Source: Agromyces sp. 3263 (GTDB lineage Bacteria > Actinomycetota > Actinomycetes > Actinomycetales > Microbacteriaceae). Taken from it: a stretch of DNA of 64,000 bases. The translations under genes and the position numbers were made by a program. The notes below the pieces were generated by a model. The model was not told where the DNA came from, made no database searches, and was given only the letters and a program-made list of their open reading frames with translations. Location of the stretch: the NCBI RefSeq assembly GCF_031456545.1, contig NZ_JAVDUV010000001.1:2542001-2606000 (forward strand), written 5' to 3'. Positions 1 through 64,000 of this stretch are shown piece by piece. Numbering within the stretch: position 1 is the stretch's first letter; each line of letters starts with the position of its first letter.

Positions 1-1
1 G

Positions 2-3000
2 CGCGGCGCCGGCAACTCCGTGAACAACGCGAACCTCGCGCTCACCGCCCGGGGCTCGCACAAGAACGCCGCGAAGGCCACCTCGAAGCAGGACGGCGGC
101 TCCGTCGGCGTCGGCGCCTCAGTGGCCATCAGCATCATCAACGTGGGCGTGCGGGCCGGGCTCGCCGCGGCATCCGCCATCACCGGCGTGAAGGCGCTGA
201 ACATCCTCGCGACCGGCCTCGACGACACCACCACCGAGACCCAGGGGGGCGCGGGCGGCGGTTCGACGGCCTCGCTCACGGGCGTCGCGAGCATCGCCAT
301 CTCGAACGTGCGCACCGTCGCCTCGATCCTCGCCGGCCCCGCGCTGACCACGTCGGGCGCCGTCACCGCGAAGGCCGACCAGACGGCGAAGGCCACCACG
401 ACCGCCACGGGTGCGACGACCGCGGGCAGCGGGTCGAGCCTCGCCGCCACGATCTCGTTCGCGCTCACCTCGGCCGACCACGAGGCCGACTCGTCGATCC
501 TCCGCAACCTCACGTCGGGCGGCGCGGTGAGCATGGCCGCGGACGGCGTCTCGACCACCGCTACGAGTGCGACGGCCAGCGCCGCGGCCGCACCCGACGA
601 GAACAGCGACTCCACCGGGAAGAACGCGAACCAGAAGTCCGACGCCAAGCTCGGCAACGCGTCGAGCCGCTCCTCGGGCGGTGGCGCGTCGAGCACCCCG
701 GCCGCGAAGAACGAGGACGGCACGGCCGTCACCGTCGCCGCGGCCATCGCCTTCAACCTCGTCGACTCGACCACGACCGCCCGCCTCGGCGACGGCGTCG
801 TGCTCGTGGCCACCGGCCCGGCGTCGTTCACGACTCGCAACAACACGGATGCCTCGGCCACGGCCGACGGCTCGTCCACCGGCGCCACCTCGGTCGGCGT
901 CGGCGCCGGCCTCGCCGTGAACCGCGTCACCCTCCGCAACGAGGCGAGCACCGGGGTCGGCGCGGCGCTCACCGCGAACGGCCTCACGCTCAGCGCGACC
1001 GTGAAGCCGGTGGCATCCGACACGACCCACACCTTCCAGGCGATCGCCAAGGCCGGCGCGACCGACGGGTCGGGCACGCTGGGGATCGCCGGCGCATTCG
1101 CGCTCAACCTGGTCGACGCCACCACGCTGGGCGTCATCCACGGCAGCCAAGCCCCGGGATCGGCGCCGAGCCCCACGCCCGGCGTGGTCGTCACCGGCGG
1201 CGGGGCCGTCACGCTCATCGCCCAGTCGAAGACCGTCGACAAGGCGTCGGGCAAGGCGACCCAGTCGGGCACCGGCACCGTCGGCATCGGCGCCGCGTTC
1301 GCGCTCAACCTCGTCACCCACCGGGTGTACGCGGGCATCGACCAGGTGCTCGATCCCACCCGCGGCCCGCCGCTCACCGGCGCCGGCGCCCTCACCATCA
1401 CCGCGACCGAGGACCTGACCCTCACCACGGAAGCGGAAGCCGGCGGAGCATCCGGATCGGTCACCGTCGTCCCGGCCATCGCGATCACGCTGGCCACCAT
1501 CCGCACCAGCGCATCGCTGGGCGGCAGCACCACCGCACTCACGGCCTCGAGCGTCACCGCCCAGGCCACCCAGGGTGTGAAGGCCGGCACCACCGCCAAG
1601 GGCGACACCCAGGCGGGGTCCACCGCCGGCATCGGTGTCTCGCTCGCACTCGCCGTCCTCGACAGCGTCGTCGTCGACTCGGGCAGTGCTCGCAGCATCA
1701 CCGCCACCGGTGCCGTCACGTTCGGCGCCACGCAGGCCGTCGAGGCCACGACGCTTGCCGAGGCATCCGCGAAGGGCGCCTCGCCGTCGGAGGGCAAGGA
1801 CGGCGGCGGCAAGGACGTCAACCAGAAGGCCGACGCGAACCTGGGCAACGCGAACCAGTCGCGCAACACGAACGGCGGGCAGACTCAGTCGTCGTCGACG
1901 CCGAAGGCCGCGTCGAACGAGGACGGCGGCAACTCGCTCTCGATCGCCGGCGCCATCGCGATCAACGTGGTCGTCACCACCTCGCGCGCCTGGTTCGGCA
2001 ACGGCGTGGTGATCGCGTCGGGTGGCGTGGTCACGCTGAAGTCGCTCGCGAACACGGATGTCTCGGCGAACGCCAAGGGCGACTCGGCCACCGACGGCTC
2101 GGTCGGCATCGGCGCCGGCGTCGCCGTCAACTCCGTGGGCATCGTCAACCGGGCCGTCACCGGCACCGCGACCATCACGGGCACGGGACTCGTGCTCACG
2201 GCGGGGCTCGCGGGCGGCGACGCGAACGACGTCATCCGCCGCTGGACCGGCACCGAGTGGAAGATCGTCGACGAGGGCAAGGAGCTGCCCGGCCCGTCGA
2301 AGGACGACCTCGCGTACGTGAGGACCAACGGCGGCACCGGCGGGAACGACGGCATCTACAAGTTCGACGGCTCGAACTGGGCCATCGACACCGACACCAC
2401 CATCGCGAGCGGTGCCGCACTGCCCGGCTCGCCCGCGAGCGGCGACTACTTCCTCCTCACCACCGCCCGCGACGGCAAGCCCGCCCAGAGCGTGTGGAAG
2501 TACAACGGCACCACGTGGGTGTGGATCACCGCCGACGTCGTCAACGAGAAGTCGGAGCTGCCGAAGGACGAGACCGCAGAGGGCGACTGGTTCCGCCTGA
2601 CCGAGCAGGACGGCTCCAAGGCGCCCGGCTTCTACAAGCGGAACGGATCGCACGAGTGGATCCTGCAGGCCGGCGTCACCGTCACCGACGGCGACCACTT
2701 CCCGGGGAGCCCGAGCACCGACCAGCTGTTCCGGCTGTGGGAGCACGAGGTCACCGCGACCGCACGGGCCGGCGCGAGCAAGTCGACGAGCGTCGGCGTC
2801 GCCGGAGCCCTCGCCATCAACATCCTCGACAACACGACCGAGGCGCTCCTCCAGCCGGGAGCCTCCGCCACGCTCACGAGCGGCGCGGTCGCCATCTCGG
2901 CGCAGAGCAACGAGCGCGATGCGGCATCGGCCTCGGGCAAGGCGGAGGTCGGCTCGGCGACCGGCGTCGGGGCATCCGTCGCCCTGCAGGTCATCGACGG

Positions 3001-6000
3001 CAGCGACGTGCGCGCCGAGGCCCAGAACGGCTCGACCCTGACCGGCGGCTCCGCACTGACGATCGACGCGCTCGGCTTCCGCGAGATGATCACGACGGCC
3101 GAGGGCGGCACCGAGGGCGGCACCGCGGTCACCCCGGTGGTCGCGCTCGTCGTGAGCGTCGGCGACCGGGTCACCGCACGGCTCGGCACCTCGGGCACCG
3201 CCTACGTCGGCACCGGCGTCGTCACGGTGCGGGCGACGCACCTCACGCACATCGTCACCGAGGGCAACGCGGATGCCGCGGGCAAGAGCACCGCGGTCGG
3301 CGCCGACCTCTCGATCAACGCCGTCGTCGACTGGGCCACGCTCGCCGAGGTCGCACGGAACACCACCGGCAGCGCCGTGAACGCGCTGGCGATCTCGGAG
3401 ATCCGGTCGGAGGCCAAGGCCGTCGCGAGCGCGAAGGGCGCCGACGAGTCCGACTCCAACGGCGACCAGAAGTCGAACGAGCAGGTCAACGGCTCGAACC
3501 CCAACACGCAGGGCACCTCGTCGAGCACCGCCGCGATGCCGTCGTCGAACGGCGGCACGAACGGCTCGAACGGCGCCACGGGCGCGAGCAGCCAGTCGTC
3601 GAGCCAGTCGGGCACCGGCAGCGGCACGACCGCCGTCGCCGCGGCCGTGGCCGTGAACTGGGTCGTCGCCACGAGCACTGCGCGCATCGCCGCGAACGTC
3701 GACGTGACCGCGACGACCGGGGCCGTCGTGGTGCGCTCGACGCTCTGGGCCAACGCGAAGGCCCTCGCGATGGGCTCGGCCATCGACCTCTCGTCGAACG
3801 GCACCCGCGTGGGTGCGGCGATCGGCCTCAACGTGCAGGACCTCACGAACCGCGCCGCGGTCGGCGCCGACGCGGGGGTCAGCGGCCACTCGGGCATCAC
3901 GGTCGAGGCCACGACCCCGAGCGTCGGCGGGGTGCCGCAACGCAACGACTTCGTGGTGTGGGGCTTCGCAGCCGGCGGCGGCAAGTCGACCTCGTTCGCG
4001 GGCAGCGCCGCCGTCCAGATCCTCCTGCTCACCACCGAGGCGCTCGTCGGCCAGGGCGCCGACCTCGACGCGCCGGCCGGCGGCATCACGGTGGGCGCGG
4101 CCCAGCTTATGGGCCTGCAGAACCTCGCCATCGCCGGGGCGCTCTCGACCGGCAACGACGCCGCGATCGGCGCGGCCTTCTCGGTCAACTACCTCGAGGT
4201 CACGACGAAGGCCGCGATCGACTCGGCGACCGGAGCCGGCAACGTCACGACGGCCGACGCCTCGGGCGCGATCGCCGTCACCGCCACCTCGACGCTGCTC
4301 TCGCTCGTGCCCGAGGTGCCGGCGCCGCTCGACGGCAAGATCGACTGGCTGAAGCTCACCTCGGTCGCGATCGCCGGCGGCGCCAGCTCGGGCGGCGCGG
4401 CGGTCTCGGGCGCCTTCATCATCGAGATCTTCGACTTCGACACGCAGGCGTGGATCGGCACCGGCGCCCAGGTCAACCAGGCCGGCGTCGTCGGGGGCGC
4501 GGGCCAGACCGTCACCGTACGGGCCGAGGACAGCCTCACCGTCGACGACGTCGGCGGCACGCTCTCGCTCAGCCAGAGCTCCGCGAGCGTCGGCATCACC
4601 GTGATCGTCGTCGTCGCGAACTCCAACGTGCTGGCCTTCATCGGAGACTCGGCCGACGTGCGCACCGGCGGCTCCGTCACCGTCGACGCCGGCGCGACCG
4701 AGGACTGGTTCCTGCTGGCGATCGCGGGCGGCGTCAGCCTGAACTCCGTCGCCGTCACCGGCGCGGTCATCGTCTTCGTCGTCAACCAGGGCGGATCGAG
4801 CCCGAAGGTGCGCGCGCACATCGGCGCCGCGACCGACGTGCACGCACTCGGCGCGGTCACCATCACTGCCAGCCGCGACGCCGACGCCGACGTGGCCGCT
4901 GGAAACCTCGCGATCGGCGGCGGCTCGGCGGGCGTGGGGGCATCCGCAGTCGTCGTCGTTCGCGGGTCCGTCGTCGAGGCGCAGGTCGCCGCGGGCGCGG
5001 ACATCCAGGCGGGTGGCGCCGGCCTCACCATCGCGGCGACGCAGTCGAGCGACCTCCTCCTCATCGCGGTGGGCGGCTCGGGCGGCGGCACCGCGGGGGT
5101 CGCGGGCTCGGTCGTCGTGAACACGACGACGGATGTCACGAGGGCGAGCCTGCTCGGCAGCGCCAGCCAGCCGACGACGAACGTCGCGGTGCTCGCGACC
5201 GACGACACGACGACCCTCTCGCTCGCGGGCCAGCTCACCTACGGCGGCACCGCCGGCGTCGGCGCGGGCGTCGACGTGGAGGTCCTCCACAAGACCACCG
5301 AGGCGTGGATCGGCAGGGGCTCGGTCGTGCGGGCGAGCGGCAACCTCACGGTCGACGCGCGCTCCACCGAGGGCATCGACTCGCTCTCGGTCGGTGGCGG
5401 CTTCGGCGGCACCGCCGCGGTCAACGTGAACGCCGGCGTCTCGGTCATCACGGTCGACACCACGGCCTACGTGCAGGACGGCACCTCGGCCGCGGACCGC
5501 GCCGACCTGCAGGTGTCGGGCAGCGTGCGCGTGTCGGCCGACGACCGCCTGCGCCTCAACGTCATCGCCGGCAACATCTCGGGCGGCGGCACGGCGGCGG
5601 TCGGTGCGGCGGTCGGTGTTCCCGTCGTCACGAAGCACACCCGGGCCTACCTCGGCGCGTTCTCGGTCGTGGTGGGGCTCGGCAACGGCACCCCGCTCAC
5701 CGTCGCGACCGGCGGCTACACGGTGACCACGCAGGACACCCGCTTCGACGCCTCCATCGCCCTCGAGGGCGGCGACGTCATCAACCTCGGCTTCGCCCAC
5801 GGCTTCCAGAACGGCGACGAGGTCATCTACGACTCGGGCTACGGCGCGAACATCGCCGGCCTGAGCGACACCCCCGGCGACGAGGTCACCCCGCAGCAGG
5901 TCTACTACGTCGAGGTCATCGACGCGTTCCGGGTCAAGCTCCACAAGGTGCAGGACCTGTCGGATGCCGCGATCAACGTGTCGGGCGGCACGGGCGAGAG

Positions 6001-9000
6001 CCACCGGCTCATCCCGACCGACCAGGCCGGCGTGCGCCAGGACGAGTCGCTGCGGTTCAACCCGCTGAAGGGCGGCGCGGTCACCGGCGGCAGCCTGATC
6101 ACCCTGCCCTACGACCACGGCTTCGCCGACGGCGACACCATCGTCTACAGCTCCGGCGGCGGCGTGCCGATCGGCGGACTCATCGACGGCGCCACCTATT
6201 ATGCCGAGACCACCGGCCTCGGCCCGAACCAGCTGAAGCTGCGCAACAAGCCCGAGGACAAGGGCGGCGTGATCCTCACCGGCCTGAACGTCACCTCCAC
6301 GTCGGGCCGCAGCCACAGCATCGTCAAGAGCGGCGTCACCCCCGGCGGCGACGCGGCCGCCTACGGCCCCCGGCTCATCACCGCCGGCACCGACACGTTC
6401 CGCGGGGTCGCGGTCACCGCGAACAGCAGCGACGACATCGCCGTGGTCGGCATCTCGGCCGGCGTCGCCGGCACCGCCGCCGTGAACCTGGCCGGCGCCG
6501 TGAACGTCGACGACATCCACACCTACGCCTGGATCGGCGCGAACGCCAAGATCAACTGCAACGCCGGCTGCACCGACGTCGCCGTCGGCTCCAACGCCGC
6601 CCAGTCGGTGCGGGTCGCCACGGCCAGCCAGTTCTACCACCTCGGCATCGCCGGGGCTCTCTCGATCGCCGGCACCGCGGGCGTCGCGATCCCCATCGGC
6701 GTGCGGGTCGTCAACCTCAACACCCGCGCGCACGTCGGCAACGGCGCGATCGTGCGGGCCCGGAACGACATCGCGATCATCGCCACCGCCACGGACGCCG
6801 TCGTCTCGGTCGTGGTCGGCGCGGGCGGCGGCACCGTGGGCGTCGCCGCGACGCTCGCCGTGTCGATCCTCAACACCCGCACCTTCGCGTGCACCGGTGA
6901 CCCGGCCGGCGACGGGGTCGCCTGCACCACCGGCGGCGCCACGCTGAAGGCCGGCAACAACGTGCTCGTGCTGGCGGGCGACGACAGCAAGGCGATCCTG
7001 ATCACCGCCGCACTCGCGGGCGGCCTCGTCGGCGTCGGCGCAGCGGTGGGCATCGCCCTCCTCGACAAGAACACCCAGGCGTTCCTCGGTGCCGGCTCCG
7101 TCGTCGACGCCCTCGCCACCGGCACCGGGCTGCCCGACGTCTACAGCGGCACGATCGTCGGCAACGGCTTCGGCCGTTACGGTGCGGGCGCACCGTTCCA
7201 CGGCGTCGCCGTGCAGGCCTACTCCTCCGAGGACATCTTCGGCCTCGTGCCCGCGATCGGCGGCGGCTTCGTCGGCGTCGCCGGCGGCATCGCGGTCACC
7301 CTCCTCCACGTGATCGTGAAGGCGTTCATCGGCGGCGGCTCGCTGGTGAACCTCTCGGCCGGGGCATCCGCATCGCAGAGCGTCAACGTCTCGGCGGTCG
7401 ACCGCTTCAAGTCGCTCACCATCGCGGGCGGCGCGGCCGGCGGCTTCGTCGGCGTCGCCGGCGGCATCGACATCGGCATCGCCGACACGAGCGTGCAGGC
7501 CTCGATCGGCTCGGGCGCGACCGTGAAGGCCAACGACGACGTCGAGGTCTTCGCCCTCTCGATCAAGGACGTGAGCTCGATCGCCGTGAGCATCGCCGGC
7601 GGCGCGGTGGGTCTCGCGATCTCGCTCTCGATCTGGGCCATCGGCACGCAGCAGTCGGGCACCTACCACGAGGCCGATGGCGGACCGTTCCGCGGCGAGT
7701 TCTCGGCCGCCACCGCGGGCGACGTGAACCTCTTCTACCGCAAGGGCGACGTGGTCACCTACGGCGGCAAGCGCTGGGCGGCGACGCAGGAGCACGCGAC
7801 GAGCACGCCGGGCACCGACGGCCAGTGGCAGGGCGAGACGGATGCCGCGCCCACCGCCAAGGACAACACCGACGAGGCCGACGACATCGCGAAGGGCGAC
7901 GGCGGCTACAAGGACGCCCTCGGCGGCACCACCAGCACCCGCACGTACGCCGCGTGGAACGCCGCGACCTCCTACGACATGGACGACGCGAACTCGTACG
8001 TGACCTTCAACGGCCACAAGTACCGCGCGAAGGTGCACGCCACGACCGTCGGCGCGAACCCCGAGGCCACGCCCAGCGAGTGGGTCATGGTCGACGGCGA
8101 GGAGAAGACGAACGACCGCGTCTCGGCCGCCATGGCCGGCGCCTCCTCGGGCATCGCCGGGGCAGCACCGACGAACGGCCTCACCGCGAGCGCCCTCGGC
8201 ACCCCGCCGAGCGACGGCACCACGGCGAGCATCGACGGACTCGTGACGGCGGGCCACTCGGTGCGCGTCTGGGCGATCGACGACCTGCAGGTGCTCGGCA
8301 TCGCGGGCGCCATCGGCGGCGGCTTCGTCGGCGGCGGCGGCTCGGTGCTCGTGCTCAACATCAGGAGCCGCACGGATGCCTCGATCGGCTCGACGGCGGT
8401 CATCACGGCCGGCGGCGGCGGGTCCGACGAGATCAGCGTTCGCGCGATCATGGTCGAGGACTCGCTGGCCTTCGGCCTCGCGGCCGGCGGCGGCTTCGTC
8501 GGCATCGGCGGCCAGGTCGCCGTGATCAAGGACACGGGCACCCAGCGGGCGCACATCGAGGGCGGAGCGGAGCTGCGACGGGCCGGACTCGGCATCCTCG
8601 TGGAGTCGAGCGCGAACCGCACGCTCAACGTCTACTCGATCGGCGTGGCAGTCGGCGCCGGAGCGGTCGGCTTCGCGATCGCCTACGTGAGCGTGGCCGG
8701 CGACAACCGGGCGGAGACCCTCACCGGAACGGTCGCCGTGGGCGGCGCCGGCACCGTCGGCCGCTACATCGCGAAGGTCACCGACAACGTCACGATCGAC
8801 GCCCTCGCCATCTCGCTCGCGGGCGGCGCGATCGGCATCGGCGGCGTCATCACCTTCGTCGACCTCTCGGGCATCGCGGCCGCCTCGGCGGCCCCCGTCG
8901 GCACCATCGGCAGCGGTGGCGTCTCGATCACCGCCGACGGCGATCGTCACGTCACGGTGAAGACCCTCAACGTCACGATCGGGGCATTCGCGCTCGGCGC

Positions 9001-12000
9001 GACCGTCGCCCGGGCGAACTCGTCGCGGAACCTCGAGGCCGTGCTCCGCGGGGCCACCACGACGACCGGCGCGGTCACCGTGCGCGCCACCGCCGACAAC
9101 GAGGCGGCCGTCGTCGCGCCGGGCGGCGGCGGTGGCGGCGTCAGCGTGCAGATCCAGGTCGTGTTCGCGGTGCTCTCGGGCCACACCCTCGCCGAGATCG
9201 CCGGCAACGTGCTCGGCGCCTCGGGCCTCACCGTCGAGGCCGACGCCGAGAACCGCGCCACCGCCGACACGTTCATGGGCGCCATCGCCCTCATCGGCAT
9301 CAGCGGCGCGTGGGCCAGCACCGAGATCACCGGCGACGCGTGGATCCGGGCACTCGTCTCGAGCGGCACGCTCTCCTCGACCGGCACCATCCGCGTGACC
9401 GCGAAGACCCACGGCGACGGCAACCTCGCCAAGAGCATCGTCGACGCGGTCTCGGGCGGGCTCATCGACCTCAAGGCCATGATCGCCCTCGCCGACGTCG
9501 ACAACGAGGTGCGCGCCAGCATGAACGGCGCCATCACGGGCGCGGGCCTCGTCGAGGTGTCGGCCGACGCGCACGGCACCGCCGAGGCACGGGTGCTCAC
9601 GGCGGCCGTGGCGCTCGCGAGCCTCGCGGTCGGCATCGCCCACGCCGAGGTCACCTCGGCCGTGTCGGCGACGGGAGCCGGCTCCATGGCGGCATCCGGC
9701 GCGGATGTCTCGTTCCTCGCCACCTCGGTGAACTCGGCGACCGCGGTCTCGAACGTCATGACGATCGGCGCCTTCGCCGGCATCGCGGTCGGCGCGCCGA
9801 TCGCCACGATCGCCGCACCGACCACCGCCCGCTGGGACGGCACCGTCATCGCGGCACGCAACTTCACCGTCGAGGCCAGTGGCACGAACACCGTGTACGC
9901 CAAGCTCAACGCGGTGGCGGCCGGGCTCGCGGGAGTGAACGGCGGAGAAGCCACCGCGAAGATCACCAACGCCACCGTCACCGCGGCGGTCGTCGGCGAC
10001 CCGGCCGAGATGTCGGGCATCACCCAGAAGCTCACGCTCTTCGCACACTCGGTGAACCGCGCCACCGCCGTCTCGGGCGGCATCGCGGCCGGCGGCGTGA
10101 GCATCAGCACCGTCTCGCCCACGGCGATCGACCAGGCCGTCACGAAGGCCGAGCTCGACGGCGACGTGGGCACGACCCACATCGATGCCGCGGCGGGCAA
10201 GGTCGGCGACGCCGGCGCCCTCGTCATCGAGGTCAAGGCCATCGGCGACGATGCCACCAACGCGAGCGTCGACAGCTTCTCGGCCGGCATCCTCGCGGTG
10301 AATGCCTCGACGGCCGAGGCGAACACCGCACCGACCGTCTCGGCGAGGCTCGGCGGCGGTGAGGTGACCGCGACGCAGACGCTCACCGTGCTCGCACAGT
10401 CGCTCACCGACGCCGACTCCTTCGCCAACGCGACCACGGGCGGCCTCATCTCGATCACCGCCGGCTTCACTGCCAAGTCGGTCGACAAGCCGGTCGTCTC
10501 GTCCACCGTCACCGGCGGCTTCGCACAGGCAGGCGGGCTCCTCTCGCTCACGGCGCGGCACGGCGCTGCGCTCGCCACGCTCTCCGACGGCACGATCCTC
10601 GCCATCAACTGCAACGGCGCCGACACCATCTGTTTCGCCCTCCCGCACGGCATCGACACCGGCAGCACGATCACCTACAGCGCACCGGCATCCACCGACC
10701 CCGACGTCGAAGCCGGCACGATCCCGAACCCGAACGCGATCGCGGGCCTCGGCGACGGCCGCACCTACGGCGTCATCAAGGTCGACGACAACACCCTGCG
10801 CCTCGGGGTGCAGTTCAACGCGGCGGGCATCGTCTCGGTCGCCACCGCCACCCTCCACTTCCCCGGCGGGCACAACCTGCGCACGGGCGACAAGGTCGTC
10901 TACAACTGCAACGGCGGCGGCGCCCTCGGCACCCTTCCGGTCAGCGGCCTCACGTGCGGCAACGCCTACTACGTCTACGCGGTGGACGAGTTCGACCTGC
11001 GACTCTCGACGACGCCGCTCACGCAGGCGGGCAGCACCGTCGTCTCGCTCGTGAACCCCGACGTCACCGGGGGCAGCATCTTCACCGTCGGCAGCACCGC
11101 CGGCCTCGACGGACGCGCCGTCGTGTACCACGCGCCCGCGACCATCGACTTCAAGTCGAGCCTCGTGGACATCCACACCGACGGCGCGGGCAAGCTCGAC
11201 CAGAGCTCGGGCGCGATCAGCCACACCGCCTCGTGGAACACGATCTACGCCCCGAGCCACGGCGCGATCGACGACTCCGAGTGGATCTACACGGTCACGG
11301 GCGGCCCGGCGATCGGCGGCCTCTTCAACGGACAGCACGTGTGGATCGTGCTCGAGAACATCAGCGGCTTCGGGGCCGGCGACCACATGATCCGCCTCGC
11401 CGACTCCGCGTGCCACGCGGGCATCGGCACCTACGACCCGACTCCCGGCGGACCGAACAACGCCGACAACAACACTCCGTGCAGCACGAACATCCAGATC
11501 ATCGCCCTCGTGCCCGACACCTCCGTCGCCGGGCTGAAGGCCGACCACCGGCTGCGCCGCGTCGGCCACGAGTCGATCGGACTCGTCGAAGGGAACATGT
11601 ACTTCATCGACGTGCTGAACGGGACGCAGTTCCAGCTCCTCGACGCCGCCGGCACCGTGCAGACGGGACTCGTCGACAAGCTCGGCACGCACCGCCTCGT
11701 CGACGAGGGCATCGCCACCGTCTCGGGCGGCACCGGAACCCAGCAGCTGTACCTCGACCTGCCGGGCGGCGCCCTCGTCGGCGCCCCGCACGTGCTCATC
11801 GGCGTCGGCGGCCCGGGCGCGCTCCTCGCCGACCTCAACGGCTCCGTGAACGGCGTGCCGAGCGCCACCTCGACCGGCATCGGCGGTGGCGGGTTCGATT
11901 TCAAGGACGTGTTCTCCGAGGTCGACGTGCGGCCCACGGTGACCGTCGACGTGCAGGGCGGAACGCTCCGTGGCGGCTCGGTGAAGGTCAACGGCACCTC

Positions 12001-15000
12001 GTACGCGAACGCCGCAGTGAGCTCGGTGGCCAAGGGCGGCGGGTTCGTCGGGTTCGGCGCCGCGAACGCCAACGCCGACGTCGTGAACACCGTGACGGTC
12101 ACGGTCGCCGACGGCGCCTCGATCTTCTCCTCGAGCGACATCGAGATCACCGCCGTCGGCTTCATCACCGCGAACGGCGAGGGCGTCAACCGCACGGGCG
12201 GGCTCATCTCGGGCGCCGACACCGACATCGACCTCGAGCTCGGCTTCGACGTCCGTACCCTCGTCGCCGGCGACCTGTTCGCCAACCGCACCGTGCTCGT
12301 GGACGCGGCAGCGGGCTTCGACGCGACCGCCCACGCCTCGTCCGGCTCGGGAGGCCTCGGCACCAACGCCGACGCCAACGACGACTCAGGCCAGGGCGTG
12401 CAGATCGGCCACGACCACGCGGCATCCGTCTCGACGACCGTCGGCGGCACCGGCAGCATCCTCGGCGGTGACATCCAGCTCTCGGCCGCCGTCGGCCGCC
12501 AGTACACCGTGAACGCCGCGAACGGCGACATCCAGGGCGCGCTGCTCGAGGCGCGCGGCATCGCCCGGTCGGACGCCGACGCGTACGCCCTCGGCGCCGA
12601 CTCCGACGCCGGGGCGTACGTGAAGCTCAACAGCACGGCGACGGTCAGTCTCCTGACGGGCTCGTCGGTCGAGGGCGCCGACATCTTCATCCGCGCCGCG
12701 CACGAGAACCTCAACCTGCAGGCCGACGCGAACGCGAACTGCGGCTGCGGCGGCGGCGACACCGACGCCCGCGCCGACGTGAGCGTCAGCACCACCTCCG
12801 CGGTCGTGGGCGCCGACGAGTCGGTGCTGCGCACCTCGGGCCTCCACGTCGCCGCCTACCAGTACTTCTCGAAGCTGTACGTGCACGCGCACCGCTCGGG
12901 CGGCCTGTTCGACTTCGGCAGCGCCGACGCGACGCTCTCATACGCGCCGGCACGCGACATCCTGTGGGAGTCCACCGTCTACCTGCTCGGCGAGCCGAAC
13001 CCGATCCTCATCGTCGATGCGAGCGGCACCATCATCGCCAAGACCGACAACGTCACTGTGCGGGCGAGCGAGTTCGGGCCTGCCCTCGGCATCGGCGACA
13101 CCATCGGCGGCGGCACGATCTGGATCGACCCGATCCTCTACGACGAGCAGCCCGAGGCGCTCTTCGAGGCCAACCACCCGGGAAGCTGCACGAGCTCGTG
13201 CAACGGCGTCATCCACGGCACCCAGGGCATGTTCTACATGCAGGAGACGTGGAACACGCTGCTCACCCGCAACTCCTCCGACAAGGCGATCTTCATCAAG
13301 GGCACGGCGGGCACGCCGAGCCAGTCGATCAACACGCTCAACTCGCACCTGACCACGACGCCCGAGGCGACCATCAACGTCTCGGTCGACAACGGGCCGC
13401 ACGCGCCCCCGGCCACGCTCTGGTTCTGGAAAGTCGAGCACATCTTCCCCGCCACCGACGTGGTCATCGAGAGCCTCCGCACCACCGCGACCACCGGCTT
13501 CGACCTCACCATCGACGGCGACATCGTCAACACCATCGGCTCCCTGCGCATCACCAATGACCGCGGCTCCATCCTCCGGGGTGCGGATGCCGGCGCAGAG
13601 ATCTTCTTCGCGAACCGCGTCACCCTCGATTCCGAGCTCGGCTCCATCGGCACCGTCGCCCAGCCGATCACCCTGGTGCTCTACCAGATCACCCACACCG
13701 GCGAGGTCGGCGTTCCCGCGACGCTCAAGCTCATCCACCTCGACGCCGAGGCGGGAGTCGACCTCTTCCTCGACCTGACCGTGGTCCGCCGCGACTCGCT
13801 CGTCGCGAACACCGCACCGCTCGCCCCGGTCATCGCGTCGATCAAGGCCGGCCACGACGCCGTCGTCATCCTCCGCGACAGCGCCGAGGGCATCGCCCCG
13901 GCACTCGTGGCAGACGTGAACGTGCAGATCTTCACCCCCGACAACCTGCCGGGCGGCCCGGTGCTCGAGAGCGTGCCGACCACCTGCTACTTCCGGCCCG
14001 ACGGCGCCGGATGCTCGGGCGGCATCGACGCCCCCGTCATCGTGGGCGGCCAGGTCGTGCTCGTCGCGTTCGGCACCGACCTCAGCCCGCGGAAGTCCAG
14101 CTACACCTTCAGCGACATCCGCGCCGGACACAACATCGCGATCTTCCACCCGTCCACCGCGACCGAGCTGACCGTGACGGCCTCCACCGACGTCGACGCC
14201 ACGTGGACCGACGACGAGACGGGTGCGACGCACGGCGTCACGAACGGCTCGGGCAAGATCGACGTGCTCACCAACGGCTCGATCGTGGTCGTCGAGCAGA
14301 GCGCCAAGGGCGACCTCCGCGTCGGCCACATCCACGCGACCGGGCTGTGCACCGGCGCCGTCGCCACGGCGTGCGGCCAGGCCGTCATCGACGCCGACGT
14401 CACCCTGCGCTCGCCCCGGATGATCCTCGACGCCGAGCTCGACGCCGGGGTCATCGACACCGACGACGACCGCACCTGCGTCGACGTCTACGACCTCGAC
14501 TGCGCGGCCGGAACCCCGAACGGCGTGGACGTGACCGGGCGCAACATCACCCTGTACGCCGGCGACAATCTCCTCGGCCAGCCGGGCAGCGTCTCGGGCG
14601 TCGGCGGCATCGGCCTGCCGGGCGACTTCCTCGAGATCCAGGTGAACGCCGTGGGCGGGCCGCTCGGCGACCTCGACGCGTACGACACCGCCGCCGACGA
14701 CGACAAGACCGCCGGCATCTTCATCGACCAGGTGGCCGGGGACCTGCAGGTCGGCATCGTGCACACCGAGGGCGACGACTCGCTCTCGACCGGCAACGTG
14801 TCGCTCCGCAGCCGCGCCGGCTCGATCCTCGACGCCCAGAACGACGCGGCCGCCGATGTCATCGGCCAGACGATCGACCTCGATGCCCACGACGGTTCGA
14901 TCGGCACCGCGGCGAACGACCTCGAGATCGATTCCCTCGTCGACTCGCCGTTCGCGTGCACCAACGTGAACTGCGCGAACAACGCGAACGGCACCTCGGA

Positions 15001-18000
15001 TGCGGGTCTCGCCGCTCTCGCCGACGACGTCGCGCTCGAAGCATCCGCCGGCATCTTCCTCACCGAGACCGACGGCTACCTGCGCCTGCTCTTCGCCCAC
15101 GCGACCGCGGGGAACATCCGGATCACGGTGCGCGAGTCGGCCGAGTTCGACGAAGACCTCTACCTGATCCGCAACGGCAGCGCGAACTTCGCCGAGGACA
15201 ACTCGACGGCGCCGGGCAACAGCCCCGACCACCTGCGCGACATCCCGAACGGCACGGTGTTCGCCGAGCAGGGGAGCGTGGAGCTGCGCGTCGGCGACGA
15301 CATCACGCTGCACCAGAACTCGCAGATCCTCGCCGACCTCTCGATCGACCTCCGCGGCGACTTCGGCAACCTCGACACGAACGGGACGCTCGCCGTGCCC
15401 GACCCCGAGCACGGCACCACGATGATCCTGCGCGGCCGCATCATCGCCGACTGCGTGGTCACGCTCGGCGGCGCCTCCGGCTACCCCGTGGGCACCTGCG
15501 CACCGTCGGCCGCGAACCCGGTCGCCGGCCGCCAGACGAACGTCTGGGGCGGCAGCGACGTCGACCTCATCGACCTCGGCGACCCGAGCGGCCTCGACCT
15601 CGCGCAGACGACGAACGCGGCGCTCAACAAGGAGCAGTTGGGCGACCCCGGGTACATCTTCTTCGGCTCGAAGGCGACGATCCACGGCAACGCGACGCTC
15701 GCCTCGGGCACCGCCGACGGTGAGGACCGCATCACCGTCTGGTACCTCCAGTCGATGAACGTCGTGACGAGCCCCACCGGCCTGCAGACGGGCACGGGAG
15801 CCGGCCACACCCTGAACCTCGACGGCCAGGGCGAGAGCGACTCCTACGCCGTGTACACGAACGGCAGCCACGGCAACATCCGCAACTACGTCATCAACGT
15901 GCTCGACACCGGCGCCCCCGACGCGGGCGTCGACGAGCTCGCGATCTACGGCGCCGACAACCTCGCGGCCGCGTACAACGGGTACCTGCCGGGCACCACG
16001 ACGAACGCCGCGACCGACGACATCTTCCTGCTGCGGGCACTGAAGTGCATCGACGACGAGAGCCCGTTCGCCCTGAGCGCGGGCGTGCCGAGCGGATGCC
16101 TCACTCCCACCGAGCTCGCGAACCACCCGGCCTTCGTCGCCCTCCTGGCCGGCTCCGGGGCGGCCGACGGCGGTATCGGCAGCTACCGCGACCGCATCGC
16201 CGGCAACGAGCCGAGCCCGCTCGTGCAGCGCATCAACTACGACACCGCGATCAACGGCCGCATCTCGGTCTTCGGGCAGGGCGGCAACGACGCGTTCTAC
16301 GTCGACGACACGACGGCGACGATCACGCTCGACGGCGGCGCGGGCAACGACACGTTCCAGATCGGCCAGATCTTCGGCACCCAGCGCGACGGGCAGTCGG
16401 CGCCCGACGGCGGGGCACTGCTGCCGGCCGACACCTTCCCGTCGCTGGTGCCGACGACGCGCGGCTGGCTGAGCCCGGGCACCCACGCCCCGCTCCTCGC
16501 CACCGGCGGCACCGGGAACGACCGGTTCACGGTCTACTCGAACCAGGCCGAGCTCCAGCTCAACGGCGACGACCACAACGACCTGTTCGTCGTGCGGGCC
16601 TTCGCGATCGCCGCGGTCTGCGACGCGAACGCCGACAACATCGCCGGCTGCGGACTCACCGACGTCGACTACCGCCCGGCGAACGGCGTCTTCCCGACCG
16701 ACGCCGCCGACGGCGCCGACGACGGCAAGTGCGTGCTCGCGGGCGGGTACATCCGCTTCGACAACAACAACGACAACGTCTGCAACAACGCCGATGCGCA
16801 CCTCACGTTCACCCACCTCGCGGGCTCGAACATCGACCTCGACCACACGATGTGGGAGGACGACGTCATCCCGCTCGATGCGAACGGCGTCGCGGTGCCC
16901 GTGATCGGCCTCGGCTTCTCGACCTCGCGTCCCCTCGACATCCGCGCCGGCGGCGGCGAGGACGAGGTGCAGTACAACGTCAACGCCCCCGTGAACGTCG
17001 ACGGCGGCACCGGCTTCGACAAGCTCGTCATCCTCGGCACCGAGTTCGCCGACGACTTCGCCATCACCGACACGGCCATCTACGGCGGCGGGCTCAACGT
17101 GAAGTACACCACCGTCGAGATCGTCGAGGTCGACGGGCTCGAGGGCGACGACCAGTTCTTCGTGCAGTCGACGGCCTACGGGGTGGCCTACCGGGTCATC
17201 GGCGGGCTCGGCTCCGACCTGATCAGCGTGACCGGTGACGTCACCGCCGACATCGTGACGCGCGAGCTCGAGGGGCTCTCGGGCGCGGTCGACCACCTCG
17301 TCACGGCGCCGAACGACCCCGGCTACGACGGGCTGCCGACCGACGGCGTGCCCTACAACGTGGCCACCGGCGCGGGCGGGATCGTCGTCATCCGCGAGCA
17401 CACCGGCGGCACGGCCGTGCGGGAGGGTGCGGCGGGCTCCGAGGTCGTGAAGAGCTACGACTACTACACCGTCGAGCTCGCCGTGAAGCCCACCGCGAAC
17501 GTCTACGTGACCGTCTCGGCGGCGTGGTCGCCGTCGCAGGAGGCGAATGGCGCCGACCTCAACCCCGCCCCGCTCGCCGACGGCATCGGCGACACGGTCT
17601 GGCTCTGCATCGGCACCGCCGACAGCCAGTGCGACGAGTTCAGCGAGTTCCAGCGTCACAAGGTCGTGAACGGCGTCGTGGTCGACGAGAACGGCCGCGC
17701 GGTCGTGCTCACCTTCACCACCGTCGGCGACAACTGGAAGACCCCGCAGCGCGTCTACCTGTGGGCGGTCGACGACCCGCGTGCCGAGGGCGATCGCATC
17801 GTGGTGATCCAGCACTCGGTGATCAGTGACGACCTGCGCTTCCACGGGGCGGCCGTGCGCCAGGTGAACGCGCTGGTCTACGACAACGACACCCCGGGCG
17901 TCTACGCCGTGCCGGTGACCCCGGGCGGCAGCACGGTCGACGGACGCACCATCGTCATCGAGGGCAGCGCCGCGACCGAGCGGACCGACGACATCCTGCT

Positions 18001-21000
18001 CTCGCTCGCGAAGAAGCCGGCCGTGGGCGACACCATCTGGGTGCGCATCTGGATGGACGCCGACAGCCAGCGCCTCATCACCCTCGACTTCTCGGCGGTG
18101 CCCGCGGCGCGCTGGCAGCAGTTCTCCGACGGCAACGGCGGCACCTACTACGCCGTGAGCTTCGACTCGACGAACTGGAACGTGCCGCTGCGCATCATCG
18201 TGCACGCCCGCAACAACTCCGACCCGGGCGACGCGCTCACAGCGGTCATCAACTACCAGCTCGACGCGCTGCTCACCACGCCGGCCGCCGCAGCCGCCTA
18301 CCCGTTCCCGAACCTCCGCAGCGGACCGCAGCGCACCGACGTGCTCGTCTACGACGACGAGACCCCGAACGTCGTGTCCATCCCGACCGGCACCGACACC
18401 GTCATCGTCAAGTGCGGCAACGAGGCCTGCACGATCCCCGGTGGCACCGACGGGTACACGATCCGGCTCACGAAGGCGCCGAACGGCACCGTGACGATCG
18501 CGCTCCTCACCGACGGCCTCGTCGACGTGGTCTCGGTCGGCGGCGTCGCGGTCACCCCCGCCGGCTACCAGGTCGTCGGCGGAGACGTCCCGAGCCGCCG
18601 GTTCCTCGGCAACCTGGGCTTCGCGGGCAACACCGTCACCCGGGCGAACGGCAGCGACCTCGGCAGCTTCGTCGACGAGGGCTTCGTCGCCGGCCAGCGC
18701 ATCCGCATCTCCTCGTGCGGCGTCACCGTCTACACGATCGTGGGCGTTCCGGCCGACGGCAAGAGCCTCGTGCTGAACGCGTCGGTCGCGGGCTGCGGCT
18801 CGGGCACCGGCTCGAGCATCAACCTCCTCACCCGCTCGGGCATCTGGGACGGCACCGCGACGACCGAGTTCGTCGGCGGCGCCTGGCGCCTCGTACGGCC
18901 GCTCTCGGGCAGCTGGCTCGCCGACGGATTCGCCGAGGGACAGTGGGTCGAGATCTGCCAGGGCGGCACCTGCATCCGGGCGAAGATCGCGGTGATCCGC
19001 GGCGACAACGCCGGGCACGACGAGAAGCTCGAGCTGCGGGCCTTCGGCCTCTCGGGCGACTCCCTCGCCGCCTTCCTCTCGGGCGGCCAGTTCACCGTCG
19101 TGCGCATCGCCGCGGTCGTGACCTTCGTCGCGGCAGGCAACGACTACGCGACCGAGAAGGTCATCGAGCTGCGGGCGGATGTCGCGTACAGTCAGCCGAT
19201 CCAGCGCCAGGGCGTGAAGATCTTCCCGGCCTCCACACACCTCGTGTCGAAGCTGCGCGGCCCGCTCGCCGTCGAGGGCGGCGTCAGCGGCGCCGACCGG
19301 TCGCTCGAGCTCGGACTCAAGCTGCCGGGGGAGCAGGACGGCCCGCTGTTCGCGATCGCGACGCAGGCGCCCGAGACCAAGCAGATCGACATGCTGAACA
19401 TCTACAACGACTCCAGCCAGGCGCACGGCCGCGGGGTCATGAACAGCACGTCGCTCACGGGCTTCGGCATGGCGAAGAGCCTCGACTTCGGGGCGGGCTA
19501 CGGCGGCGCCGAGGGGCAGACCTTCGGTGAACCGCAGGTCTTCCCGGGCGGCATCAGCTACGGCACCGTGCAGTTCGTCGACGGCCGCTTCGTGACGAAC
19601 GGCGCGAAGAGCTCGATCGAGATCTTCAACCTCATGCTCGGCGTCGGCAACGACCGGTTCGACATCCAGGGCACGCTGCAGCCCGACGATGCGGTGAAGC
19701 TCACGGGCACCGTCGTGCTCGGGGCATCCGCGGGTCAATTCGGCTCGACGCACCGCCTCAGCCGGCAGGCGCCGTTCGACTGGAAGGCCCAGGGCTTCCT
19801 CGTCGGCATGCCCGTGACGATCAGCGGCATGACCGGCCTCTGGAAGGTCGTCGGCTTCGGCGACGACGATCCGGGCGACACGACCGACAACACGGTCATG
19901 TACCTCAAGCTGCTCAGCGGAACGGCGGCGACCGGCACGGCGCTGCGCACGATCATCGGCACGGACGTCCCGGTGACGACGACGACCCCGGTCGTCATCA
20001 CGCCGAACGTCACGGGCGATGGCGGCACCGTCACCCGCTCGACGGGCAGCTGGGCCGCCGACGGCTTCGTCGTGGGCCAGCTCGTGATGATCCAGGGCCT
20101 CACCGGCCAGTGGCGGCTCATGGCGATCTCCGCCGACGGCAGGACCCTCACCCTGCAGCGCGGCGACGTCATCGCGGCCCCCGTCGCCGGTTCGCCGACG
20201 GTGTTCGTGCCAGGCCCGCACGGTGGCATCACCGCCGTGCACGGCGGCGGCAACTCGCCCGTGCAGAACTCGTTCGCGATGGTGCGCTCGCTGCCCACGG
20301 CCGGCGCCCCGGCCGGCACCGCTCTCGTGCTCACCCGCCTCGACGGGCTGCCGTGGGGCCTCACGCCGTCCCTCGCGGGCAGCGGCTACGTCGTCGGCAA
20401 CCCGTACGGCACCGGCCCGCAGCACGTCCAGCTCGCCGGCGAGAGCTTCACGCGCCTGATCCTCGGCTTCGGCAACGCGCCGTGCCCCTACGCCGACCCG
20501 TTCCCGCACTGCGGCGAGGGCACGGTCATGTACCTGTCCGGACCCGTCTACGGCGGCCCGCTCGGCACGGTCGCGACGACGGTGCACGTGGCGAAGCCCG
20601 TGGAGGTCACGGTCACCGCGCCGATCCAGGTGCACACCGACTTCATCGTCCGCACCGACGCCGGCTCGTTCGCCGCCGACGGCTTCAAGGTCGGCATGCA
20701 GGTGCGCATCTCGGGCATGCCGAGCGCGTACACGATCAAGTCGATCTCGGCCGACGGCAAGACCATGACGTTCTGGAACGTCGCGTTCCAGCCCACCGTG
20801 TCGCTGAACGCCGCCGGGGCGGCGGTCTGGAGCGCCCCGCTGTTCACCGTCACCGGGTACGACCCGCTGCGCGACGGCGGCCCCCGCATCGGCGGGGACA
20901 CCATCACCGTCTGCAACCTCGTGAACCCGATCGACGGCGTCGCCTGCGACCTCGAGCAGACGGCCGGTCCGAACTCGCCGCTCGTCGTCTACGGCGACAC

Positions 21001-24000
21001 CTCGCAGGACGGCGTCTGGTACTCGGGCCACCCGTCCGACGTGCTCGGCATGGAGTTCGGCCCGAAGCCGTTCGACCCGTTCACGCACATCCCCGACGCC
21101 GAGAACGAGGACGACGAGTGGATGCTCGGCCTCGCGCACCCCTACGACAACGCGGGCAACGACATCATCGACGCCTCCGGGCTCTTCGCCCACCGCGCCG
21201 CGACCAACCTGCCGACCGTCGGCTTCTCGGCTTACGGCGGACTCGGCGACGACCTCATCATCGGCAGCCAGGCGGGCGACCACCTCGCCGGCGGCTCGGG
21301 CGACGACGAGATCCGCGGCCTCCGCGGGGTCGACCACATCTACGGCGACTCGGGCATGAACGCGAACCTCTTCACGAGGGCGCTCGAGATCCCGGTCAGC
21401 GACCGTTCGCCGAAGCCCTCGGTGACGGGCGCGGGATACCTCGACAACGGCACGACGATCCAGCCCTACCCGTCGCCGGTGCGCGACGACCTGCTCGTCG
21501 CCGGTCGCGACCTGCTCTTCGGCGACGGCGTCGGCACGCTCGGCGGCGGCCCCGAGTCGGCCTACGACGACATCGTCTTCGGCGACCACGGCGAGATCGT
21601 GCAGAACGGCCCGGCCGCCTCCAACACGGCCGACCCGAACCTCCCCGACCCGCGCCTCCAGCGCATCCAGACCACCGCGATCTCGACGATCAGCTCGATC
21701 GAGAGCCGCAACCTGCAGCGCGGCTCCGACGACGTCGTCTTCGGCGGCCTCGGGCGCGACGTACTCGTCGGCGGCGCCGGCCACGACTCGGTCGACGGCG
21801 ACGAGGCCGACGACATCCTCTTCGGCGACAACGTGACCTTCGTGCGCACGCCCGGCGACTGGACGAGCCCGCGCTTCCAGACCCTCTGCGGCACGCTCCT
21901 CTACAGCCGCACCGATCGCGTGAACGCCTGCGGCGGCGTGGTGGGCGAGGACAACTCGGGCCTCCTCCTCGTCGACGGCACGCCGCGCGCCTACCGCGAC
22001 CCCGACGGTGCGCCGTGGTGGGCCGAGTACGACGTCACGAACCTCTTCCACACCTTCGCGTTCGATGAGGGCACATCGGGCGCCGGCAGCTTCGGCAACG
22101 ACTACCTGGCCGGCAGCCAGGCGCACGACGTGATCCTCGGCCAGCTCGGCAACGACACGATCCAGGGCGACGGCGGCATCGAGAGCGCCTTCGCGAGGAT
22201 GACGGATGACCCGACGGTCACCTGGCACGTCGGTGCGAGCCGCACGCCGCTCGGCTGCGTCGGCACCCCGGGAGCGATGGTCTGCGACTCCACCGGCGTG
22301 CTCGTGGTCGTGCCGTCGTTCGAGGCGGCGACCGACGGCGAGGACTACCTCGAGGGCAACGCCGGCAACGACCGCATCTTCGGCAACCTCGGCCAGGACG
22401 ACATCGTCGGCGGGTCGAGCGACTTCTTCAGCCTCGTGACCGCCGACCTGCGCCCCGACGGCCTGCCCACGCCCGGCGCCTGGTACGGGCCGAAGGACGA
22501 CCGCGGTGCCGACCTGCTCTTCGGCGGTGCGGGCACGCAGATCGGCATCAACAACCAGGTCTCGGGCACGCCGACGGTCCCGGGCCTCGACGGCGGTGTC
22601 CTCGCCGACGGCACGCTCCCGGTGAACATGGACGCACGCGACGCGGACACGATCGTCGCCGACAACGGCCGCATCATCCGGATCGTCGGCATCGAGCACA
22701 CGGACGTGAACACGTCGGGCATCGGCCAGACGCAAGCCGGTCAGCCGAACTACGTCACCTTCAACTACGACATCGGCGGCAGCCAGCGCCTCGTCGTACG
22801 CGGCGTGCACCTGCTCGACTACACGGTCGGTGGTCCCGACTTCGTGCCCCAGAACTTCGGCCTCCCGACCGGCGCCGACTGCAACGGCTCGGCGACGCAA
22901 CCGACCTGCTCCTCGATCCTCGACACGGCCACCGGCGCCTGGAAGACCACGCAGATCGGCGGGCGCGACGAGGTGCACGGCGAGACCGGCGACGACACGG
23001 TCTACGGCGGCGCCGACCACGACGTCATCTACGGCGACGCTCAGAACGACGACCTCATCGGCGGCTGGGGCAACGACTGGATCTCGGGCGGCACCGGCTC
23101 CGACGGCATCCTCGGTGACGACGGCCGCATCTTCACGAGCCGGAACACCGGATGCTCCGTCGCTTCCTCGTCCGTCTGCAACGAGGACGCGGAGCCGCTC
23201 TACGGCATCAAGAAGTTCCGCCAGGTGGACCCCGACACGAAGACGAGCCAGGGCGATGTGCTCGGCGAGTCCATCTCCACGCCGGGCCAGGTGCAGACCG
23301 CGACGATCAACGTGGCCGGCCAGCTCGTCAAGGCCGCCGACCTCACGGTCTACAACCTCGGCCCGAACGAGAACATGAGCCAGCACCAGGTGGCGAACCA
23401 GCCGACGTTCGACGCGAACAACTCCGACGACATCATCTTCGGCGGCTGGGGCGGCGACTGGATCCACGGCGGCGCGGGCGACGACGCGATCTCGGGCGCC
23501 GAGGCCATCGGGGTCGGCGCCACGTCCGGCTACGCGCAGCACTTCTCGCCGATCGGCGACCCGATCGGGCTCGAGCTCATCGACTTCGCCCACCCGTGGA
23601 ACCCGGGTGACGTGCTGCACTTCGGCGCCGACACGAACGCGTGGCACTCGAACAACCACAACGAGATCCGCCTCGGCGAGTTCCTGCTCTACGACGAGTA
23701 CGACCCCCGCCGCGTCATCCTCTTCAACGGAGACGGCACGGTCTGGAAGGGCGGCGCCATCCCGTGGACGCGGCCGTTCTTCCTGAACAACGAGGCGCTC
23801 TCCGGCAACTGGGTGGTCGCCTGCATCGCCGTGGACAACCAGGGCAACTGCACGCAGTTCACGACCCTGGATCCGCTCATCGGCGTACACCAGCCCTCCG
23901 ACGGCGACGACGTGCTCTTCGGAGACCTCGGCAACGACTGGGCGGTGGGTGGCACCGGTCAGGACACGATCTGGGGCGGCTGGGGCAACGACCTCTCCAA

Positions 24001-26041
24001 CGCCGACGACCTGCTCACGACGAACAACGGCCTGAACGACGTGCCCGACGGCGTGAACTCCAGCTACCAGGACCGCGTCTACGGCGGCGCCGGCCTCGAC
24101 ATCCTCATCGGCAACACCGGCGGCGACCGCCTGATCGACTGGGTGGGCGAGTTCAACACCTACCTCGTGCCGTTCGCGCCGTTCGGCATCGCCACCGTGA
24201 GCCGCCAGGTGGAGCCGCAGCTGCCGCAGTTCCTCTACGCCCTCTCGCGCAGCCAGGGCGCCGACCCGACGCGCGCGACCGACACCGGCGAGGACCCGGC
24301 CCGCAACGGCGAGCCCTACGGCGAGCTCGGGCTCATCACCCAGCACGATCACGGACAGTGGCAGACCCAGACCGGCGGGCCGACCGACCCGCAGGCCGGC
24401 AACATCCCGGGCGGACGTCGCGACACCCTGCGCGGCGCGGACTTCAACGACGGCACCACCCAGGGCTTCGCCACCGACTCGGGCGCGTTCTCGGTGCAGG
24501 GCGGCGTGCTCAAGGTGACCGCGGCGGGTGTCACGAACGACGCCGTCGCCGTCTGGTACTCGGACGCCTACAAGAGCGTCTACTTCGAGCTGTCGGCGAA
24601 GATCTCAATGGACAAGGCCACCGGCGGCTGGAAGGCGAACGCCTACATCGTCTTCGACTACTTCGGGCCGTTCGACTTCAAGTTCGCGGGCATCGATGAG
24701 TCGATCAACAAGATGGTCATCGGGCACCGGAACGCGAGCGGGTGGTGGGTCGACGCGCAGGGCGTGGTGCCCGGCGGCGTGCGCTCGGGCAAGTACTACG
24801 ACCTCAACGTCGTGGTGAACGGGCTCATCGTCACCGTCACGATCGACGGCGGCAACGCGTTCAGCTACACGTTCGCACCACGCCTCGTCGACGGCGACTC
24901 GGTCGCGCTCAACAAGGGCCTCGTCGGGTTCGGCTCGCAGCAGGCGCGCGGCTGGTTCGACAACATCGCGCTCACGGTGATCTCGCCCGCGATCACCATC
25001 GACCGCACCGAGGCATTCGACGGGGCATCCGCCGCCCTGACCCCCGTCGCAGGAACGTGGTCGTCGACGCCCGGCAGGGTTATGGGGATGCCGGGCGTCG
25101 ACGGCCTCGCTGCCGCGCTCGTCGGCTACACCGCGGGCGGCGCGCCGGCGCCCGGTGGAACCGGCGTGCGACTCGACCCGATGAGCTACCTCGAGGTCGA
25201 GGCGGTGCTCGCCGCCAACGGCTACAGCGGCATCGTCTTCGACTGGTACGCGAACGACGACTTCAAGTTCGTCGCGCTCGACGTCACCGGGAAGCGGATC
25301 GTCGTCGGTCACGTCTCGCCCCGCGGAGGCTGGGTCGTGGATGCCGCGGTCGCGAAGGTCTTCGTCGCCGGGCGCGACTACCGCCTCAACCTGGTGCTGA
25401 AGCGCACGGTCGTGACGATCACGCTCGACGGCCAGGTCATCACCTCCTACGCCTACAACTCGCCGCTCGCCGACGGGCAGACCGGCGTGTTCGGGCGCGG
25501 CACGGGCCAGTCGTTCGACTCCTTCCGGTTCCGCACGGATGACGCCGCCTTCACTGGGGCGCCGGCGCAGGGCGCCGCGGGGAGCGGGGCCCGCGTCGCC
25601 ACGACGACATCCGTCGCGACGACCTCGACCGCGACGACCGCGACCACCTCCGGCGCGGCGACGGGGACGACGGCCGGCACGACGACGGGGACGACGGCGG
25701 GCACGGCGACGGGCACGGTGGACGGCACCGCGGCCGCGGTGCCCCAGCCTGCTGCTCCGAACGCGACGAGCCCGTTCTCGGTCGCGATCGCACCCGACGG
25801 CGGCGTGAGCTTCACCGCCGCGGGCGCCGACAATCGCGACTTCTACCAGGTCCGCCTGGTGTGCACCGCGGCCGGCGCGATCGTCTACTCGACGACCCTC
25901 GTGCTGCAGGTCGGCCCAGACGGCGTGGGCACCACGCAGGTCGTGCATCCGCCCGCCGGCGACTGCGTCGCCACGCTCGAGATCCCCAAGGGCGGCGGCA
26001 AGGTGCGGGTGCTCGAGACCCTCACGTTCACCGCGGTCTGA
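2..26041 (+). CDS. Giant repeat-rich surface/secreted protein with RTX and laminin-G-like domains (5' end missing)
   Basis: The frame is open from the first full codon (base 2) to TGA at 26039-26041. The GTG at 20 is only the first possible start inside the window, so the gene is truncated by the window edge. Residues below are counted from that GTG. Most of residues 1-5400 is a Gly/Ala/Val/Thr-rich repeat of the type VGVGAxxAxN, predicted beta-rich. Inserted are a Trp-rich block (735-911), paired chitin-binding-like motifs (2571-2692) and HGFxxGD modules (1914-2106, 3527-3894). Calx-beta-like segments lie near 5790-6120, DGFxxGQ modules near 6200-6930, RTX nonapeptides mainly at 7044-8051, tandem laminin-G-like domains at 8139-8507 and a Thr-rich linker at 8524-8571. 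There is no LPXTG motif or C-terminal membrane anchor. Inference: a calcium-binding extracellular adhesin or matrix protein. The true function, signal peptide and anchoring are not visible. Confidence 0.9.
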   Translation, partial: RGAGNSVNNANLALTARGSHKNAAKATSKQDGGSVGVGASVAISIINVGVRAGLAAASAITGVKALNILATGLDDTTTETQGGAGGGSTASLTGVASIAISNVRTVASILAGPALTTSGAVTAKADQTAKATTTATGATTAGSGSSLAATISFALTSADHEADSSILRNLTSGGAVSMAADGVSTTATSATASAAAAPDENSDSTGKNANQKSDAKLGNASSRSSGGGASSTPAAKNEDGTAVTVAAAIAFNLVDSTTTARLGDGVVLVATGPASFTTRNNTDASATADGSSTGATSVGVGAGLAVNRVTLRNEASTGVGAALTANGLTLSATVKPVASDTTHTFQAIAKAGATDGSGTLGIAGAFALNLVDATTLGVIHGSQAPGSAPSPTPGVVVTGGGAVTLIAQSKTVDKASGKATQSGTGTVGIGAAFALNLVTHRVYAGIDQVLDPTRGPPLTGAGALTITATEDLTLTTEAEAGGASGSVTVVPAIAITLATIRTSASLGGSTTALTASSVTAQATQGVKAGTTAKGDTQAGSTAGIGVSLALAVLDSVVVDSGSARSITATGAVTFGATQAVEATTLAEASAKGASPSEGKDGGGKDVNQKADANLGNANQSRNTNGGQTQSSSTPKAASNEDGGNSLSIAGAIAINVVVTTSRAWFGNGVVIASGGVVTLKSLANTDVSANAKGDSATDGSVGIGAGVAVNSVGIVNRAVTGTATITGTGLVLTAGLAGGDANDVIRRWTGTEWKIVDEGKELPGPSKDDLAYVRTNGGTGGNDGIYKFDGSNWAIDTDTTIASGAALPGSPASGDYFLLTTARDGKPAQSVWKYNGTTWVWITADVVNEKSELPKDETAEGDWFRLTEQDGSKAPGFYKRNGSHEWILQAGVTVTDGDHFPGSPSTDQLFRLWEHEVTATARAGASKSTSVGVAGALAINILDNTTEALLQPGASATLTSGAVAISAQSNERDAASASGKAEVGSATGVGASVALQVIDGSDVRAEAQNGSTLTGGSALTIDALGFREMITTAEGGTEGGTAVTPVVALVVSVGDRVTARLGTSGTAYVGTGVVTVRATHLTHIVTEGNADAAGKSTAVGADLSINAVVDWATLAEVARNTTGSAVNALAISEIRSEAKAVASAKGADESDSNGDQKSNEQVNGSNPNTQGTSSSTAAMPSSNGGTNGSNGATGASSQSSSQSGTGSGTTAVAAAVAVNWVVATSTARIAANVDVTATTGAVVVRSTLWANAKALAMGSAIDLSSNGTRVGAAIGLNVQDLTNRAAVGADAGVSGHSGITVEATTPSVGGVPQRNDFVVWGFAAGGGKSTSFAGSAAVQILLLTTEALVGQGADLDAPAGGITVGAAQLMGLQNLAIAGALSTGNDAAIGAAFSVNYLEVTTKAAIDSATGAGNVTTADASGAIAVTATSTLLSLVPEVPAPLDGKIDWLKLTSVAIAGGASSGGAAVSGAFIIEIFDFDTQAWIGTGAQVNQAGVVGGAGQTVTVRAEDSLTVDDVGGTLSLSQSSASVGITVIVVVANSNVLAFIGDSADVRTGGSVTVDAGATEDWFLLAIAGGVSLNSVAVTGAVIVFVVNQGGSSPKVRAHIGAATDVHALGAVTITASRDADADVAAGNLAIGGGSAGVGASAVVVVRGSVVEAQVAAGADIQAGGAGLTIAATQSSDLLLIAVGGSGGGTAGVAGSVVVNTTTDVTRASLLGSASQPTTNVAVLATDDTTTLSLAGQLTYGGTAGVGAGVDVEVLHKTTEAWIGRGSVVRASGNLTVDARSTEGIDSLSVGGGFGGTAAVNVNAGVSVITVDTTAYVQDGTSAADRADLQVSGSVRVSADDRLRLNVIAGNISGGGTAAVGAAVGVPVVTKHTRAYLGAFSVVVGLGNGTPLTVATGGYTVTTQDTRFDASIALEGGDVINLGFAHGFQNGDEVIYDSGYGANIAGLSDTPGDEVTPQQVYYVEVIDAFRVKLHKVQDLSDAAINVSGGTGESHRLIPTDQAGVRQDESLRFNPLKGGAVTGGSLITLPYDHGFADGDTIVYSSGGGVPIGGLIDGATYYAETTGLGPNQLKLRNKPEDKGGVILTGLNVTSTSGRSHSIVKSGVTPGGDAAAYGPRLITAGTDTFRGVAVTANSSDDIAVVGISAGVAGTAAVNLAGAVNVDDIHTYAWIGANAKINCNAGCTDVAVGSNAAQSVRVATASQFYHLGIAGALSIAGTAGVAIPIGVRVVNLNTRAHVGNGAIVRARNDIAIIATATDAVVSVVVGAGGGTVGVAATLAVSILNTRTFACTGDPAGDGVACTTGGATLKAGNNVLVLAGDDSKAILITAALAGGLVGVGAAVGIALLDKNTQAFLGAGSVVDALATGTGLPDVYSGTIVGNGFGRYGAGAPFHGVAVQAYSSEDIFGLVPAIGGGFVGVAGGIAVTLLHVIVKAFIGGGSLVNLSAGASASQSVNVSAVDRFKSLTIAGGAAGGFVGVAGGIDIGIADTSVQASIGSGATVKANDDVEVFALSIKDVSSIAVSIAGGAVGLAISLSIWAIGTQQSGTYHEADGGPFRGEFSAATAGDVNLFYRKGDVVTYGGKRWAATQEHATSTPGTDGQWQGETDAAPTAKDNTDEADDIAKGDGGYKDALGGTTSTRTYAAWNAATSYDMDDANSYVTFNGHKYRAKVHATTVGANPEATPSEWVMVDGEEKTNDRVSAAMAGASSGIAGAAPTNGLTASALGTPPSDGTTASIDGLVTAGHSVRVWAIDDLQVLGIAGAIGGGFVGGGGSVLVLNIRSRTDASIGSTAVITAGGGGSDEISVRAIMVEDSLAFGLAAGGGFVGIGGQVAVIKDTGTQRAHIEGGAELRRAGLGILVESSANRTLNVYSIGVAVGAGAVGFAIAYVSVAGDNRAETLTGTVAVGGAGTVGRYIAKVTDNVTIDALAISLAGGAIGIGGVITFVDLSGIAAASAAPVGTIGSGGVSITADGDRHVTVKTLNVTIGAFALGATVARANSSRNLEAVLRGATTTTGAVTVRATADNEAAVVAPGGGGGGVSVQIQVVFAVLSGHTLAEIAGNVLGASGLTVEADAENRATADTFMGAIALIGISGAWASTEITGDAWIRALVSSGTLSSTGTIRVTAKTHGDGNLAKSIVDAVSGGLIDLKAMIALADVDNEVRASMNGAITGAGLVEVSADAHGTAEARVLTAAVALASLAVGIAHAEVTSAVSATGAGSMAASGADVSFLATSVNSATAVSNVMTIGAFAGIAVGAPIATIAAPTTARWDGTVIAARNFTVEASGTNTVYAKLNAVAAGLAGVNGGEATAKITNATVTAAVVGDPAEMSGITQKLTLFAHSVNRATAVSGGIAAGGVSISTVSPTAIDQAVTKAELDGDVGTTHIDAAAGKVGDAGALVIEVKAIGDDATNASVDSFSAGILAVNASTAEANTAPTVSARLGGGEVTATQTLTVLAQSLTDADSFANATTGGLISITAGFTAKSVDKPVVSSTVTGGFAQAGGLLSLTARHGAALATLSDGTILAINCNGADTICFALPHGIDTGSTITYSAPASTDPDVEAGTIPNPNAIAGLGDGRTYGVIKVDDNTLRLGVQFNAAGIVSVATATLHFPGGHNLRTGDKVVYNCNGGGALGTLPVSGLTCGNAYYVYAVDEFDLRLSTTPLTQAGSTVVSLVNPDVTGGSIFTVGSTAGLDGRAVVYHAPATIDFKSSLVDIHTDGAGKLDQSSGAISHTASWNTIYAPSHGAIDDSEWIYTVTGGPAIGGLFNGQHVWIVLENISGFGAGDHMIRLADSACHAGIGTYDPTPGGPNNADNNTPCSTNIQIIALVPDTSVAGLKADHRLRRVGHESIGLVEGNMYFIDVLNGTQFQLLDAAGTVQTGLVDKLGTHRLVDEGIATVSGGTGTQQLYLDLPGGALVGAPHVLIGVGGPGALLADLNGSVNGVPSATSTGIGGGGFDFKDVFSEVDVRPTVTVDVQGGTLRGGSVKVNGTSYANAAVSSVAKGGGFVGFGAANANADVVNTVTVTVADGASIFSSSDIEITAVGFITANGEGVNRTGGLISGADTDIDLELGFDVRTLVAGDLFANRTVLVDAAAGFDATAHASSGSGGLGTNADANDDSGQGVQIGHDHAASVSTTVGGTGSILGGDIQLSAAVGRQYTVNAANGDIQGALLEARGIARSDADAYALGADSDAGAYVKLNSTATVSLLTGSSVEGADIFIRAAHENLNLQADANANCGCGGGDTDARADVSVSTTSAVVGADESVLRTSGLHVAAYQYFSKLYVHAHRSGGLFDFGSADATLSYAPARDILWESTVYLLGEPNPILIVDASGTIIAKTDNVTVRASEFGPALGIGDTIGGGTIWIDPILYDEQPEALFEANHPGSCTSSCNGVIHGTQGMFYMQETWNTLLTRNSSDKAIFIKGTAGTPSQSINTLNSHLTTTPEATINVSVDNGPHAPPATLWFWKVEHIFPATDVVIESLRTTATTGFDLTIDGDIVNTIGSLRITNDRGSILRGADAGAEIFFANRVTLDSELGSIGTVAQPITLVLYQITHTGEVGVPATLKLIHLDAEAGVDLFLDLTVVRRDSLVANTAPLAPVIASIKAGHDAVVILRDSAEGIAPALVADVNVQIFTPDNLPGGPVLESVPTTCYFRPDGAGCSGGIDAPVIVGGQVVLVAFGTDLSPRKSSYTFSDIRAGHNIAIFHPSTATELTVTASTDVDATWTDDETGATHGVTNGSGKIDVLTNGSIVVVEQSAKGDLRVGHIHATGLCTGAVATACGQAVIDADVTLRSPRMILDAELDAGVIDTDDDRTCVDVYDLDCAAGTPNGVDVTGRNITLYAGDNLLGQPGSVSGVGGIGLPGDFLEIQVNAVGGPLGDLDAYDTAADDDKTAGIFIDQVAGDLQVGIVHTEGDDSLSTGNVSLRSRAGSILDAQNDAAADVIGQTIDLDAHDGSIGTAANDLEIDSLVDSPFACTNVNCANNANGTSDAGLAALADDVALEASAGIFLTETDGYLRLLFAHATAGNIRITVRESAEFDEDLYLIRNGSANFAEDNSTAPGNSPDHLRDIPNGTVFAEQGSVELRVGDDITLHQNSQILADLSIDLRGDFGNLDTNGTLAVPDPEHGTTMILRGRIIADCVVTLGGASGYPVGTCAPSAANPVAGRQTNVWGGSDVDLIDLGDPSGLDLAQTTNAALNKEQLGDPGYIFFGSKATIHGNATLASGTADGEDRITVWYLQSMNVVTSPTGLQTGTGAGHTLNLDGQGESDSYAVYTNGSHGNIRNYVINVLDTGAPDAGVDELAIYGADNLAAAYNGYLPGTTTNAATDDIFLLRALKCIDDESPFALSAGVPSGCLTPTELANHPAFVALLAGSGAADGGIGSYRDRIAGNEPSPLVQRINYDTAINGRISVFGQGGNDAFYVDDTTATITLDGGAGNDTFQIGQIFGTQRDGQSAPDGGALLPADTFPSLVPTTRGWLSPGTHAPLLATGGTGNDRFTVYSNQAELQLNGDDHNDLFVVRAFAIAAVCDANADNIAGCGLTDVDYRPANGVFPTDAADGADDGKCVLAGGYIRFDNNNDNVCNNADAHLTFTHLAGSNIDLDHTMWEDDVIPLDANGVAVPVIGLGFSTSRPLDIRAGGGEDEVQYNVNAPVNVDGGTGFDKLVILGTEFADDFAITDTAIYGGGLNVKYTTVEIVEVDGLEGDDQFFVQSTAYGVAYRVIGGLGSDLISVTGDVTADIVTRELEGLSGAVDHLVTAPNDPGYDGLPTDGVPYNVATGAGGIVVIREHTGGTAVREGAAGSEVVKSYDYYTVELAVKPTANVYVTVSAAWSPSQEANGADLNPAPLADGIGDTVWLCIGTADSQCDEFSEFQRHKVVNGVVVDENGRAVVLTFTTVGDNWKTPQRVYLWAVDDPRAEGDRIVVIQHSVISDDLRFHGAAVRQVNALVYDNDTPGVYAVPVTPGGSTVDGRTIVIEGSAATERTDDILLSLAKKPAVGDTIWVRIWMDADSQRLITLDFSAVPAARWQQFSDGNGGTYYAVSFDSTNWNVPLRIIVHARNNSDPGDALTAVINYQLDALLTTPAAAAAYPFPNLRSGPQRTDVLVYDDETPNVVSIPTGTDTVIVKCGNEACTIPGGTDGYTIRLTKAPNGTVTIALLTDGLVDVVSVGGVAVTPAGYQVVGGDVPSRRFLGNLGFAGNTVTRANGSDLGSFVDEGFVAGQRIRISSCGVTVYTIVGVPADGKSLVLNASVAGCGSGTGSSINLLTRSGIWDGTATTEFVGGAWRLVRPLSGSWLADGFAEGQWVEICQGGTCIRAKIAVIRGDNAGHDEKLELRAFGLSGDSLAAFLSGGQFTVVRIAAVVTFVAAGNDYATEKVIELRADVAYSQPIQRQGVKIFPASTHLVSKLRGPLAVEGGVSGADRSLELGLKLPGEQDGPLFAIATQAPETKQIDMLNIYNDSSQAHGRGVMNSTSLTGFGMAKSLDFGAGYGGAEGQTFGEPQVFPGGISYGTVQFVDGRFVTNGAKSSIEIFNLMLGVGNDRFDIQGTLQPDDAVKLTGTVVLGASAGQFGSTHRLSRQAPFDWKAQGFLVGMPVTISGMTGLWKVVGFGDDDPGDTTDNTVMYLKLLSGTAATGTALRTIIGTDVPVTTTTPVVITPNVTGDGGTVTRSTGSWAADGFVVGQLVMIQGLTGQWRLMAISADGRTLTLQRGDVIAAPVAGSPTVFVPGPHGGITAVHGGGNSPVQNSFAMVRSLPTAGAPAGTALVLTRLDGLPWGLTPSLAGSGYVVGNPYGTGPQHVQLAGESFTRLILGFGNAPCPYADPFPHCGEGTVMYLSGPVYGGPLGTVATTVHVAKPVEVTVTAPIQVHTDFIVRTDAGSFAADGFKVGMQVRISGMPSAYTIKSISADGKTMTFWNVAFQPTVSLNAAGAAVWSAPLFTVTGYDPLRDGGPRIGGDTITVCNLVNPIDGVACDLEQTAGPNSPLVVYGDTSQDGVWYSGHPSDVLGMEFGPKPFDPFTHIPDAENEDDEWMLGLAHPYDNAGNDIIDASGLFAHRAATNLPTVGFSAYGGLGDDLIIGSQAGDHLAGGSGDDEIRGLRGVDHIYGDSGMNANLFTRALEIPVSDRSPKPSVTGAGYLDNGTTIQPYPSPVRDDLLVAGRDLLFGDGVGTLGGGPESAYDDIVFGDHGEIVQNGPAASNTADPNLPDPRLQRIQTTAISTISSIESRNLQRGSDDVVFGGLGRDVLVGGAGHDSVDGDEADDILFGDNVTFVRTPGDWTSPRFQTLCGTLLYSRTDRVNACGGVVGEDNSGLLLVDGTPRAYRDPDGAPWWAEYDVTNLFHTFAFDEGTSGAGSFGNDYLAGSQAHDVILGQLGNDTIQGDGGIESAFARMTDDPTVTWHVGASRTPLGCVGTPGAMVCDSTGVLVVVPSFEAATDGEDYLEGNAGNDRIFGNLGQDDIVGGSSDFFSLVTADLRPDGLPTPGAWYGPKDDRGADLLFGGAGTQIGINNQVSGTPTVPGLDGGVLADGTLPVNMDARDADTIVADNGRIIRIVGIEHTDVNTSGIGQTQAGQPNYVTFNYDIGGSQRLVVRGVHLLDYTVGGPDFVPQNFGLPTGADCNGSATQPTCSSILDTATGAWKTTQIGGRDEVHGETGDDTVYGGADHDVIYGDAQNDDLIGGWGNDWISGGTGSDGILGDDGRIFTSRNTGCSVASSSVCNEDAEPLYGIKKFRQVDPDTKTSQGDVLGESISTPGQVQTATINVAGQLVKAADLTVYNLGPNENMSQHQVANQPTFDANNSDDIIFGGWGGDWIHGGAGDDAISGAEAIGVGATSGYAQHFSPIGDPIGLELIDFAHPWNPGDVLHFGADTNAWHSNNHNEIRLGEFLLYDEYDPRRVILFNGDGTVWKGGAIPWTRPFFLNNEALSGNWVVACIAVDNQGNCTQFTTLDPLIGVHQPSDGDDVLFGDLGNDWAVGGTGQDTIWGGWGNDLSNADDLLTTNNGLNDVPDGVNSSYQDRVYGGAGLDILIGNTGGDRLIDWVGEFNTYLVPFAPFGIATVSRQVEPQLPQFLYALSRSQGADPTRATDTGEDPARNGEPYGELGLITQHDHGQWQTQTGGPTDPQAGNIPGGRRDTLRGADFNDGTTQGFATDSGAFSVQGGVLKVTAAGVTNDAVAVWYSDAYKSVYFELSAKISMDKATGGWKANAYIVFDYFGPFDFKFAGIDESINKMVIGHRNASGWWVDAQGVVPGGVRSGKYYDLNVVVNGLIVTVTIDGGNAFSYTFAPRLVDGDSVALNKGLVGFGSQQARGWFDNIALTVISPAITIDRTEAFDGASAALTPVAGTWSSTPGRVMGMPGVDGLAAALVGYTAGGAPAPGGTGVRLDPMSYLEVEAVLAANGYSGIVFDWYANDDFKFVALDVTGKRIVVGHVSPRGGWVVDAAVAKVFVAGRDYRLNLVLKRTVVTITLDGQVITSYAYNSPLADGQTGVFGRGTGQSFDSFRFRTDDAAFTGAPAQGAAGSGARVATTTSVATTSTATTATTSGAATGTTAGTTTGTTAGTATGTVDGTAAAVPQPAAPNATSPFSVAIAPDGGVSFTAAGADNRDFYQVRLVCTAAGAIVYSTTLVLQVGPDGVGTTQVVHPPAGDCVATLEIPKGGGKVRVLETLTFTAV
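2222..2750 (+). repeat. Trp-rich tandem modules inside the giant protein
   Basis: About four degenerate units of roughly 45 residues carry Trp or Tyr next to Asn-Gly or Asp-Gly, for example YKFDGSNWAI, WKYNGTTWVW and FYKRNGSHEWI, alternating with LPGSPxxGDxF-type segments. They interrupt the surrounding Ala/Gly-rich beta repeats and differ sharply in composition. Short NGxxWV units are common in bacterial and phage surface fibres, so a ligand-binding insert is possible. This is inference only. Confidence 0.6.
5760..6335 (+). repeat. HGFxxGD modules, first pair, in the giant protein
   Basis: Two adjacent units follow the pattern HGFxxGDxVxY, then an IGGL-like turn, a YY-aromatic strand and a leucine-rich strand (FAHGFQNGDEVIYDSGYG and YDHGFADGDTIVYSSGGG). 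Four more divergent copies lie at about 10600-11700. The function of this module is not known to me. Confidence 0.6.
7730..8095 (+). other. Pair of CBM5/12-like (chitin-binding-like) motifs in the giant protein
   Basis: Two segments show the carbohydrate-binding module 5/12 pattern of an aromatic residue, GDxVxYxGxxW, then a W near the end. The first is FYRKGDVVTYGGKRWAA followed by GQWQGE. The second is YAAWNAATSYDMDDANSYV followed by FNGHKYRA and EWVMV. The aromatic spacing is consistent with a small chitin- or glycan-binding fold. The call is by motif only. Confidence 0.5.
10600..11700 (+). repeat. HGFxxGD modules, second block, in the giant protein
   Basis: Four divergent units are visible: LPHGIDTGSTITYSAP, FPGGHNLRTGDKVVYNC, PSHGAIDDSEWIYTV and a last unit around HRLRRVGHESIGLVEGNMY. 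Each is followed by a Gly-Leu turn and an aromatic strand, as in the earlier pair at 5760-6335. Two copies contain Cys residues, which are otherwise rare in this protein. Confidence 0.5.
17385..18385 (+). other. Tandem Calx-beta-like modules in the giant protein
   Basis: Two segments share the layout VREG or VIEG, a YTVELAVKP or ILLSLAKKP strand, a central strand such as NWKTPQRVYLWAVDD or NWNVPLRIIVHARNN, and a closing VYDNDTP or VYDDETP motif. A third, shorter copy begins near 18390. This repeats the usual strand order and acidic ending of Calx-beta-type calcium-binding modules. Assignment is by pattern, not by search. Confidence 0.5.
18622..20800 (+). repeat. Five DGFxxGQ modules in the giant protein
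   Basis: Units at about 18622, 18865, 19717, 20018 and 20640 share a TVTR-like strand, a DGFxxGQxVxI motif, a short Gly turn and a strand such as ISADGRTLTL. Examples are DEGFVAGQRIRI, ADGFVVGQLVMI and ADGFKVGMQVRI. The last two copies are closest to each other, which suggests recent duplication. I do not recognise a named family. Confidence 0.6.
21150..24170 (+). repeat. RTX-type calcium-binding nonapeptide cluster of the giant protein
   Basis: At least 17 GGxGxDxUx-type nonapeptides are present, including GGLGDDLII, GGSGDDEIR, GGAGHDSVD, GNAGNDRIF, GGADHDVIY, GGWGNDWIS, GGAGDDAIS and GGTGQDTIW. They are split into short runs by non-repeat spacers. Such repeats bind calcium and form a parallel beta-roll in RTX proteins. 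An isolated copy, GGAGNDTFQ, lies earlier near 16335. Confidence 0.85.
24436..25540 (+). other. Two tandem laminin-G/concanavalin-like domains of the giant protein
   Basis: Residues 8139-8324 and 8332-8507 are duplicates of one jelly-roll-like domain. Matching segments include YIVFDYFGPFDFKFAGID with IVFDWYANDDFKFVALD, MVIGHRNASGWWVDA with IVVGHVSPRGGWVVDA, and VTVTIDGG with VTITLDGQ. A Thr/Ala/Gly-rich linker follows at about 25590-25730, then a final domain of about 100 residues. Such domains often bind glycans. Confidence 0.6.
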
Positions 26042-26127
26042 CCCGCACGCGCAGTTCCGCGCGCCCCCCTCGGCCCGGACGCGTCGAAACGGATGAAGCG
26101 CTCCGCATACGATACGCCAGAGTGGCG

Positions 26128-26156
26128 TTCAAGGGGTTGCGCGGCTTCGGCATACC
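26128..26156 (+). promoter_or_regulatory. Candidate promoter of the GlsB-like gene
   Basis: TTCAAG (26128-26133) and CATACC (26151-26156) are separated by 17 bp and lie 37 bp before the start codon. Both are weak matches to a housekeeping promoter, so this is tentative. Confidence 0.25.
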
Positions 26157-26193
26157 GTGATTTCGTTGGGCACCCCCGAACGAAGGAGCACGA

Positions 26194-26463
26194 ATGGGTT
26201 TCTTTGCATTTCTCATCCTCGGCCTGATCGCCGGCGCGATCGCCAAGCTGATCCTGCCCGGCAAGCAGGGCGGCGGATGGTTCATCACGCTGCTGCTCGG
26301 CGTCGTCGGCGCACTGCTCGGCGGCTGGATCGGCAGCCTGCTCTTCGGAGTGGGCCTCCAGGACTTCTGGAACCTCGGCACGTGGCTCCTCGCCATCGCC
26401 GGGTCGATCATCGTGCTGCTGATCTGGGGCCTGATCACGAGGAACCGCAGCCGCACCACCTGA
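26194..26463 (+). CDS. GlsB/YeaQ/YmgE-family stress-response membrane protein
   Basis: This 89-residue protein belongs to the small transglycosylase-associated (GlsB/YeaQ/YmgE) family. It opens with a hydrophobic helix (MGFFAFLILGLIAGAIAKLI), has the family's PGKQGGGWFITLLLGVVGALLGGWIG segment in residues 22-47, and ends with a third hydrophobic helix before a basic tail. Three short transmembrane segments and the length fit the family. AAGGAG at 26183-26188 gives a well-spaced ribosome binding site for ATG 26194. It is a single-gene unit closed by a strong hairpin. Members are linked to general and alkaline stress; the exact biochemical role is not established. Confidence 0.9.
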   Translation: MGFFAFLILGLIAGAIAKLILPGKQGGGWFITLLLGVVGALLGGWIGSLLFGVGLQDFWNLGTWLLAIAGSIIVLLIWGLITRNRSRTT

Positions 26464-26477
26464 TTCGAAGCACCATG

Positions 26478-26513
26478 ACGAGCGGATGACGCGACGACGT
26501 GTCATCCGCTCGT
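26478..26513 (+). terminator. Strong hairpin terminator after the GlsB-like gene
   Basis: A 16-bp stem pairs 26478-26493 with 26498-26513, with one G-T pair and loop ACGA. It begins 15 bp after the stop codon. There is no clear T-tract, as is usual in high-GC actinobacteria. Confidence 0.75.
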
Positions 26514-26558
26514 CCGTGTCTCGGGGCCGCCGCCGGGGCCGCGCGCGGCGTGCGGTGC

Positions 26559-26564
26559 TAGCAT
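26559..26564 (+). promoter_or_regulatory. Candidate -10 box upstream of the DUF6412-like gene
   Basis: TAGCAT lies 35 bp before the GTG start and would give a short leader containing the GAGAGGAG ribosome binding site at 26586-26593. No -35 match is evident. Confidence 0.35.
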
Positions 26565-26598
26565 CGGCGGCGACGCCCGTGGAGCGAGAGGAGACGAC

Positions 26599-26892
26599 GT
26601 GCTCGAACCGTTCGTCGTCGTGCTCCGCATGCTGCAGGCCGCGTTCGACCTGGCCGTCGCGTCCGACGCGCATGTCGGCGCGCTGCTGGTCGGCGTGCTC
26701 GGTGCCGCGGCCCTCGCCCTCGTCGTCACGGCATGGCGGGCCATCCCTGCCCTCGTCGCCGCCGATCGGAGCGGCGCAGCGACCCGGCTCCGGCAGACCG
26801 CCGACCCGGGCCGGCTCCTCGCGCAGAGCGACCCCGATGCGGCCGGGCGCCCGCGTCCCAGGGCGCCGGGGCGCGGCATCCCGGCCGCGTAG
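26599..26892 (+). CDS. Small membrane protein upstream of yidC (DUF6412-like)
   Basis: This 97-residue protein starts at GTG 26599 behind GAGAGGAG. It has two hydrophobic stretches, about residues 5-20 and 26-45 (including HVGALLVGVLGAAALALVV), followed by a polar, Arg/Pro-rich tail with RLRQTADPGRLLAQSDPDAA. The length, the RQTADPxxLLxQSDPDAxGRxRPRAPG-type tail and the place just ahead of a YidC gene match what I recall as DUF6412 proteins of Microbacteriaceae. The domain name is from memory. It probably shares a transcript with yidC. The 109 bp between them contain a short GTCCCGCC/GGCGGGAC inverted repeat at 26916-26932. Confidence 0.65.
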   Translation: MLEPFVVVLRMLQAAFDLAVASDAHVGALLVGVLGAAALALVVTAWRAIPALVAADRSGAATRLRQTADPGRLLAQSDPDAAGRPRPRAPGRGIPAA

Positions 26893-27001
26893 CTCCCGAC
26901 CGATCGCCCATCGACGTCCCGCCTGGCGGGACGCTCGCACGTGCACGGTCCTGCCCTCGCGGCCAGACGGATCCCGCATCCCTCGACCGCAAGGACACCT
27001 C

Positions 27002-27817
27002 ATGAACCTGTACGACCTTCCGCCCGTCGCCGCCGTGCTCGACGCGGCGCACGCCCTCCTCATGCACCTCGCCACGGTGCTCACGCCGTTCGCCGGCGCG
27101 TCGAGCGCGGCCGCCGCGATCGTGCTGGTCACGCTGCTCGTGCGCGCGGCCCTGATCCCGGTCGGCATCTCGCAGGCGAAGGCGGAGCGCACGCGCGCCC
27201 GGCTCGCCCCCCGCCTGGCCGAACTGCGTCGCCGCCACGCGAAGGACCCCGACCGGCTGCAGCGCGAGACCATGGCGCTGTACGCCGACGAGGGCGCGTC
27301 GCCGTTCGCCGGCTGCCTGCCGATGCTCATCCAGGCGCCCATCGTCGGCGTGATCTACGCCCTCTTCGTGCTGCCGACGATCGCCGGCCATCCGAACGCG
27401 CTGCTCGAGCAGACCCTGCTCGGCGTGCCGCTCGGTTCCAGCCTCGCCGGCTCGATCGCCTCGGGCACCCTCACGCCCGGTGCGCTGCTCGTGTTCGGGA
27501 CACTGATCGGCGCGATCGCGCTCGTCGGCGAGCTCACCCGGCGGGCGTTCCGCCCCCAGCCGACGCCGCAGGACGGACCCGCTGCGCGCCCGGGCGAAGG
27601 CGCATCGGGGACGGATGCCGCGGCCGCGGTGCTCGGGTCGGCGGCCATGCTCCGCGTGGTGGGCCTCCTCCAGTTCGTCACGGCGGTGATCGCGGCGTTC
27701 GTGCCGCTCGCGGCGGCGCTCTACCTGCTCGTCACCGTGACGTGGACCCTCGGACAGCGCCTCGTGCTGCGGCGCGTGTATCCGCTGCCGCCCGCGCTGC
27801 CCGCCCTTCCGGCGTGA
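27002..27817 (+). CDS. yidC: YidC/Oxa1-family membrane protein insertase (short paralogue)
   Basis: The 271-residue product has the Oxa1/YidC core. It contains a first long transmembrane helix with the conserved groove Arg (VTLLVRAALIPVGISQAKAE), the charged cytoplasmic hairpin (ARLAPRLAELRRRHAKDPDR), then EGASPFAGCLPMLIQAPIVG, the family's signature stretch, and further helices near 75 percent of the chain. The start is ATG 27002, with AAGGA at 26991-26995; the open frame further upstream lacks signals. It is shorter than housekeeping actinobacterial YidC and is not beside rnpA/rpmH, so it is probably a second YidC. Role: inserts or folds inner-membrane proteins with or without the Sec translocon. 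Confidence 0.9.
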   Translation: MNLYDLPPVAAVLDAAHALLMHLATVLTPFAGASSAAAAIVLVTLLVRAALIPVGISQAKAERTRARLAPRLAELRRRHAKDPDRLQRETMALYADEGASPFAGCLPMLIQAPIVGVIYALFVLPTIAGHPNALLEQTLLGVPLGSSLAGSIASGTLTPGALLVFGTLIGAIALVGELTRRAFRPQPTPQDGPAARPGEGASGTDAAAAVLGSAAMLRVVGLLQFVTAVIAAFVPLAAALYLLVTVTWTLGQRLVLRRVYPLPPALPALPA

Positions 27818-27841
27818 GCGGCCGCGCCCGCCCCGCTCGGC

Positions 27842-28573
27842 TCAGGCGTCGGCGAGCTCCACGAAGCGGCGCAGCAACCGTTGCGGTTCGGTGACGGATG
27901 CCGCGGCGAGCCGCTCGCTCACGGCCCGCAGCTCGCTCGCCGGGAAATAGCCGTGATGGCGGTACACCTGTGCACGGGCCACGAAGTCGTGGGTGGACAC
28001 CTCGGGGTGGAACTGCGTCGCGTAGACCCGGCGCCCCACCCGGTACACCTGGACCGGGCACGCCGCCGACGACGCGAGCAGCACCGCGTCGGCGGGCAGC
28101 CGCTCGGTGGCCTCCTTGTGGCCGACGAGGGCATGGAAGCGGCGGGGCAACTCGCCCACGAGCGGATCGGCGACGCCGTCGGGCGTGAGGCTGATCTCGA
28201 CGGCGGCGGCCTCCTCGCCGTGCTCCGTGCCGACGACCCCGCCGAGCACGCGCGTCAGCACCCCGATGCCGTAGCAGGTGAACAGCAGCGGGTGGTCGCG
28301 CTCGACCGCGTCCTCGGCGAGGCGTGCGAGGTCGGCCTCGACGCGGCGCTGCACCGGATGCTTCGACGCCTCGGGCGTCGTCACGTTGTACGGGCTGCCG
28401 CCCACCACGACCCCGGCGACCTCGTCGAGCCTCAGGTCGCCGAGGGGATCCACGTCGAGTCGCACGTGCTCGAGCCGGCCGGCGTCGAGTCCCATGGCGC
28501 GTCGCACGGACTCGTACTCGGGGCCGACGGCCTCGACCTCGGGGCGCGCCGAGAGGAAGAGGAACGGCTTCAT
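27842..28573 (-). CDS. Class I glutamine amidotransferase-like protein
   Basis: The 243-residue protein has a GATase1 fold with an intact triad: nucleophile Cys100 in LLFTCYGIGVL, and His189 and Glu191 in TQFHPEVS. The oxyanion segment GVVVGGSPYNVT is at residues 54-65. It is similar to the stand-alone GuaA-type amidotransferase-like proteins of actinobacteria, whose acceptor substrate is generally unknown. Its ATG overlaps the stop of the upstream LysR-like gene (ATGA at 28570-28573), so the two are translationally coupled. It converges with yidC with only 24 bp between stops. Confidence 0.85.
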   Translation of the reverse strand: MKPFLFLSARPEVEAVGPEYESVRRAMGLDAGRLEHVRLDVDPLGDLRLDEVAGVVVGGSPYNVTTPEASKHPVQRRVEADLARLAEDAVERDHPLLFTCYGIGVLTRVLGGVVGTEHGEEAAAVEISLTPDGVADPLVGELPRRFHALVGHKEATERLPADAVLLASSAACPVQVYRVGRRVYATQFHPEVSTHDFVARAQVYRHHGYFPASELRAVSERLAAASVTEPQRLLRRFVELADA

Positions 28574-29337
28574 CGCGAGCGACCGCCTCGCTTGCGCGCG
28601 CTGCGCCCCGAACGGGCCGACGACGCGCGGCCGCTGGCGCGGGACGCGCCAGCCGGCTTCCCGCCCTTCGCGCCCTTCCCGCCCTTCGCGGCTTTGCCGC
28701 CGGCACCCTTCCCGCCCTTGGCCTTCTCAGCCGCCGCGGCCTTCGCGTTCGCCTTGGCCTTGGCCGTGGCCTTCGCGGGCGCAGCGGCGTCCTCGTCGTC
28801 GCCCTCTCGGCGCGAGCTCCGGGCCGTGCGGCCCCGCACGACGCCGACGAGCTCCTGGATGTCGGCGTCGTCGCGCTCGACGCGCCAGACGAGCGCGATG
28901 CGCGTCGGCGCGGCATCCGTCAGCGGCACGGCCACGACATCGCGGCGGTGGTGCAGGCGCGCGACGCCGTGGGGGAGGATCGCGTGGCCCGTGCCGGCGG
29001 CCACGAGCTCGACGGTCATCGCGGCGTCGGGCTGCGCCGGCGCGAGTGGCTCGTGCACGAGATCGGCGAGCGTCAGCGCCTCGGCCTCGGCGAGGGGGTG
29101 GTCCTTCGGGAGCACGGCGACGGCGAGCTCCTCCCAGAGCTGGATGACGTGCAGACCCGCATCATCGATGGGCAGGCGCACGAACGCGACATCCGCCTCG
29201 CCCGCACGCAGGTCGGCGAGCTGCTCGGCCTCCTCGACGCGCACGGCCTCGAGCGGCAGATCGGTCCGTCGCTCGTTCCACGCGCGCAGCCACTTCGCGG
29301 GGCTCACCCCGGCCACGTAGCGCAGCCTCAGCGTCAC
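28570..29337 (-). CDS. LysR-type substrate-binding-domain protein without HTH, with Lys/Ala/Gly-rich tail
   Basis: Residues 1-170 match the effector-binding domain of LysR regulators: LRLRYVAGVSPAKWLRAW, EADVAFVRLPID, ELAVAVLPKDHPLAE, VAAGTGHAILPHGVARLH and RIALVWRVERDD. There is no N-terminal winged helix. Residues 171-255 are a low-complexity basic tail (AKATAKAKANAKAAAAEKAK, GGKGAKGG, RSARKRGGRSR) like histone-H1-type tails. The start is GTG 29337, behind a G-rich stretch. Such HTH-less proteins occur in Microbacteriaceae. Whether the tail supplies DNA binding is inference. Coupled to the downstream amidotransferase gene. Confidence 0.85.
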   Translation of the reverse strand: MTLRLRYVAGVSPAKWLRAWNERRTDLPLEAVRVEEAEQLADLRAGEADVAFVRLPIDDAGLHVIQLWEELAVAVLPKDHPLAEAEALTLADLVHEPLAPAQPDAAMTVELVAAGTGHAILPHGVARLHHRRDVVAVPLTDAAPTRIALVWRVERDDADIQELVGVVRGRTARSSRREGDDEDAAAPAKATAKAKANAKAAAAEKAKGGKGAGGKAAKGGKGAKGGKPAGASRASGRASSARSGRSARKRGGRSR

Positions 29338-29447
29338 GGCGCCCCCAGTCCAGTCATCCGGCCGCTCCCGGCCTCCCCACAGCCTACCGACGGGTGCCGT
29401 CGCAGCCGCGCTGCCGCGGGCCGGTGGGCGGATGCCGCGTGACGGGC

Positions 29448-29453
29448 TACGGT
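29448..29453 (+). promoter_or_regulatory. -10 box of a leaderless DUF5997 mRNA
   Basis: TACGGT is followed by exactly 6 nt and then GTG 29460. Transcription would therefore begin at or next to the start codon. There is no Shine-Dalgarno match with usable spacing. Confidence 0.55.
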
Positions 29454-29459
29454 GTGAGG

Positions 29460-29870
29460 GTGAGCCAGTCCCAGTCGATGAAACCCGAGACCGCAGCCAA
29501 GAAGCTCGGCATCCTCCTCGAGGCGGCGCCCGAGGACTTCCGCGAGGGCGACGTCACCCGCGACGAGCTCAACGCGCTCCTGGCCGATCCGCCCGAGTGG
29601 CTGCAGGTGCTGCGCCGCGAGGGACCGCACCCGCGCAACGTCGTGGCGGCGAAGCTCGGCATCTCCAACTCGGGCCTCGCCCGCGGCGGCATCACCGAGC
29701 CGCTCACGACGGCCGAGATCAAGGCGCTGCTCGTGGCACCGCCGCAGTGGCTCGTGCAGGAGCGGGCCACGCAGGCCGCCGTGCGTGCCGAGAAGATCCG
29801 CGTCGCCGACCGCGACCGTGAGCGCGCCGCGCGCCAGGCCGGCGGCGGCGGAGGCGGCTCGGGGGTCTGA
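29460..29870 (+). CDS. DUF5997-family protein
   Basis: The product is 136 residues starting VSQSQSMKPETAAKKLGILL. It contains EFREGDVTRDELNALLADPPEWL-like residues (here DFREGD), a helix-turn-helix-like stretch GPHPRNVVAAKLGISNSGLA and ITEPLTTAEIKALLVAPPQWL, typical of DUF5997, an actinobacterial family without known function. The C-terminus is a charged helix and a Gly-rich end. GTG 29460 was chosen because it is 6 nt after a TACGGT -10 box and matches the usual SQSMKP start. ATG 29478 is the alternative. Confidence 0.8.
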   Translation: MSQSQSMKPETAAKKLGILLEAAPEDFREGDVTRDELNALLADPPEWLQVLRREGPHPRNVVAAKLGISNSGLARGGITEPLTTAEIKALLVAPPQWLVQERATQAAVRAEKIRVADRDRERAARQAGGGGGGSGV

Positions 29871-29901
29871 GCCTCTGGCGCCCGCCGCTCGGTGACGACC
29901 G

Positions 29902-30549
29902 CTACGCGGCCGGTGCGAACCGGGCGCGGATGAACGCCGCGACGTCCGCGAGCTCGCGGTCCGACACCGAGTGGCCGACGCCCTCGTAGATGCGCTCGTC
30001 GAGCGTCGAGTGCGCGGGCAGCCACGCCTGCGTGCGGGCGACGGATGCCACGGGGATGACCCCGTCGACGGTGCCGCGCCCCCAGAACACGTGGGGGGCG
30101 AGCTGCGACATCCGCTCGTCGCCGTCGCGCTCGCCGGGCAGCGCGAACCCGGCGAGGCTCACCGCGAACGCGAATCGCTCGGGTGCCCGTCGCAGGAGCT
30201 CGAGGGCCATCGCACCGCCCTGCGAGAAGCCGAGCAGGCCGATCGGTCCGGCGCCGGGGGCGGCACGGTCGAGCCAGTCGAGGATCGCGTCGGTCGCGGC
30301 ATCCGCCCCCTCGACCGAGAGCTCGGCGCCCTCGGCGAGGAGCGGGAACCACGCGTGCCCGTACCCGGTGTACAGCGGTGCGCGCAACGACGCGATGGCG
30401 GGCTCGAGCGGCAGGTACGGCGTCAGGCCGAACAGGTCCCCCTCGTTCGAGTTGTACCCGTGCAGCAGGAGCAGCAGCGGACGGCCCGCCCGATCGGCGG
30501 CCGACGCCGACCAGAGCACGGCCTCGTCGTCGACGCGCACCTCGGGCAT
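29902..30549 (-). CDS. Carboxylesterase/phospholipase-family alpha/beta hydrolase
   Basis: The 215-residue hydrolase is of the Abhydrolase_2 (carboxylesterase/lysophospholipase) type. The oxyanion segment is LLLLHGYNSNEGDL (26-39), nucleophile Ser109 sits in LGFSQGGAMAL, Asp162 in GTVDGVIP and His193 in GVGHSVS, so the catalytic triad is complete. No signal peptide is seen, hence cytoplasmic. ATG 30549 follows GGAGG with suitable spacing. Expected reaction: hydrolysis of short carboxylic or thioester bonds; substrate unknown. It converges with the DUF5997 gene and diverges from the NUDIX-like gene across a region with a long inverted repeat. Confidence 0.88.
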   Translation of the reverse strand: MPEVRVDDEAVLWSASAADRAGRPLLLLLHGYNSNEGDLFGLTPYLPLEPAIASLRAPLYTGYGHAWFPLLAEGAELSVEGADAATDAILDWLDRAAPGAGPIGLLGFSQGGAMALELLRRAPERFAFAVSLAGFALPGERDGDERMSQLAPHVFWGRGTVDGVIPVASVARTQAWLPAHSTLDERIYEGVGHSVSDRELADVAAFIRARFAPAA

Positions 30550-30651
30550 GGGTCCTCCGCTCCGGGCGGCGGATGCTGCGAGCCACCGGATGCCGCACGC
30601 CCGCCTTCGAGCGTACCCGTCGCCCCTCGCCCGCCACTCGCCCGCCCCCTC

Positions 30652-30717
30652 GCGTCGAGATCTTGTGTTCGGTGCGAATACCCGCCCCTGCGCGCACCGA
30701 AGACGAGATCTCGACGC
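30652..30717. repeat. 25-bp imperfect inverted repeat between divergent genes
   Basis: The arm 30652-30676 (GCGTCGAGATCTTGTG plus TTCGGTGCG) is the reverse complement of 30693-30717 at 23 of 25 positions, with a 16-bp spacer. It lies upstream of both the esterase and the NUDIX-like gene, so it is not a terminator for either. A REP/MITE-like element or an operator are possible readings. Confidence 0.7.
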
Positions 30718-30743
30718 ATCGGGGGAAGCGGGGGCGCGTGGGG

Positions 30744-30749
30744 CAGAAT
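30744..30749 (+). promoter_or_regulatory. -10 box of a leaderless NUDIX-like mRNA
   Basis: CAGAAT is followed by 6 nt and ATG 30756. The same hexamer at the same spacing precedes pxpA at 41167. Confidence 0.5.
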
Positions 30750-30755
30750 CGAGGC

Positions 30756-31337
30756 ATGAGCGTGCGCACCCCCGACCCGGACTGGAATCCCGACGACGAG
30801 CCCGTCGTGCGGCCGCCCGCCAACCCGGGCTGGCTCACCGACCTCGAGCTCGCCGAGATCCGGGGCCGCCTTCCGCTGCTCTACGTCGAGGCGGTGCCGG
30901 TTCGGGTCGACGGGCTCGGGCAGGTGTCCGAGGTCGGCGTGCTGCTGCGGGCGAACGCCGTCGGCGAGATGACCCGCACGCTCGTGTCGGGCCGCGTGAT
31001 GTTCGGCGAGACGCTGCGCGACGCCCTGTTCCGCCACCTCGAGAAGGACCTGGGGCCGATGGCGTTCCCGCTGCTGCCCGCGAGCCCCGTGCCGTTCACC
31101 GTGGCCGAGTACTTCCCGCTGCCCGGCATCTCGCCGTTCTCCGACGAGCGCCAGCACGCCGTGTCGCTGGCCTACGTGGTGCCCGTCACGGGCACGTGCG
31201 AGCCGCGGCAGGACGCCCTCGAGGTCACGTGGATGACCCCGGTCGAGGCGGTGTCCGAGAGCATCGCCGCCGAGATGGAGGGCGGGCGCGGCATCCTCGT
31301 CAAGCAGGCGCTCGCGTCGGTGGGCGCACTGCGCTGA
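30756..31337 (+). CDS. NUDIX-hydrolase-like protein (DUF4916 type) with degenerate Nudix box
   Basis: The 193-residue protein resembles the actinobacterial NUDIX-like family annotated DUF4916. The expected Nudix box GX5EX7REUXEEXGU appears at residues 79-101 as G79, E85 and R93-HLEKDLG, so the RE and EE positions read RH and KD. Catalytic metal-binding glutamates are thus mostly replaced, and hydrolase activity is doubtful. The N-terminus is a Pro-rich leader, and the rest keeps the sheet-helix order (YVEAVPVRV, EVGVLLRAN, HAVSLAYVVPVTG). Its stop is one base from the convergent nucleoside hydrolase stop. Confidence 0.75.
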   Translation: MSVRTPDPDWNPDDEPVVRPPANPGWLTDLELAEIRGRLPLLYVEAVPVRVDGLGQVSEVGVLLRANAVGEMTRTLVSGRVMFGETLRDALFRHLEKDLGPMAFPLLPASPVPFTVAEYFPLPGISPFSDERQHAVSLAYVVPVTGTCEPRQDALEVTWMTPVEAVSESIAAEMEGGRGILVKQALASVGALR

Positions 31338-31338
31338 G

Positions 31339-32298
31339 TCAGCGCCCGGCGAGCCCGAGCGTCTCGAGGAACAGCCGCGTGAGCCGCGTCGCATCGACCT
31401 CGAGGGCGACCTCGACGTTCGCCCACTCGTCGGCGAGCCCGTGTACCAGGTCTTCGCCGCGACGTTCGCGCAGGTCGACGAGCGTCTGCCCGCGGCCGTA
31501 GCCGGCGAGTTCGACGCGCACCGGACGCACCTCGGTGCGGAGGGCCAGCGGGTCGACGATGGAGCACACCGCGCCGGCGTCGCCGATGAGCCCGGTGTAC
31601 TCCTCCTGCTCGTCGGCCGACAGGGCGATGCGATGCCCGAGGAGTGCGCCCACGACGCGGCCGAGCGGGTCGTCGCCGTGCTCGAGCGCGGCCGCGAGGT
31701 CCTGCCCGACCGAGACGCGGTTGAACACGTCGAGCCCGTACATGTAGGCGGGCACGTTCGCGTCGAGCACGATGGCGGCGGCCTCGGGGTCGTGCCACAC
31801 GTTGAACTCGGCCACGGCCGTCGCGTTGCCGACGCTGGCCGAGCCGCCCATGAACACGATCCGTTCCAGGTTGCCGGCGACCTCGGGGTAGGTGCGCAGC
31901 AACAACGCGAGGTTCGTCTGCGGGGCGAGGGCCACGAGCGTGACGGGCGTCGGGTGCTCGAGGATGAGCCGGCGCAGGAGTTCGACGGCGCCGACGGGTT
32001 CGGGTCGCCGCTCCGTGGGCGGCAGGGGGACACCGCCGAGGCCGTCGAGGCCGTGCACGTGGCCGGCGGAGCGGGGCGGCTCGAGCAGGGGCCGCGCGGC
32101 GCCGGCCGCGACGGGCAGGTCGGGCGCGCCCGCGGCGTCGAGCACCCGAAGCGTGTTGTCGACGACCTGCGCGAGCGAGGCGTTGCCCGCGACGCACGTG
32201 ATGCCGAGCACGTCGATGCCCGGATGCCGCACGGCGAAGAGGATGGCGAGGGCGTCGTCGACGCCCGTGTCGACGTCGAGGATCACGGGAACGCTCAT
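31339..32298 (-). CDS. Inosine-uridine-preferring nucleoside hydrolase family protein
   Basis: The 319-residue protein is of the IUNH fold. The calcium-binding signature is intact as VILDVDTGVDDALA (5-18), and VAEFNVWHDPEAAAIVL (162-178) and GLDVFNRV match the family core. The position that is usually the HD catalytic His reads IVD (Val248-Asp249), so the Asp ligand is kept but the leaving-group His is missing. Members split ribonucleosides into base and ribose for salvage. The substrate cannot be given here. ATG 32298 sits 6 nt behind TACGGT on the minus strand. Confidence 0.88.
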   Translation of the reverse strand: MSVPVILDVDTGVDDALAILFAVRHPGIDVLGITCVAGNASLAQVVDNTLRVLDAAGAPDLPVAAGAARPLLEPPRSAGHVHGLDGLGGVPLPPTERRPEPVGAVELLRRLILEHPTPVTLVALAPQTNLALLLRTYPEVAGNLERIVFMGGSASVGNATAVAEFNVWHDPEAAAIVLDANVPAYMYGLDVFNRVSVGQDLAAALEHGDDPLGRVVGALLGHRIALSADEQEEYTGLIGDAGAVCSIVDPLALRTEVRPVRVELAGYGRGQTLVDLRERRGEDLVHGLADEWANVEVALEVDATRLTRLFLETLGLAGR

Positions 32299-32304
32299 CG
32301 CATC

Positions 32305-32310
32305 ACCGTA
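32305..32310 (-). promoter_or_regulatory. -10 box of a leaderless nucleoside hydrolase mRNA
   Basis: On the minus strand TACGGT is followed by 6 nt and ATG 32298. It is the same hexamer and spacing as for the DUF5997 gene. Confidence 0.55.
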
Positions 32311-32362
32311 ACGCGACCGCCGGGGTCGCCGCGCCCGTCATTCGACGCGCGTTCGTGCCGCG

Positions 32363-32866
32363 TCAGCGGACGAACCGCACCTCGTGGATCTCCTCGCCGA
32401 GGAACGGCACGTGCTGGTCGGCGCCGTCGAGCACGAAGCCGTTGCGTTCGTAGAACCGGTGCGCGCGGGGGTTGTCGGAGGCGACCCAGAGGTACACCGC
32501 GTCGTCGCCCACTGCGGCGTCGAACAGCTTCTGGCCGATGCCGGTGCCGTGGTACGCGTCGAGGAGGTAGATGAAGTAGAGCTCGCGCTCCCGGGGTGGG
32601 TTCTCGTCGCGTGCGGGACCCGAGCCGACGAAGCCGACGATCTCGCCGTCGACGAGGGCGGCGAACTGCTGGTACTCCTCGCCCCGCTCGGCGTAGTGGT
32701 TCCAGAGCTCCGCCATGCGCCGCGGTGAGAGGTGCTCGAAGGCCGCCGCGCTGATCAGGTGGTCGTAGGTCTCGTGCCAGCAGGTGGCGTGGACGCGCCC
32801 CAGCGCCTCCACGTCGGAATCGCGGATGGGACGGACGACGACCTCGGCAGCAACTTCGGTGCTCAT
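32363..32866 (-). CDS. GNAT-family N-acetyltransferase
   Basis: The 167-residue protein has the GNAT order: VVVRPIRDSDVEALGRVH (beta 1), the helix WHETYDHLISAAAF, the strand GEIVGFVGSG, then ELYFIYLLDAYHGTGIGQKL, which contains the acetyl-CoA pyrophosphate-binding motif (YHGTGIGQKL), and VASDNPRAHRFYERNGFVLDG at the C-terminal end. It transfers acetyl from acetyl-CoA to an unknown amine. ATG 32866 is preceded by TAGCCT with a 6-nt gap. Confidence 0.9.
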   Translation of the reverse strand: MSTEVAAEVVVRPIRDSDVEALGRVHATCWHETYDHLISAAAFEHLSPRRMAELWNHYAERGEEYQQFAALVDGEIVGFVGSGPARDENPPRERELYFIYLLDAYHGTGIGQKLFDAAVGDDAVYLWVASDNPRAHRFYERNGFVLDGADQHVPFLGEEIHEVRFVR

Positions 32867-32872
32867 GCGAGA

Positions 32873-32878
32873 AGGCTA
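32873..32878 (-). promoter_or_regulatory. -10 box of a leaderless GNAT mRNA
   Basis: Minus-strand TAGCCT is followed by 6 nt and ATG 32866. No Shine-Dalgarno sequence fits between them. Confidence 0.55.
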
Positions 32879-32973
32879 AGCCAGGGCGCGCGGGACGCGA
32901 AATCGTGGGATACGCCCTTGCGTTGAGCGCCCGAGCAGCGCGTGTCCGGCGAGGAGGTCCGCCGCGGAGACGG

Positions 32974-33016
32974 CGAAGGCCCCCCGTCGACCCGGTGGTC
33001 GGCGGCGGGGCCTTCG
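32974..33016 (-). terminator. Hairpin terminator after the DEAD-box helicase gene
   Basis: A 10-bp perfect stem pairs 32974-32983 with 33007-33016 (CGAAGGCCCC / GGGGCCTTCG). An inner CGACC/GGTCG stem (32988-32992 with 32997-33001) extends it. It lies 18 bp past the helicase stop codon on the minus strand. Confidence 0.65.
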
Positions 33017-33033
33017 GCACGTGGTGCGGAGGG

Positions 33034-34590
33034 TCAGCCCTGCGCGCGACGGTTGGTGCGCGCGGGCGACACGAGGCTGCCGACGCGAAGCGGCTGCTTG
33101 CCCTGGCCCTGGCGGGCGGATGCCCCGCGCTGTGCGCCCGTGGCCTGTGCGCCGCGGCTGTGGCCCGCGCCCTGCTTGGGTGCGTGCGCCTTGGCCTCGG
33201 CGGGGCGGCCGGAGCGGTCCCGGCGCGGCGTCGCGGGGGCGAGGTCGTCCTGCCCGCCGCTGCGGCCGGTGCCGCGACCGCCGCGGGAGCCGCGCGAGGC
33301 GCCGCTCTGCGGGCTGCGCTCGTCGCGCGCTGCGCGCTTGCGCTGGGCGTTCGCGCCCTGCGAGCGGCCGCCGCCCTGCGGCTGGACCGCAGCGCGGGGA
33401 GCCGGCTTCACGTAGGGGGCGACATCGCCGACGAGCGAGGTGACCGACGGCGAGTTCGCCGTGACGCGCTCGGGCGTCACGGTGATCGCGGCCTTGCGGA
33501 GCAGCGTCTTCAGGTCCTGCTTCTGCGCGGGCAGGCAGATCGTGACGACGTCGCCCTCGCTGCCGGCGCGGGCGGTGCGGCCCGAACGGTGCAGGTACGC
33601 CTTGTGCTCCATGGGCGGGTCCACGTGGATGACGAGCTCGACATTGTCGACGTGCACGCCGCGCGCCGCGACATCCGTGGCCACCAGGACCCGGGCCGAG
33701 CCGTCGGAGAACGCCGCGAGGTTGCGGTCGCGCTGCGGCTGCGACAGGTTGCCGTGCAGGTCGACGGCGGGGATGCCCTGGTCGGTGAGCTTCTTGGCGA
33801 GCTTCTTCGCGTGGTGCTTGGTGCGCATGAAGAGGATGCGACGGCCGGTGCCCGACGCGAGCGCCTTCACGAGGTCGTTCTTCGCGTCGACGTCGTCCAC
33901 CTCGAACACGTGGTGGGTCATGGCGGCGACGTGCGAGGTGGCCTCGTCGACCGAGTGCAGCACCTCGTTCTGCAGGAAGCGCTTGACGAGCTTGTCCACG
34001 CCGTTGTCGAGGGTGGCCGAGAACAGCAGGCGCTGGCCGCCCTGCGGGGTCTTGTCCATGATGCGGGTGACCACGGGGAGGAAGCCGAGGTCGGCCATGT
34101 GGTCGGCCTCGTCGAGCACGGTGATCTCGACGGCGTCGAGGGTCACGAAGCCCTGCTTCATGAGGTCCTCGAGGCGGCCGGGGCAGGCGACGACGATGTC
34201 GACGCCGGCGCGGAGCGCGTCGACCTGGCGCTTCTGGTTGATGCCGCCGAAGATCGTCGTGGTCTTCATGCCGTAGGCGGCGGCGAGCGGCGCGAGCACC
34301 GCGTCGATCTGGGTGGCGAGCTCGCGCGTGGGGGCGAGCACGAGGCCGAGGGGGCGGCCGGGGCGGCGCTTGCCGCCGGCGAGCGATCCGCCGAGGCGCG
34401 CGGCCATGGGGATCGAGAACGCGAGGGTCTTGCCCGAGCCGGTCTTGCCCCGGCCGAGCACGTCGCGTCCGGCGAGCGTGTCGGGCAGGGTGTCGACCTG
34501 GATCGGGAACGGGGTGGTCTTGCCGTCGGCGGTGAGGGCCGCGACGATCGGAGCGGGCACGCCAAGCGTGCTGAAGGTGGTGTCGGTCAC
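33034..34590 (-). CDS. DEAD-box ATP-dependent RNA helicase
   Basis: The 518-residue helicase has all core motifs: Q motif (FSTLGVPAPIVAAL to FPIQ), motif I GRGKTGSGKT (47-55), motif Ia PTREL, motif II VLDEADHM, motif III SAT, motif IV region ILFMRTK, motif V ATDVAARG and motif VI HRSGRTAR. From about residue 395 on, a low-complexity Arg/Gly/Gln/Ser tail (RGGRGTGRSGG) should bind RNA. It unwinds RNA during ribosome assembly or decay and is often cold-induced. GTG 34590 was chosen: it has GAAAGG upstream and aligns with the Q motif. The frame runs open to 34713 without support. A leader of about 200 nt is likely. Confidence 0.93.
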   Translation of the reverse strand: MTDTTFSTLGVPAPIVAALTADGKTTPFPIQVDTLPDTLAGRDVLGRGKTGSGKTLAFSIPMAARLGGSLAGGKRRPGRPLGLVLAPTRELATQIDAVLAPLAAAYGMKTTTIFGGINQKRQVDALRAGVDIVVACPGRLEDLMKQGFVTLDAVEITVLDEADHMADLGFLPVVTRIMDKTPQGGQRLLFSATLDNGVDKLVKRFLQNEVLHSVDEATSHVAAMTHHVFEVDDVDAKNDLVKALASGTGRRILFMRTKHHAKKLAKKLTDQGIPAVDLHGNLSQPQRDRNLAAFSDGSARVLVATDVAARGVHVDNVELVIHVDPPMEHKAYLHRSGRTARAGSEGDVVTICLPAQKQDLKTLLRKAAITVTPERVTANSPSVTSLVGDVAPYVKPAPRAAVQPQGGGRSQGANAQRKRAARDERSPQSGASRGSRGGRGTGRSGGQDDLAPATPRRDRSGRPAEAKAHAPKQGAGHSRGAQATGAQRGASARQGQGKQPLRVGSLVSPARTNRRAQG

Positions 34591-34791
34591 TGGTGCCTTT
34601 CGGGGCAGAGCGCACCGCACGGGATGGCGCCGCATTCGGCGGCGGTTCGGACCCGTCGGTGGGAGAGTGGCGAAGGCGCCGGTCGGCGCATCCGTTCGCC
34701 GTATGAGAATCATCGGGCGCCCTCTGATGAGGCCCTGCCCGGAAGCGTTTCTACGACGCAGGCGGCGCGTTCGTCGCGCACACCGTCACCC

Positions 34792-34797
34792 ACTGTA
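34792..34797 (-). promoter_or_regulatory. Candidate -10 box of the DEAD-box helicase gene
   Basis: Minus-strand TACAGT lies about 200 nt upstream of the GTG start. If used, it gives a long 5' leader, which is common for RNA-helicase genes with leader-based control. No good -35 was found. Confidence 0.3.
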
Positions 34798-34832
34798 GCG
34801 GATGCCGCTGCACGCCCCCTGTGCGCGGCCGC

Positions 34833-35462
34833 TCAGCGCGGCATCCGCTCGCCGACCGGCACCTCCTCGCCGAGCGTGTTGCCCGGCTGCGCGAGGGGGC
34901 ACGACCAGGACGGGTCGTAGGCGCACGAGGGGTTGTAGGCGAAGTTGAAGTCGATCACGAGCGAGTCGCTGTCGGAGCCCGGACCAAGGTCGGCGCCCTT
35001 CACCGTGTCGAGCAGGTAGCGCCCGCCGCCGTAGGTGCCGCCGGGCACGCCGGCGAGGGCGTCCTTCACCGGGACGAACAGCCCGCCGCCGTACGTCGTG
35101 AGCCGCCACACATCGAGCGTGCCCAGGTAGGGGATGCGCACCGTGCCCACGAGCGAGAACGGGATGGCGCCGTCGGACGCGCTGTCGACGGTGATCCGCA
35201 CCGGCTCGTCGGGGCGGCGCACCTCGAGCTCGAAGCGCCAGTCGGGGTCGTAGCGCGACACCGTCAGCCCGGTGAAGCGCGCCCGGTCGTCGGGCAGCAG
35301 CGGCGACTGCGGATGCCCCGCGAAGAGCTCGTCGCGTCCCGACAGCCACAGCTCGTGGCCCTCGGCGGGGTCGTGCACGCTGAGCTGGCGCACGCCCGTG
35401 TAGAGGCCGAACACCCGGCGGCGCCAGTCCGAGAGCTGCAGTGAGCCGATCGAGTCGTTCAT
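34833..35462 (-). CDS. DUF1684 domain-containing protein
   Basis: The 209-residue protein is a clear DUF1684 member. It has a helical N-terminus (QLSDWRRRVFGLYTGVRQLS), WLSGRDELFAGHPQSPL, then GTYGGGRYLLDTVKGAD and the hallmark VIDFNFAYNPSCAYDPSW followed by CPLAQPGNTL near the C-terminus. The Cys pair in this hallmark is conserved. Function of the family is unknown. The start ATG overlaps the stop of the SRPBCC-like gene (ATGA at 35459-35462), so translation is coupled. Confidence 0.88.
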   Translation of the reverse strand: MNDSIGSLQLSDWRRRVFGLYTGVRQLSVHDPAEGHELWLSGRDELFAGHPQSPLLPDDRARFTGLTVSRYDPDWRFELEVRRPDEPVRITVDSASDGAIPFSLVGTVRIPYLGTLDVWRLTTYGGGLFVPVKDALAGVPGGTYGGGRYLLDTVKGADLGPGSDSDSLVIDFNFAYNPSCAYDPSWSCPLAQPGNTLGEEVPVGERMPR

Positions 35463-36004
35463 GCGGTCGCCTCCGATCGGGTTCCGGATGCCGCGGCGTC
35501 GGCGGCCTGCGCGTCGGCGGTGCCCGGCGGGTCGAACGACCACGTCGGGGCCAGCTGCCGGAGCCGGAGGCCCCGCCACTGCCAGAACGCCCACGTCGGG
35601 TACCACGCCACCAGGTCGAGGGCGCCGGCGTGCGCACGCAGCTGGTCGCGGTAGAGCGTGCGCCCGTCGGGCAGCTCCGACACCGCCATGCGGTGATCCC
35701 AGCGGTCGAACACCGCGAGCGGGCCGGTCAGCGCGCCGCCGCCGTCGCGGAGCATCCGCACGCCCGCGGGCAGGCCGCCCGGGTAGCTCACGTCGACGAC
35801 CTCCTCGCCGGCCGGGAACCGGCGGAACGCGAGCGCCCGCACGCGATGCGGCCCCTCTGGCCACGTCGTCGGCAGGCCGCCGTGCTCGAGCGACGAGAAG
35901 TCGAGCCAGGGGGCGACGACCTCGCGCAGCACGGCCGGGCTCCGGAGCGCCCGCCACGCGGCATCCGGAGGGCAATCGAGCGTGAGTTTCAGCAGGACCC
36001 GCAT
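35459..36004 (-). CDS. SRPBCC (START-like) domain protein
   Basis: The 181-residue protein begins MRVLLKLTLDCPPDAAWRAL, the usual first strand and helix of SRPBCC ligand-binding folds. The order of strands and the long C-terminal helix (AHAGALDLVAWYPTWAFWQW) also fit. It has no catalytic motif and probably binds a hydrophobic ligand. It is the first gene of a two-gene operon with the DUF1684 gene. The start at 36004 is supported by a TACTCT box 6 nt upstream. Long open frames that extend further on this strand lie opposite the next gene and are not coding. Confidence 0.7.
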   Translation of the reverse strand: MRVLLKLTLDCPPDAAWRALRSPAVLREVVAPWLDFSSLEHGGLPTTWPEGPHRVRALAFRRFPAGEEVVDVSYPGGLPAGVRMLRDGGGALTGPLAVFDRWDHRMAVSELPDGRTLYRDQLRAHAGALDLVAWYPTWAFWQWRGLRLRQLAPTWSFDPPGTADAQAADAAASGTRSEATA

Positions 36005-36010
36005 GAGCCG

Positions 36011-36016
36011 AGAGTA
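36011..36016 (-). promoter_or_regulatory. -10 box of a leaderless SRPBCC-DUF1684 operon mRNA
   Basis: Minus-strand TACTCT is followed by 6 nt and ATG 36004. Confidence 0.5.
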
Positions 36017-36121
36017 TGGCCAGCGGATGCCACGGCAAAGCACCGTGACCGGATTCACGGCGCCCGCCCGGCCGACGCGCAGCCTGCGCCGTGGTCCCAG
36101 CCGCGTCGCACCCGTACGTCC

Positions 36122-36127
36122 TAGACT
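36122..36127 (+). promoter_or_regulatory. -10 box of a leaderless coiled-coil protein mRNA
   Basis: TAGACT is followed by 7 nt and ATG 36135. There is no Shine-Dalgarno sequence between them. Confidence 0.5.
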
Positions 36128-36134
36128 CCGCCAC

Positions 36135-37454
36135 ATGGGCGAAGCACTGTGGTGGCTGCCGTCGCTCGTCGTCTTCGGCACGACCGCGCTCGTGATCGCG
36201 GGCGGGGTCGTCGGCGTGCGCCGGCTCGGCGTGCGCCGGGAGCGCGCCGCGCTCGAGTCCGGCCGGGAGCTGGAGGTGCGAGCGAAGGGCCTCATCGTGC
36301 AGGCCGACACCGCGGTGCGCGAGGCCGACCGCGAGATCGCCTTCGCCGAGGCGCAGTTCGGTCCCGCCGCCGCCCGCGAGCTGCGTACGGCGTTCGAGAC
36401 CGCCGGCTCCCGCCTCCGCGAGGCGATCCTCCTGCAGCAGCGCCTCGACGACGCCGAGCAGGAGTCGGCCGCCGACCGGCGCCGGTGGAGCGCGCACATC
36501 GTCGACCTCTGCGACTCCGCCCTGCGCACGCTCCAGGCGGCGCAGTCGGGGCTCGCCGCCCGCCGCCGCCTCGAACGGGGCGCCGGCACCGACCTCGCGG
36601 CGCTCCGGGAGGACGTCGCCCGCATCGAGCGACGGCGCACGGATGCCGCGGCCACCCTCGAGCGCCTCGTCGAACGGTTCGCGCCGACGGCGGTGCGCTC
36701 GGCGCTCGCTGCTGCCGGGCGCGCCGACGCGGCCCTCGCCGAGGCACTGGCCGCGCTCGCCGAGGCCGATCGCCGGATCGCGGCCGCCGAGCCCGCGGCG
36801 GAGCCCCTCGCGACCGTCGCCGACCGGCTCGAGCGCGCCGACCACGACCTCGCCGTCGTCGAACGGACGGAGGCCGACCTCGCCTCGGCGGAGGCGGCGG
36901 CCGACGACGCCGCCTCCGCGCTCGACGCCGACCTCGCCGCCGCGCGTGCGGAACGAGACGCCACCGAGGACCGCGACGCCCAGGCCGGCCTGGGCGTGGT
37001 CATCGGCGAGGCCTCGGCGGTGCTCGCGGGCAGGACGCCCGGCGGGGCCCAACGGGTGGAGGCCGCACCCGGCGACGTCGGCCGACCGGTGGGCAGCGTC
37101 GACCCGGTCGCCGACCGCGACCGGCTGCGGGCGGCCCGCGACCGCCTCGAGGTGGCGAGGGCGGCCGCGCGGAACGCACAGGGGCGCCTCGACGGAGCCC
37201 GCGGTGCGCTCGGCGGGGCGATCGCCATCGCCGAGAGCCAGGTCCGGGTGGCCCACGCCGCGATCGAGCGCGGCGGCGGCCGGATCGGCGGCGACGCCCG
37301 GGCCCGGCTCGCCGAGGCCGAGCGCCAGCTCGTGATCGCCCGGCAGGAGCCCGATCCGGTCGCCGCGCTCGACGCCGCGCGGCGTGCCTCCGCTCGGGCC
37401 AGCGACGCCGAGGCGCTCGCGGCGTACGACGCCATGGGCGGCGCCGCGCGCTGA
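36135..37454 (+). CDS. Single-pass membrane protein with long coiled coil (resembles the C-terminal part of TPM-domain proteins)
   Basis: The 439-residue protein has one N-terminal transmembrane helix (about residues 5-28, SLVVFGTTALVIAGGVVGV) and then a nearly continuous Ala/Arg/Glu-rich helical region with heptad character. The segment READREIAFAEAQFG, then LQQRLDD and HIVDLCDSALRTLQAAQ, recalls the coiled-coil part that follows the membrane helix in actinobacterial TPM_phosphatase proteins. No TPM domain is present here. The function is unknown. The high Ala content makes this frame look repetitive. An LPxxG-like linker breaks the coil near residues 295-325 (GRTPGGAQRVEAAPGDVG). Confidence 0.7.
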   Translation: MGEALWWLPSLVVFGTTALVIAGGVVGVRRLGVRRERAALESGRELEVRAKGLIVQADTAVREADREIAFAEAQFGPAAARELRTAFETAGSRLREAILLQQRLDDAEQESAADRRRWSAHIVDLCDSALRTLQAAQSGLAARRRLERGAGTDLAALREDVARIERRRTDAAATLERLVERFAPTAVRSALAAAGRADAALAEALAALAEADRRIAAAEPAAEPLATVADRLERADHDLAVVERTEADLASAEAAADDAASALDADLAAARAERDATEDRDAQAGLGVVIGEASAVLAGRTPGGAQRVEAAPGDVGRPVGSVDPVADRDRLRAARDRLEVARAAARNAQGRLDGARGALGGAIAIAESQVRVAHAAIERGGGRIGGDARARLAEAERQLVIARQEPDPVAALDAARRASARASDAEALAAYDAMGGAAR

Positions 37455-37478
37455 CGCCCGCCCGCCGCGCAGCCGCCT

Positions 37479-37557
37479 CCTCACGCCGCCTACCTCGCGC
37501 CGCTCACCCTCGCGCCGCCCGCCTCGCGCCGCCTCGCGCCGCCCGCCTCACGCCGCC
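37479..37557. repeat. Six degenerate copies of a CCTCRCGCCGC tandem repeat
   Basis: The core CCTC(G/A)CGCCGC occurs at 37479, 37493, 37508, 37522, 37532 and 37546, mostly 14 bp apart. The array fills the gap between the coiled-coil gene and the comB-like gene and is not coding by any evidence here. Confidence 0.65.
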
Positions 37558-37562
37558 CCGCC

Positions 37563-37641
37563 GAAATGGAGGAAGAAGTGGAGGACACGCCGGCGCCGGC
37601 CCGGCGCTCCGCGGCGCGCCGCCCGGAACTTCCTCCATCTC
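37563..37641. repeat. Inverted repeat flanking a GC-rich core
   Basis: GAAATGGAGGAAG (37563-37575) and CTTCCTCCATCTC (37629-37641) are inverted copies with 12 of 13 matches and 53 bp between them. This is directly downstream of the tandem array. It may be the remnant of a small non-coding element or a structure at the transcript end. Confidence 0.5.
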
Positions 37642-37701
37642 TGCATCGGGAACGGCGCCGGGGCCGCGCGACGCGGGCCGTCATCCGCGGCATCCGGGCG
37701 A

Positions 37702-37707
37702 TACCCT
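37702..37707 (+). promoter_or_regulatory. -10 box of a leaderless comB-like mRNA
   Basis: TACCCT is followed by 6 nt and GTG 37714. Confidence 0.5.
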
Positions 37708-37713
37708 GACCCG

Positions 37714-38541
37714 GTGAGTGATTCGAACACGCCGTTCGGCCAGGCGAAGTACCAGGTGCGGTTCGACTGGGGCGCGGCGGGCGCCGAACGCATCCTGCCG
37801 GGCGCCCACGTGGTGGTCGTGGTCGACGTGCTCTCGTTCACGACGGCGGTGGTGGCGGCGGTCGAGCACGGCGTTCCCGTGGCGCCCTGGCCGACGGATG
37901 ACCCGCACGGGGCCGCGGCGCTCGCCGAACGGCTGGGCGGGTCGGTCGCCGCTCGACGCGGCGAGCCGGGCCCGACCCTCTCGCCGACGAGCTTCACCGG
38001 CCGCGAGGCTTACGACGAGCTCGACGGGCCCGTCGTGCTGCCGTCGCCGAACGGCGGAGCCATCGCCGCCGCGCTCGCCGATCGCGGCGTCGTGGTGCTC
38101 GCCGGCGCGCTGCGCAACCGCGCGGCGGTCGCCCGCCGCATCCTCGCGCTGCAGGAGGAGCGCGGTGAGCGCACCGTGGTCGCGATCGTCGCCGCGGGCG
38201 AGCGGTCGTCGGGTGCGCACGGCTCAGCAGCCCGAGCCCGAGCCGGAGCCGGAGCGGCACCCGCCGACGACCCCATCCGATTTGCGATCGAGGACCAGCT
38301 GGCCGTCGGCGCCATCGTCGACGCCCTCGTCGCCCTCGGCATCGACCACACCTCTCCCGAAGCGGCCGTCGCCTGCGCCGCCTTCGAGGGACTTCGGCAC
38401 GCGGCGACCCACCTCGTCGGCGCGTCGGGCAGCGCGGTCGACCTCGTCGAGCAGGGGTACCGTGCCGACGTGCGCTTCGCGACCGAGCTGGATGCCGCCG
38501 AGGTCGTGCCCGAGCTGCGCGACGGCGTCTTCAGCGCCTGA
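37714..38541 (+). CDS. 2-phosphosulfolactate phosphatase family protein (ComB-like)
   Basis: The 275-residue protein belongs to the ComB family of magnesium-dependent acid phosphatases. It has VVVVVDVLSFTTAVVAAVEHG (about 33-52), LSPTSFT, VVLPSPNGGAIAAAL, VLAGALRNRAAVA and a C-terminal SGSAVDLVEQGYRADVRFATELD. ComB makes sulfolactate in methanogen coenzyme M synthesis. Actinobacteria keep the fold without that pathway, so the in vivo substrate is uncertain. GTG 37714 is chosen on family length and the -10 box 6 nt upstream. A low-complexity Ala/Arg/Gly insert (SSGAHGSAARARAGAGAAP) lies near residues 168-187. Confidence 0.85.
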   Translation: MSDSNTPFGQAKYQVRFDWGAAGAERILPGAHVVVVVDVLSFTTAVVAAVEHGVPVAPWPTDDPHGAAALAERLGGSVAARRGEPGPTLSPTSFTGREAYDELDGPVVLPSPNGGAIAAALADRGVVVLAGALRNRAAVARRILALQEERGERTVVAIVAAGERSSGAHGSAARARAGAGAAPADDPIRFAIEDQLAVGAIVDALVALGIDHTSPEAAVACAAFEGLRHAATHLVGASGSAVDLVEQGYRADVRFATELDAAEVVPELRDGVFSA

Positions 38542-38590
38542 CGCGCCACGGCACTGTCCTCGCCGCCCAGGGCGGGCCGGTCGCCCGGGT

Positions 38591-39202
38591 TCAGGCCGCG
38601 GCCTGCACCGCCTTGCGGGCCCGGTGCGCCCGCACCTTCGCCCGGTTGCCGCAGCGCTGCATGGAGCACCACCGGCGGGTGGCCGCGCGCGAGGTGTCGA
38701 GGTAGACCATGCCGCAGTCGGCGCCGTCGCACTCGCGGATGCGCCCGGTGTTGGCGGGGTCGAACAGGTCGACGGCGTCGCGGGCGATCGTCGACAGCGC
38801 CTGCCCGACGGTCTGCACCGAGCGGCCGGCCTGCCGCGAGCCGCCGCCGAGCACCGGCGGGATGTCGGGCGTGGCGGCATAGAGGTTGACGAGGTCGATG
38901 TCCGCCGCACGGGGTGCGTCGTCTTCGGCGGCGGCGACAGCCAGGCGCCCGATCGCGTCGCGGAGCGAGATCGCGTCGAACAGGTCGCGGGAGCGGGCCG
39001 CGCCGACCGCCACGGGGAACCGCTCGCGCATCCATGCGGTGAGGTCGTCGGGCGAATGCAGCAGCTCGGCCTCCCGCGCACCACGCATCGGCCCGGTGTA
39101 GGCGAAGTCGAGGGCGAACGAGCCCGAGTCGAACCACCAGCGCGTGCCCTCGGCAGAGGTGAACCACTGTCCGATGGGGATGGACACGGTCGAGACGGGC
39201 AT
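38591..39202 (-). CDS. CGNR zinc-finger/ABATE-domain putative transcription regulator
   Basis: The 203-residue protein has an N-terminal ABATE-type helical domain (SGSFALDFAYTGP to the DLFDAISLRDAIGRLA helix) and a C-terminal CGNR zinc finger. The zinc-finger cysteines are in ECDGADCGMVYLDTS and RRWCSMQRCGNRAKVRAHRA. The Arg-rich helix after CGNR should contact DNA. The ligand is unknown. ATG 39202 is preceded by AAGGATGG. The frame reaches 39364 but has no start signals there. It converges with the comB-like gene. Confidence 0.88.
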   Translation of the reverse strand: MPVSTVSIPIGQWFTSAEGTRWWFDSGSFALDFAYTGPMRGAREAELLHSPDDLTAWMRERFPVAVGAARSRDLFDAISLRDAIGRLAVAAAEDDAPRAADIDLVNLYAATPDIPPVLGGGSRQAGRSVQTVGQALSTIARDAVDLFDPANTGRIRECDGADCGMVYLDTSRAATRRWCSMQRCGNRAKVRAHRARKAVQAAA

Positions 39203-39300
39203 GGAACCATCCTTGGCAGTCGCGGATGCCGCATCCGCTGGTTCGAGTGCGACGCATGCTCGGGCGGGCATGCGCTCCGGCGGCCCGGCCGAGGCGGCGC

Positions 39301-39798
39301 TCAGCCGGCGGCCGCGCTCGCGGCCCGCCGCCGTACCGCGGGCGTGATCTCGCGACGACGCCACACGATGAGGTTCGCCCGGTCGAAGCCGCGACGGCAG
39401 AGGCCGCAGCTCAGGGGGCGCTGGGGTTCACGGTAGCGGAAATGCTCGTGGCCCGCGGGGCAGTGCCCGACCCACGGGGCGAGTTCGTGCGCGACCTCGC
39501 CGTCGTGCGTGCGACGGCCGACGTAGCCGAGCTCCGTGGCGATGCTCGCCCACCGGGCTCCGTGGCCGGCGCGGGGTCCGGCGAGCGCGTGCGCGACCTC
39601 GTGCAGGAGGATCTGGTGGATCTCGTCGTCGTCGTAGCGGGCGGCGAGATACCGCGAGACCGAGATGTGCTTCGCGGTGTAGTTGCAGAGGCCTGCGCGC
39701 TTCTTCGCATTGTCGAAGCCGAAGCTCCAGACCGCGGGGTCGAGGTGCAGGGCGATGAGCGCGTCGGCCCACCGTCGCACCCGCTCGAGATCCGCCAT
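39301..39798 (-). CDS. SprT-like metalloprotease-fold protein
   Basis: The 165-residue protein has the SprT core: IHQILLHEVAHALAG with the HEVAH zinc motif (about 63-75), GARWASIATELGYVGRR, and a C-terminal zinc ribbon with Cys pairs in GHCPAGHEHF and LSCGLCRRGF. In eukaryotes SprT domains cleave DNA-protein crosslinks. The bacterial role is not established. ATG 39798 is 6 nt behind a TATCCT box, which decides it over the longer frame to 39876. Confidence 0.88.
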   Translation of the reverse strand: MADLERVRRWADALIALHLDPAVWSFGFDNAKKRAGLCNYTAKHISVSRYLAARYDDDEIHQILLHEVAHALAGPRAGHGARWASIATELGYVGRRTHDGEVAHELAPWVGHCPAGHEHFRYREPQRPLSCGLCRRGFDRANLIVWRRREITPAVRRRAASAAAG

Positions 39799-39804
39799 GG
39801 GATG

Positions 39805-39810
39805 AGGATA
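39805..39810 (-). promoter_or_regulatory. -10 box of a leaderless sprT-like mRNA
   Basis: Minus-strand TATCCT is followed by 6 nt and ATG 39798. Confidence 0.55.
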
Positions 39811-39889
39811 ATCCCGCGGAACGCCGCGCGGCAGGAGGTGGTGACCCCCGAACGGGTGCGCGTTTCGCGGCGGCATCCGTCGGCCCGGC

Positions 39890-41119
39890 TCACGAGGGTG
39901 CGAGGCGCACCCGGAAGAGCTTGTCGTCGCCGGGGGAGGGTGACCCCCGGCCGTCGGTGTTGTTGCCGATGAACCACAGTTCGCCGTCGGGGCCTGCGGT
40001 GACGTCGCGGAGGCGGCCGAGCTCGCCCGTGAACCACGGCGTCGCGGCGAGGGGGGCGCCCGACGTCGCGGGGGCGATCGACCACAGCCGTTCGCCGCGG
40101 AGGGCGGCGAGGAACAGCGTGTCGCCGACGATCGCGAGTCCGCTCGGGCTCGCTTCCGACGTCGGCCATTGCTGCACGGGGTCGACGAAGCGAGGGTCTC
40201 CGGCCTGGCCTTCGACGACCGGCCAGCCGTAGTTGCCTCCGCGGGTGATGCGGTTGAGCTCGTCCCACGTGTTCTGCCCGAACTCCGCCGCCCAGAGTTC
40301 GCCGTTCGCGTCCCAGGCGATGCCCTGCGGGTTGCGGTGCCCGAACGACCACGTGTGGTTGCCGAAGGGGTTGCCCGGCGCGGGCCGCCCGTCGGGCGTC
40401 ATGCGCAGGATCTTGCCCGAGAGCGAGTTCGGGTCCTGTGCGACGTCGCGGTTCCCGGCGTCGCCGGCGGTGGCGTAGAGGAACCCGTCGGGTCCGAAGC
40501 CGAGGCGGCCCCCGTCGTGGTTGCCGGCCTTGGGGATGCCGGTGAGCACGTCCTCCGGCGCCCCGAGGCCCAGCGAGCCGGGAGCGCCCGTGAGCGGCAT
40601 CCGCACGATGCGGTTGTCGGATGCCGCGGTGAAGTAGGCGTAGACGAAGTCGGGGTCGTCGCCGTCGGTGGGCCGGAACGCCAGGCCGAGGAGCCCTCCC
40701 TCGCCACCGGGCACCACGCCCGGCACCGTGGCCGCGACCCGCAGCGACCCGTCGCCGAGCACCTCGACCACGTTCGCGGTGTCGCGCTCGCTCACGAGGG
40801 TGCCGCCGCCGGGCAGGCGGAGGATCGACCAGGGCGCCTGCAGTCCCTCGGCGATGACCTCGACACCGCCGGTGGGCTGCAACACGGGCGGAGGTCCGGT
40901 GGGCGTCGGCGTCGCGGTGAGGGTCGACGGGGGCGGCGCTGCGGTGCCCGGCGGCGTCGATGGCAGGGGGCTGCGGTCGGGCGCGGGCGCGACGCATCCG
41001 GTGATCACGAGGGCGAAGGCGACGGATGCCGCGACGGCGGCCGCGCTCGTGAGCCGCCGCCCGCTCCGCCCTGACTGCTGCAGCCGTCCGTCTCGCCCGC
41101 TGCGTGCCGCCTCGCGCAT
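39890..41119 (-). CDS. PQQ-dependent sugar dehydrogenase-type lipoprotein (GSDH family)
   Basis: The 409-residue protein is a six-bladed beta propeller of the soluble glucose/sorbosone dehydrogenase family. The signal peptide ends in a lipobox, VITGC, with Cys42 as the lipidated residue, so it is membrane-anchored outside. A Pro/Thr/Ser-rich linker (43-80) leads to the propeller: GLQAPWSILRLPGGGTLVSE, GGEGGLLGLAF, AGNHDGGRLGFGPDG, FGHRNPQGIAWD and EFGQNTWDELNRITRGGNYG, which are family hallmarks. The likely reaction is PQQ-linked oxidation of an aldose, but many homologues have unproven activity. ATG 41119 has a GGGAGG-type site. It diverges from pxpA. Confidence 0.9.
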   Translation of the reverse strand: MREAARSGRDGRLQQSGRSGRRLTSAAAVAASVAFALVITGCVAPAPDRSPLPSTPPGTAAPPPSTLTATPTPTGPPPVLQPTGGVEVIAEGLQAPWSILRLPGGGTLVSERDTANVVEVLGDGSLRVAATVPGVVPGGEGGLLGLAFRPTDGDDPDFVYAYFTAASDNRIVRMPLTGAPGSLGLGAPEDVLTGIPKAGNHDGGRLGFGPDGFLYATAGDAGNRDVAQDPNSLSGKILRMTPDGRPAPGNPFGNHTWSFGHRNPQGIAWDANGELWAAEFGQNTWDELNRITRGGNYGWPVVEGQAGDPRFVDPVQQWPTSEASPSGLAIVGDTLFLAALRGERLWSIAPATSGAPLAATPWFTGELGRLRDVTAGPDGELWFIGNNTDGRGSPSPGDDKLFRVRLAPS

Positions 41120-41154
41120 GCGCCCTCCCGGCTCCAGTCTGCGCGCAGCTTCGG

Positions 41155-41160
41155 CAGAAT
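41155..41160 (+). promoter_or_regulatory. -10 box of a leaderless pxpABC mRNA
   Basis: CAGAAT is followed by 6 nt and ATG 41167. The intervening GGGAGC is too close to the start codon to act as a normal ribosome binding site. Confidence 0.5.
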
Positions 41161-41166
41161 GGGAGC

Positions 41167-41928
41167 ATGGAGCCGGTGATCGACCTCAACAGCGACCTCG
41201 GCGAATCGTTCGGCGCATGGCGCGTGGGCGACGACGAGGCGATGTTCGGCCTCGTCTCGAGCGCCAATGTCGCCTGCGGCTTCCACGCCGGCGACGCCCT
41301 GACCATGGCGGAGAGCGTGAGCCGAGCCGCTCGCCACGGCGTGGCGCTCGGCGCGCATCCCGGCTACCGGGACCTCGCCGGCTTCGGACGACGGGCGCTC
41401 GACACGAGTCCGGCCGAGCTCGCCGCCGAGCTGCTGGTCCAACTCGGCGGGCTCGACGGGCTCGCCCGTGCGGCGGGCACTCGGGTGCGCTACGTGAAGG
41501 CGCACGGCGCGCTCTACCACCGGCTCGCGGTCGACGAGACGGCGGCGCACGCGTTCGCCGAGGCGGTGGCCCGCTACGACGCCACGCTGCCGCTGCTCGG
41601 GCCGCCGTCGAGCGCCCTCGAGCGCGCATCGGATGCCTCGGGGCTCCGCTTCGCCCGCGAGGCCTTCGTCGACCGGGGCTACGTCGCCGACGGCTCGCTC
41701 GTGCCGCGCGGGGAGCCCGGCGCGGTGGTCGACGATCCGGCCGCGGCCGCCGACCGCGCCCTCGAGCTCGCCGAGACCGGCGGCATCACGGCCGACGACG
41801 GCAGCCGTGTCGAGCTCGCGCCCGACTCGCTCTGCCTGCACGGCGACACCCCGGGCGCCGTGGCGATGGCGCGCGCCGTCCGCGCCGCCCTCGAGGCCGC
41901 CCGCGTCGAGATCCGAGCCTTCGCATGA
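41167..41928 (+). CDS. pxpA: 5-oxoprolinase subunit A
   Basis: The 253-residue protein is of the LamB/YcsF family: VIDLNSDLGESFGAWRVGDD (4-23), NVACGFHAGDALTM, GVALGAHPGYRDLAGFGRR, YVKAHGALYHRLA and LCLHGDTPGAV near the end are all family signatures. With PxpB and PxpC it forms the prokaryotic ATP-dependent 5-oxoprolinase, which opens 5-oxoproline to glutamate and removes this damage product. It is first of three overlapping genes. Its TGA overlaps the pxpB start (ATGA at 41925-41928). Confidence 0.95.
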   Translation: MEPVIDLNSDLGESFGAWRVGDDEAMFGLVSSANVACGFHAGDALTMAESVSRAARHGVALGAHPGYRDLAGFGRRALDTSPAELAAELLVQLGGLDGLARAAGTRVRYVKAHGALYHRLAVDETAAHAFAEAVARYDATLPLLGPPSSALERASDASGLRFAREAFVDRGYVADGSLVPRGEPGAVVDDPAAAADRALELAETGGITADDGSRVELAPDSLCLHGDTPGAVAMARAVRAALEAARVEIRAFA

Positions 41929-42557
41929 CCCGCCGGCTCCTGCCGAGCGGCGACGCGGCCCTGCTGGTCGAGTGCGACTCGCTCGAGGAGGTGCTCGCGC
42001 TGCACGACGCGCTGGCCGCCGACCCGAAGCCGGGCGTGGTCGAGCTCGTGCCGGCCGCGCGCACGATCCTCGTCGCCGTCGATCCCGCGCGCATGGCGCT
42101 CGAGTCCGCGGCGACCTGGGTGCGGCGCATCCCCGCCGAGGCGGGATCGCGGGTCGCGGGCGCCGCGGCGTCGCCGGTCACGATCCCGGTCTCCTACGAC
42201 GGCGACGACCTCGTCGCGACGGCTGCGCTGCTGGGCGTCTCGACGGAGGCCCTGGTGGCCCGGCACACCTCGATCGACTGGCGGGTGGCGTTCATCGGCT
42301 TCGCGCCGGGCTTCGGCTACCTCGTGAGCGACGACTGGCCGTTCGAGGTGCCGCGGCTCGACGCGCCGCGCCCGCGGGTGCCGGCTGGGTCCGTCGCGCT
42401 CGCCGGGGCCTTCGGCGGCGTCTACCCGCGCCAGAGTCCTGGCGGCTGGCGACTGATCGGGCGAACGACGTCCACGCTCTGGGATGCCGAGTCGGCCGAC
42501 CCTGCGGTGCTCGCGCCCGGGCGTCGCGTGCGCTTCGAGGCGGTCGACGCGGGATGA
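41925..42557 (+). CDS. pxpB: 5-oxoprolinase subunit B
   Basis: The 210-residue protein is of the AHS1 family (KipI-like allophanate hydrolase subunit 1). MTRRLLPSGDAALLVECDSL at the start and IDWRVAFIGFAPGFGYLV with VPAGSVALAGAFGGVYPRQS towards the end are the usual signatures. The last part, SPGGWRLIGRT, is highly conserved. It joins PxpC in the ATP-dependent 5-oxoprolinase complex. It overlaps pxpA and pxpC by 4 bp each, so the three are translationally coupled in the order A-B-C. Confidence 0.95.
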   Translation: MTRRLLPSGDAALLVECDSLEEVLALHDALAADPKPGVVELVPAARTILVAVDPARMALESAATWVRRIPAEAGSRVAGAAASPVTIPVSYDGDDLVATAALLGVSTEALVARHTSIDWRVAFIGFAPGFGYLVSDDWPFEVPRLDAPRPRVPAGSVALAGAFGGVYPRQSPGGWRLIGRTTSTLWDAESADPAVLAPGRRVRFEAVDAG

Positions 42558-43414
42558 CCCGCCTGCGCGTCGAGCACCCGGGCGCCTCGGCGCTCGTGGA
42601 GGACCTCGGGCGGCCGGGCCTCGCGCACCTGGGCGTCGCGGCATCCGGTGCGCTCGACCGCGGTGCGCTGGCGCTCGCGAACCGGCTCGTGGGCAATCCC
42701 GACGGCGCCGCGGCGCTCGAGCTGGCCGTGGGCGGGTTCCGGGGCCGGTTCGAGGGGGAGGCATGGTTCGCGGTCACCGGGGCGTGGGGGCCCGTCACGC
42801 TCGACGGGCGACCGGTGCCGCCCTACACGGCGACCCGCGCCCGTCACGGTGCCGTGCTCGAGGTCGGCGTCGCCGCACGCGGCATCCGCTACGTGCTGGC
42901 CGTGCGCGGCGGACTCGACGTGCCCGCCGCCCTGGGTTCGCGCTCGCGCGACACGCTCGCCGCCCTCGGGCCCGAGCCGGTGGCCGCCGGGCAGGTGCTC
43001 GCGATCGGTGCGGAGCCCGCGGCATCCGTGCCCGTCGTCGACCAGGACGTCGCGTTCCCTCCGCCCGACGGGGCGGTCACGCTCTCGCTCCTGCCGGGGC
43101 CGAGAGCCGACTGGTTCACGGATGCCGCGGCCGCGACGCTCTTCGAGTCCGCCTGGCGCCTCTCCGGGCAGGCCGACCGCATCGGCGCGCGGCTGCTCGG
43201 GCCCGAGCTCGCGCGCCGCCGATCGGGGGAGCTGGCGAGCGAGGCGACGGTGCCCGGGTCGATGCAGGTCGCGGGCGATGGACGGCCGACGATCCTGCTC
43301 GCCGACCGGCCGGTCACCGGCGGGTACCCGGTCGTCGCGGTGGTCGCGCCGGCCTCGCTCGACGCGGTGGCGCAGCTGCGGCCCGGCCAGGAGGTCCGCT
43401 TCCGCCACGCGTGA
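42554..43414 (+). CDS. pxpC: 5-oxoprolinase subunit C
   Basis: The 286-residue protein is of the AHS2 family (KipA-like allophanate hydrolase subunit 2). Recognisable parts are VEDLGRPGLAHLGVAASGAL (15-34), ALANRLVGNPDGAAALEL, YVLAVRGGLDVPAALGSRSR and the C-terminal GDGRPTILLADRPVTGGYP. It completes the 5-oxoprolinase with PxpA and PxpB. The gene ends the operon. About 100 bp follow before the next start, with a promoter of their own. Confidence 0.95.
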   Translation: MTRLRVEHPGASALVEDLGRPGLAHLGVAASGALDRGALALANRLVGNPDGAAALELAVGGFRGRFEGEAWFAVTGAWGPVTLDGRPVPPYTATRARHGAVLEVGVAARGIRYVLAVRGGLDVPAALGSRSRDTLAALGPEPVAAGQVLAIGAEPAASVPVVDQDVAFPPPDGAVTLSLLPGPRADWFTDAAAATLFESAWRLSGQADRIGARLLGPELARRRSGELASEATVPGSMQVAGDGRPTILLADRPVTGGYPVVAVVAPASLDAVAQLRPGQEVRFRHA

Positions 43415-43458
43415 GGCGGCCCGTCGCCCGCCCGCAGCCCGGCGTGCGGAAGCAACTC

Positions 43459-43492
43459 TTCACAAACGGGGCATCGCGTGGAAGTATCTTCC
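43459..43492 (+). promoter_or_regulatory. Candidate promoter with overlapping 13-bp palindrome upstream of the glycosidase gene
   Basis: TTCACA (43459-43464) and AAGTAT (43482-43487) are 17 bp apart. The perfect palindrome GGAAGTATCTTCC (43480-43492) covers the -10 region, as a repressor operator would. GGAGGA at 43504-43509 then serves the ATG at 43516. Confidence 0.4.
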
Positions 43493-43515
43493 ATACCGAC
43501 CTTGGAGGATCGACG

Positions 43516-45153
43516 ATGCCCCTCGACGCCACGACACATGACGACCCGACGCCGAGCGGACTCGGCCGCCGCGACTTCCTCACCCTGGCCGTCGCCGGTG
43601 TCGCGGCATCCGCGTTCACCGTCACCGTCGGCACGCTCGCGCCCGGCACCGCGTACGCCGAAGGCGCCGGCTCCGCCGCGGGCGCGGCACTCGCCCCGCG
43701 CAAGCGCGAGCTGCGGGCGATGTGGATCTCGTCGGTCGTGAACATCGACTGGCCGAGTCGAACCGGCCTCGCCGCCGACGAGCAGCGCGCCGAGTTCCTG
43801 CACTGGCTCGACGTCGCCGAGCAGTTCCACCTCAATGCCGTGTTCGTGCAGGTGCGGCCCACGGCTGACGCGTTCTGGCCAAGCCCGCTCGAGCCGTGGT
43901 CGCAGTACCTCACCGGCGTGCAAGGGGAGGATCCGGGCTACGACCCGCTCTCGTTCATCGTCGACGAGGCGCACCGCCGCAACCTCGAGCTGCACGCCTG
44001 GTACAACCCGTACCGCGTCTCGATGCAGGCCGACCCCACGCAGCTCGTGCCCGAGCACCCCGCGCGCGTGCACCCCGACTGGGTCTGGGCGTATGGCGGC
44101 AAGCTGTACTTCGACCCCGGCCTGCCCGAGGTGCAGGAGCACATCCAGCAGGCGATCCTGCACTCGGTCGAGCACTACGACCTCGACGGCGTGCACTTCG
44201 ACGACTACTTCTACCCCTACCCGGTGGCCGGGCAGGTGATCCCGGATGCCGCGACCTTCGCCGCGCACGGTGCCGGCTTCGCCGACGTCGCCGAGTGGCG
44301 CCGCCACAACGTCGACACCTTCGTGCACTCGATCTCCGAGCGCATCAAGGCGCTGAAGCCGTGGGTGAAGTTCGGCATCAGCCCGTTCGGCATCTGGCGG
44401 AACCGCACGACCGACCCCCTCGGGTCCGACACGGGCGGCTCGCAGTCCTACGACCTGCAGTTCGCCGACACCCGGAAGTGGGTGCTCGAGGGCTGGCTCG
44501 ACTACATCAACCCGCAGGTGTACTGGCAGATCGGCCTGGCCGTCGCCGACTACGCGAAGCTCGTGCCGTGGTGGGCCGGGGTCGCCGCGGCATCCCGCAC
44601 GCATCTCTACATCGGCGAGGCGCTCTACAAGGTGACGTCGGGCGTGTTCACCGACCCGGCCGAGCTCTCGAACCACCTGACGCTCGACCGGGGGATCGAC
44701 GACGCCGGCACGCCGGTGCACGGCAACGTGTACTTCTCGGCGAAGCACGTGCCCGCCGACCCGCAGGGCTCGATGTCGCGCGTGCTCGCCGACCACTACG
44801 CCCACCCCGCCATCGTGCCCGCCATGGAGTGGCTGCCGTCCACCGACGTGCGCGCGCCCGTGCTCACGAGGGCGACCCGCACCGACGCGGGCGTCGAGCT
44901 GCAGTGGTCGGATGCCGCGCCGCCGAGCCTGCGGGCCACCTCGTTCGCCGTGTACCGGGTCGAGGGCGGCACCGGGGCCATCGACGTCGAGGACGCCGCC
45001 AACCTGCTCGCGACGGTCCGCGCGCAGTCGGGCGTCGTGCAGCGCTGGACGGACGCCTCGGCCGCGGAGGGATCGACGTACCGCTACGTCCTCACCGCGC
45101 TCGACCGCGTGTGGAACGAGAGCGCGCCGAGCGTGGTGCGCCGCTCGAGCTGA
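43516..45153 (+). CDS. Tat-exported glycosyl hydrolase (GHL10/DUF187 family) with FN3-like end
   Basis: The 545-residue protein starts with a twin-arginine signal (GLGRRDFLTLAVAG, Arg18-Arg19) and a cleavage region near AYAEG. The catalytic part is the GHL10 (family 10-like) TIM barrel: ELRAMWISSVVNIDWPS, LNAVFVQVRPTADAFWPS, LELHAWYNPYRVS, YDLDGVHFDDYFYPYP and WLDYINPQVYWQIG. Asp residues of the HFDDYFYP segment are likely catalytic. Residues 460-545 resemble a fibronectin type III domain (TSFAVYRVEGG to STYRYVLTALDR). Exported polysaccharide hydrolase; substrate unknown. RBS GGAGGA. Confidence 0.9.
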   Translation: MPLDATTHDDPTPSGLGRRDFLTLAVAGVAASAFTVTVGTLAPGTAYAEGAGSAAGAALAPRKRELRAMWISSVVNIDWPSRTGLAADEQRAEFLHWLDVAEQFHLNAVFVQVRPTADAFWPSPLEPWSQYLTGVQGEDPGYDPLSFIVDEAHRRNLELHAWYNPYRVSMQADPTQLVPEHPARVHPDWVWAYGGKLYFDPGLPEVQEHIQQAILHSVEHYDLDGVHFDDYFYPYPVAGQVIPDAATFAAHGAGFADVAEWRRHNVDTFVHSISERIKALKPWVKFGISPFGIWRNRTTDPLGSDTGGSQSYDLQFADTRKWVLEGWLDYINPQVYWQIGLAVADYAKLVPWWAGVAAASRTHLYIGEALYKVTSGVFTDPAELSNHLTLDRGIDDAGTPVHGNVYFSAKHVPADPQGSMSRVLADHYAHPAIVPAMEWLPSTDVRAPVLTRATRTDAGVELQWSDAAPPSLRATSFAVYRVEGGTGAIDVEDAANLLATVRAQSGVVQRWTDASAAEGSTYRYVLTALDRVWNESAPSVVRRSS

Positions 45154-45193
45154 CCGCAGCGTTGCGACGCCGGCCCGCCGGTCGCCGGCCGGG

Positions 45194-46054
45194 TCAGCGA
45201 CCGGGCTTGGACAGGAAGATCGAGCGCGCGGGCGGCGGCGACGGCACCGCCGTGGCATCCGTCACCACCGGCGCGCCCGCGATGAACCGGTGCAGCTCGG
45301 CGCCGTCGACGAGCTTCGCCGGAGCGGGATCGCTCGCGAGCCGGCGGGGGAGGCCCGCGAAGGGCAGCTCGTCGTGGGAGGCGTACATGACGACGTTGCC
45401 GAACCGCCGGCCCTTCAGCATCGAGGTGTCGGCGGCGATCGCGACGTGCGCGAAGACGTGCGCGAGCGTCGCGGCCTGCGAGCGCGCGAACGCGAGGCCG
45501 GCGCCGTCGGCGACGTTGACGGCGACGATGCCGCCGGGCGCGAGGCGCGGCACGAGGAGCCCGTAGAACTCCGCGCTCGTCACGTGCGCGGGGGTGCGCG
45601 CGCCCGAGAAGATGTCGACCACCGCGATGTCGACCGCGCCGTCGAGGCCCGCGGGCAGCTTCGCGAGGACCTCGCGGGCATCGCCGTGCCGCACCCGCAC
45701 CTGCGCGCCGCGCGGGAGCGGCAGGTGCTCGCGCACCAGGTCGACGAGCTCGCTCTCGAGCTCGACCACCTGCTGGCGCGAGCCCGGCCGCGTGGCGGCG
45801 ACGTAGCGGGGGAGCGTCAGCGCGCCACCGCCGAGGTGCACGGCCGTGATCGGCGCGCCGTCGGGACGCACGAGGTCGATGGCGTGCCCGATGCGCCGGA
45901 CGTACTCGAACCCGAGCCAGTCGGGGCGCTCGACCTCGACGTGCGACTGCGGCGTGCCGTCGACGTACAGCGTCCACGACCCGGGCACCGAGCGCGACTC
46001 CTCGAGGCGGGCGACATGGCCGCTCACGGAGAGGCGTCGTTCGAGGTCTGGCAC
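45194..46054 (-). CDS. Spermidine-synthase-fold methyltransferase-like protein, copy 1
   Basis: The 286-residue protein has the spermidine/spermine-synthase Rossmann fold: YVDGTPQSHVEVERPDWLGF, ITAVHLGGGALTLPRYVA (nucleotide-binding glycine loop), VVELESELVDLVRE, VRHGDAREVLAKLP and GGIVAVNVADG. The catalytic DxSDP-type motif of true aminopropyltransferases is replaced by VVDIFSGARTP, so polyamine synthesis is unlikely. It is annotated in related genomes as spermidine-synthase-like. GTG 46054 is preceded by TAGCGT with a 7-nt gap. It lies next to a paralogue. Confidence 0.8.
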   Translation of the reverse strand: MPDLERRLSVSGHVARLEESRSVPGSWTLYVDGTPQSHVEVERPDWLGFEYVRRIGHAIDLVRPDGAPITAVHLGGGALTLPRYVAATRPGSRQQVVELESELVDLVREHLPLPRGAQVRVRHGDAREVLAKLPAGLDGAVDIAVVDIFSGARTPAHVTSAEFYGLLVPRLAPGGIVAVNVADGAGLAFARSQAATLAHVFAHVAIAADTSMLKGRRFGNVVMYASHDELPFAGLPRRLASDPAPAKLVDGAELHRFIAGAPVVTDATAVPSPPPARSIFLSKPGR

Positions 46055-46061
46055 GGATGCC

Positions 46062-46067
46062 ACGCTA
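46062..46067 (-). promoter_or_regulatory. -10 box of a leaderless spermidine-synthase-like copy 1 mRNA
   Basis: Minus-strand TAGCGT is followed by 7 nt and GTG 46054. Confidence 0.4.
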
Positions 46068-46124
46068 CCCGCCTGCAGCGAGGGGCGCGGCGCCTCGGCA
46101 TCCGCCACCGCGTCGCACGTCACC

Positions 46125-46895
46125 TCAGCAGGCGCCCCAGAGCGCCGCGTCCAGACGGTGGCCGGTGACCACCGCGCCGGGGAACGGCCCGGCCGCGGCG
46201 AGCCGGTCGGCGAGCCCGTCGGGGAGCCCGCCGGAAGCGGCGACCAGGAGCACGTTGCCCTCCTCTGCGCCGGAGAGCACCGCCGGGTCGCCGGCGACGA
46301 GCAGCTCCGCGGCGGGGTCCGCGCGGGCGAACCCGCGGGCCTGCGCGCGCAGGCGGGTGAGGCCGGGCGCATCGGCCACGTTCACGGCGACGATGCCGCC
46401 GGCGCGCACGAGCGCGAGGCATCCGCCCAGGAATGCCGGCTCGTCCACGAACGACGGCGCATCGAGTCCCTCGTAGACGTCGACCACCACCGCGTCGAGG
46501 GCCGGCCGCTCCGTCGCCGTCGCGAGGACGGTGACCGCATCGCGGGCGTCGGCGAGCCGGAGCTCGATGTCCTCGCCGGGCGGGAGCGGGAGCCGGTCGA
46601 GCACGGTGGCGGCGACCTCGGGATCGAGCTCGACGACCACCTGGTGCGACCCCGGCCGGGTCGCCGCGACGTAGCGCGGCAGCGTCATCGCGCCGCCGCC
46701 GAGGTGGAGGGCCCGGATCGGTTCGCCCGCCGGCGCCACGGCGTCGAGCACGTGGCCGAGGCGCCGCATGTACTCGAAGAACAGCCTCGTCGGATCGCCC
46801 GGATCCACGTGCGACTGGGCCGTGCCCTCCACGAGGAGCGTGAGGCCCGTCGGCGAGAAGACGTCGGCCTCGAACTCGATGCGGGGGTGCGACAT
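46125..46895 (-). CDS. Spermidine-synthase-fold methyltransferase-like protein, copy 2
   Basis: The 256-residue protein is a paralogue of the gene just downstream. Matching parts are GTAQSHVDPGDPTRLFFEYM with TPQSHVEVERPDWLGFEYV, IRALHLGGGAMTLPRYVAAT with ITAVHLGGGALTLPRYVAAT, and GGIVAVNVADAPG with GGIVAVNVADGAG. As in copy 1, the usual catalytic acidic motif is changed (VVDVYEGLDAP). Both genes have their own -10 box, 71 bp separate them, and they are probably an old tandem duplication. Substrate unknown. Confidence 0.8.
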   Translation of the reverse strand: MSHPRIEFEADVFSPTGLTLLVEGTAQSHVDPGDPTRLFFEYMRRLGHVLDAVAPAGEPIRALHLGGGAMTLPRYVAATRPGSHQVVVELDPEVAATVLDRLPLPPGEDIELRLADARDAVTVLATATERPALDAVVVDVYEGLDAPSFVDEPAFLGGCLALVRAGGIVAVNVADAPGLTRLRAQARGFARADPAAELLVAGDPAVLSGAEEGNVLLVAASGGLPDGLADRLAAAGPFPGAVVTGHRLDAALWGAC

Positions 46896-46901
46896 GCCTG
46901 C

Positions 46902-46907
46902 ATCGTG
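46902..46907 (-). promoter_or_regulatory. -10 box of a leaderless spermidine-synthase-like copy 2 mRNA
   Basis: Minus-strand CACGAT is followed by 6 nt and ATG 46895. Confidence 0.4.
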
Positions 46908-47058
46908 CCACGTCCGCGCCCGCTCGAGCTGCCCGATCCGGCCGCGCGAATCGCGAGAGGTCGGGCCGACCGCCGCCGGATCTCCCTGCCGGAACCGGGA
47001 ATCGGCGGGGCGTCCGCGTGGTTATACCGGAGATCCCGGAACAAATCAAGAATCTCGC

Positions 47059-47087
47059 TGGACATGGCGCGTCGTTTGACATATAGT
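47059..47087 (+). promoter_or_regulatory. rpoBC promoter
   Basis: TGGACA (47059-47064) and TATAGT (47082-47087) are 17 bp apart, close to the housekeeping sigma consensus. Start of transcription would be near 47094. The surrounding DNA is the most AT-rich stretch of the neighbourhood. Confidence 0.75.
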
Positions 47088-47093
47088 TGACCT

Positions 47094-47241
47094 TTGCGCT
47101 CCCAGACCCACCATGCCTTCATATTGCGGTCGGCTTCGCGTGCCGGGGTTCCAGACCTCGTGCATCCGCAAACGTCTGAGGGGTTCCACTCTCCGCTACC
47201 GACAGTGAACCGGCCCGACGGGGCCGATGGAGGTTATTCAC
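47094..47241 (+). other. 5' leader of rpoBC
   Basis: The 346 bp between the spermidine-synthase-like gene and rpoB hold the promoter and about 148 nt of untranslated leader. I see no convincing small gene here. A short hairpin, CGGCCC/GGGCCG, lies just before the ribosome binding site and could affect translation. A GGTTATACC palindrome near 47018 lies upstream of the promoter. Confidence 0.5.
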
Positions 47242-50200
47242 TTGGCTGCTGCGCGCAACGCGACCACGCCCACCCCCAAGAACGGACGCGGTGCAAGCCG
47301 CCTCTCGTTCGCAAAGGTCACCGACACCCTCACCGTGCCCGACCTGCTCGCACTCCAGACGGAGAGCTTCGACTGGCTGGTCGGCAACGACGCGTGGAAG
47401 GCACGCGTCGCCGAGGCCGAGGAGGCCGGCCGCCAGGACCTGCCCGAGCACACGGGCCTCGAGGAGATCTTCGAGGAGATCTCCCCGATCGAGGACCTCG
47501 GCGAGACCATGCAGCTCTCGTTCACCAACCCTGAGCTCGAGCCGCCGAAGTACACGATCGACGAGTGCAAGGAGAAGGGCAAGACCTACTCCGCCCCGCT
47601 CTACGTGAACGCCGAGTTCATGAACCACCTCACCGGTGAGATCAAGACGCAGACCGTCTTCATGGGCGACTTCCCGCTCATGACCCCCAAGGGCACCTTC
47701 GTCATCAACGGCACCGAGCGTGTCGTCGTGTCGCAGCTCGTCCGCTCGCCCGGCGTCTACTTCGAGCGCACCCCCGAGAAGACCTCCGACAAGGACATCT
47801 ACTCGGCTCGCGTCATCCCGAGCCGTGGTGCATGGCTCGAGTTCGAGATCGACAAGCGCGACCAGGTCGGCGTGCGCATCGACCGCAAGCGCAAGCAGTC
47901 CGTGACCGTCTTCCTCAAGGCCCTCGGCCTCACGAGCGAGGAGATCCTCGAGGAGTTCGCCGGCTACGAGTCGATCGCGCTCACCCTCGAGAAGGACAAC
48001 ATCCTCACCAAGGAGGAGGCGCTCAAGGACATCTACCGGAAGCTCCGTCCGGGCGAGCAGGTCGCCGCCGAGGCCGCGCGTGCGCTCCTCGACAACTTCT
48101 ACTTCAACCCGAAGCGCTACGACCTCGCCAAGGTCGGCCGGTACAAGATCAACAACAAGCTGGGCCTCGAGGCTCCGCTGACCGACTCGGTGCTCACGGT
48201 GCAGGACATCGTCGCCACGATCAAGTACCTCGTCGCCCTCCACGACGAGCGCACCACCATCGCGGGTCGCCGCGGCGGCAAGGCGGTCGACATCCGCCTC
48301 GACGTCGACGACATCGACAACTTCGGCAACCGCCGCATCCGCGCGGTCGGCGAGCTCATCCAGAACCAGGTGCGCACCGGCCTCAGCCGCATGGAGCGCG
48401 TCGTTCGCGAGCGCATGACCACGCAGGACATCGAGGCGATCACCCCGCAGACCCTGATCAACGTGCGACCCGTCGTCGCCGCGATCAAGGAGTTCTTCGG
48501 CACCTCGCAGCTGTCGCAGTTCATGGACCAGAACAACCCGCTCGCGGGCCTGACGCACAAGCGTCGCCTGAGCGCGCTCGGCCCCGGCGGCCTCTCGCGC
48601 GACCGCGCGGGCGTCGAGGTCCGAGACGTCCACCCGTCGCACTACGGCCGCATGTGCCCGATCGAGACCCCTGAAGGCCCGAACATCGGCCTGATCGGCT
48701 CGCTCGCGTCGTTCGCGCGCATCAACTCGTTCGGCTTCATCGAGACGCCGTACCGCAAGGTCGTCTCGGGCAAGGTCACCGAGCAGATCGACTACCTCAC
48801 GGCGATGGAGGAGGACGACTACATCGTCGCCCAGGCCAACGCGCCGCTGAAGGCCGACGGCCACTTCCAGGAGGAGCGCGTCCTCGCCCGCAAGAAGGGC
48901 GGCGAGGTCGACCTGTTCCCCGCCGACGAGATCGGCTACATGGACGTCTCGCCGCGCCAGATGGTGTCGGTGGCGACCTCGCTCATCCCGTTCCTCGAGC
49001 ACGACGACGCGAACCGCGCCCTCATGGGTGCGAACATGCAGCGCCAGGCGGTGCCGCTGCTCCGCAGCGACTCGCCGTTCGTGGGCACCGGCATGGAGGG
49101 CTACGCGGCCGTCGACGCCGGTGACGTGATCACCGCCGACAAGGCGGGCGTCGTCACCGAGGTGTCGGCCGACTCGGTCACCGTGCAGCTCGACGAGGGC
49201 GGCACGCAGACCTACTACCTGCGCAAGTTCGACCGCTCCAACCAGGGCACGTCGTACAACAACCGCGTGGTGGTCTCGGCAGGCGAGCGCATCGAGGCCG
49301 GCGAGGTCATCGCCGACGGTCCCGCGACCGACAACGGCGAGCTCGCGCTCGGCAAGAACCTCCTCGTGGCGTTCATGCCGTGGGAGGGTCACAACTTCGA
49401 GGACGCGATCATCCTCAGCCAGAACCTCGTGAAGGACGACGTGCTCTCGTCGATCCACATCGAGGAGTACGAGGTCGACGCGCGCGACACGAAGCTCGGC
49501 AAGGAGGAGATCACCCGTGACCTCCCCAACGTCAGCCCCGACCTGCTGGCCGACCTCGACGAGCGCGGCATCATCCGCATCGGCGCCGAGGTCCGCCCCG
49601 GCGACATCCTCGTCGGCAAGGTCACGCCGAAGGGCGAGACCGAGCTCTCGGCCGAGGAGCGCCTGCTCCGCGCGATCTTCAACGAGAAGAGCCGCGAGGT
49701 GCGCGACACGTCCCTGAAGGTGCCTCACGGCGAGCAGGGCACGATCATCGGCGTGAAGGTGTTCGACTCGCAGGACGGCGACGACGAGCTCGGCTCGGGC
49801 GTCAACCAGCGCGTGGTCGTCTACATCGCCCAGAAGCGCAAGATCACCGAGGGCGACAAGCTCGCGGGCCGTCACGGCAACAAGGGCGTCATCTCCAAGA
49901 TCCTCCCGGTCGAGGACATGCCGTTCCTGGCCGACGGAACCCCCGTCGACGTCATCCTGAACCCGCTGGGCATCCCCGGCCGAATGAACTTCGGCCAGGT
50001 GCTCGAGACGCACCTCGGATGGGTCGCCAAGCAGGGCTGGAAGGTCGACGGCAACCCGGCGTGGGCCAAGAAGCTCCCGAAGGACGCGCACGAGGCCGCC
50101 CCCGGCACCAAGGTCGCGACCCCGGTGTTCGACGGCGCCCTCGAGGAGGAGATCGCGGGTCTGCTCGACTCGACGCTCCCCAACCGCGACGGCGAGCGCC

Positions 50201-50733
50201 TCATCGACTCGACCGGCAAGACGCAGCTCTTCGACGGTCGCTCCGGCGAGCCCTTCCCGTACCCGGTCTCGGTCGGCTACATGTACATCCTGAAGCTGCA
50301 CCACCTCGTGGACGACAAGATCCACGCGCGCTCCACCGGCCCGTACTCGATGATCACCCAGCAGCCGCTCGGTGGGAAGGCGCAGTTCGGTGGCCAGCGC
50401 TTCGGTGAGATGGAGGTGTGGGCCCTCGAGGCCTACGGCGCCGCCTACGCGCTGCAGGAGCTCCTCACGATCAAGTCCGACGACATCCTCGGCCGCGTCA
50501 AGGTGTACGAGGCGATCGTCAAGGGCGAGAACATCCAGGAGCCCGGCATCCCCGAGTCCTTCAAGGTGCTCATGAAGGAGATGCAGTCGCTCTGCCTGAA
50601 CGTCGAGGTCCTCTCGGCCGACGGCACCGCGGTCTCGCTGCGAGACACCGATGACGAGGCCTTCCGCGCAGCGGAGGAGCTCGGCATCAACATCTCCGCG
50701 CGCTTCGAGTCGTCGAACATCGACGAGATCTGA
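47242..50733 (+). CDS. rpoB: DNA-directed RNA polymerase beta subunit
   Basis: The 1163-residue subunit of RNA polymerase starts at TTG 47242 ([20 protein letters not shown]), 8 nt behind GGAGG at 47229-47233. The in-frame ATG at 47227 overlaps that site and is rejected. Core parts are visible: [20 protein letters not shown], the rifampicin cluster [20 protein letters not shown] (from residue 420), [17 protein letters not shown], and the C-terminal [20 protein letters not shown]. Residues aligned with E. coli Q513, D516, H526 and S531 are kept. Position S522 is Ala435. First gene of rpoBC. Confidence 0.99.
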
Positions 50734-50774
50734 ACCCGGCCAGAACGACGACTGAGATTTTTCTAGGAGAGAAA

Positions 50775-54671
<3,897 letters not shown>

Positions 54672-54684
54672 TCGCCGATACGAC

Positions 54685-54716
54685 CGAAGGGCTCCGGAGC
54701 GATCCGGGGCCCTTCG
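54685..54716 (+). terminator. rpoBC terminator
   Basis: A 14-bp stem pairs 54685-54698 with 54703-54716 with one G-T pair, capped by the GNRA-type tetraloop GCGA. It starts 14 bp after the rpoC stop codon. No long T-tract follows. Confidence 0.85.
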
Positions 54717-54820
54717 TCGTACCCGGGGTCGCTCCCCGGCCGGGCGAGCGGATGCCGCGAGCGGCCGCCCTCGTCTCCCGCGCGCCCGCGCGGCTCCGCG
54801 GCCGGCGCGACCGCCGTTGC

Positions 54821-54826
54821 TACAGT
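54821..54826 (+). promoter_or_regulatory. Candidate -10 box of the acidic membrane protein gene
   Basis: TACAGT lies 48 bp before ATG 54869. A start of transcription near 54833 would leave a short leader with GGAAGGAG at 54854-54861. No clear -35. Confidence 0.35.
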
Positions 54827-54868
54827 GAGCGCATCGCGGGTGCGACGGCGCCCGGAAGGAGCGCGATC

Positions 54869-56005
54869 ATGAGCAGCACGACTCCCGGATCCGACCCGGA
54901 ACAGCGGCCCGACCCCGACGCGGCGGACGACCGCGCGGAGGTGGCAGGTCCTGGCGAGACCGACCCGGCGGACACGGCCGCGTACGAGCCCGCCGACGCG
55001 CTCACGGACCCCGCCGCGGCATCCGACACCCCTGAGGCCGACAACACGGCGATGACGTCGACGTCCGGGGCAGCCGCAGTCCCCGCCGATGCGGAGACGA
55101 CGACCGCCGCGGATGCCGACGCGACCGACGCCGAGCCCGACTACGTGTACGAGGCGGAGCCCGCCGCGGCCGAGCCCGCCGTGGTCGAACCCGTCGTCGC
55201 GGAGCCCGAGCCCGCGTCGACCAGCCGGCTCGACGAGGCCGTGGAACGCGCGAACGCCGTGCCCGTGGCATCCGACCCCGACGACGTCGGCGACCGCGAC
55301 GTGCCCGAGCCGATCGCTGCAGGCGCGGTGCGCCGCGAGACCTACGTGCCGTCCGCGACCGTCGCCACGGGAGCCGCAGGCGCCGCCACCCTCGCCCCCG
55401 AGCCCGACCTCGCGCCCCCGGCCGCCGTCGCGGCCCCCGCGCCGCAGACCGTGTACGTGCAGGCCCCCACGCCGCCGAAGGTCCGCAGCAACCGCGGATT
55501 CGGCGTGCTCGTGGCCCTGATCGGCACGGTCGTGTTCGCCCTGCTCTACGCCGGCGTGTCCTACCTGATCCTCCTCGGACGCGGGGACGTCGCCCAGGCG
55601 TCGTCGGTGTTCACGCAGTTCCTCCTCCAGCCCGTCTTCTGGGTGCCGGTGCTCGCCTGCTTCGTCGGCTTCGCCGTGCTCGCGCTGATCGTGAACCGCG
55701 GCCCGTGGTGGTGCTACGCGGTGTTCAGCCTGCTGGTCGGCGCATTCGTGTACTTCTCCTACATCGGCGCGGCGCTGCTCACGGTGCAGGCGTGGACCTT
55801 CACGCTCGACCAGGCGAACGACTTCGTCGCGCAGCGCTGGGTCGACCCGTTCGCGATCGTCGCTGGCATCATCGCCCTCGAGGTGCCGATCTGGTTCGGC
55901 GGCTGGATCGCGTCGCGCGGCCGCGCCGTCTCCGAGCGCAACCGCCTCGCCCGCGAGGCGTACGACCGGGAGCTCGCCGCAGGCCCGCAGCCGCAGCGCG
56001 CGTAG
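54869..56005 (+). CDS. Membrane protein with long acidic disordered N-terminus, type VII-like locus
   Basis: The 378-residue protein has about 205 N-terminal residues rich in Asp, Glu, Ala, Pro and Thr, without predicted fold. Four hydrophobic segments follow near residues 210-236, 252-277, 279-307 and 327-348 (for example FGVLVALIGTVVFALLYAGV). The C-terminus is a short charged helix. The N-terminus should face the cytoplasm. I do not recognise a family. It starts at ATG 54869 with a strong GGAAGGAG site, and lies between rpoC and the RDD-FHA gene on the same strand, so a link to the secretion-like locus is possible but unproven. Confidence 0.75.
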   Translation: MSSTTPGSDPEQRPDPDAADDRAEVAGPGETDPADTAAYEPADALTDPAAASDTPEADNTAMTSTSGAAAVPADAETTTAADADATDAEPDYVYEAEPAAAEPAVVEPVVAEPEPASTSRLDEAVERANAVPVASDPDDVGDRDVPEPIAAGAVRRETYVPSATVATGAAGAATLAPEPDLAPPAAVAAPAPQTVYVQAPTPPKVRSNRGFGVLVALIGTVVFALLYAGVSYLILLGRGDVAQASSVFTQFLLQPVFWVPVLACFVGFAVLALIVNRGPWWCYAVFSLLVGAFVYFSYIGAALLTVQAWTFTLDQANDFVAQRWVDPFAIVAGIIALEVPIWFGGWIASRGRAVSERNRLAREAYDRELAAGPQPQRA

Positions 56006-56032
56006 TCCGCCCGGTACGCTGCTGTGTCGGGG

Positions 56033-56050
56033 ATGGTGACCACTCCCCAT
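56033..56050. promoter_or_regulatory. Shared palindromic element, copy 1
   Basis: ATGGTGACCACTCCCCAT is an imperfect inverted repeat. It matches copy 2 at 61817-61834 at 15 of 18 positions. It lies 60 bp before the RDD-FHA start. A common regulator binding site is inferred. Confidence 0.55.
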
Positions 56051-56109
56051 CGACAGTGCAGCCCCGATGGCCTTGGGTGGCTCTGTACCCTGCGCACCCG
56101 AGGAGCGAT

Positions 56110-57303
56110 GTGAGCATCACGATGCACGTCGACGACGAGCCGACCCCGGGCATCGGTCCCGACGGACGTCCCGACCCCGCCTACGCGCGTGCGCTCGGTC
56201 TCGTGCCGGCGCCCGCGGGCCGGCGTGCGGCCGCGTTCGCGCTCGACGCGACCGTGTGGGTCGTGCTCGCGGTTCCGGCGGTCATCGGGTCCGTCATGCT
56301 CGCCGGCCTCGTGCTCGGCCAGGCGCAGCTGCCGGATGCCGCGGCGCTCACGCTCCCGCTCGTGCTCCTGGGCGTGGGCGAGCTCCTCCTCCTGGTGTTC
56401 GGACTCGTGCAGCTCGTCCTGCACGGGCGCAGGGGCGTGACGCTCGGCAAGGCGAGCCTCGGCATCCGCTCGGTGCGCGTGACCACCTTCGGCCCCGCCG
56501 GCTTCTGGCGCGTGGTGCTGCGGGTAGTCGTGCTGTGGGCGTCGTGGGTCGTGCTGCCGCTCGCCGGCCCGGCCGTCCTCTTCGCCTCGTCCGCTTGGGA
56601 CCCCGAGTCCCGTGGGCGCAGCTGGCTCGACCGCATCGGCCGCTGCTGGGCCGTCGACATCCGCAACGGGCTCGACCCCTTCGACGCCAAGGCGCTGCGG
56701 CATGCCCGCCGCCAGGTCGAGGCCGGCGCGCGCGAGCCCGAGGCACCCCTGCCGTCACTCGCCTCCGACCGGCCCGTCGGCGACGGACTCTTCATCCCAT
56801 CGGCACGGTCGAGCTCGGGCGTCGTGTCCGCATCGCCCTCGGAGGCCGGTGCCTGGGCCCCGCCGCCGCTCGTGCCGGTCGCCGACGCGGCGCCGGCGCC
56901 GGCTTCCCCGCGGAGTGCGGTCGTCGCCACCGCAGCCGCCGCCGCACCGGCTCTGCGCTCGGAGTTCGTGCTCGTCTTCGACGACGGCACCAGGCTCCCC
57001 GTCTCCGAGCCCGGGCTCCTCGGTCGGAGCCCGGCCGTCGCGCCGGGGGAGTCGCCCCTGCGACTGGTGCCCCTCGTCGACGAGAGCATGCGCATCTCCA
57101 AGACGCACGCGGCGTACGGCGTCGACGACGGCGCCCTCTGGGTGGCCGATCGCTCGTCGAAGAACGGCACCTCCATGGAGCTGCCCGACGGCACCTCCCG
57201 CCAGCTGACCCCGGGCGTCCGCACCCTGGTGCCGTCCGGCGCCACGGTGATGCTCGGCGGACGACGATTCACCGTGACCGTGGCACCCGGAGGCACTGCA
57301 TGA
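56110..57303 (+). CDS. RDD-domain membrane protein fused to a C-terminal FHA domain
   Basis: The 397-residue protein begins with an RDD domain: AGRRAAAFALDATVWVVLAV (37-56), a second helix ALTLPLVLLGVGELLLLVFG, the charged segment RRGVTLGKASLGIRSVRV and a last helix VVLRVVVLWASWVVLPLAG. A disordered Ala/Ser/Pro linker (about 215-285) leads to an FHA domain with PGLLGRSPA, MRISKTHAAYG and VADRSSKNGTSME, the phosphothreonine-binding loops. It may read kinase signals for the secretion apparatus. The start is GTG 56110 behind AGGAG; ATG 56122 is possible. Its stop overlaps the ATPase start (ATGA at 57300-57303). Confidence 0.85.
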   Translation: MSITMHVDDEPTPGIGPDGRPDPAYARALGLVPAPAGRRAAAFALDATVWVVLAVPAVIGSVMLAGLVLGQAQLPDAAALTLPLVLLGVGELLLLVFGLVQLVLHGRRGVTLGKASLGIRSVRVTTFGPAGFWRVVLRVVVLWASWVVLPLAGPAVLFASSAWDPESRGRSWLDRIGRCWAVDIRNGLDPFDAKALRHARRQVEAGAREPEAPLPSLASDRPVGDGLFIPSARSSSGVVSASPSEAGAWAPPPLVPVADAAPAPASPRSAVVATAAAAAPALRSEFVLVFDDGTRLPVSEPGLLGRSPAVAPGESPLRLVPLVDESMRISKTHAAYGVDDGALWVADRSSKNGTSMELPDGTSRQLTPGVRTLVPSGATVMLGGRRFTVTVAPGGTA

Positions 57304-60300
57304 AGCTCAAGCTCGGACTCCGGCGACACAGCGGGTCGCCGGTGGACGTGATGGTCACCGCCGACTCGACCGCCACGGTGCAGGACATCGCGCACGCGAT
57401 CCTGACGAACGACCCCCAGACGGCACGACTCGGCGGAGCCGCGGGCGTCGGCGTGGTGACGCTCGCGGTCGCGCCGCCGACGTCGACCGAGCCCACGATG
57501 CTGGACCCCGAGCTGCCGATCGGGGATGCGCCGATCGGATCCGGATTCAATGCGGCCGTCGTGCCGCACAGCCCCCGTTCCACTCGCGCGGCGGAGGGCG
57601 CGGCAGCCGTGATGCGGGTGCTCGGTGGGCCCGACGCCGGCCGCGAGTTCCCGCTCCGTCGGGGCAACAGCGTCATCGGTCGGGCGGCGGGCGTCGACGT
57701 GCTGCTCAACGATCCGCTCGTCTCCAAGCGGCATGCCCGGATCGAGGTGGATCAGACGGTCGAGCTCGTCGACCTCAACTCCGCGAACGGCCTCATCGTC
57801 GACGGCGGCCTCGTGCAGCGGGTGCGGGTCTCACCCGGGCAGGTGGTGACCATCGGCGACAGCGAGGTCTCGTTCACGCTCGTCGCGGGCACGGATCATG
57901 CACCGGATCCCGTGCTCGAGCGCGGCGGTGCCCTCATGTTCAACCGGTCGCCGCGCGTCGAGGCCCGCTATCCCGGCATGGAGCACAAGCATCCCGTCGT
58001 GCCGAGCGAGGCGGAGCCGAGGCTCTTCCCCTGGCCCATGATCGTCGCACCCATGATGCTCGGGCTGGCCATGTTCTTCATCACCCGGAACCCGTTCTCG
58101 CTGTCGATCGTCGCCATGTCGCCGCTGATGATGTTCGGCAACTTCATCGGCCAGCGCACCCAGCAGGGGAAGAAGCTGCGGCTGGAGGTCGACACCTTCG
58201 AGGAGCAGCTCGAAGAGCTGGAGGAGACCCTGGCTCGTGAGACGCTCGTCGAGCGCGAGCGCCGGCATGCCGAGGCACCCGCGGTGGCGACGGTCTACGA
58301 GGCGGCCATGCGGCTCGGCCCGCTCCTCTGGACGCGACGCCCCGAGCACTGGAACTTCCTCGCCCTGCGCCTGGGGATCGGCGCGGCAAGGAGCCGCAAC
58401 ACCATCCAGGCGTCCAACGAGCAGAAGGGCATCGTGCGATATGCCCGACAGGTGGATGCGCTGCGCCGACGGCACGAGACGATCGACGAGGTGCCGCTCG
58501 TCGAGATGCTGCCGCACGCGGGCGCCATCGGCATCGCCGGCCCCCGCCATCTCGCGGCGGACGTGCTTCGAGGCATCGGGATCCAGATCTTCGGACTGCA
58601 CGCGCCGAACGAGCTGATCACCGCCGCCATCGTCGGTCCGGGCTGGGCGAAGGAACTGGAGTGGATGAAGTGGCTCCCGCACACCACGAGCCCTCGCTCG
58701 CCCTTCGCCGACCTCGCTCTCGCCGACAGCCAGTCGGCCGGGACCGCCCTGCTCAACGGCCTCGAGGAGGCCATCCTCGGGCAACTGTCGGGAACGCCGA
58801 GCCGGCGCGGCCCCCTCCGCGAGGAGGAGACCACGATGGCGCTCGGGGCCAGGGTCGGCGAAGGCAACGGGAGCGAGCTCGAGGGCGATCTGGCACTGGT
58901 GCTCATCGCCTCGAACGATGCACCCGTCGACCGGCCGCGGCTCACCCAGGTCATCGAACGCGGCGCCGACGCGGGCATCTTCACGGTGTTCCTCGCCCCG
59001 ACCGTCGAGTCGCTCCCTGCCGCGTGCCGCACCTACATCGATGCCACCGAGGGCTTGGACCGAGCTCGCGTGGGCGTCGTCCGGGCCGGCGAGGAGCACG
59101 AGGGCATCGTCGTGGAAGGCGTCTCCAACGAATACGCCGAGGTGTTCGCGAAGCGGCTCGCGCCCGTCGTCGATTCGAGTTCGGTCACCGCCGACTCGAG
59201 CGACCTGCCGCCCAGCGTGTCCCTGCTGAAGCTCCTCGGCCCCGACCTCGCCACGCAGCCCACCGCGGCGATCGAGCGCTGGCGGCAGAACAACTCGATC
59301 CTCGACCGGTCACGCGGTCCTCGTCCGCGCCTGAAGCGGGCCGGCACGCTGAAGGCGTTCGTCGGGCAGGGGAGCCCCGACGCGATGTCGCTCGACCTGC
59401 GCACGCAGGGTCCGCACGCCCTGGTCGGCGGAACCACCGGCTCCGGCAAGTCGGAGTTCCTCCAGGCCTGGGTGCTCGGCATGGCCGCCGAGTACAGCCC
59501 CGATCGCGTGACCTTCCTCTTCGTCGACTACAAGGGCGGATCGGCGTTCGCCGACTGCGTAGAGCTGCCGCACTGCGTGGGGCTCGTGACCGACCTGAGT
59601 CCCCATCTGGTGCGCCGTGCGCTCACGAGCCTGCGCGCCGAGCTGCACCACCGCGAGCACCTCTTCAATCGCAAGAAGGCGAAGGATCTCCTCGAGCTCG
59701 AGAAGCGGCAGGATCCAGAGACGCCGCCGGCCCTGGTCCTCGTCATCGACGAGTTCGCCGCCTTGGCGGGCGAGGTCCCCGAGTTCGTGGACGGCGTCGT
59801 CGACATCGCCCAGCGCGGGCGGTCGCTGGGCATCCACCTGATTATGGCGACGCAGCGGCCGGCGGGCGTGATCAAGGACAACCTGCGTGCGAACACCAAC
59901 CTCCGGGTGGCGCTGCGGATGGCGGATGTCTCCGACTCCAACGATGTCGTGGGCGACCCCGTCGCCGGCACCTTCGATCCGTCCATCCCCGGCCGCGGGA
60001 TCGCCAAGACCGGCCCGGGGCGGCTCGTCCCGTTCCAGTCGGGCTACGCCGGCGGCTGGACGAGCGATGCGCCCGCGGTGGCCCAGGCGAAGGTGGCCGA
60101 ACTCCGGTTCGGCTCGACGCAGGTCTGGGAGTCGGCCACCGACGACGAACCCGACACCCACGAGGGCGACCTCGGGCCGAACGACCAGCGGCGCATCGTC
60201 GCGAATCTCGTCGCGGCCGCATCCGCCGCGGGCGTCCCCGTGCCGCGGCGGCCATGGCTCGACGACCTGAAGACGACGGTCGACCTGCGCGAACTGCCAC

Positions 60301-61790
60301 TCGACGGTGACGGGCGCATCCCGCTCGGGCTCGCCGACATCCCCGAGCGGCAGGCGCAGGAGCCGGTGTTCTTCGAGCCCGACACCGACGGCCATCTCCT
60401 CGTCTACGGCACGAGCGGCGCGGGCAAGACCGCCGCCCTCCGCACGATCGCGACGGCGGTGGGCGCGGTGCCCGAGGCCGGCACCGCGACGGTCTACGGG
60501 CTCGACTTCGGCACGGGTTCGCTTCGCTCGATCGAGGCGCTCCCGCACGTGGGATCCGTGGTCGCCGGCGACGACGTCGAACGGGTGCAGCGGATGCTTC
60601 GCACGATCCGGGGCATGCTCGACGACCGTGCGAAGCGGTTCTCGGCTGTGAACGCGGGAAGCCTCAGCGAGTACCGAGAACTGGCAGGCCGGCCGCGAGA
60701 GCCGCGGATCCTCCTGCTCATCGACGGATTCGGGACGTTCAAGCAGGAATGGGAGAGCACGGCGGCGCGCTCCGCGTTCTACAACATCTTCATGCGGGTG
60801 CTCGGCGAGGGCCGACCCCTCGGCGTCCACGCCGTCGTGAGCGCAGACCGGTATGGCGCCGTACCCACCGCCGTCAGCGCCAACGTCAGCCGCCGCATCG
60901 TTCTGCGAATGTCCGATGAGGGCGCCTATTCGATCCTCGGCGCGCCGAAGGACGTGCTCAACGAGCGGAGCGCTCCCGGGCGCGCGATCGTCGACGGGTT
61001 CGAGACACAGCTCGCCGTCATGGGCGGAACGGCCAACGTCGCCCAGCAGACCACCGCGCTCCAGTCGTTCGGTGCCGAGCTCCGCGCGCGCGGCGCCGTC
61101 GAGGCAGGGGAGATCGGTGCCCTGCCGACCGAGTTGGACATCACCGCACTTCCCGATGCCGTGGACGGCCAGCCCGTCCTCGGCGTCTCGGAGGACATCC
61201 TCGGCCCGCGAGGTTTCGAGCCCGTGGGCACCTTCGTCGTCACGGGGCCGCCGCGAAGCGGGAAGTCGACGGCCTTGCGGGCGCTCGCCACCTCCATGGC
61301 ACGGTTCGATCCCGACGCGAAGTTCTTCCACTTCGGTGGTCGACGGGCGGTGCTCCGGGACTTCCGCCCGTGGGTCCGGTCCGCGGGGAGCGTCGAGGAC
61401 GCCCGCTCACTCGCCAAGGAGCTCACGGGCATCGTCGGCGACGAGACCGTTCCGGGTCGGATCGTGATCGTGATCGAGAATGTCACGGAGTTCGCCGACT
61501 CCGACGCCGAGCGTCCGCTCAAGGAGCTCTTCCAGGCGATCAACCGGAGCGATCACTTCCTCATGGGCGACGGAGACGTGAGCCAGCTCGGGTCCGGATA
61601 CGGCTTCATCGGGGACTTCAAGGGAGGCCGTCGCGGCATCGTGCTGAAGCCCGACACGTACGACGGCGATGCGGTCTTCAAGGTCCCGTTCCCGCGGGTG
61701 CAGCGGCACGAGTTCCCCGAGGGTCGCGGCCTGTTCGTGGAGAACGGACGCGCCCTGACCGTGCAGCTGCCGTTCGTCGCCGCCGACTGA
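57300..61790 (+). CDS. Type VII secretion ATPase, EssC/EccC-like, with FHA domain
   Basis: The 1496-residue protein has an N-terminal beta-rich domain (1-95), an FHA domain (105-195: NSVIGRAAGVDVLLN, SKRHARIEV, NSANGLIVDGG), two membrane helices (244-285) and three FtsK/SpoIIIE-type ATPase domains. The first has Walker A VGGTTGSGKS (near 710) and Walker B LVLVIDEFAAL (near 815). The second has VYGTSGAGKT (near 1040) with Walker B LLLIDGFG, and the third VTGPPRSGKST (near 1315) with IVIVIENV, so only the first keeps the catalytic Glu. FHA-containing EssC is typical of Bacillota; actinobacterial EccC usually lacks FHA. It should power export of WXG100-type proteins encoded next to it. Confidence 0.92.
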   Translation: MKLKLGLRRHSGSPVDVMVTADSTATVQDIAHAILTNDPQTARLGGAAGVGVVTLAVAPPTSTEPTMLDPELPIGDAPIGSGFNAAVVPHSPRSTRAAEGAAAVMRVLGGPDAGREFPLRRGNSVIGRAAGVDVLLNDPLVSKRHARIEVDQTVELVDLNSANGLIVDGGLVQRVRVSPGQVVTIGDSEVSFTLVAGTDHAPDPVLERGGALMFNRSPRVEARYPGMEHKHPVVPSEAEPRLFPWPMIVAPMMLGLAMFFITRNPFSLSIVAMSPLMMFGNFIGQRTQQGKKLRLEVDTFEEQLEELEETLARETLVERERRHAEAPAVATVYEAAMRLGPLLWTRRPEHWNFLALRLGIGAARSRNTIQASNEQKGIVRYARQVDALRRRHETIDEVPLVEMLPHAGAIGIAGPRHLAADVLRGIGIQIFGLHAPNELITAAIVGPGWAKELEWMKWLPHTTSPRSPFADLALADSQSAGTALLNGLEEAILGQLSGTPSRRGPLREEETTMALGARVGEGNGSELEGDLALVLIASNDAPVDRPRLTQVIERGADAGIFTVFLAPTVESLPAACRTYIDATEGLDRARVGVVRAGEEHEGIVVEGVSNEYAEVFAKRLAPVVDSSSVTADSSDLPPSVSLLKLLGPDLATQPTAAIERWRQNNSILDRSRGPRPRLKRAGTLKAFVGQGSPDAMSLDLRTQGPHALVGGTTGSGKSEFLQAWVLGMAAEYSPDRVTFLFVDYKGGSAFADCVELPHCVGLVTDLSPHLVRRALTSLRAELHHREHLFNRKKAKDLLELEKRQDPETPPALVLVIDEFAALAGEVPEFVDGVVDIAQRGRSLGIHLIMATQRPAGVIKDNLRANTNLRVALRMADVSDSNDVVGDPVAGTFDPSIPGRGIAKTGPGRLVPFQSGYAGGWTSDAPAVAQAKVAELRFGSTQVWESATDDEPDTHEGDLGPNDQRRIVANLVAAASAAGVPVPRRPWLDDLKTTVDLRELPLDGDGRIPLGLADIPERQAQEPVFFEPDTDGHLLVYGTSGAGKTAALRTIATAVGAVPEAGTATVYGLDFGTGSLRSIEALPHVGSVVAGDDVERVQRMLRTIRGMLDDRAKRFSAVNAGSLSEYRELAGRPREPRILLLIDGFGTFKQEWESTAARSAFYNIFMRVLGEGRPLGVHAVVSADRYGAVPTAVSANVSRRIVLRMSDEGAYSILGAPKDVLNERSAPGRAIVDGFETQLAVMGGTANVAQQTTALQSFGAELRARGAVEAGEIGALPTELDITALPDAVDGQPVLGVSEDILGPRGFEPVGTFVVTGPPRSGKSTALRALATSMARFDPDAKFFHFGGRRAVLRDFRPWVRSAGSVEDARSLAKELTGIVGDETVPGRIVIVIENVTEFADSDAERPLKELFQAINRSDHFLMGDGDVSQLGSGYGFIGDFKGGRRGIVLKPDTYDGDAVFKVPFPRVQRHEFPEGRGLFVENGRALTVQLPFVAAD

Positions 61791-61816
61791 CGCGTCGGTC
61801 GGCGCGCGACCCGGGG

Positions 61817-61834
61817 GTGGGGACCGCTCCCCAT
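61817..61834. promoter_or_regulatory. Shared palindromic element, copy 2
   Basis: GTGGGGACCGCTCCCCAT contains the stem TGGGGA/TCCCCA with loop CCGC. It matches copy 1 at 15 of 18 positions and abuts the -35 of the WXG100 promoter. Confidence 0.6.
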
Positions 61835-61863
61835 TGAGTACCGGCTCGACCCCCCAATACGGT
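61834..61863 (+). promoter_or_regulatory. Promoter of the WXG100 gene
   Basis: TTGAGT (61834-61839) and TACGGT (61858-61863) are 18 bp apart, 50 bp before the start codon. The palindromic element overlaps the -35 by one base. Confidence 0.5.
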
Positions 61864-61913
61864 GGAACCCGGATGGTCCGCAGGGGGCCGAAATCAGAAG
61901 AGAAAGGCCGATA

Positions 61914-62201
61914 ATGGCTGACTTCAAGGCGACGTACTCCGAGATGGAAGCGATGGCGGGCAAGCTCGAACAGGGCCGCGAGGACATCGCCGACATCCTC
62001 CGCCAGCTCAAGCAGGGCGTCGACACGCTGCTCGGCGACGACTTCAAGACCGAGCACGCCTCGGGCAAGTTCGGCGAGGGCTACACGGAGCTCACGACCG
62101 GACTCGAGTCGGCGATCGACGGCATCCGCGACATGGGCGACTCGCTGCGCAAGATGCAGCAGGCGATCAAGGACACCGACGCCGCGCTCGCCGGGCAGTA
62201 G
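61914..62201 (+). CDS. WXG100-family type VII secretion substrate
   Basis: The 95-residue protein has the size and two-helix hairpin of ESAT-6/WXG100 proteins: helix 1 SEMEAMAGKLEQGREDIADIL, turn, helix 2 FGEGYTELTTGLESAIDGIR with a coiled end. The usual Trp-x-Gly turn is replaced by GDDFKT (41-46). It lacks a signal peptide and would be exported by the ATPase upstream. GAAAGG before ATG 61914 is a moderate ribosome binding site. It is preceded by its own promoter, so it can be made in excess over the ATPase, as typical for these substrates. Confidence 0.85.
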   Translation: MADFKATYSEMEAMAGKLEQGREDIADILRQLKQGVDTLLGDDFKTEHASGKFGEGYTELTTGLESAIDGIRDMGDSLRKMQQAIKDTDAALAGQ

Positions 62202-62209
62202 CACCCGCG

Positions 62210-62239
62210 CTCAGGGGAGGGCGTTCGCCCTCCCCTGAG
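62210..62239 (+). terminator. Strong intercistronic hairpin after the WXG100 gene
   Basis: A perfect 14-bp inverted repeat, 62210-62223 with 62226-62239 (CTCAGGGGAGGGCG and complement), has only TT between. In RNA a 12-13 bp stem with a 4-6 nt loop is likely. It sits 9 nt after the stop and before the next gene on the same strand, so partial termination or mRNA stabilisation is likely. Confidence 0.75.
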
Positions 62240-62286
62240 GCGTGGCACTCCCAGCACACCACCTTCTCGTCGAACAGGACATGGCA

Positions 62287-62613
62287 ATGGCCGATGTGTA
62301 CATCAAGGTCGATCACCTGAACCGGCTGAACGGCTCGCTCAAGCAGATCCTCGTGGAGTTCGCGGATGCCGCGAAGCGCACCGATGCGCTCCAGGACATG
62401 ATCGGCCGTCCCGACGGACGCAGCAGCCTCCGCGATCGGACGCACGAGTTCGAGGGTGGCTGGGACGACCGTCGGAACGCGCTGATCCAGAAGCTCAGCG
62501 GCATCCAGGCCGCAGTGGAGAGCACGTGCACCGGATGGCAGGACTTCGACCTCGAGGCGGCGGACAGCCTCAAACTGCAGGAGCACGACGGCGCGAACCT
62601 GCCGACGCGATGA
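62287..62613 (+). CDS. Small helical protein of the type VII-like locus
   Basis: The 108-residue protein has no signal peptide and is mostly helical: VYIKVDHLNRLNGSLKQILV, DAAKRTDALQDMIG, then FEGGWDDRRNALIQKLSGIQ and a C-terminal GWQDFDLEAADSL. The length, helix layout and a Trp at the turn resemble WXG100-like partner proteins, but there is no canonical WXG. ATG 62287 is preferred over 62281 because AGGA at 62276-62279 is then 7 nt away. It lies between the WXG100 gene and the 448-residue protein and may be a chaperone or co-substrate. Family not recognised. Confidence 0.7.
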   Translation: MADVYIKVDHLNRLNGSLKQILVEFADAAKRTDALQDMIGRPDGRSSLRDRTHEFEGGWDDRRNALIQKLSGIQAAVESTCTGWQDFDLEAADSLKLQEHDGANLPTR

Positions 62614-62626
62614 CGGGGAGTGGAAG

Positions 62627-63973
62627 ATGAGTGAACTGCGGACGCACCGCGGTCATCGGGTCGAGGTGCTCGAGGGCAACGCACAGGGGGTCATCGATCG
62701 GGGCAAGGAGATCGAGGACCTCGGGGAGCAGATGATCGGCGCGGCCGACGTCCTGCGTGAGATCGGCGACGGCGCCAGCGAAGAGCGAGGCCGTTCGATC
62801 GAGAAGATCCGCGACGAGGTCGGTGATGCGCATGCCGAGCTCCGCAAGGCGGGCGAACGCTACAAGCCGACCGGCACGGTCATGAAGACCTACGGGTCCA
62901 AGCTCGCCGACGTGCAGGCGGCCATGCGCACGATCGTGACCGATGCGCTGGACGCGAAGTCCACGCTCGACAGCAAGCGGCACGCGGCAGCGACCGCGGC
63001 GCAGACGGCGTCGAACGCGCCCGATCCCGAACCGACCGATCCCACGGCCCTCGAGCGTCAGCGTCGGCTCGAGGAGGCGGCGACCGACTCCCAGGGCGCG
63101 GTGCACAGCGCGGAGGCCGACCTCGACGCGCAGTTCGCCCTGTTCGATTCGCAGTGGGACACGTGGGACGAGGCGTACGAGACGGCGCTCCGTGGCATCA
63201 CGGATGCGACGGAGGGCAATGTCAGCGACGACTGGACCGACAACCTGGCGGGCGTGGTCGAGGTCGTGCTCGAGGTGCTCACGTGGGTCGGCGTGGCACT
63301 GGCGATCGCGGCCATCATCATCGGCGGCCCGTTCATCGCCGTCATCGCGGCCATCGTGGGCGTCATCGCGCTCATCGGCACGCTGTTCCTCTACGCCAAG
63401 GGCCGCAAGGGCCTCGGCGACGTCGCGTGGGCCGTGGTCGGGGTGCTGCCGTTCGGCAAGCTCGGCAAGCTCTTCCAATCCGGCAAGCGACTGACGGCGA
63501 TCAAGGAGTTCCTCGGCGGTCCCTACCTCGAGATCGCCACGCCGCTCCGGCGCATCACGGCGTTGCGCGGGCTGACGAATCCAGCCAGCCTCCGGGCGGG
63601 CGGCAACCTCGGAAGCCGCGCCGCCTCGGGCCTCGCCTCGCGGCTCGGCCGCGATTTCTCGGTCTTCCAGGGCGCAGGTCCGAAGAACATCCTCAATCGC
63701 ATCATCGGCGGGTCCAGCCGGGGGTACTCCCTCTCGATCGCGCAGAACTTCGCCAACCTCTCCGCGCACCACCAGCGCGTGATCACCCCGCACCTCGGAG
63801 CTCTCGCCGACGTCATCAGCGGCGGCGCGAAGCCCGTGGCGTTGAGCGAGGGCATCGCGAACTCGCTCGAGTTCGGAGTCAAGCGCGGCCGCATGGTGCT
63901 CGGCCGGGTCAACGAGATCAGCTCGTGGGGGGAACCCCAGCCGGTCGACACCTGGCGCGCCCAGCTCGTGTGA
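62627..63973 (+). CDS. Putative type VII-secreted or membrane helical protein with central hydrophobic segment
   Basis: The 448-residue protein has a long helical N-terminus (1-190; VEVLEGNAQGVIDRGKEIED and the coil ERGRSIEKIRDEVGDAHAEL) as found in LXG- or PPE-type secreted proteins. A hydrophobic central segment with two helices follows (about 209-262: VVLEVLTWVGVALAIAAIII and FIAVIAAIVGVIALIGTLFLY). The C-terminal 185 residues are Gly/Arg/Leu-rich and of unknown fold. No toxin motif is seen. GGGGAG before ATG 62627 is a good ribosome binding site, 13 bp after the previous stop. An export substrate or a membrane component is possible; I cannot decide. Confidence 0.7.
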   Translation: MSELRTHRGHRVEVLEGNAQGVIDRGKEIEDLGEQMIGAADVLREIGDGASEERGRSIEKIRDEVGDAHAELRKAGERYKPTGTVMKTYGSKLADVQAAMRTIVTDALDAKSTLDSKRHAAATAAQTASNAPDPEPTDPTALERQRRLEEAATDSQGAVHSAEADLDAQFALFDSQWDTWDEAYETALRGITDATEGNVSDDWTDNLAGVVEVVLEVLTWVGVALAIAAIIIGGPFIAVIAAIVGVIALIGTLFLYAKGRKGLGDVAWAVVGVLPFGKLGKLFQSGKRLTAIKEFLGGPYLEIATPLRRITALRGLTNPASLRAGGNLGSRAASGLASRLGRDFSVFQGAGPKNILNRIIGGSSRGYSLSIAQNFANLSAHHQRVITPHLGALADVISGGAKPVALSEGIANSLEFGVKRGRMVLGRVNEISSWGEPQPVDTWRAQLV

Positions 63974-64000
63974 CGGCACGACCGACCTCGATAAGGTGTT

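Follow-up and report, generated by a model that had tools for sequence, protein, structure and literature searches.

Which kind of secretion machinery is encoded between rpoC and rpsL in Agromyces sp. 3263 (Microbacteriaceae), and does it belong to a system already described? The window analyzed here is a stretch of 64,000 nt (assembly GCF_031456545.1, contig NZ_JAVDUV010000001.1, positions 2,542,001-2,606,000 of the forward strand), and all coordinates are given in its numbering, position 1 being its first letter. A preliminary description had placed six genes directly after rpoBC, in the order acidic membrane protein, RDD-FHA protein, FHA/triple-ATPase, WXG100-like protein, small helical protein and large helical protein, had read them as a type VII-like locus, and had suggested that the locus may continue past the window. 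Coordinates and domain matches (ATPase, FHA, WXG100) bear out these points: the six gene calls have high third-position GC, and what the window shows of the locus is the left portion of a longer unit, which continues downstream with G, H and I and stops about 2 kb beyond the window. The complete order is rpoB, rpoC, A to K, then rpsL, rpsG, fusA and tuf (Table 1), the neighboring genes having been called by codon usage with a purpose-written program that was trained on the region itself. B, C and D are the machine genes, and E to I form a fast-evolving cargo cassette.

Table 1. Genes of the rpoC-rpsL locus and its upstream flank, in window coordinates
Feature	Coordinates	Strand	Remark
rpoB	47227-50733		directly upstream of locus
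rpoC	50775-54671		directly upstream of locus
A: acidic protein, C-terminal TM helices	54869-56005	+	resident gene of site
B: RDD membrane domain and C-terminal FHA domain, type 1 machine	56116-57303	+	PF06271 3.7e-11
C: membrane ATPase, FHA and three FtsK-like ATPase domains, 1,496 aa	57300-61790	+	
D: WXG100-family protein	61914-62201	+	PF06013 2.1e-11
E: small helical protein, W in hinge	62242-62613	+	123 aa; alternative start 62287 gives 108 aa
F: 448-aa helical protein, cargo candidate	62627-63973	+	
G: chaperone or immunity candidate	63996-64607	+	only start (63996-64000) inside window
H	64604-65167		past window
I: membrane protein	65164-66075		past window
J: DUF6121	66099-66581		past window
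K	66592-67302		past window; rpsL next

Comparison of 60 genomes of the soil genus Agromyces reveals that the rpoC-rpsL site is occupied in alternative ways: 29 genomes carry the system described here (type 1, T1), 25 carry a second system with a different parts list (type 2, T2; G079 was assigned from its locus map, an ATPase search at 1e-90 having missed it), five have an empty site and one is without a call (G013 carries no state), whereas T1 and T2 occur together in none of the 60. Where rpoC and the ATPase share a contig (45 genomes), the ATPase lies downstream on the same strand in 23/23 T1 and 22/22 T2 genomes; it is found on a different contig from rpoC in six T1 (G007, G021, G026, G061, G068 and G078) and two T2 genomes (G014 and G060). 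The pattern is not a matter of chance, as 44 further Agromyces genomes have an ATPase of either related kind downstream of rpoC and on its strand. On a tree of rpoC, from which G078 was left out for its short rpoC, parsimony counts 10 T1/T2 changes, and the T1/T2 labels are more clustered on that tree than by chance, so that much of the inheritance is vertical. Close relatives nevertheless differ in the system they carry (content differs within the sister pairs G017/G033, G018/G032 and G035/G011), and whole secretion systems together with their cargo thus appear to be swapped at one site like cartridges.

The boundaries of the unit can be read from an alignment of the empty site of G034 with the T1 genome G070. 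The two match until 17 bp beyond A, and the match resumes 17 bp ahead of J; the interval between measures 29 bp in G034 versus 9,964 bp in G070. Another empty genome, G011, retains about 0.5 kb of H-I with 79% identity to G080; it is a lost type 1, decayed in place rather than exchanged. As a homologue of A follows rpoC in 25/25 T2 genomes and at 5/5 empty sites, the acidic membrane protein, previously counted as a component, is a resident of the site and no part of the system. Downstream of T2, the J-K-rpsL order recurs in 10/10 genomes checked. A, J and K were all weighed as secretion system parts and rejected, as they belong to the site. Among the T2 cargo (19 proteins, 15 of them incomplete at the end of the stretch covered), toxin domains are frequent: Gln_amidase in 17, Ntox15 in 11, TNT in five and GH-E in one; the remaining six T2 genomes have no cargo above 600 aa within the stretches covered.

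Among the genes of the type 1 machine, C matches FtsK_SpoIIIE (5.9e-56) and FHA (2.6e-13) in Pfam, carries Walker A motifs at residues 711, 1037 and 1316, and is laid out as a predicted beta-grasp-like domain (1-90), an FHA domain (103-194) and a transmembrane helix assigned by hydropathy (243-261). Its earlier labeling as a Bacillota-type ATPase is not supported: EssC TIGR03928 is the best NCBIfam model with 524.7 bits, under the cut-off of 778.4, and Pfam detects a single FHA domain rather than two N-terminal ones. The EccCa and EccCb models likewise stay below their cut-offs (334.1 against 509.15 and 316.7 against 346.55 bits), and C falls outside EccC in both ATPase trees. In the larger of the two, with 78 rows, branches are long, some forks stay open, and no single branch sets the EccC rows apart from the rest; in a mixture-model tree of 29 of these 78 rows, hand-chosen and unrooted, EccC, EssC and a third group are each supported at 100. 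The reference rows comprise three named EccC and three named Bacillota EssC proteins and no TsdC. Judged by sequence, C is neither an EccC nor a Bacillota EssC and belongs to a third, actinobacterial clade. An origin of the locus in Bacillota was rejected. One other Actinomycetota ATPase in the tree, phy_L232, groups with EssC.

The phosphothreonine-binding motif of the C FHA domain (GR..SKRH..N, within residues 127-164) is intact, with R128, S142, H145 and N163 invariant across 49 aligned sequences, and the closest folds to the N-terminal model are GarA and OdhI. Upstream of it, AF2 predicts residues 1-90 as beta-beta-alpha-beta-(beta)-beta rather than all-beta, an element order that fits the ubiquitin fold, with 10-residue mean pLDDT values of 92-97 except for 72 at residues 41-50. 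In profile comparisons of this domain, the top match of a PDB profile search is a redesigned ubiquitin (E 1.5), hhalign against three EsaB and two EccD proteins lends no support to a ubiquitin-like identity, and ubiquitin-like Pfam models match weakly in a few of 43 members (one YukD match at 0.012) among 18 weakly matched families. Foldseek and VIA searches with the N-terminal model returned FHA domains only and hardly probed residues 1-90.

Of the two other machine genes, B combines its RDD domain with an FHA match (0.019, 15.8 bits) that lies under the Pfam cut-off of 20.7, with an S-K-T-H ... N-G motif visible by eye. In 22 other T1 genomes the closest counterpart of B is 49-60% identical to it, and in T2 loci the likeness is confined to the FHA region within a different protein. 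In D, the W-x-G motif is replaced by KFGEGY and a motif scan finds no C-terminal YxxxD/E; the gene is present in 19/19 complete T1 loci. Among T1 loci the machine is better conserved than the cargo, with identities of 67-84% for C and 64-94% for D versus 29-78% (median 38) for F.

The absence of canonical parts that had been remarked on from the sequence is upheld genome-wide for EccB and EccD and within the locus for EccE and mycosin. Neither EccB nor EccD exceeds its cut-off in this genome, nor does either model do so in 14 control genomes, so that this comparison has no positive control. EssB (PF10140) has no match at E 1, and the best EsaB/YukD (PF08817) match reaches 13.8 bits against a cut-off of 27; each of these two models exceeds its cut-off in one of the 14 controls. 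An NCBIfam scan of 10 locus proteins, J lying outside it, detects no Ecc/Ess accessory proteins, including EsaA, EssA, EccE and mycosin; the locus genes encode no large envelope-spanning protein, and the downstream stretch, read as far as tuf, holds no canonical esx genes.

Set against known systems, the locus shares with T7SSb an FHA-bearing triple-ATPase whose best model is EssC, one WXG100 gene in the cluster, and an E-F pair resembling Lap and LXG (a small partner and a larger helical cargo), but differs in the sub-cut-off score and separate clade of its ATPase, in the lack of EssB or EsaB matches over cut-off in the genome, and in having one FHA domain preceded by the predicted beta-grasp-like domain. 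With T7SSa/ESX it has three ATPase domains and the WXG100 family in common, whereas EccB and EccD fail the cut-off and the ATPase lies outside the EccC clade. The actinobacterial T7SSd, or Tsd (Garrett, Higginson and Palmer 2024, PMC11217815), as far as its accessible text describes it, likewise has a WXG100 protein (TsdA), no separate ubiquitin-like gene, a missing component named there as a puzzle, and an ATPase with an N-terminal FHA domain and intact phosphothreonine motif; a kinase also adjoins the ATPase in some relatives of our locus. On the other hand, the locus proteins lack a kinase (TsdD) or Ig-like (TsdI) domain and no gene is assignable to TsdH, for which there is no profile. Conversely, neither the RDD-FHA protein nor an E-F-G-H-I cassette was found among the T7SSd parts in that text, any common descent with TsdC being putative, and its main text, in the portion accessible, does not mention Agromyces, Microbacterium or Micrococcales. 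The accessible text on Pontimonas reports no type VII system (PMC6106888) and that on a Rathayibacter genome lists type VII proteins without detail (PMC5552033); subscription papers aside, we found no description of this locus.

Eag proteins hold the transmembrane helices of effectors in type VI systems, and the cargo cassette invites comparison with them. After removal of ten named loci repeating Agromyces genomes, a gene of 70-130 aa lies directly upstream of F in 89/89 F matches (E 1e-3, a few short or doubtful ones included), and E is probably a Lap/WXG100-like partner of F. F has a helical N-terminus, a variable C-terminus and a hydrophobic stretch at about 207-262 (a hairpin by eye, with a hydropathy peak at 237-255). 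Helical N-terminus, small partner gene and variable C-terminus are features of LXG/T7SS_signal cargo, and PF21725 T7SS_signal is matched in 5/43 aligned F family members (best 2e-10); F itself, in contrast, matches nothing in Pfam at 0.01 and lacks any recognized toxic, including enzymatic, domain. PDB sequence profiles of F and G yielded nothing convincing, the best match for F being a designed coiled coil. For G, the predicted model gives a single Foldseek match below 0.001 (Mog1 1jhs, 7.6e-4) and VIA matches of moderate Z to 3hlz (9.9), 3lyd (9.8), 1jhs (9.0; 4.4 Å, 148 residues), 6xrr (8.8; 5.0 Å, 118 residues) and 6xrf (8.0). G is thus predicted to adopt a Mog1/PsbP/DcrB fold, as in the Eag chaperones of type VI effectors; the Mog1/DcrB fold also occurs in immunity proteins and lipoproteins. 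G resembles Eag proteins (DUF1795, for example SciW and EagT6; papers on Eag proteins include PMC7773334 and PMC12881460) in predicted fold and in its position beside a cargo gene with a hydrophobic stretch, but it has no sequence match to them, its host is Gram-positive, and binding of transmembrane helices is putative here.

Among 68 G/H-like proteins, Pfam at 0.01 gave two weak single matches and no DUF1795. At L033, a locus further removed, a WXG100-like cargo candidate is followed by a protein whose sequence identifies it as LpqN/DcrB (2e-13, 5e-6). G matches lie near F in 70/70 cases without an orphan, in loci of up to about 20 kb and with a G model built from genes picked beside F; for 16 of 77 testable F matches, none of the three genes that follow is a G, so that G is not always needed. 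Orphan H-like genes occur in two genomes, and cargo is absent in G018 and different in G012.

Taking together the observed gene content, site, alternation, missing tested canonical parts, T2 toxin domains, E-F-G linkage and predicted fold of G, we consider that the locus probably exports antibacterial cargo in a type VII-like manner and is exchanged through conserved flanks; export, toxicity, the chaperone and immunity roles and recombination as the mechanism are what we infer. B, C and D would constitute a type VII-like machine for export, of an actinobacterial type that differs from both ESX and Bacillota T7SSb, with C as a membrane motor, hexameric by analogy with EccC, whose FHA domain would take a phospho-signal from a Ser/Thr kinase, here presumably acting in trans. 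E to I would form an exchangeable cargo module in which F is made with its partner E and exported, G would shield the hydrophobic stretch of F before export, as Eag does for type VI effectors, and H and/or I would protect the producer. Homologous recombination within the flanks, where rpoBC and rpsL-fusA are strongly conserved, would swap the unit in the gap between A and J for type 2 or remove it, and we propose that relatives consequently differ in weapon and immunity. Counting against this are the lack of a toxin domain in F, of W-x-G and YxxxD/E in D and of a large envelope-spanning protein; the F matches without G, the lack of a known family for G and H, the occurrence of the Mog1/DcrB fold in immunity proteins and lipoproteins, the orphan H-like genes and the label clustering; and the eight ATPases on other contigs than rpoC as well as the in-place decay in G011.

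The missing toxin domain would also suit a rival view, in which the type VII-like system serves envelope upkeep or signaling rather than antagonism; D, E and F would then be exported proteins of the wall or cell surface, and their location between rpoC and rpsL would couple expression to growth rate. The genes do lie within a growth operon, and the kinase, PP2C and further FHA genes beside related ATPases at L033 and L143 would fit growth signaling; we nonetheless regard this as unlikely, because five of 60 genomes dispense with the system and 25 have another, the cargo changes fastest and bears toxin domains in T2, and upkeep would be better served by a second, shorter ATPase found in 57/60 genomes, including 4/5 with an empty site. 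That ATPase belongs to a locus at 193 kb on contig C1 of the same genome, where Ig-like, MoxR, DUF58 and transglutaminase families are all present, and it raises the doubtful alternative that the rpoC-rpsL locus is a partial system that exports nothing alone and borrows these envelope parts. In other genera such genes directly precede the same kind of ATPase (Ig-like, MoxR and DUF58 by Pfam at L189, and the same run of gene sizes, by size only, at L194, L200 and L203), and L143 has a transglutaminase gene; the earlier term "minimal" holds for this locus, but these related ATPases have varied neighbors. Yet the 193-kb locus has an ATPase of its own, and sharing is putative.

The role of G is a separate matter. 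Tsi3 and Tli4 neutralize type VI effectors, and it is possible, though we lean away from it, that G (and H) are immunity proteins whose Mog1-like fold neutralizes F; the absence of orphans among 70 G matches, the hydrophobic stretch of F, of the kind that Eag proteins bind, and the better placement of I as a membrane immunity candidate speak for a chaperone instead. A DNA translocase unit with an incidental WXG100-like gene, as the FtsK/SpoIIIE type of the ATPase domains might suggest, is highly improbable: C has its three ATPase domains in tandem together with FHA and TM segments, its best models are EssC, EccCa and EccCb, D is constantly present in complete T1 loci, and none of the locus proteins carries a domain for relaxase activity or replication.

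A more far-reaching interpretation, which we consider rather unlikely in its entirety, is that the rpoC-rpsL gap is a docking site where complete, nonhomologous type VII-like systems replace each other, with essential and nearly invariant genes of transcription and translation as recombination arms. T1 would then be a type VII subtype of its own: its ATPase would have a built-in EsaB-like domain upstream of the FHA domain that reads the phospho-signal, and an Eag-like chaperone would hold its membrane-active cargo. We know of no other such chaperone outside type VI secretion; what is proposed here is a link, at the level of the fold, from the effector chaperones of type VI to secretion in a Gram-positive host. 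The built-in EsaB-like domain, if true, would offer an answer to the ubiquitin-like component missing from T7SSd, as that gap is put in the accessible text of PMC11217815. A field based on mycobacteria and staphylococci thereby gains a type VII-like system that has a parts list of its own and occurs in many Microbacteriaceae. Moreover, close relatives provide a natural series at one site (type 1 loci with and without E-F-G, type 2 loci, and decayed and empty sites), which makes testable both the division between machine and cargo genes and the way in which whole secretion systems move between species.

The locus between rpoC and rpsL in Agromyces sp. 3263 (genome size 4.07 Mb; window G000:C1:2542001-2606000) is a real type VII-like system of an actinobacterial kind, with a swappable site and swappable cargo. 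The gene order given in the preliminary description, with rpoB and rpoC followed by genes A to F, was recovered at the positions it had claimed, and the series continues to K beyond the window. Genes B, C and D form the machine and E to I the cargo cassette of what we call a type 1 (T1) system; the nearest named match of ATPase C is from Agromyces humi (97% identity).

Genes between rpoC and rpsL in Agromyces sp. 3263, in window positions
Gene	Position	Features
A	54869-56005	3' of rpoC
B	56116-57303	RDD+FHA
C	57300-61790	FHA and three FtsK-like domains
D	61914-62201	WXG100 family
E	ends 62613
F	62627-63973
G	63996-64607	partly beyond window
H	64604-65167	beyond window
I	65164-66075	membrane protein, beyond window
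J	66099-66581	DUF6121, beyond window
K	66592-67302	followed by rpsL, rpsG, fusA, tuf

To delimit the site, the region 3' of rpoC was compared in 60 Agromyces genomes, to ~16.5 kb or the contig end. Genes A, J and K are found with or without a secretion locus between them and are therefore residents of the site, and the variable unit, present or missing between genomes, is B to I. The empty sites of genomes G011, G034 and G062 read rpoC-A-J-K-rpsL, with one additional gene separating rpoC from A in G034, while G065 reads rpoC-A-K-rpsL and A-J-K lie behind an insert in G005. Aligned with the T1 genome G070, empty G034 matches until 17 bp after the A stop codon and again beginning 17 bp ahead of J, with 29 bp in between as against 9,964 bp in G070. 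The A-to-J gap spans 34 bp in G005, 63 bp in G034 and 119 bp in G062, and the A-to-K gap 369 bp in G065; compared with all T1 and type 2 (T2) loci, those gaps longer than 40 bp (G034, G062, G065) hold no trace of either system. The 886-bp A-J gap of G011 (L077) includes ~0.5 kb with 79% identity to H-I of G080 and 171 bp with 85% identity to H of Agromyces sp. 3263; the gap holds the remains of a T1 system decayed in place. Inserts of at least 11 genes separate rpoC from A in G005 (L071), G014, G021, G025, G061, G072 and G077; Pfam identifies that of G005 as a cluster for type IV pili, encoding two PilB/PilT-type ATPases, a pilin, a prepilin peptidase and PilM, and the others were likened to it by gene sizes only.

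The same site can hold the alternative T2 system, which has another parts list. Searching the 60 genomes with C (E <= 1e-90) retrieved a T1 ATPase in 29 (67-100% identity to C) and a T2 ATPase in 24 (31-33%), and the locus map added a 25th T2 locus, cut by a contig end, in G079. Both types together occur in 0/60 genomes and the site is empty in five, its state being assigned for 59 of the 60 with G013 left out. Wherever rpoC and the ATPase share a contig, their strand is the same and 2.5-18.2 kb separate them (23/23 T1 and 22/22 T2); six T1 and two T2 search matches are on another contig than rpoC, and J-K-rpsL follows T2 in 10/10 genomes with the far side read. Parsimony on an rpoC tree of 59 Agromyces genomes counts 10 T1/T2 changes, or 15 with 'empty' as a third state (shuffled mean 22.7); 0/200 shuffles were as low, so the type labels are also clustered on the tree. 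Near neighbours with differing content are G017 (T1) versus G020/G033 (T2), G018 versus G032, G007 versus G019/G031, and decayed G011 versus G035. Second T1-like ATPases (44% and 38% identity) lie elsewhere in G020 and G033 (L038, L039) and in G028 (L040), where the rpoC site is already filled, and G005, empty at rpoC, encodes a 1,308-aa ATPase grouping with EccC at another locus (L058).

Within type 1, identity to the Agromyces sp. 3263 proteins is 67-84% for C and 64-94% for D (21 other T1 genomes); F and the product of gene G are at 29-78% (median 38) and 23-76% (median 37), respectively (19 other T1 genomes). All 19 T1 loci that are covered in full between C and J or K, Agromyces sp. 3263 counted in, carry C and D, and 17 carry E-F-G: the G018 locus lacks all three and keeps an H-like gene, and that of G012 has another small gene and a 608-aa protein at the cargo position. 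The second cassette of G008 encodes a 607-aa protein with weak C-terminal alpha/beta-hydrolase (0.0064) and N-terminal T7SS_signal (0.0048) matches; T7SS_signal (PF21725) is matched by 5/43 F family members, F of Agromyces sp. 3263 not among them. A gene of 70-130 aa directly precedes F in 89/89 F matches, and H-like genes lie within four genes of F in 54/56 matches. Gene G is among the three genes after F in 61 of 77 testable matches, is missing in 16, and lies within four genes of F in 70/70 gene G matches, a count that would miss orphan copies elsewhere because the model was built from genes beside F and the loci searched span at most ~20 kb. In L021 (G017), several near-identical D copies, some shortened or entering undefined bases, surround one cargo cassette and may reflect assembly trouble at repeats.

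The T2 locus of G004 comprises a gene judged lipoprotein-like by eye and the genes for an Ig-like (Big_9) protein, the ATPase, a protein with zinc ribbon and FHA, three small proteins resembling WXG100 and one protein of 1,993 aa, and the four complete T2 cargo proteins measure 1,455-1,993 aa. Among 19 T2 cargo proteins, 15 of them incomplete and ending at the stretch end, Pfam identifies Gln_amidase in 17, Ntox15 in 11, TNT in five and GH-E in one. These predicted toxin domains are the best clue to the purpose of the site. One 1,993-aa T2 cargo (L044:12431-18409) carries Ntox15, TNT and Gln_amidase in tandem, and three different toxin-type domains in one such protein seems unusual.

In the features tested, the T1 system most resembles T7SSd, the actinobacterial subtype with kinase TsdD and Ig-like TsdI, although the T1 locus itself is without that kinase and Ig-like protein. 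Across the whole Agromyces sp. 3263 genome, EccB, EccD, EssB and EsaB gave no match over the cut-off, and two WXG100 genes did, D and one adjoining groEL. The latter, an orphan at G000:C1:2801273-2801527 (L242:10246-10536), encodes a protein with an intact W-x-G and a C-terminal YxxxE (YADAE), has no secretion ATPase nearby in the 20 kb read, and is a possible further substrate. A second ATPase of 966 aa, shorter than C, lies at C1:192226-195123 (~193 kb; locus L055, G000:C1:183001-203000) beside Ig-like, MoxR, DUF58, transglutaminase and FHA genes, and the ATPase, searched alone, recurs in 57/60 Agromyces genomes at E <= 1e-100. The T1-like ATPase of Protaetiibacter (L189) is directly preceded by Ig-like, MoxR and DUF58 genes, those of Salinibacterium, Microcella and Aeromicrobium by same-sized genes, judged by size only, and that of Agrococcus (L143) by transglutaminase, RDD, PP2C, FHA and kinase genes. 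Since such genes adjoin both the second ATPase and the relatives' T1-like ATPases, the Agromyces system may have envelope and signalling partners that act in trans.

Loci of the same kind also lie close to rpsL in L130, L137, L139, L143, L148, L183, L188, L191 and L195, from Microbacterium, Agrococcus, Humibacter and Leifsonia, and given their presence near rpsL in these four further genera, the str operon is a recurring location for such systems in Microbacteriaceae.
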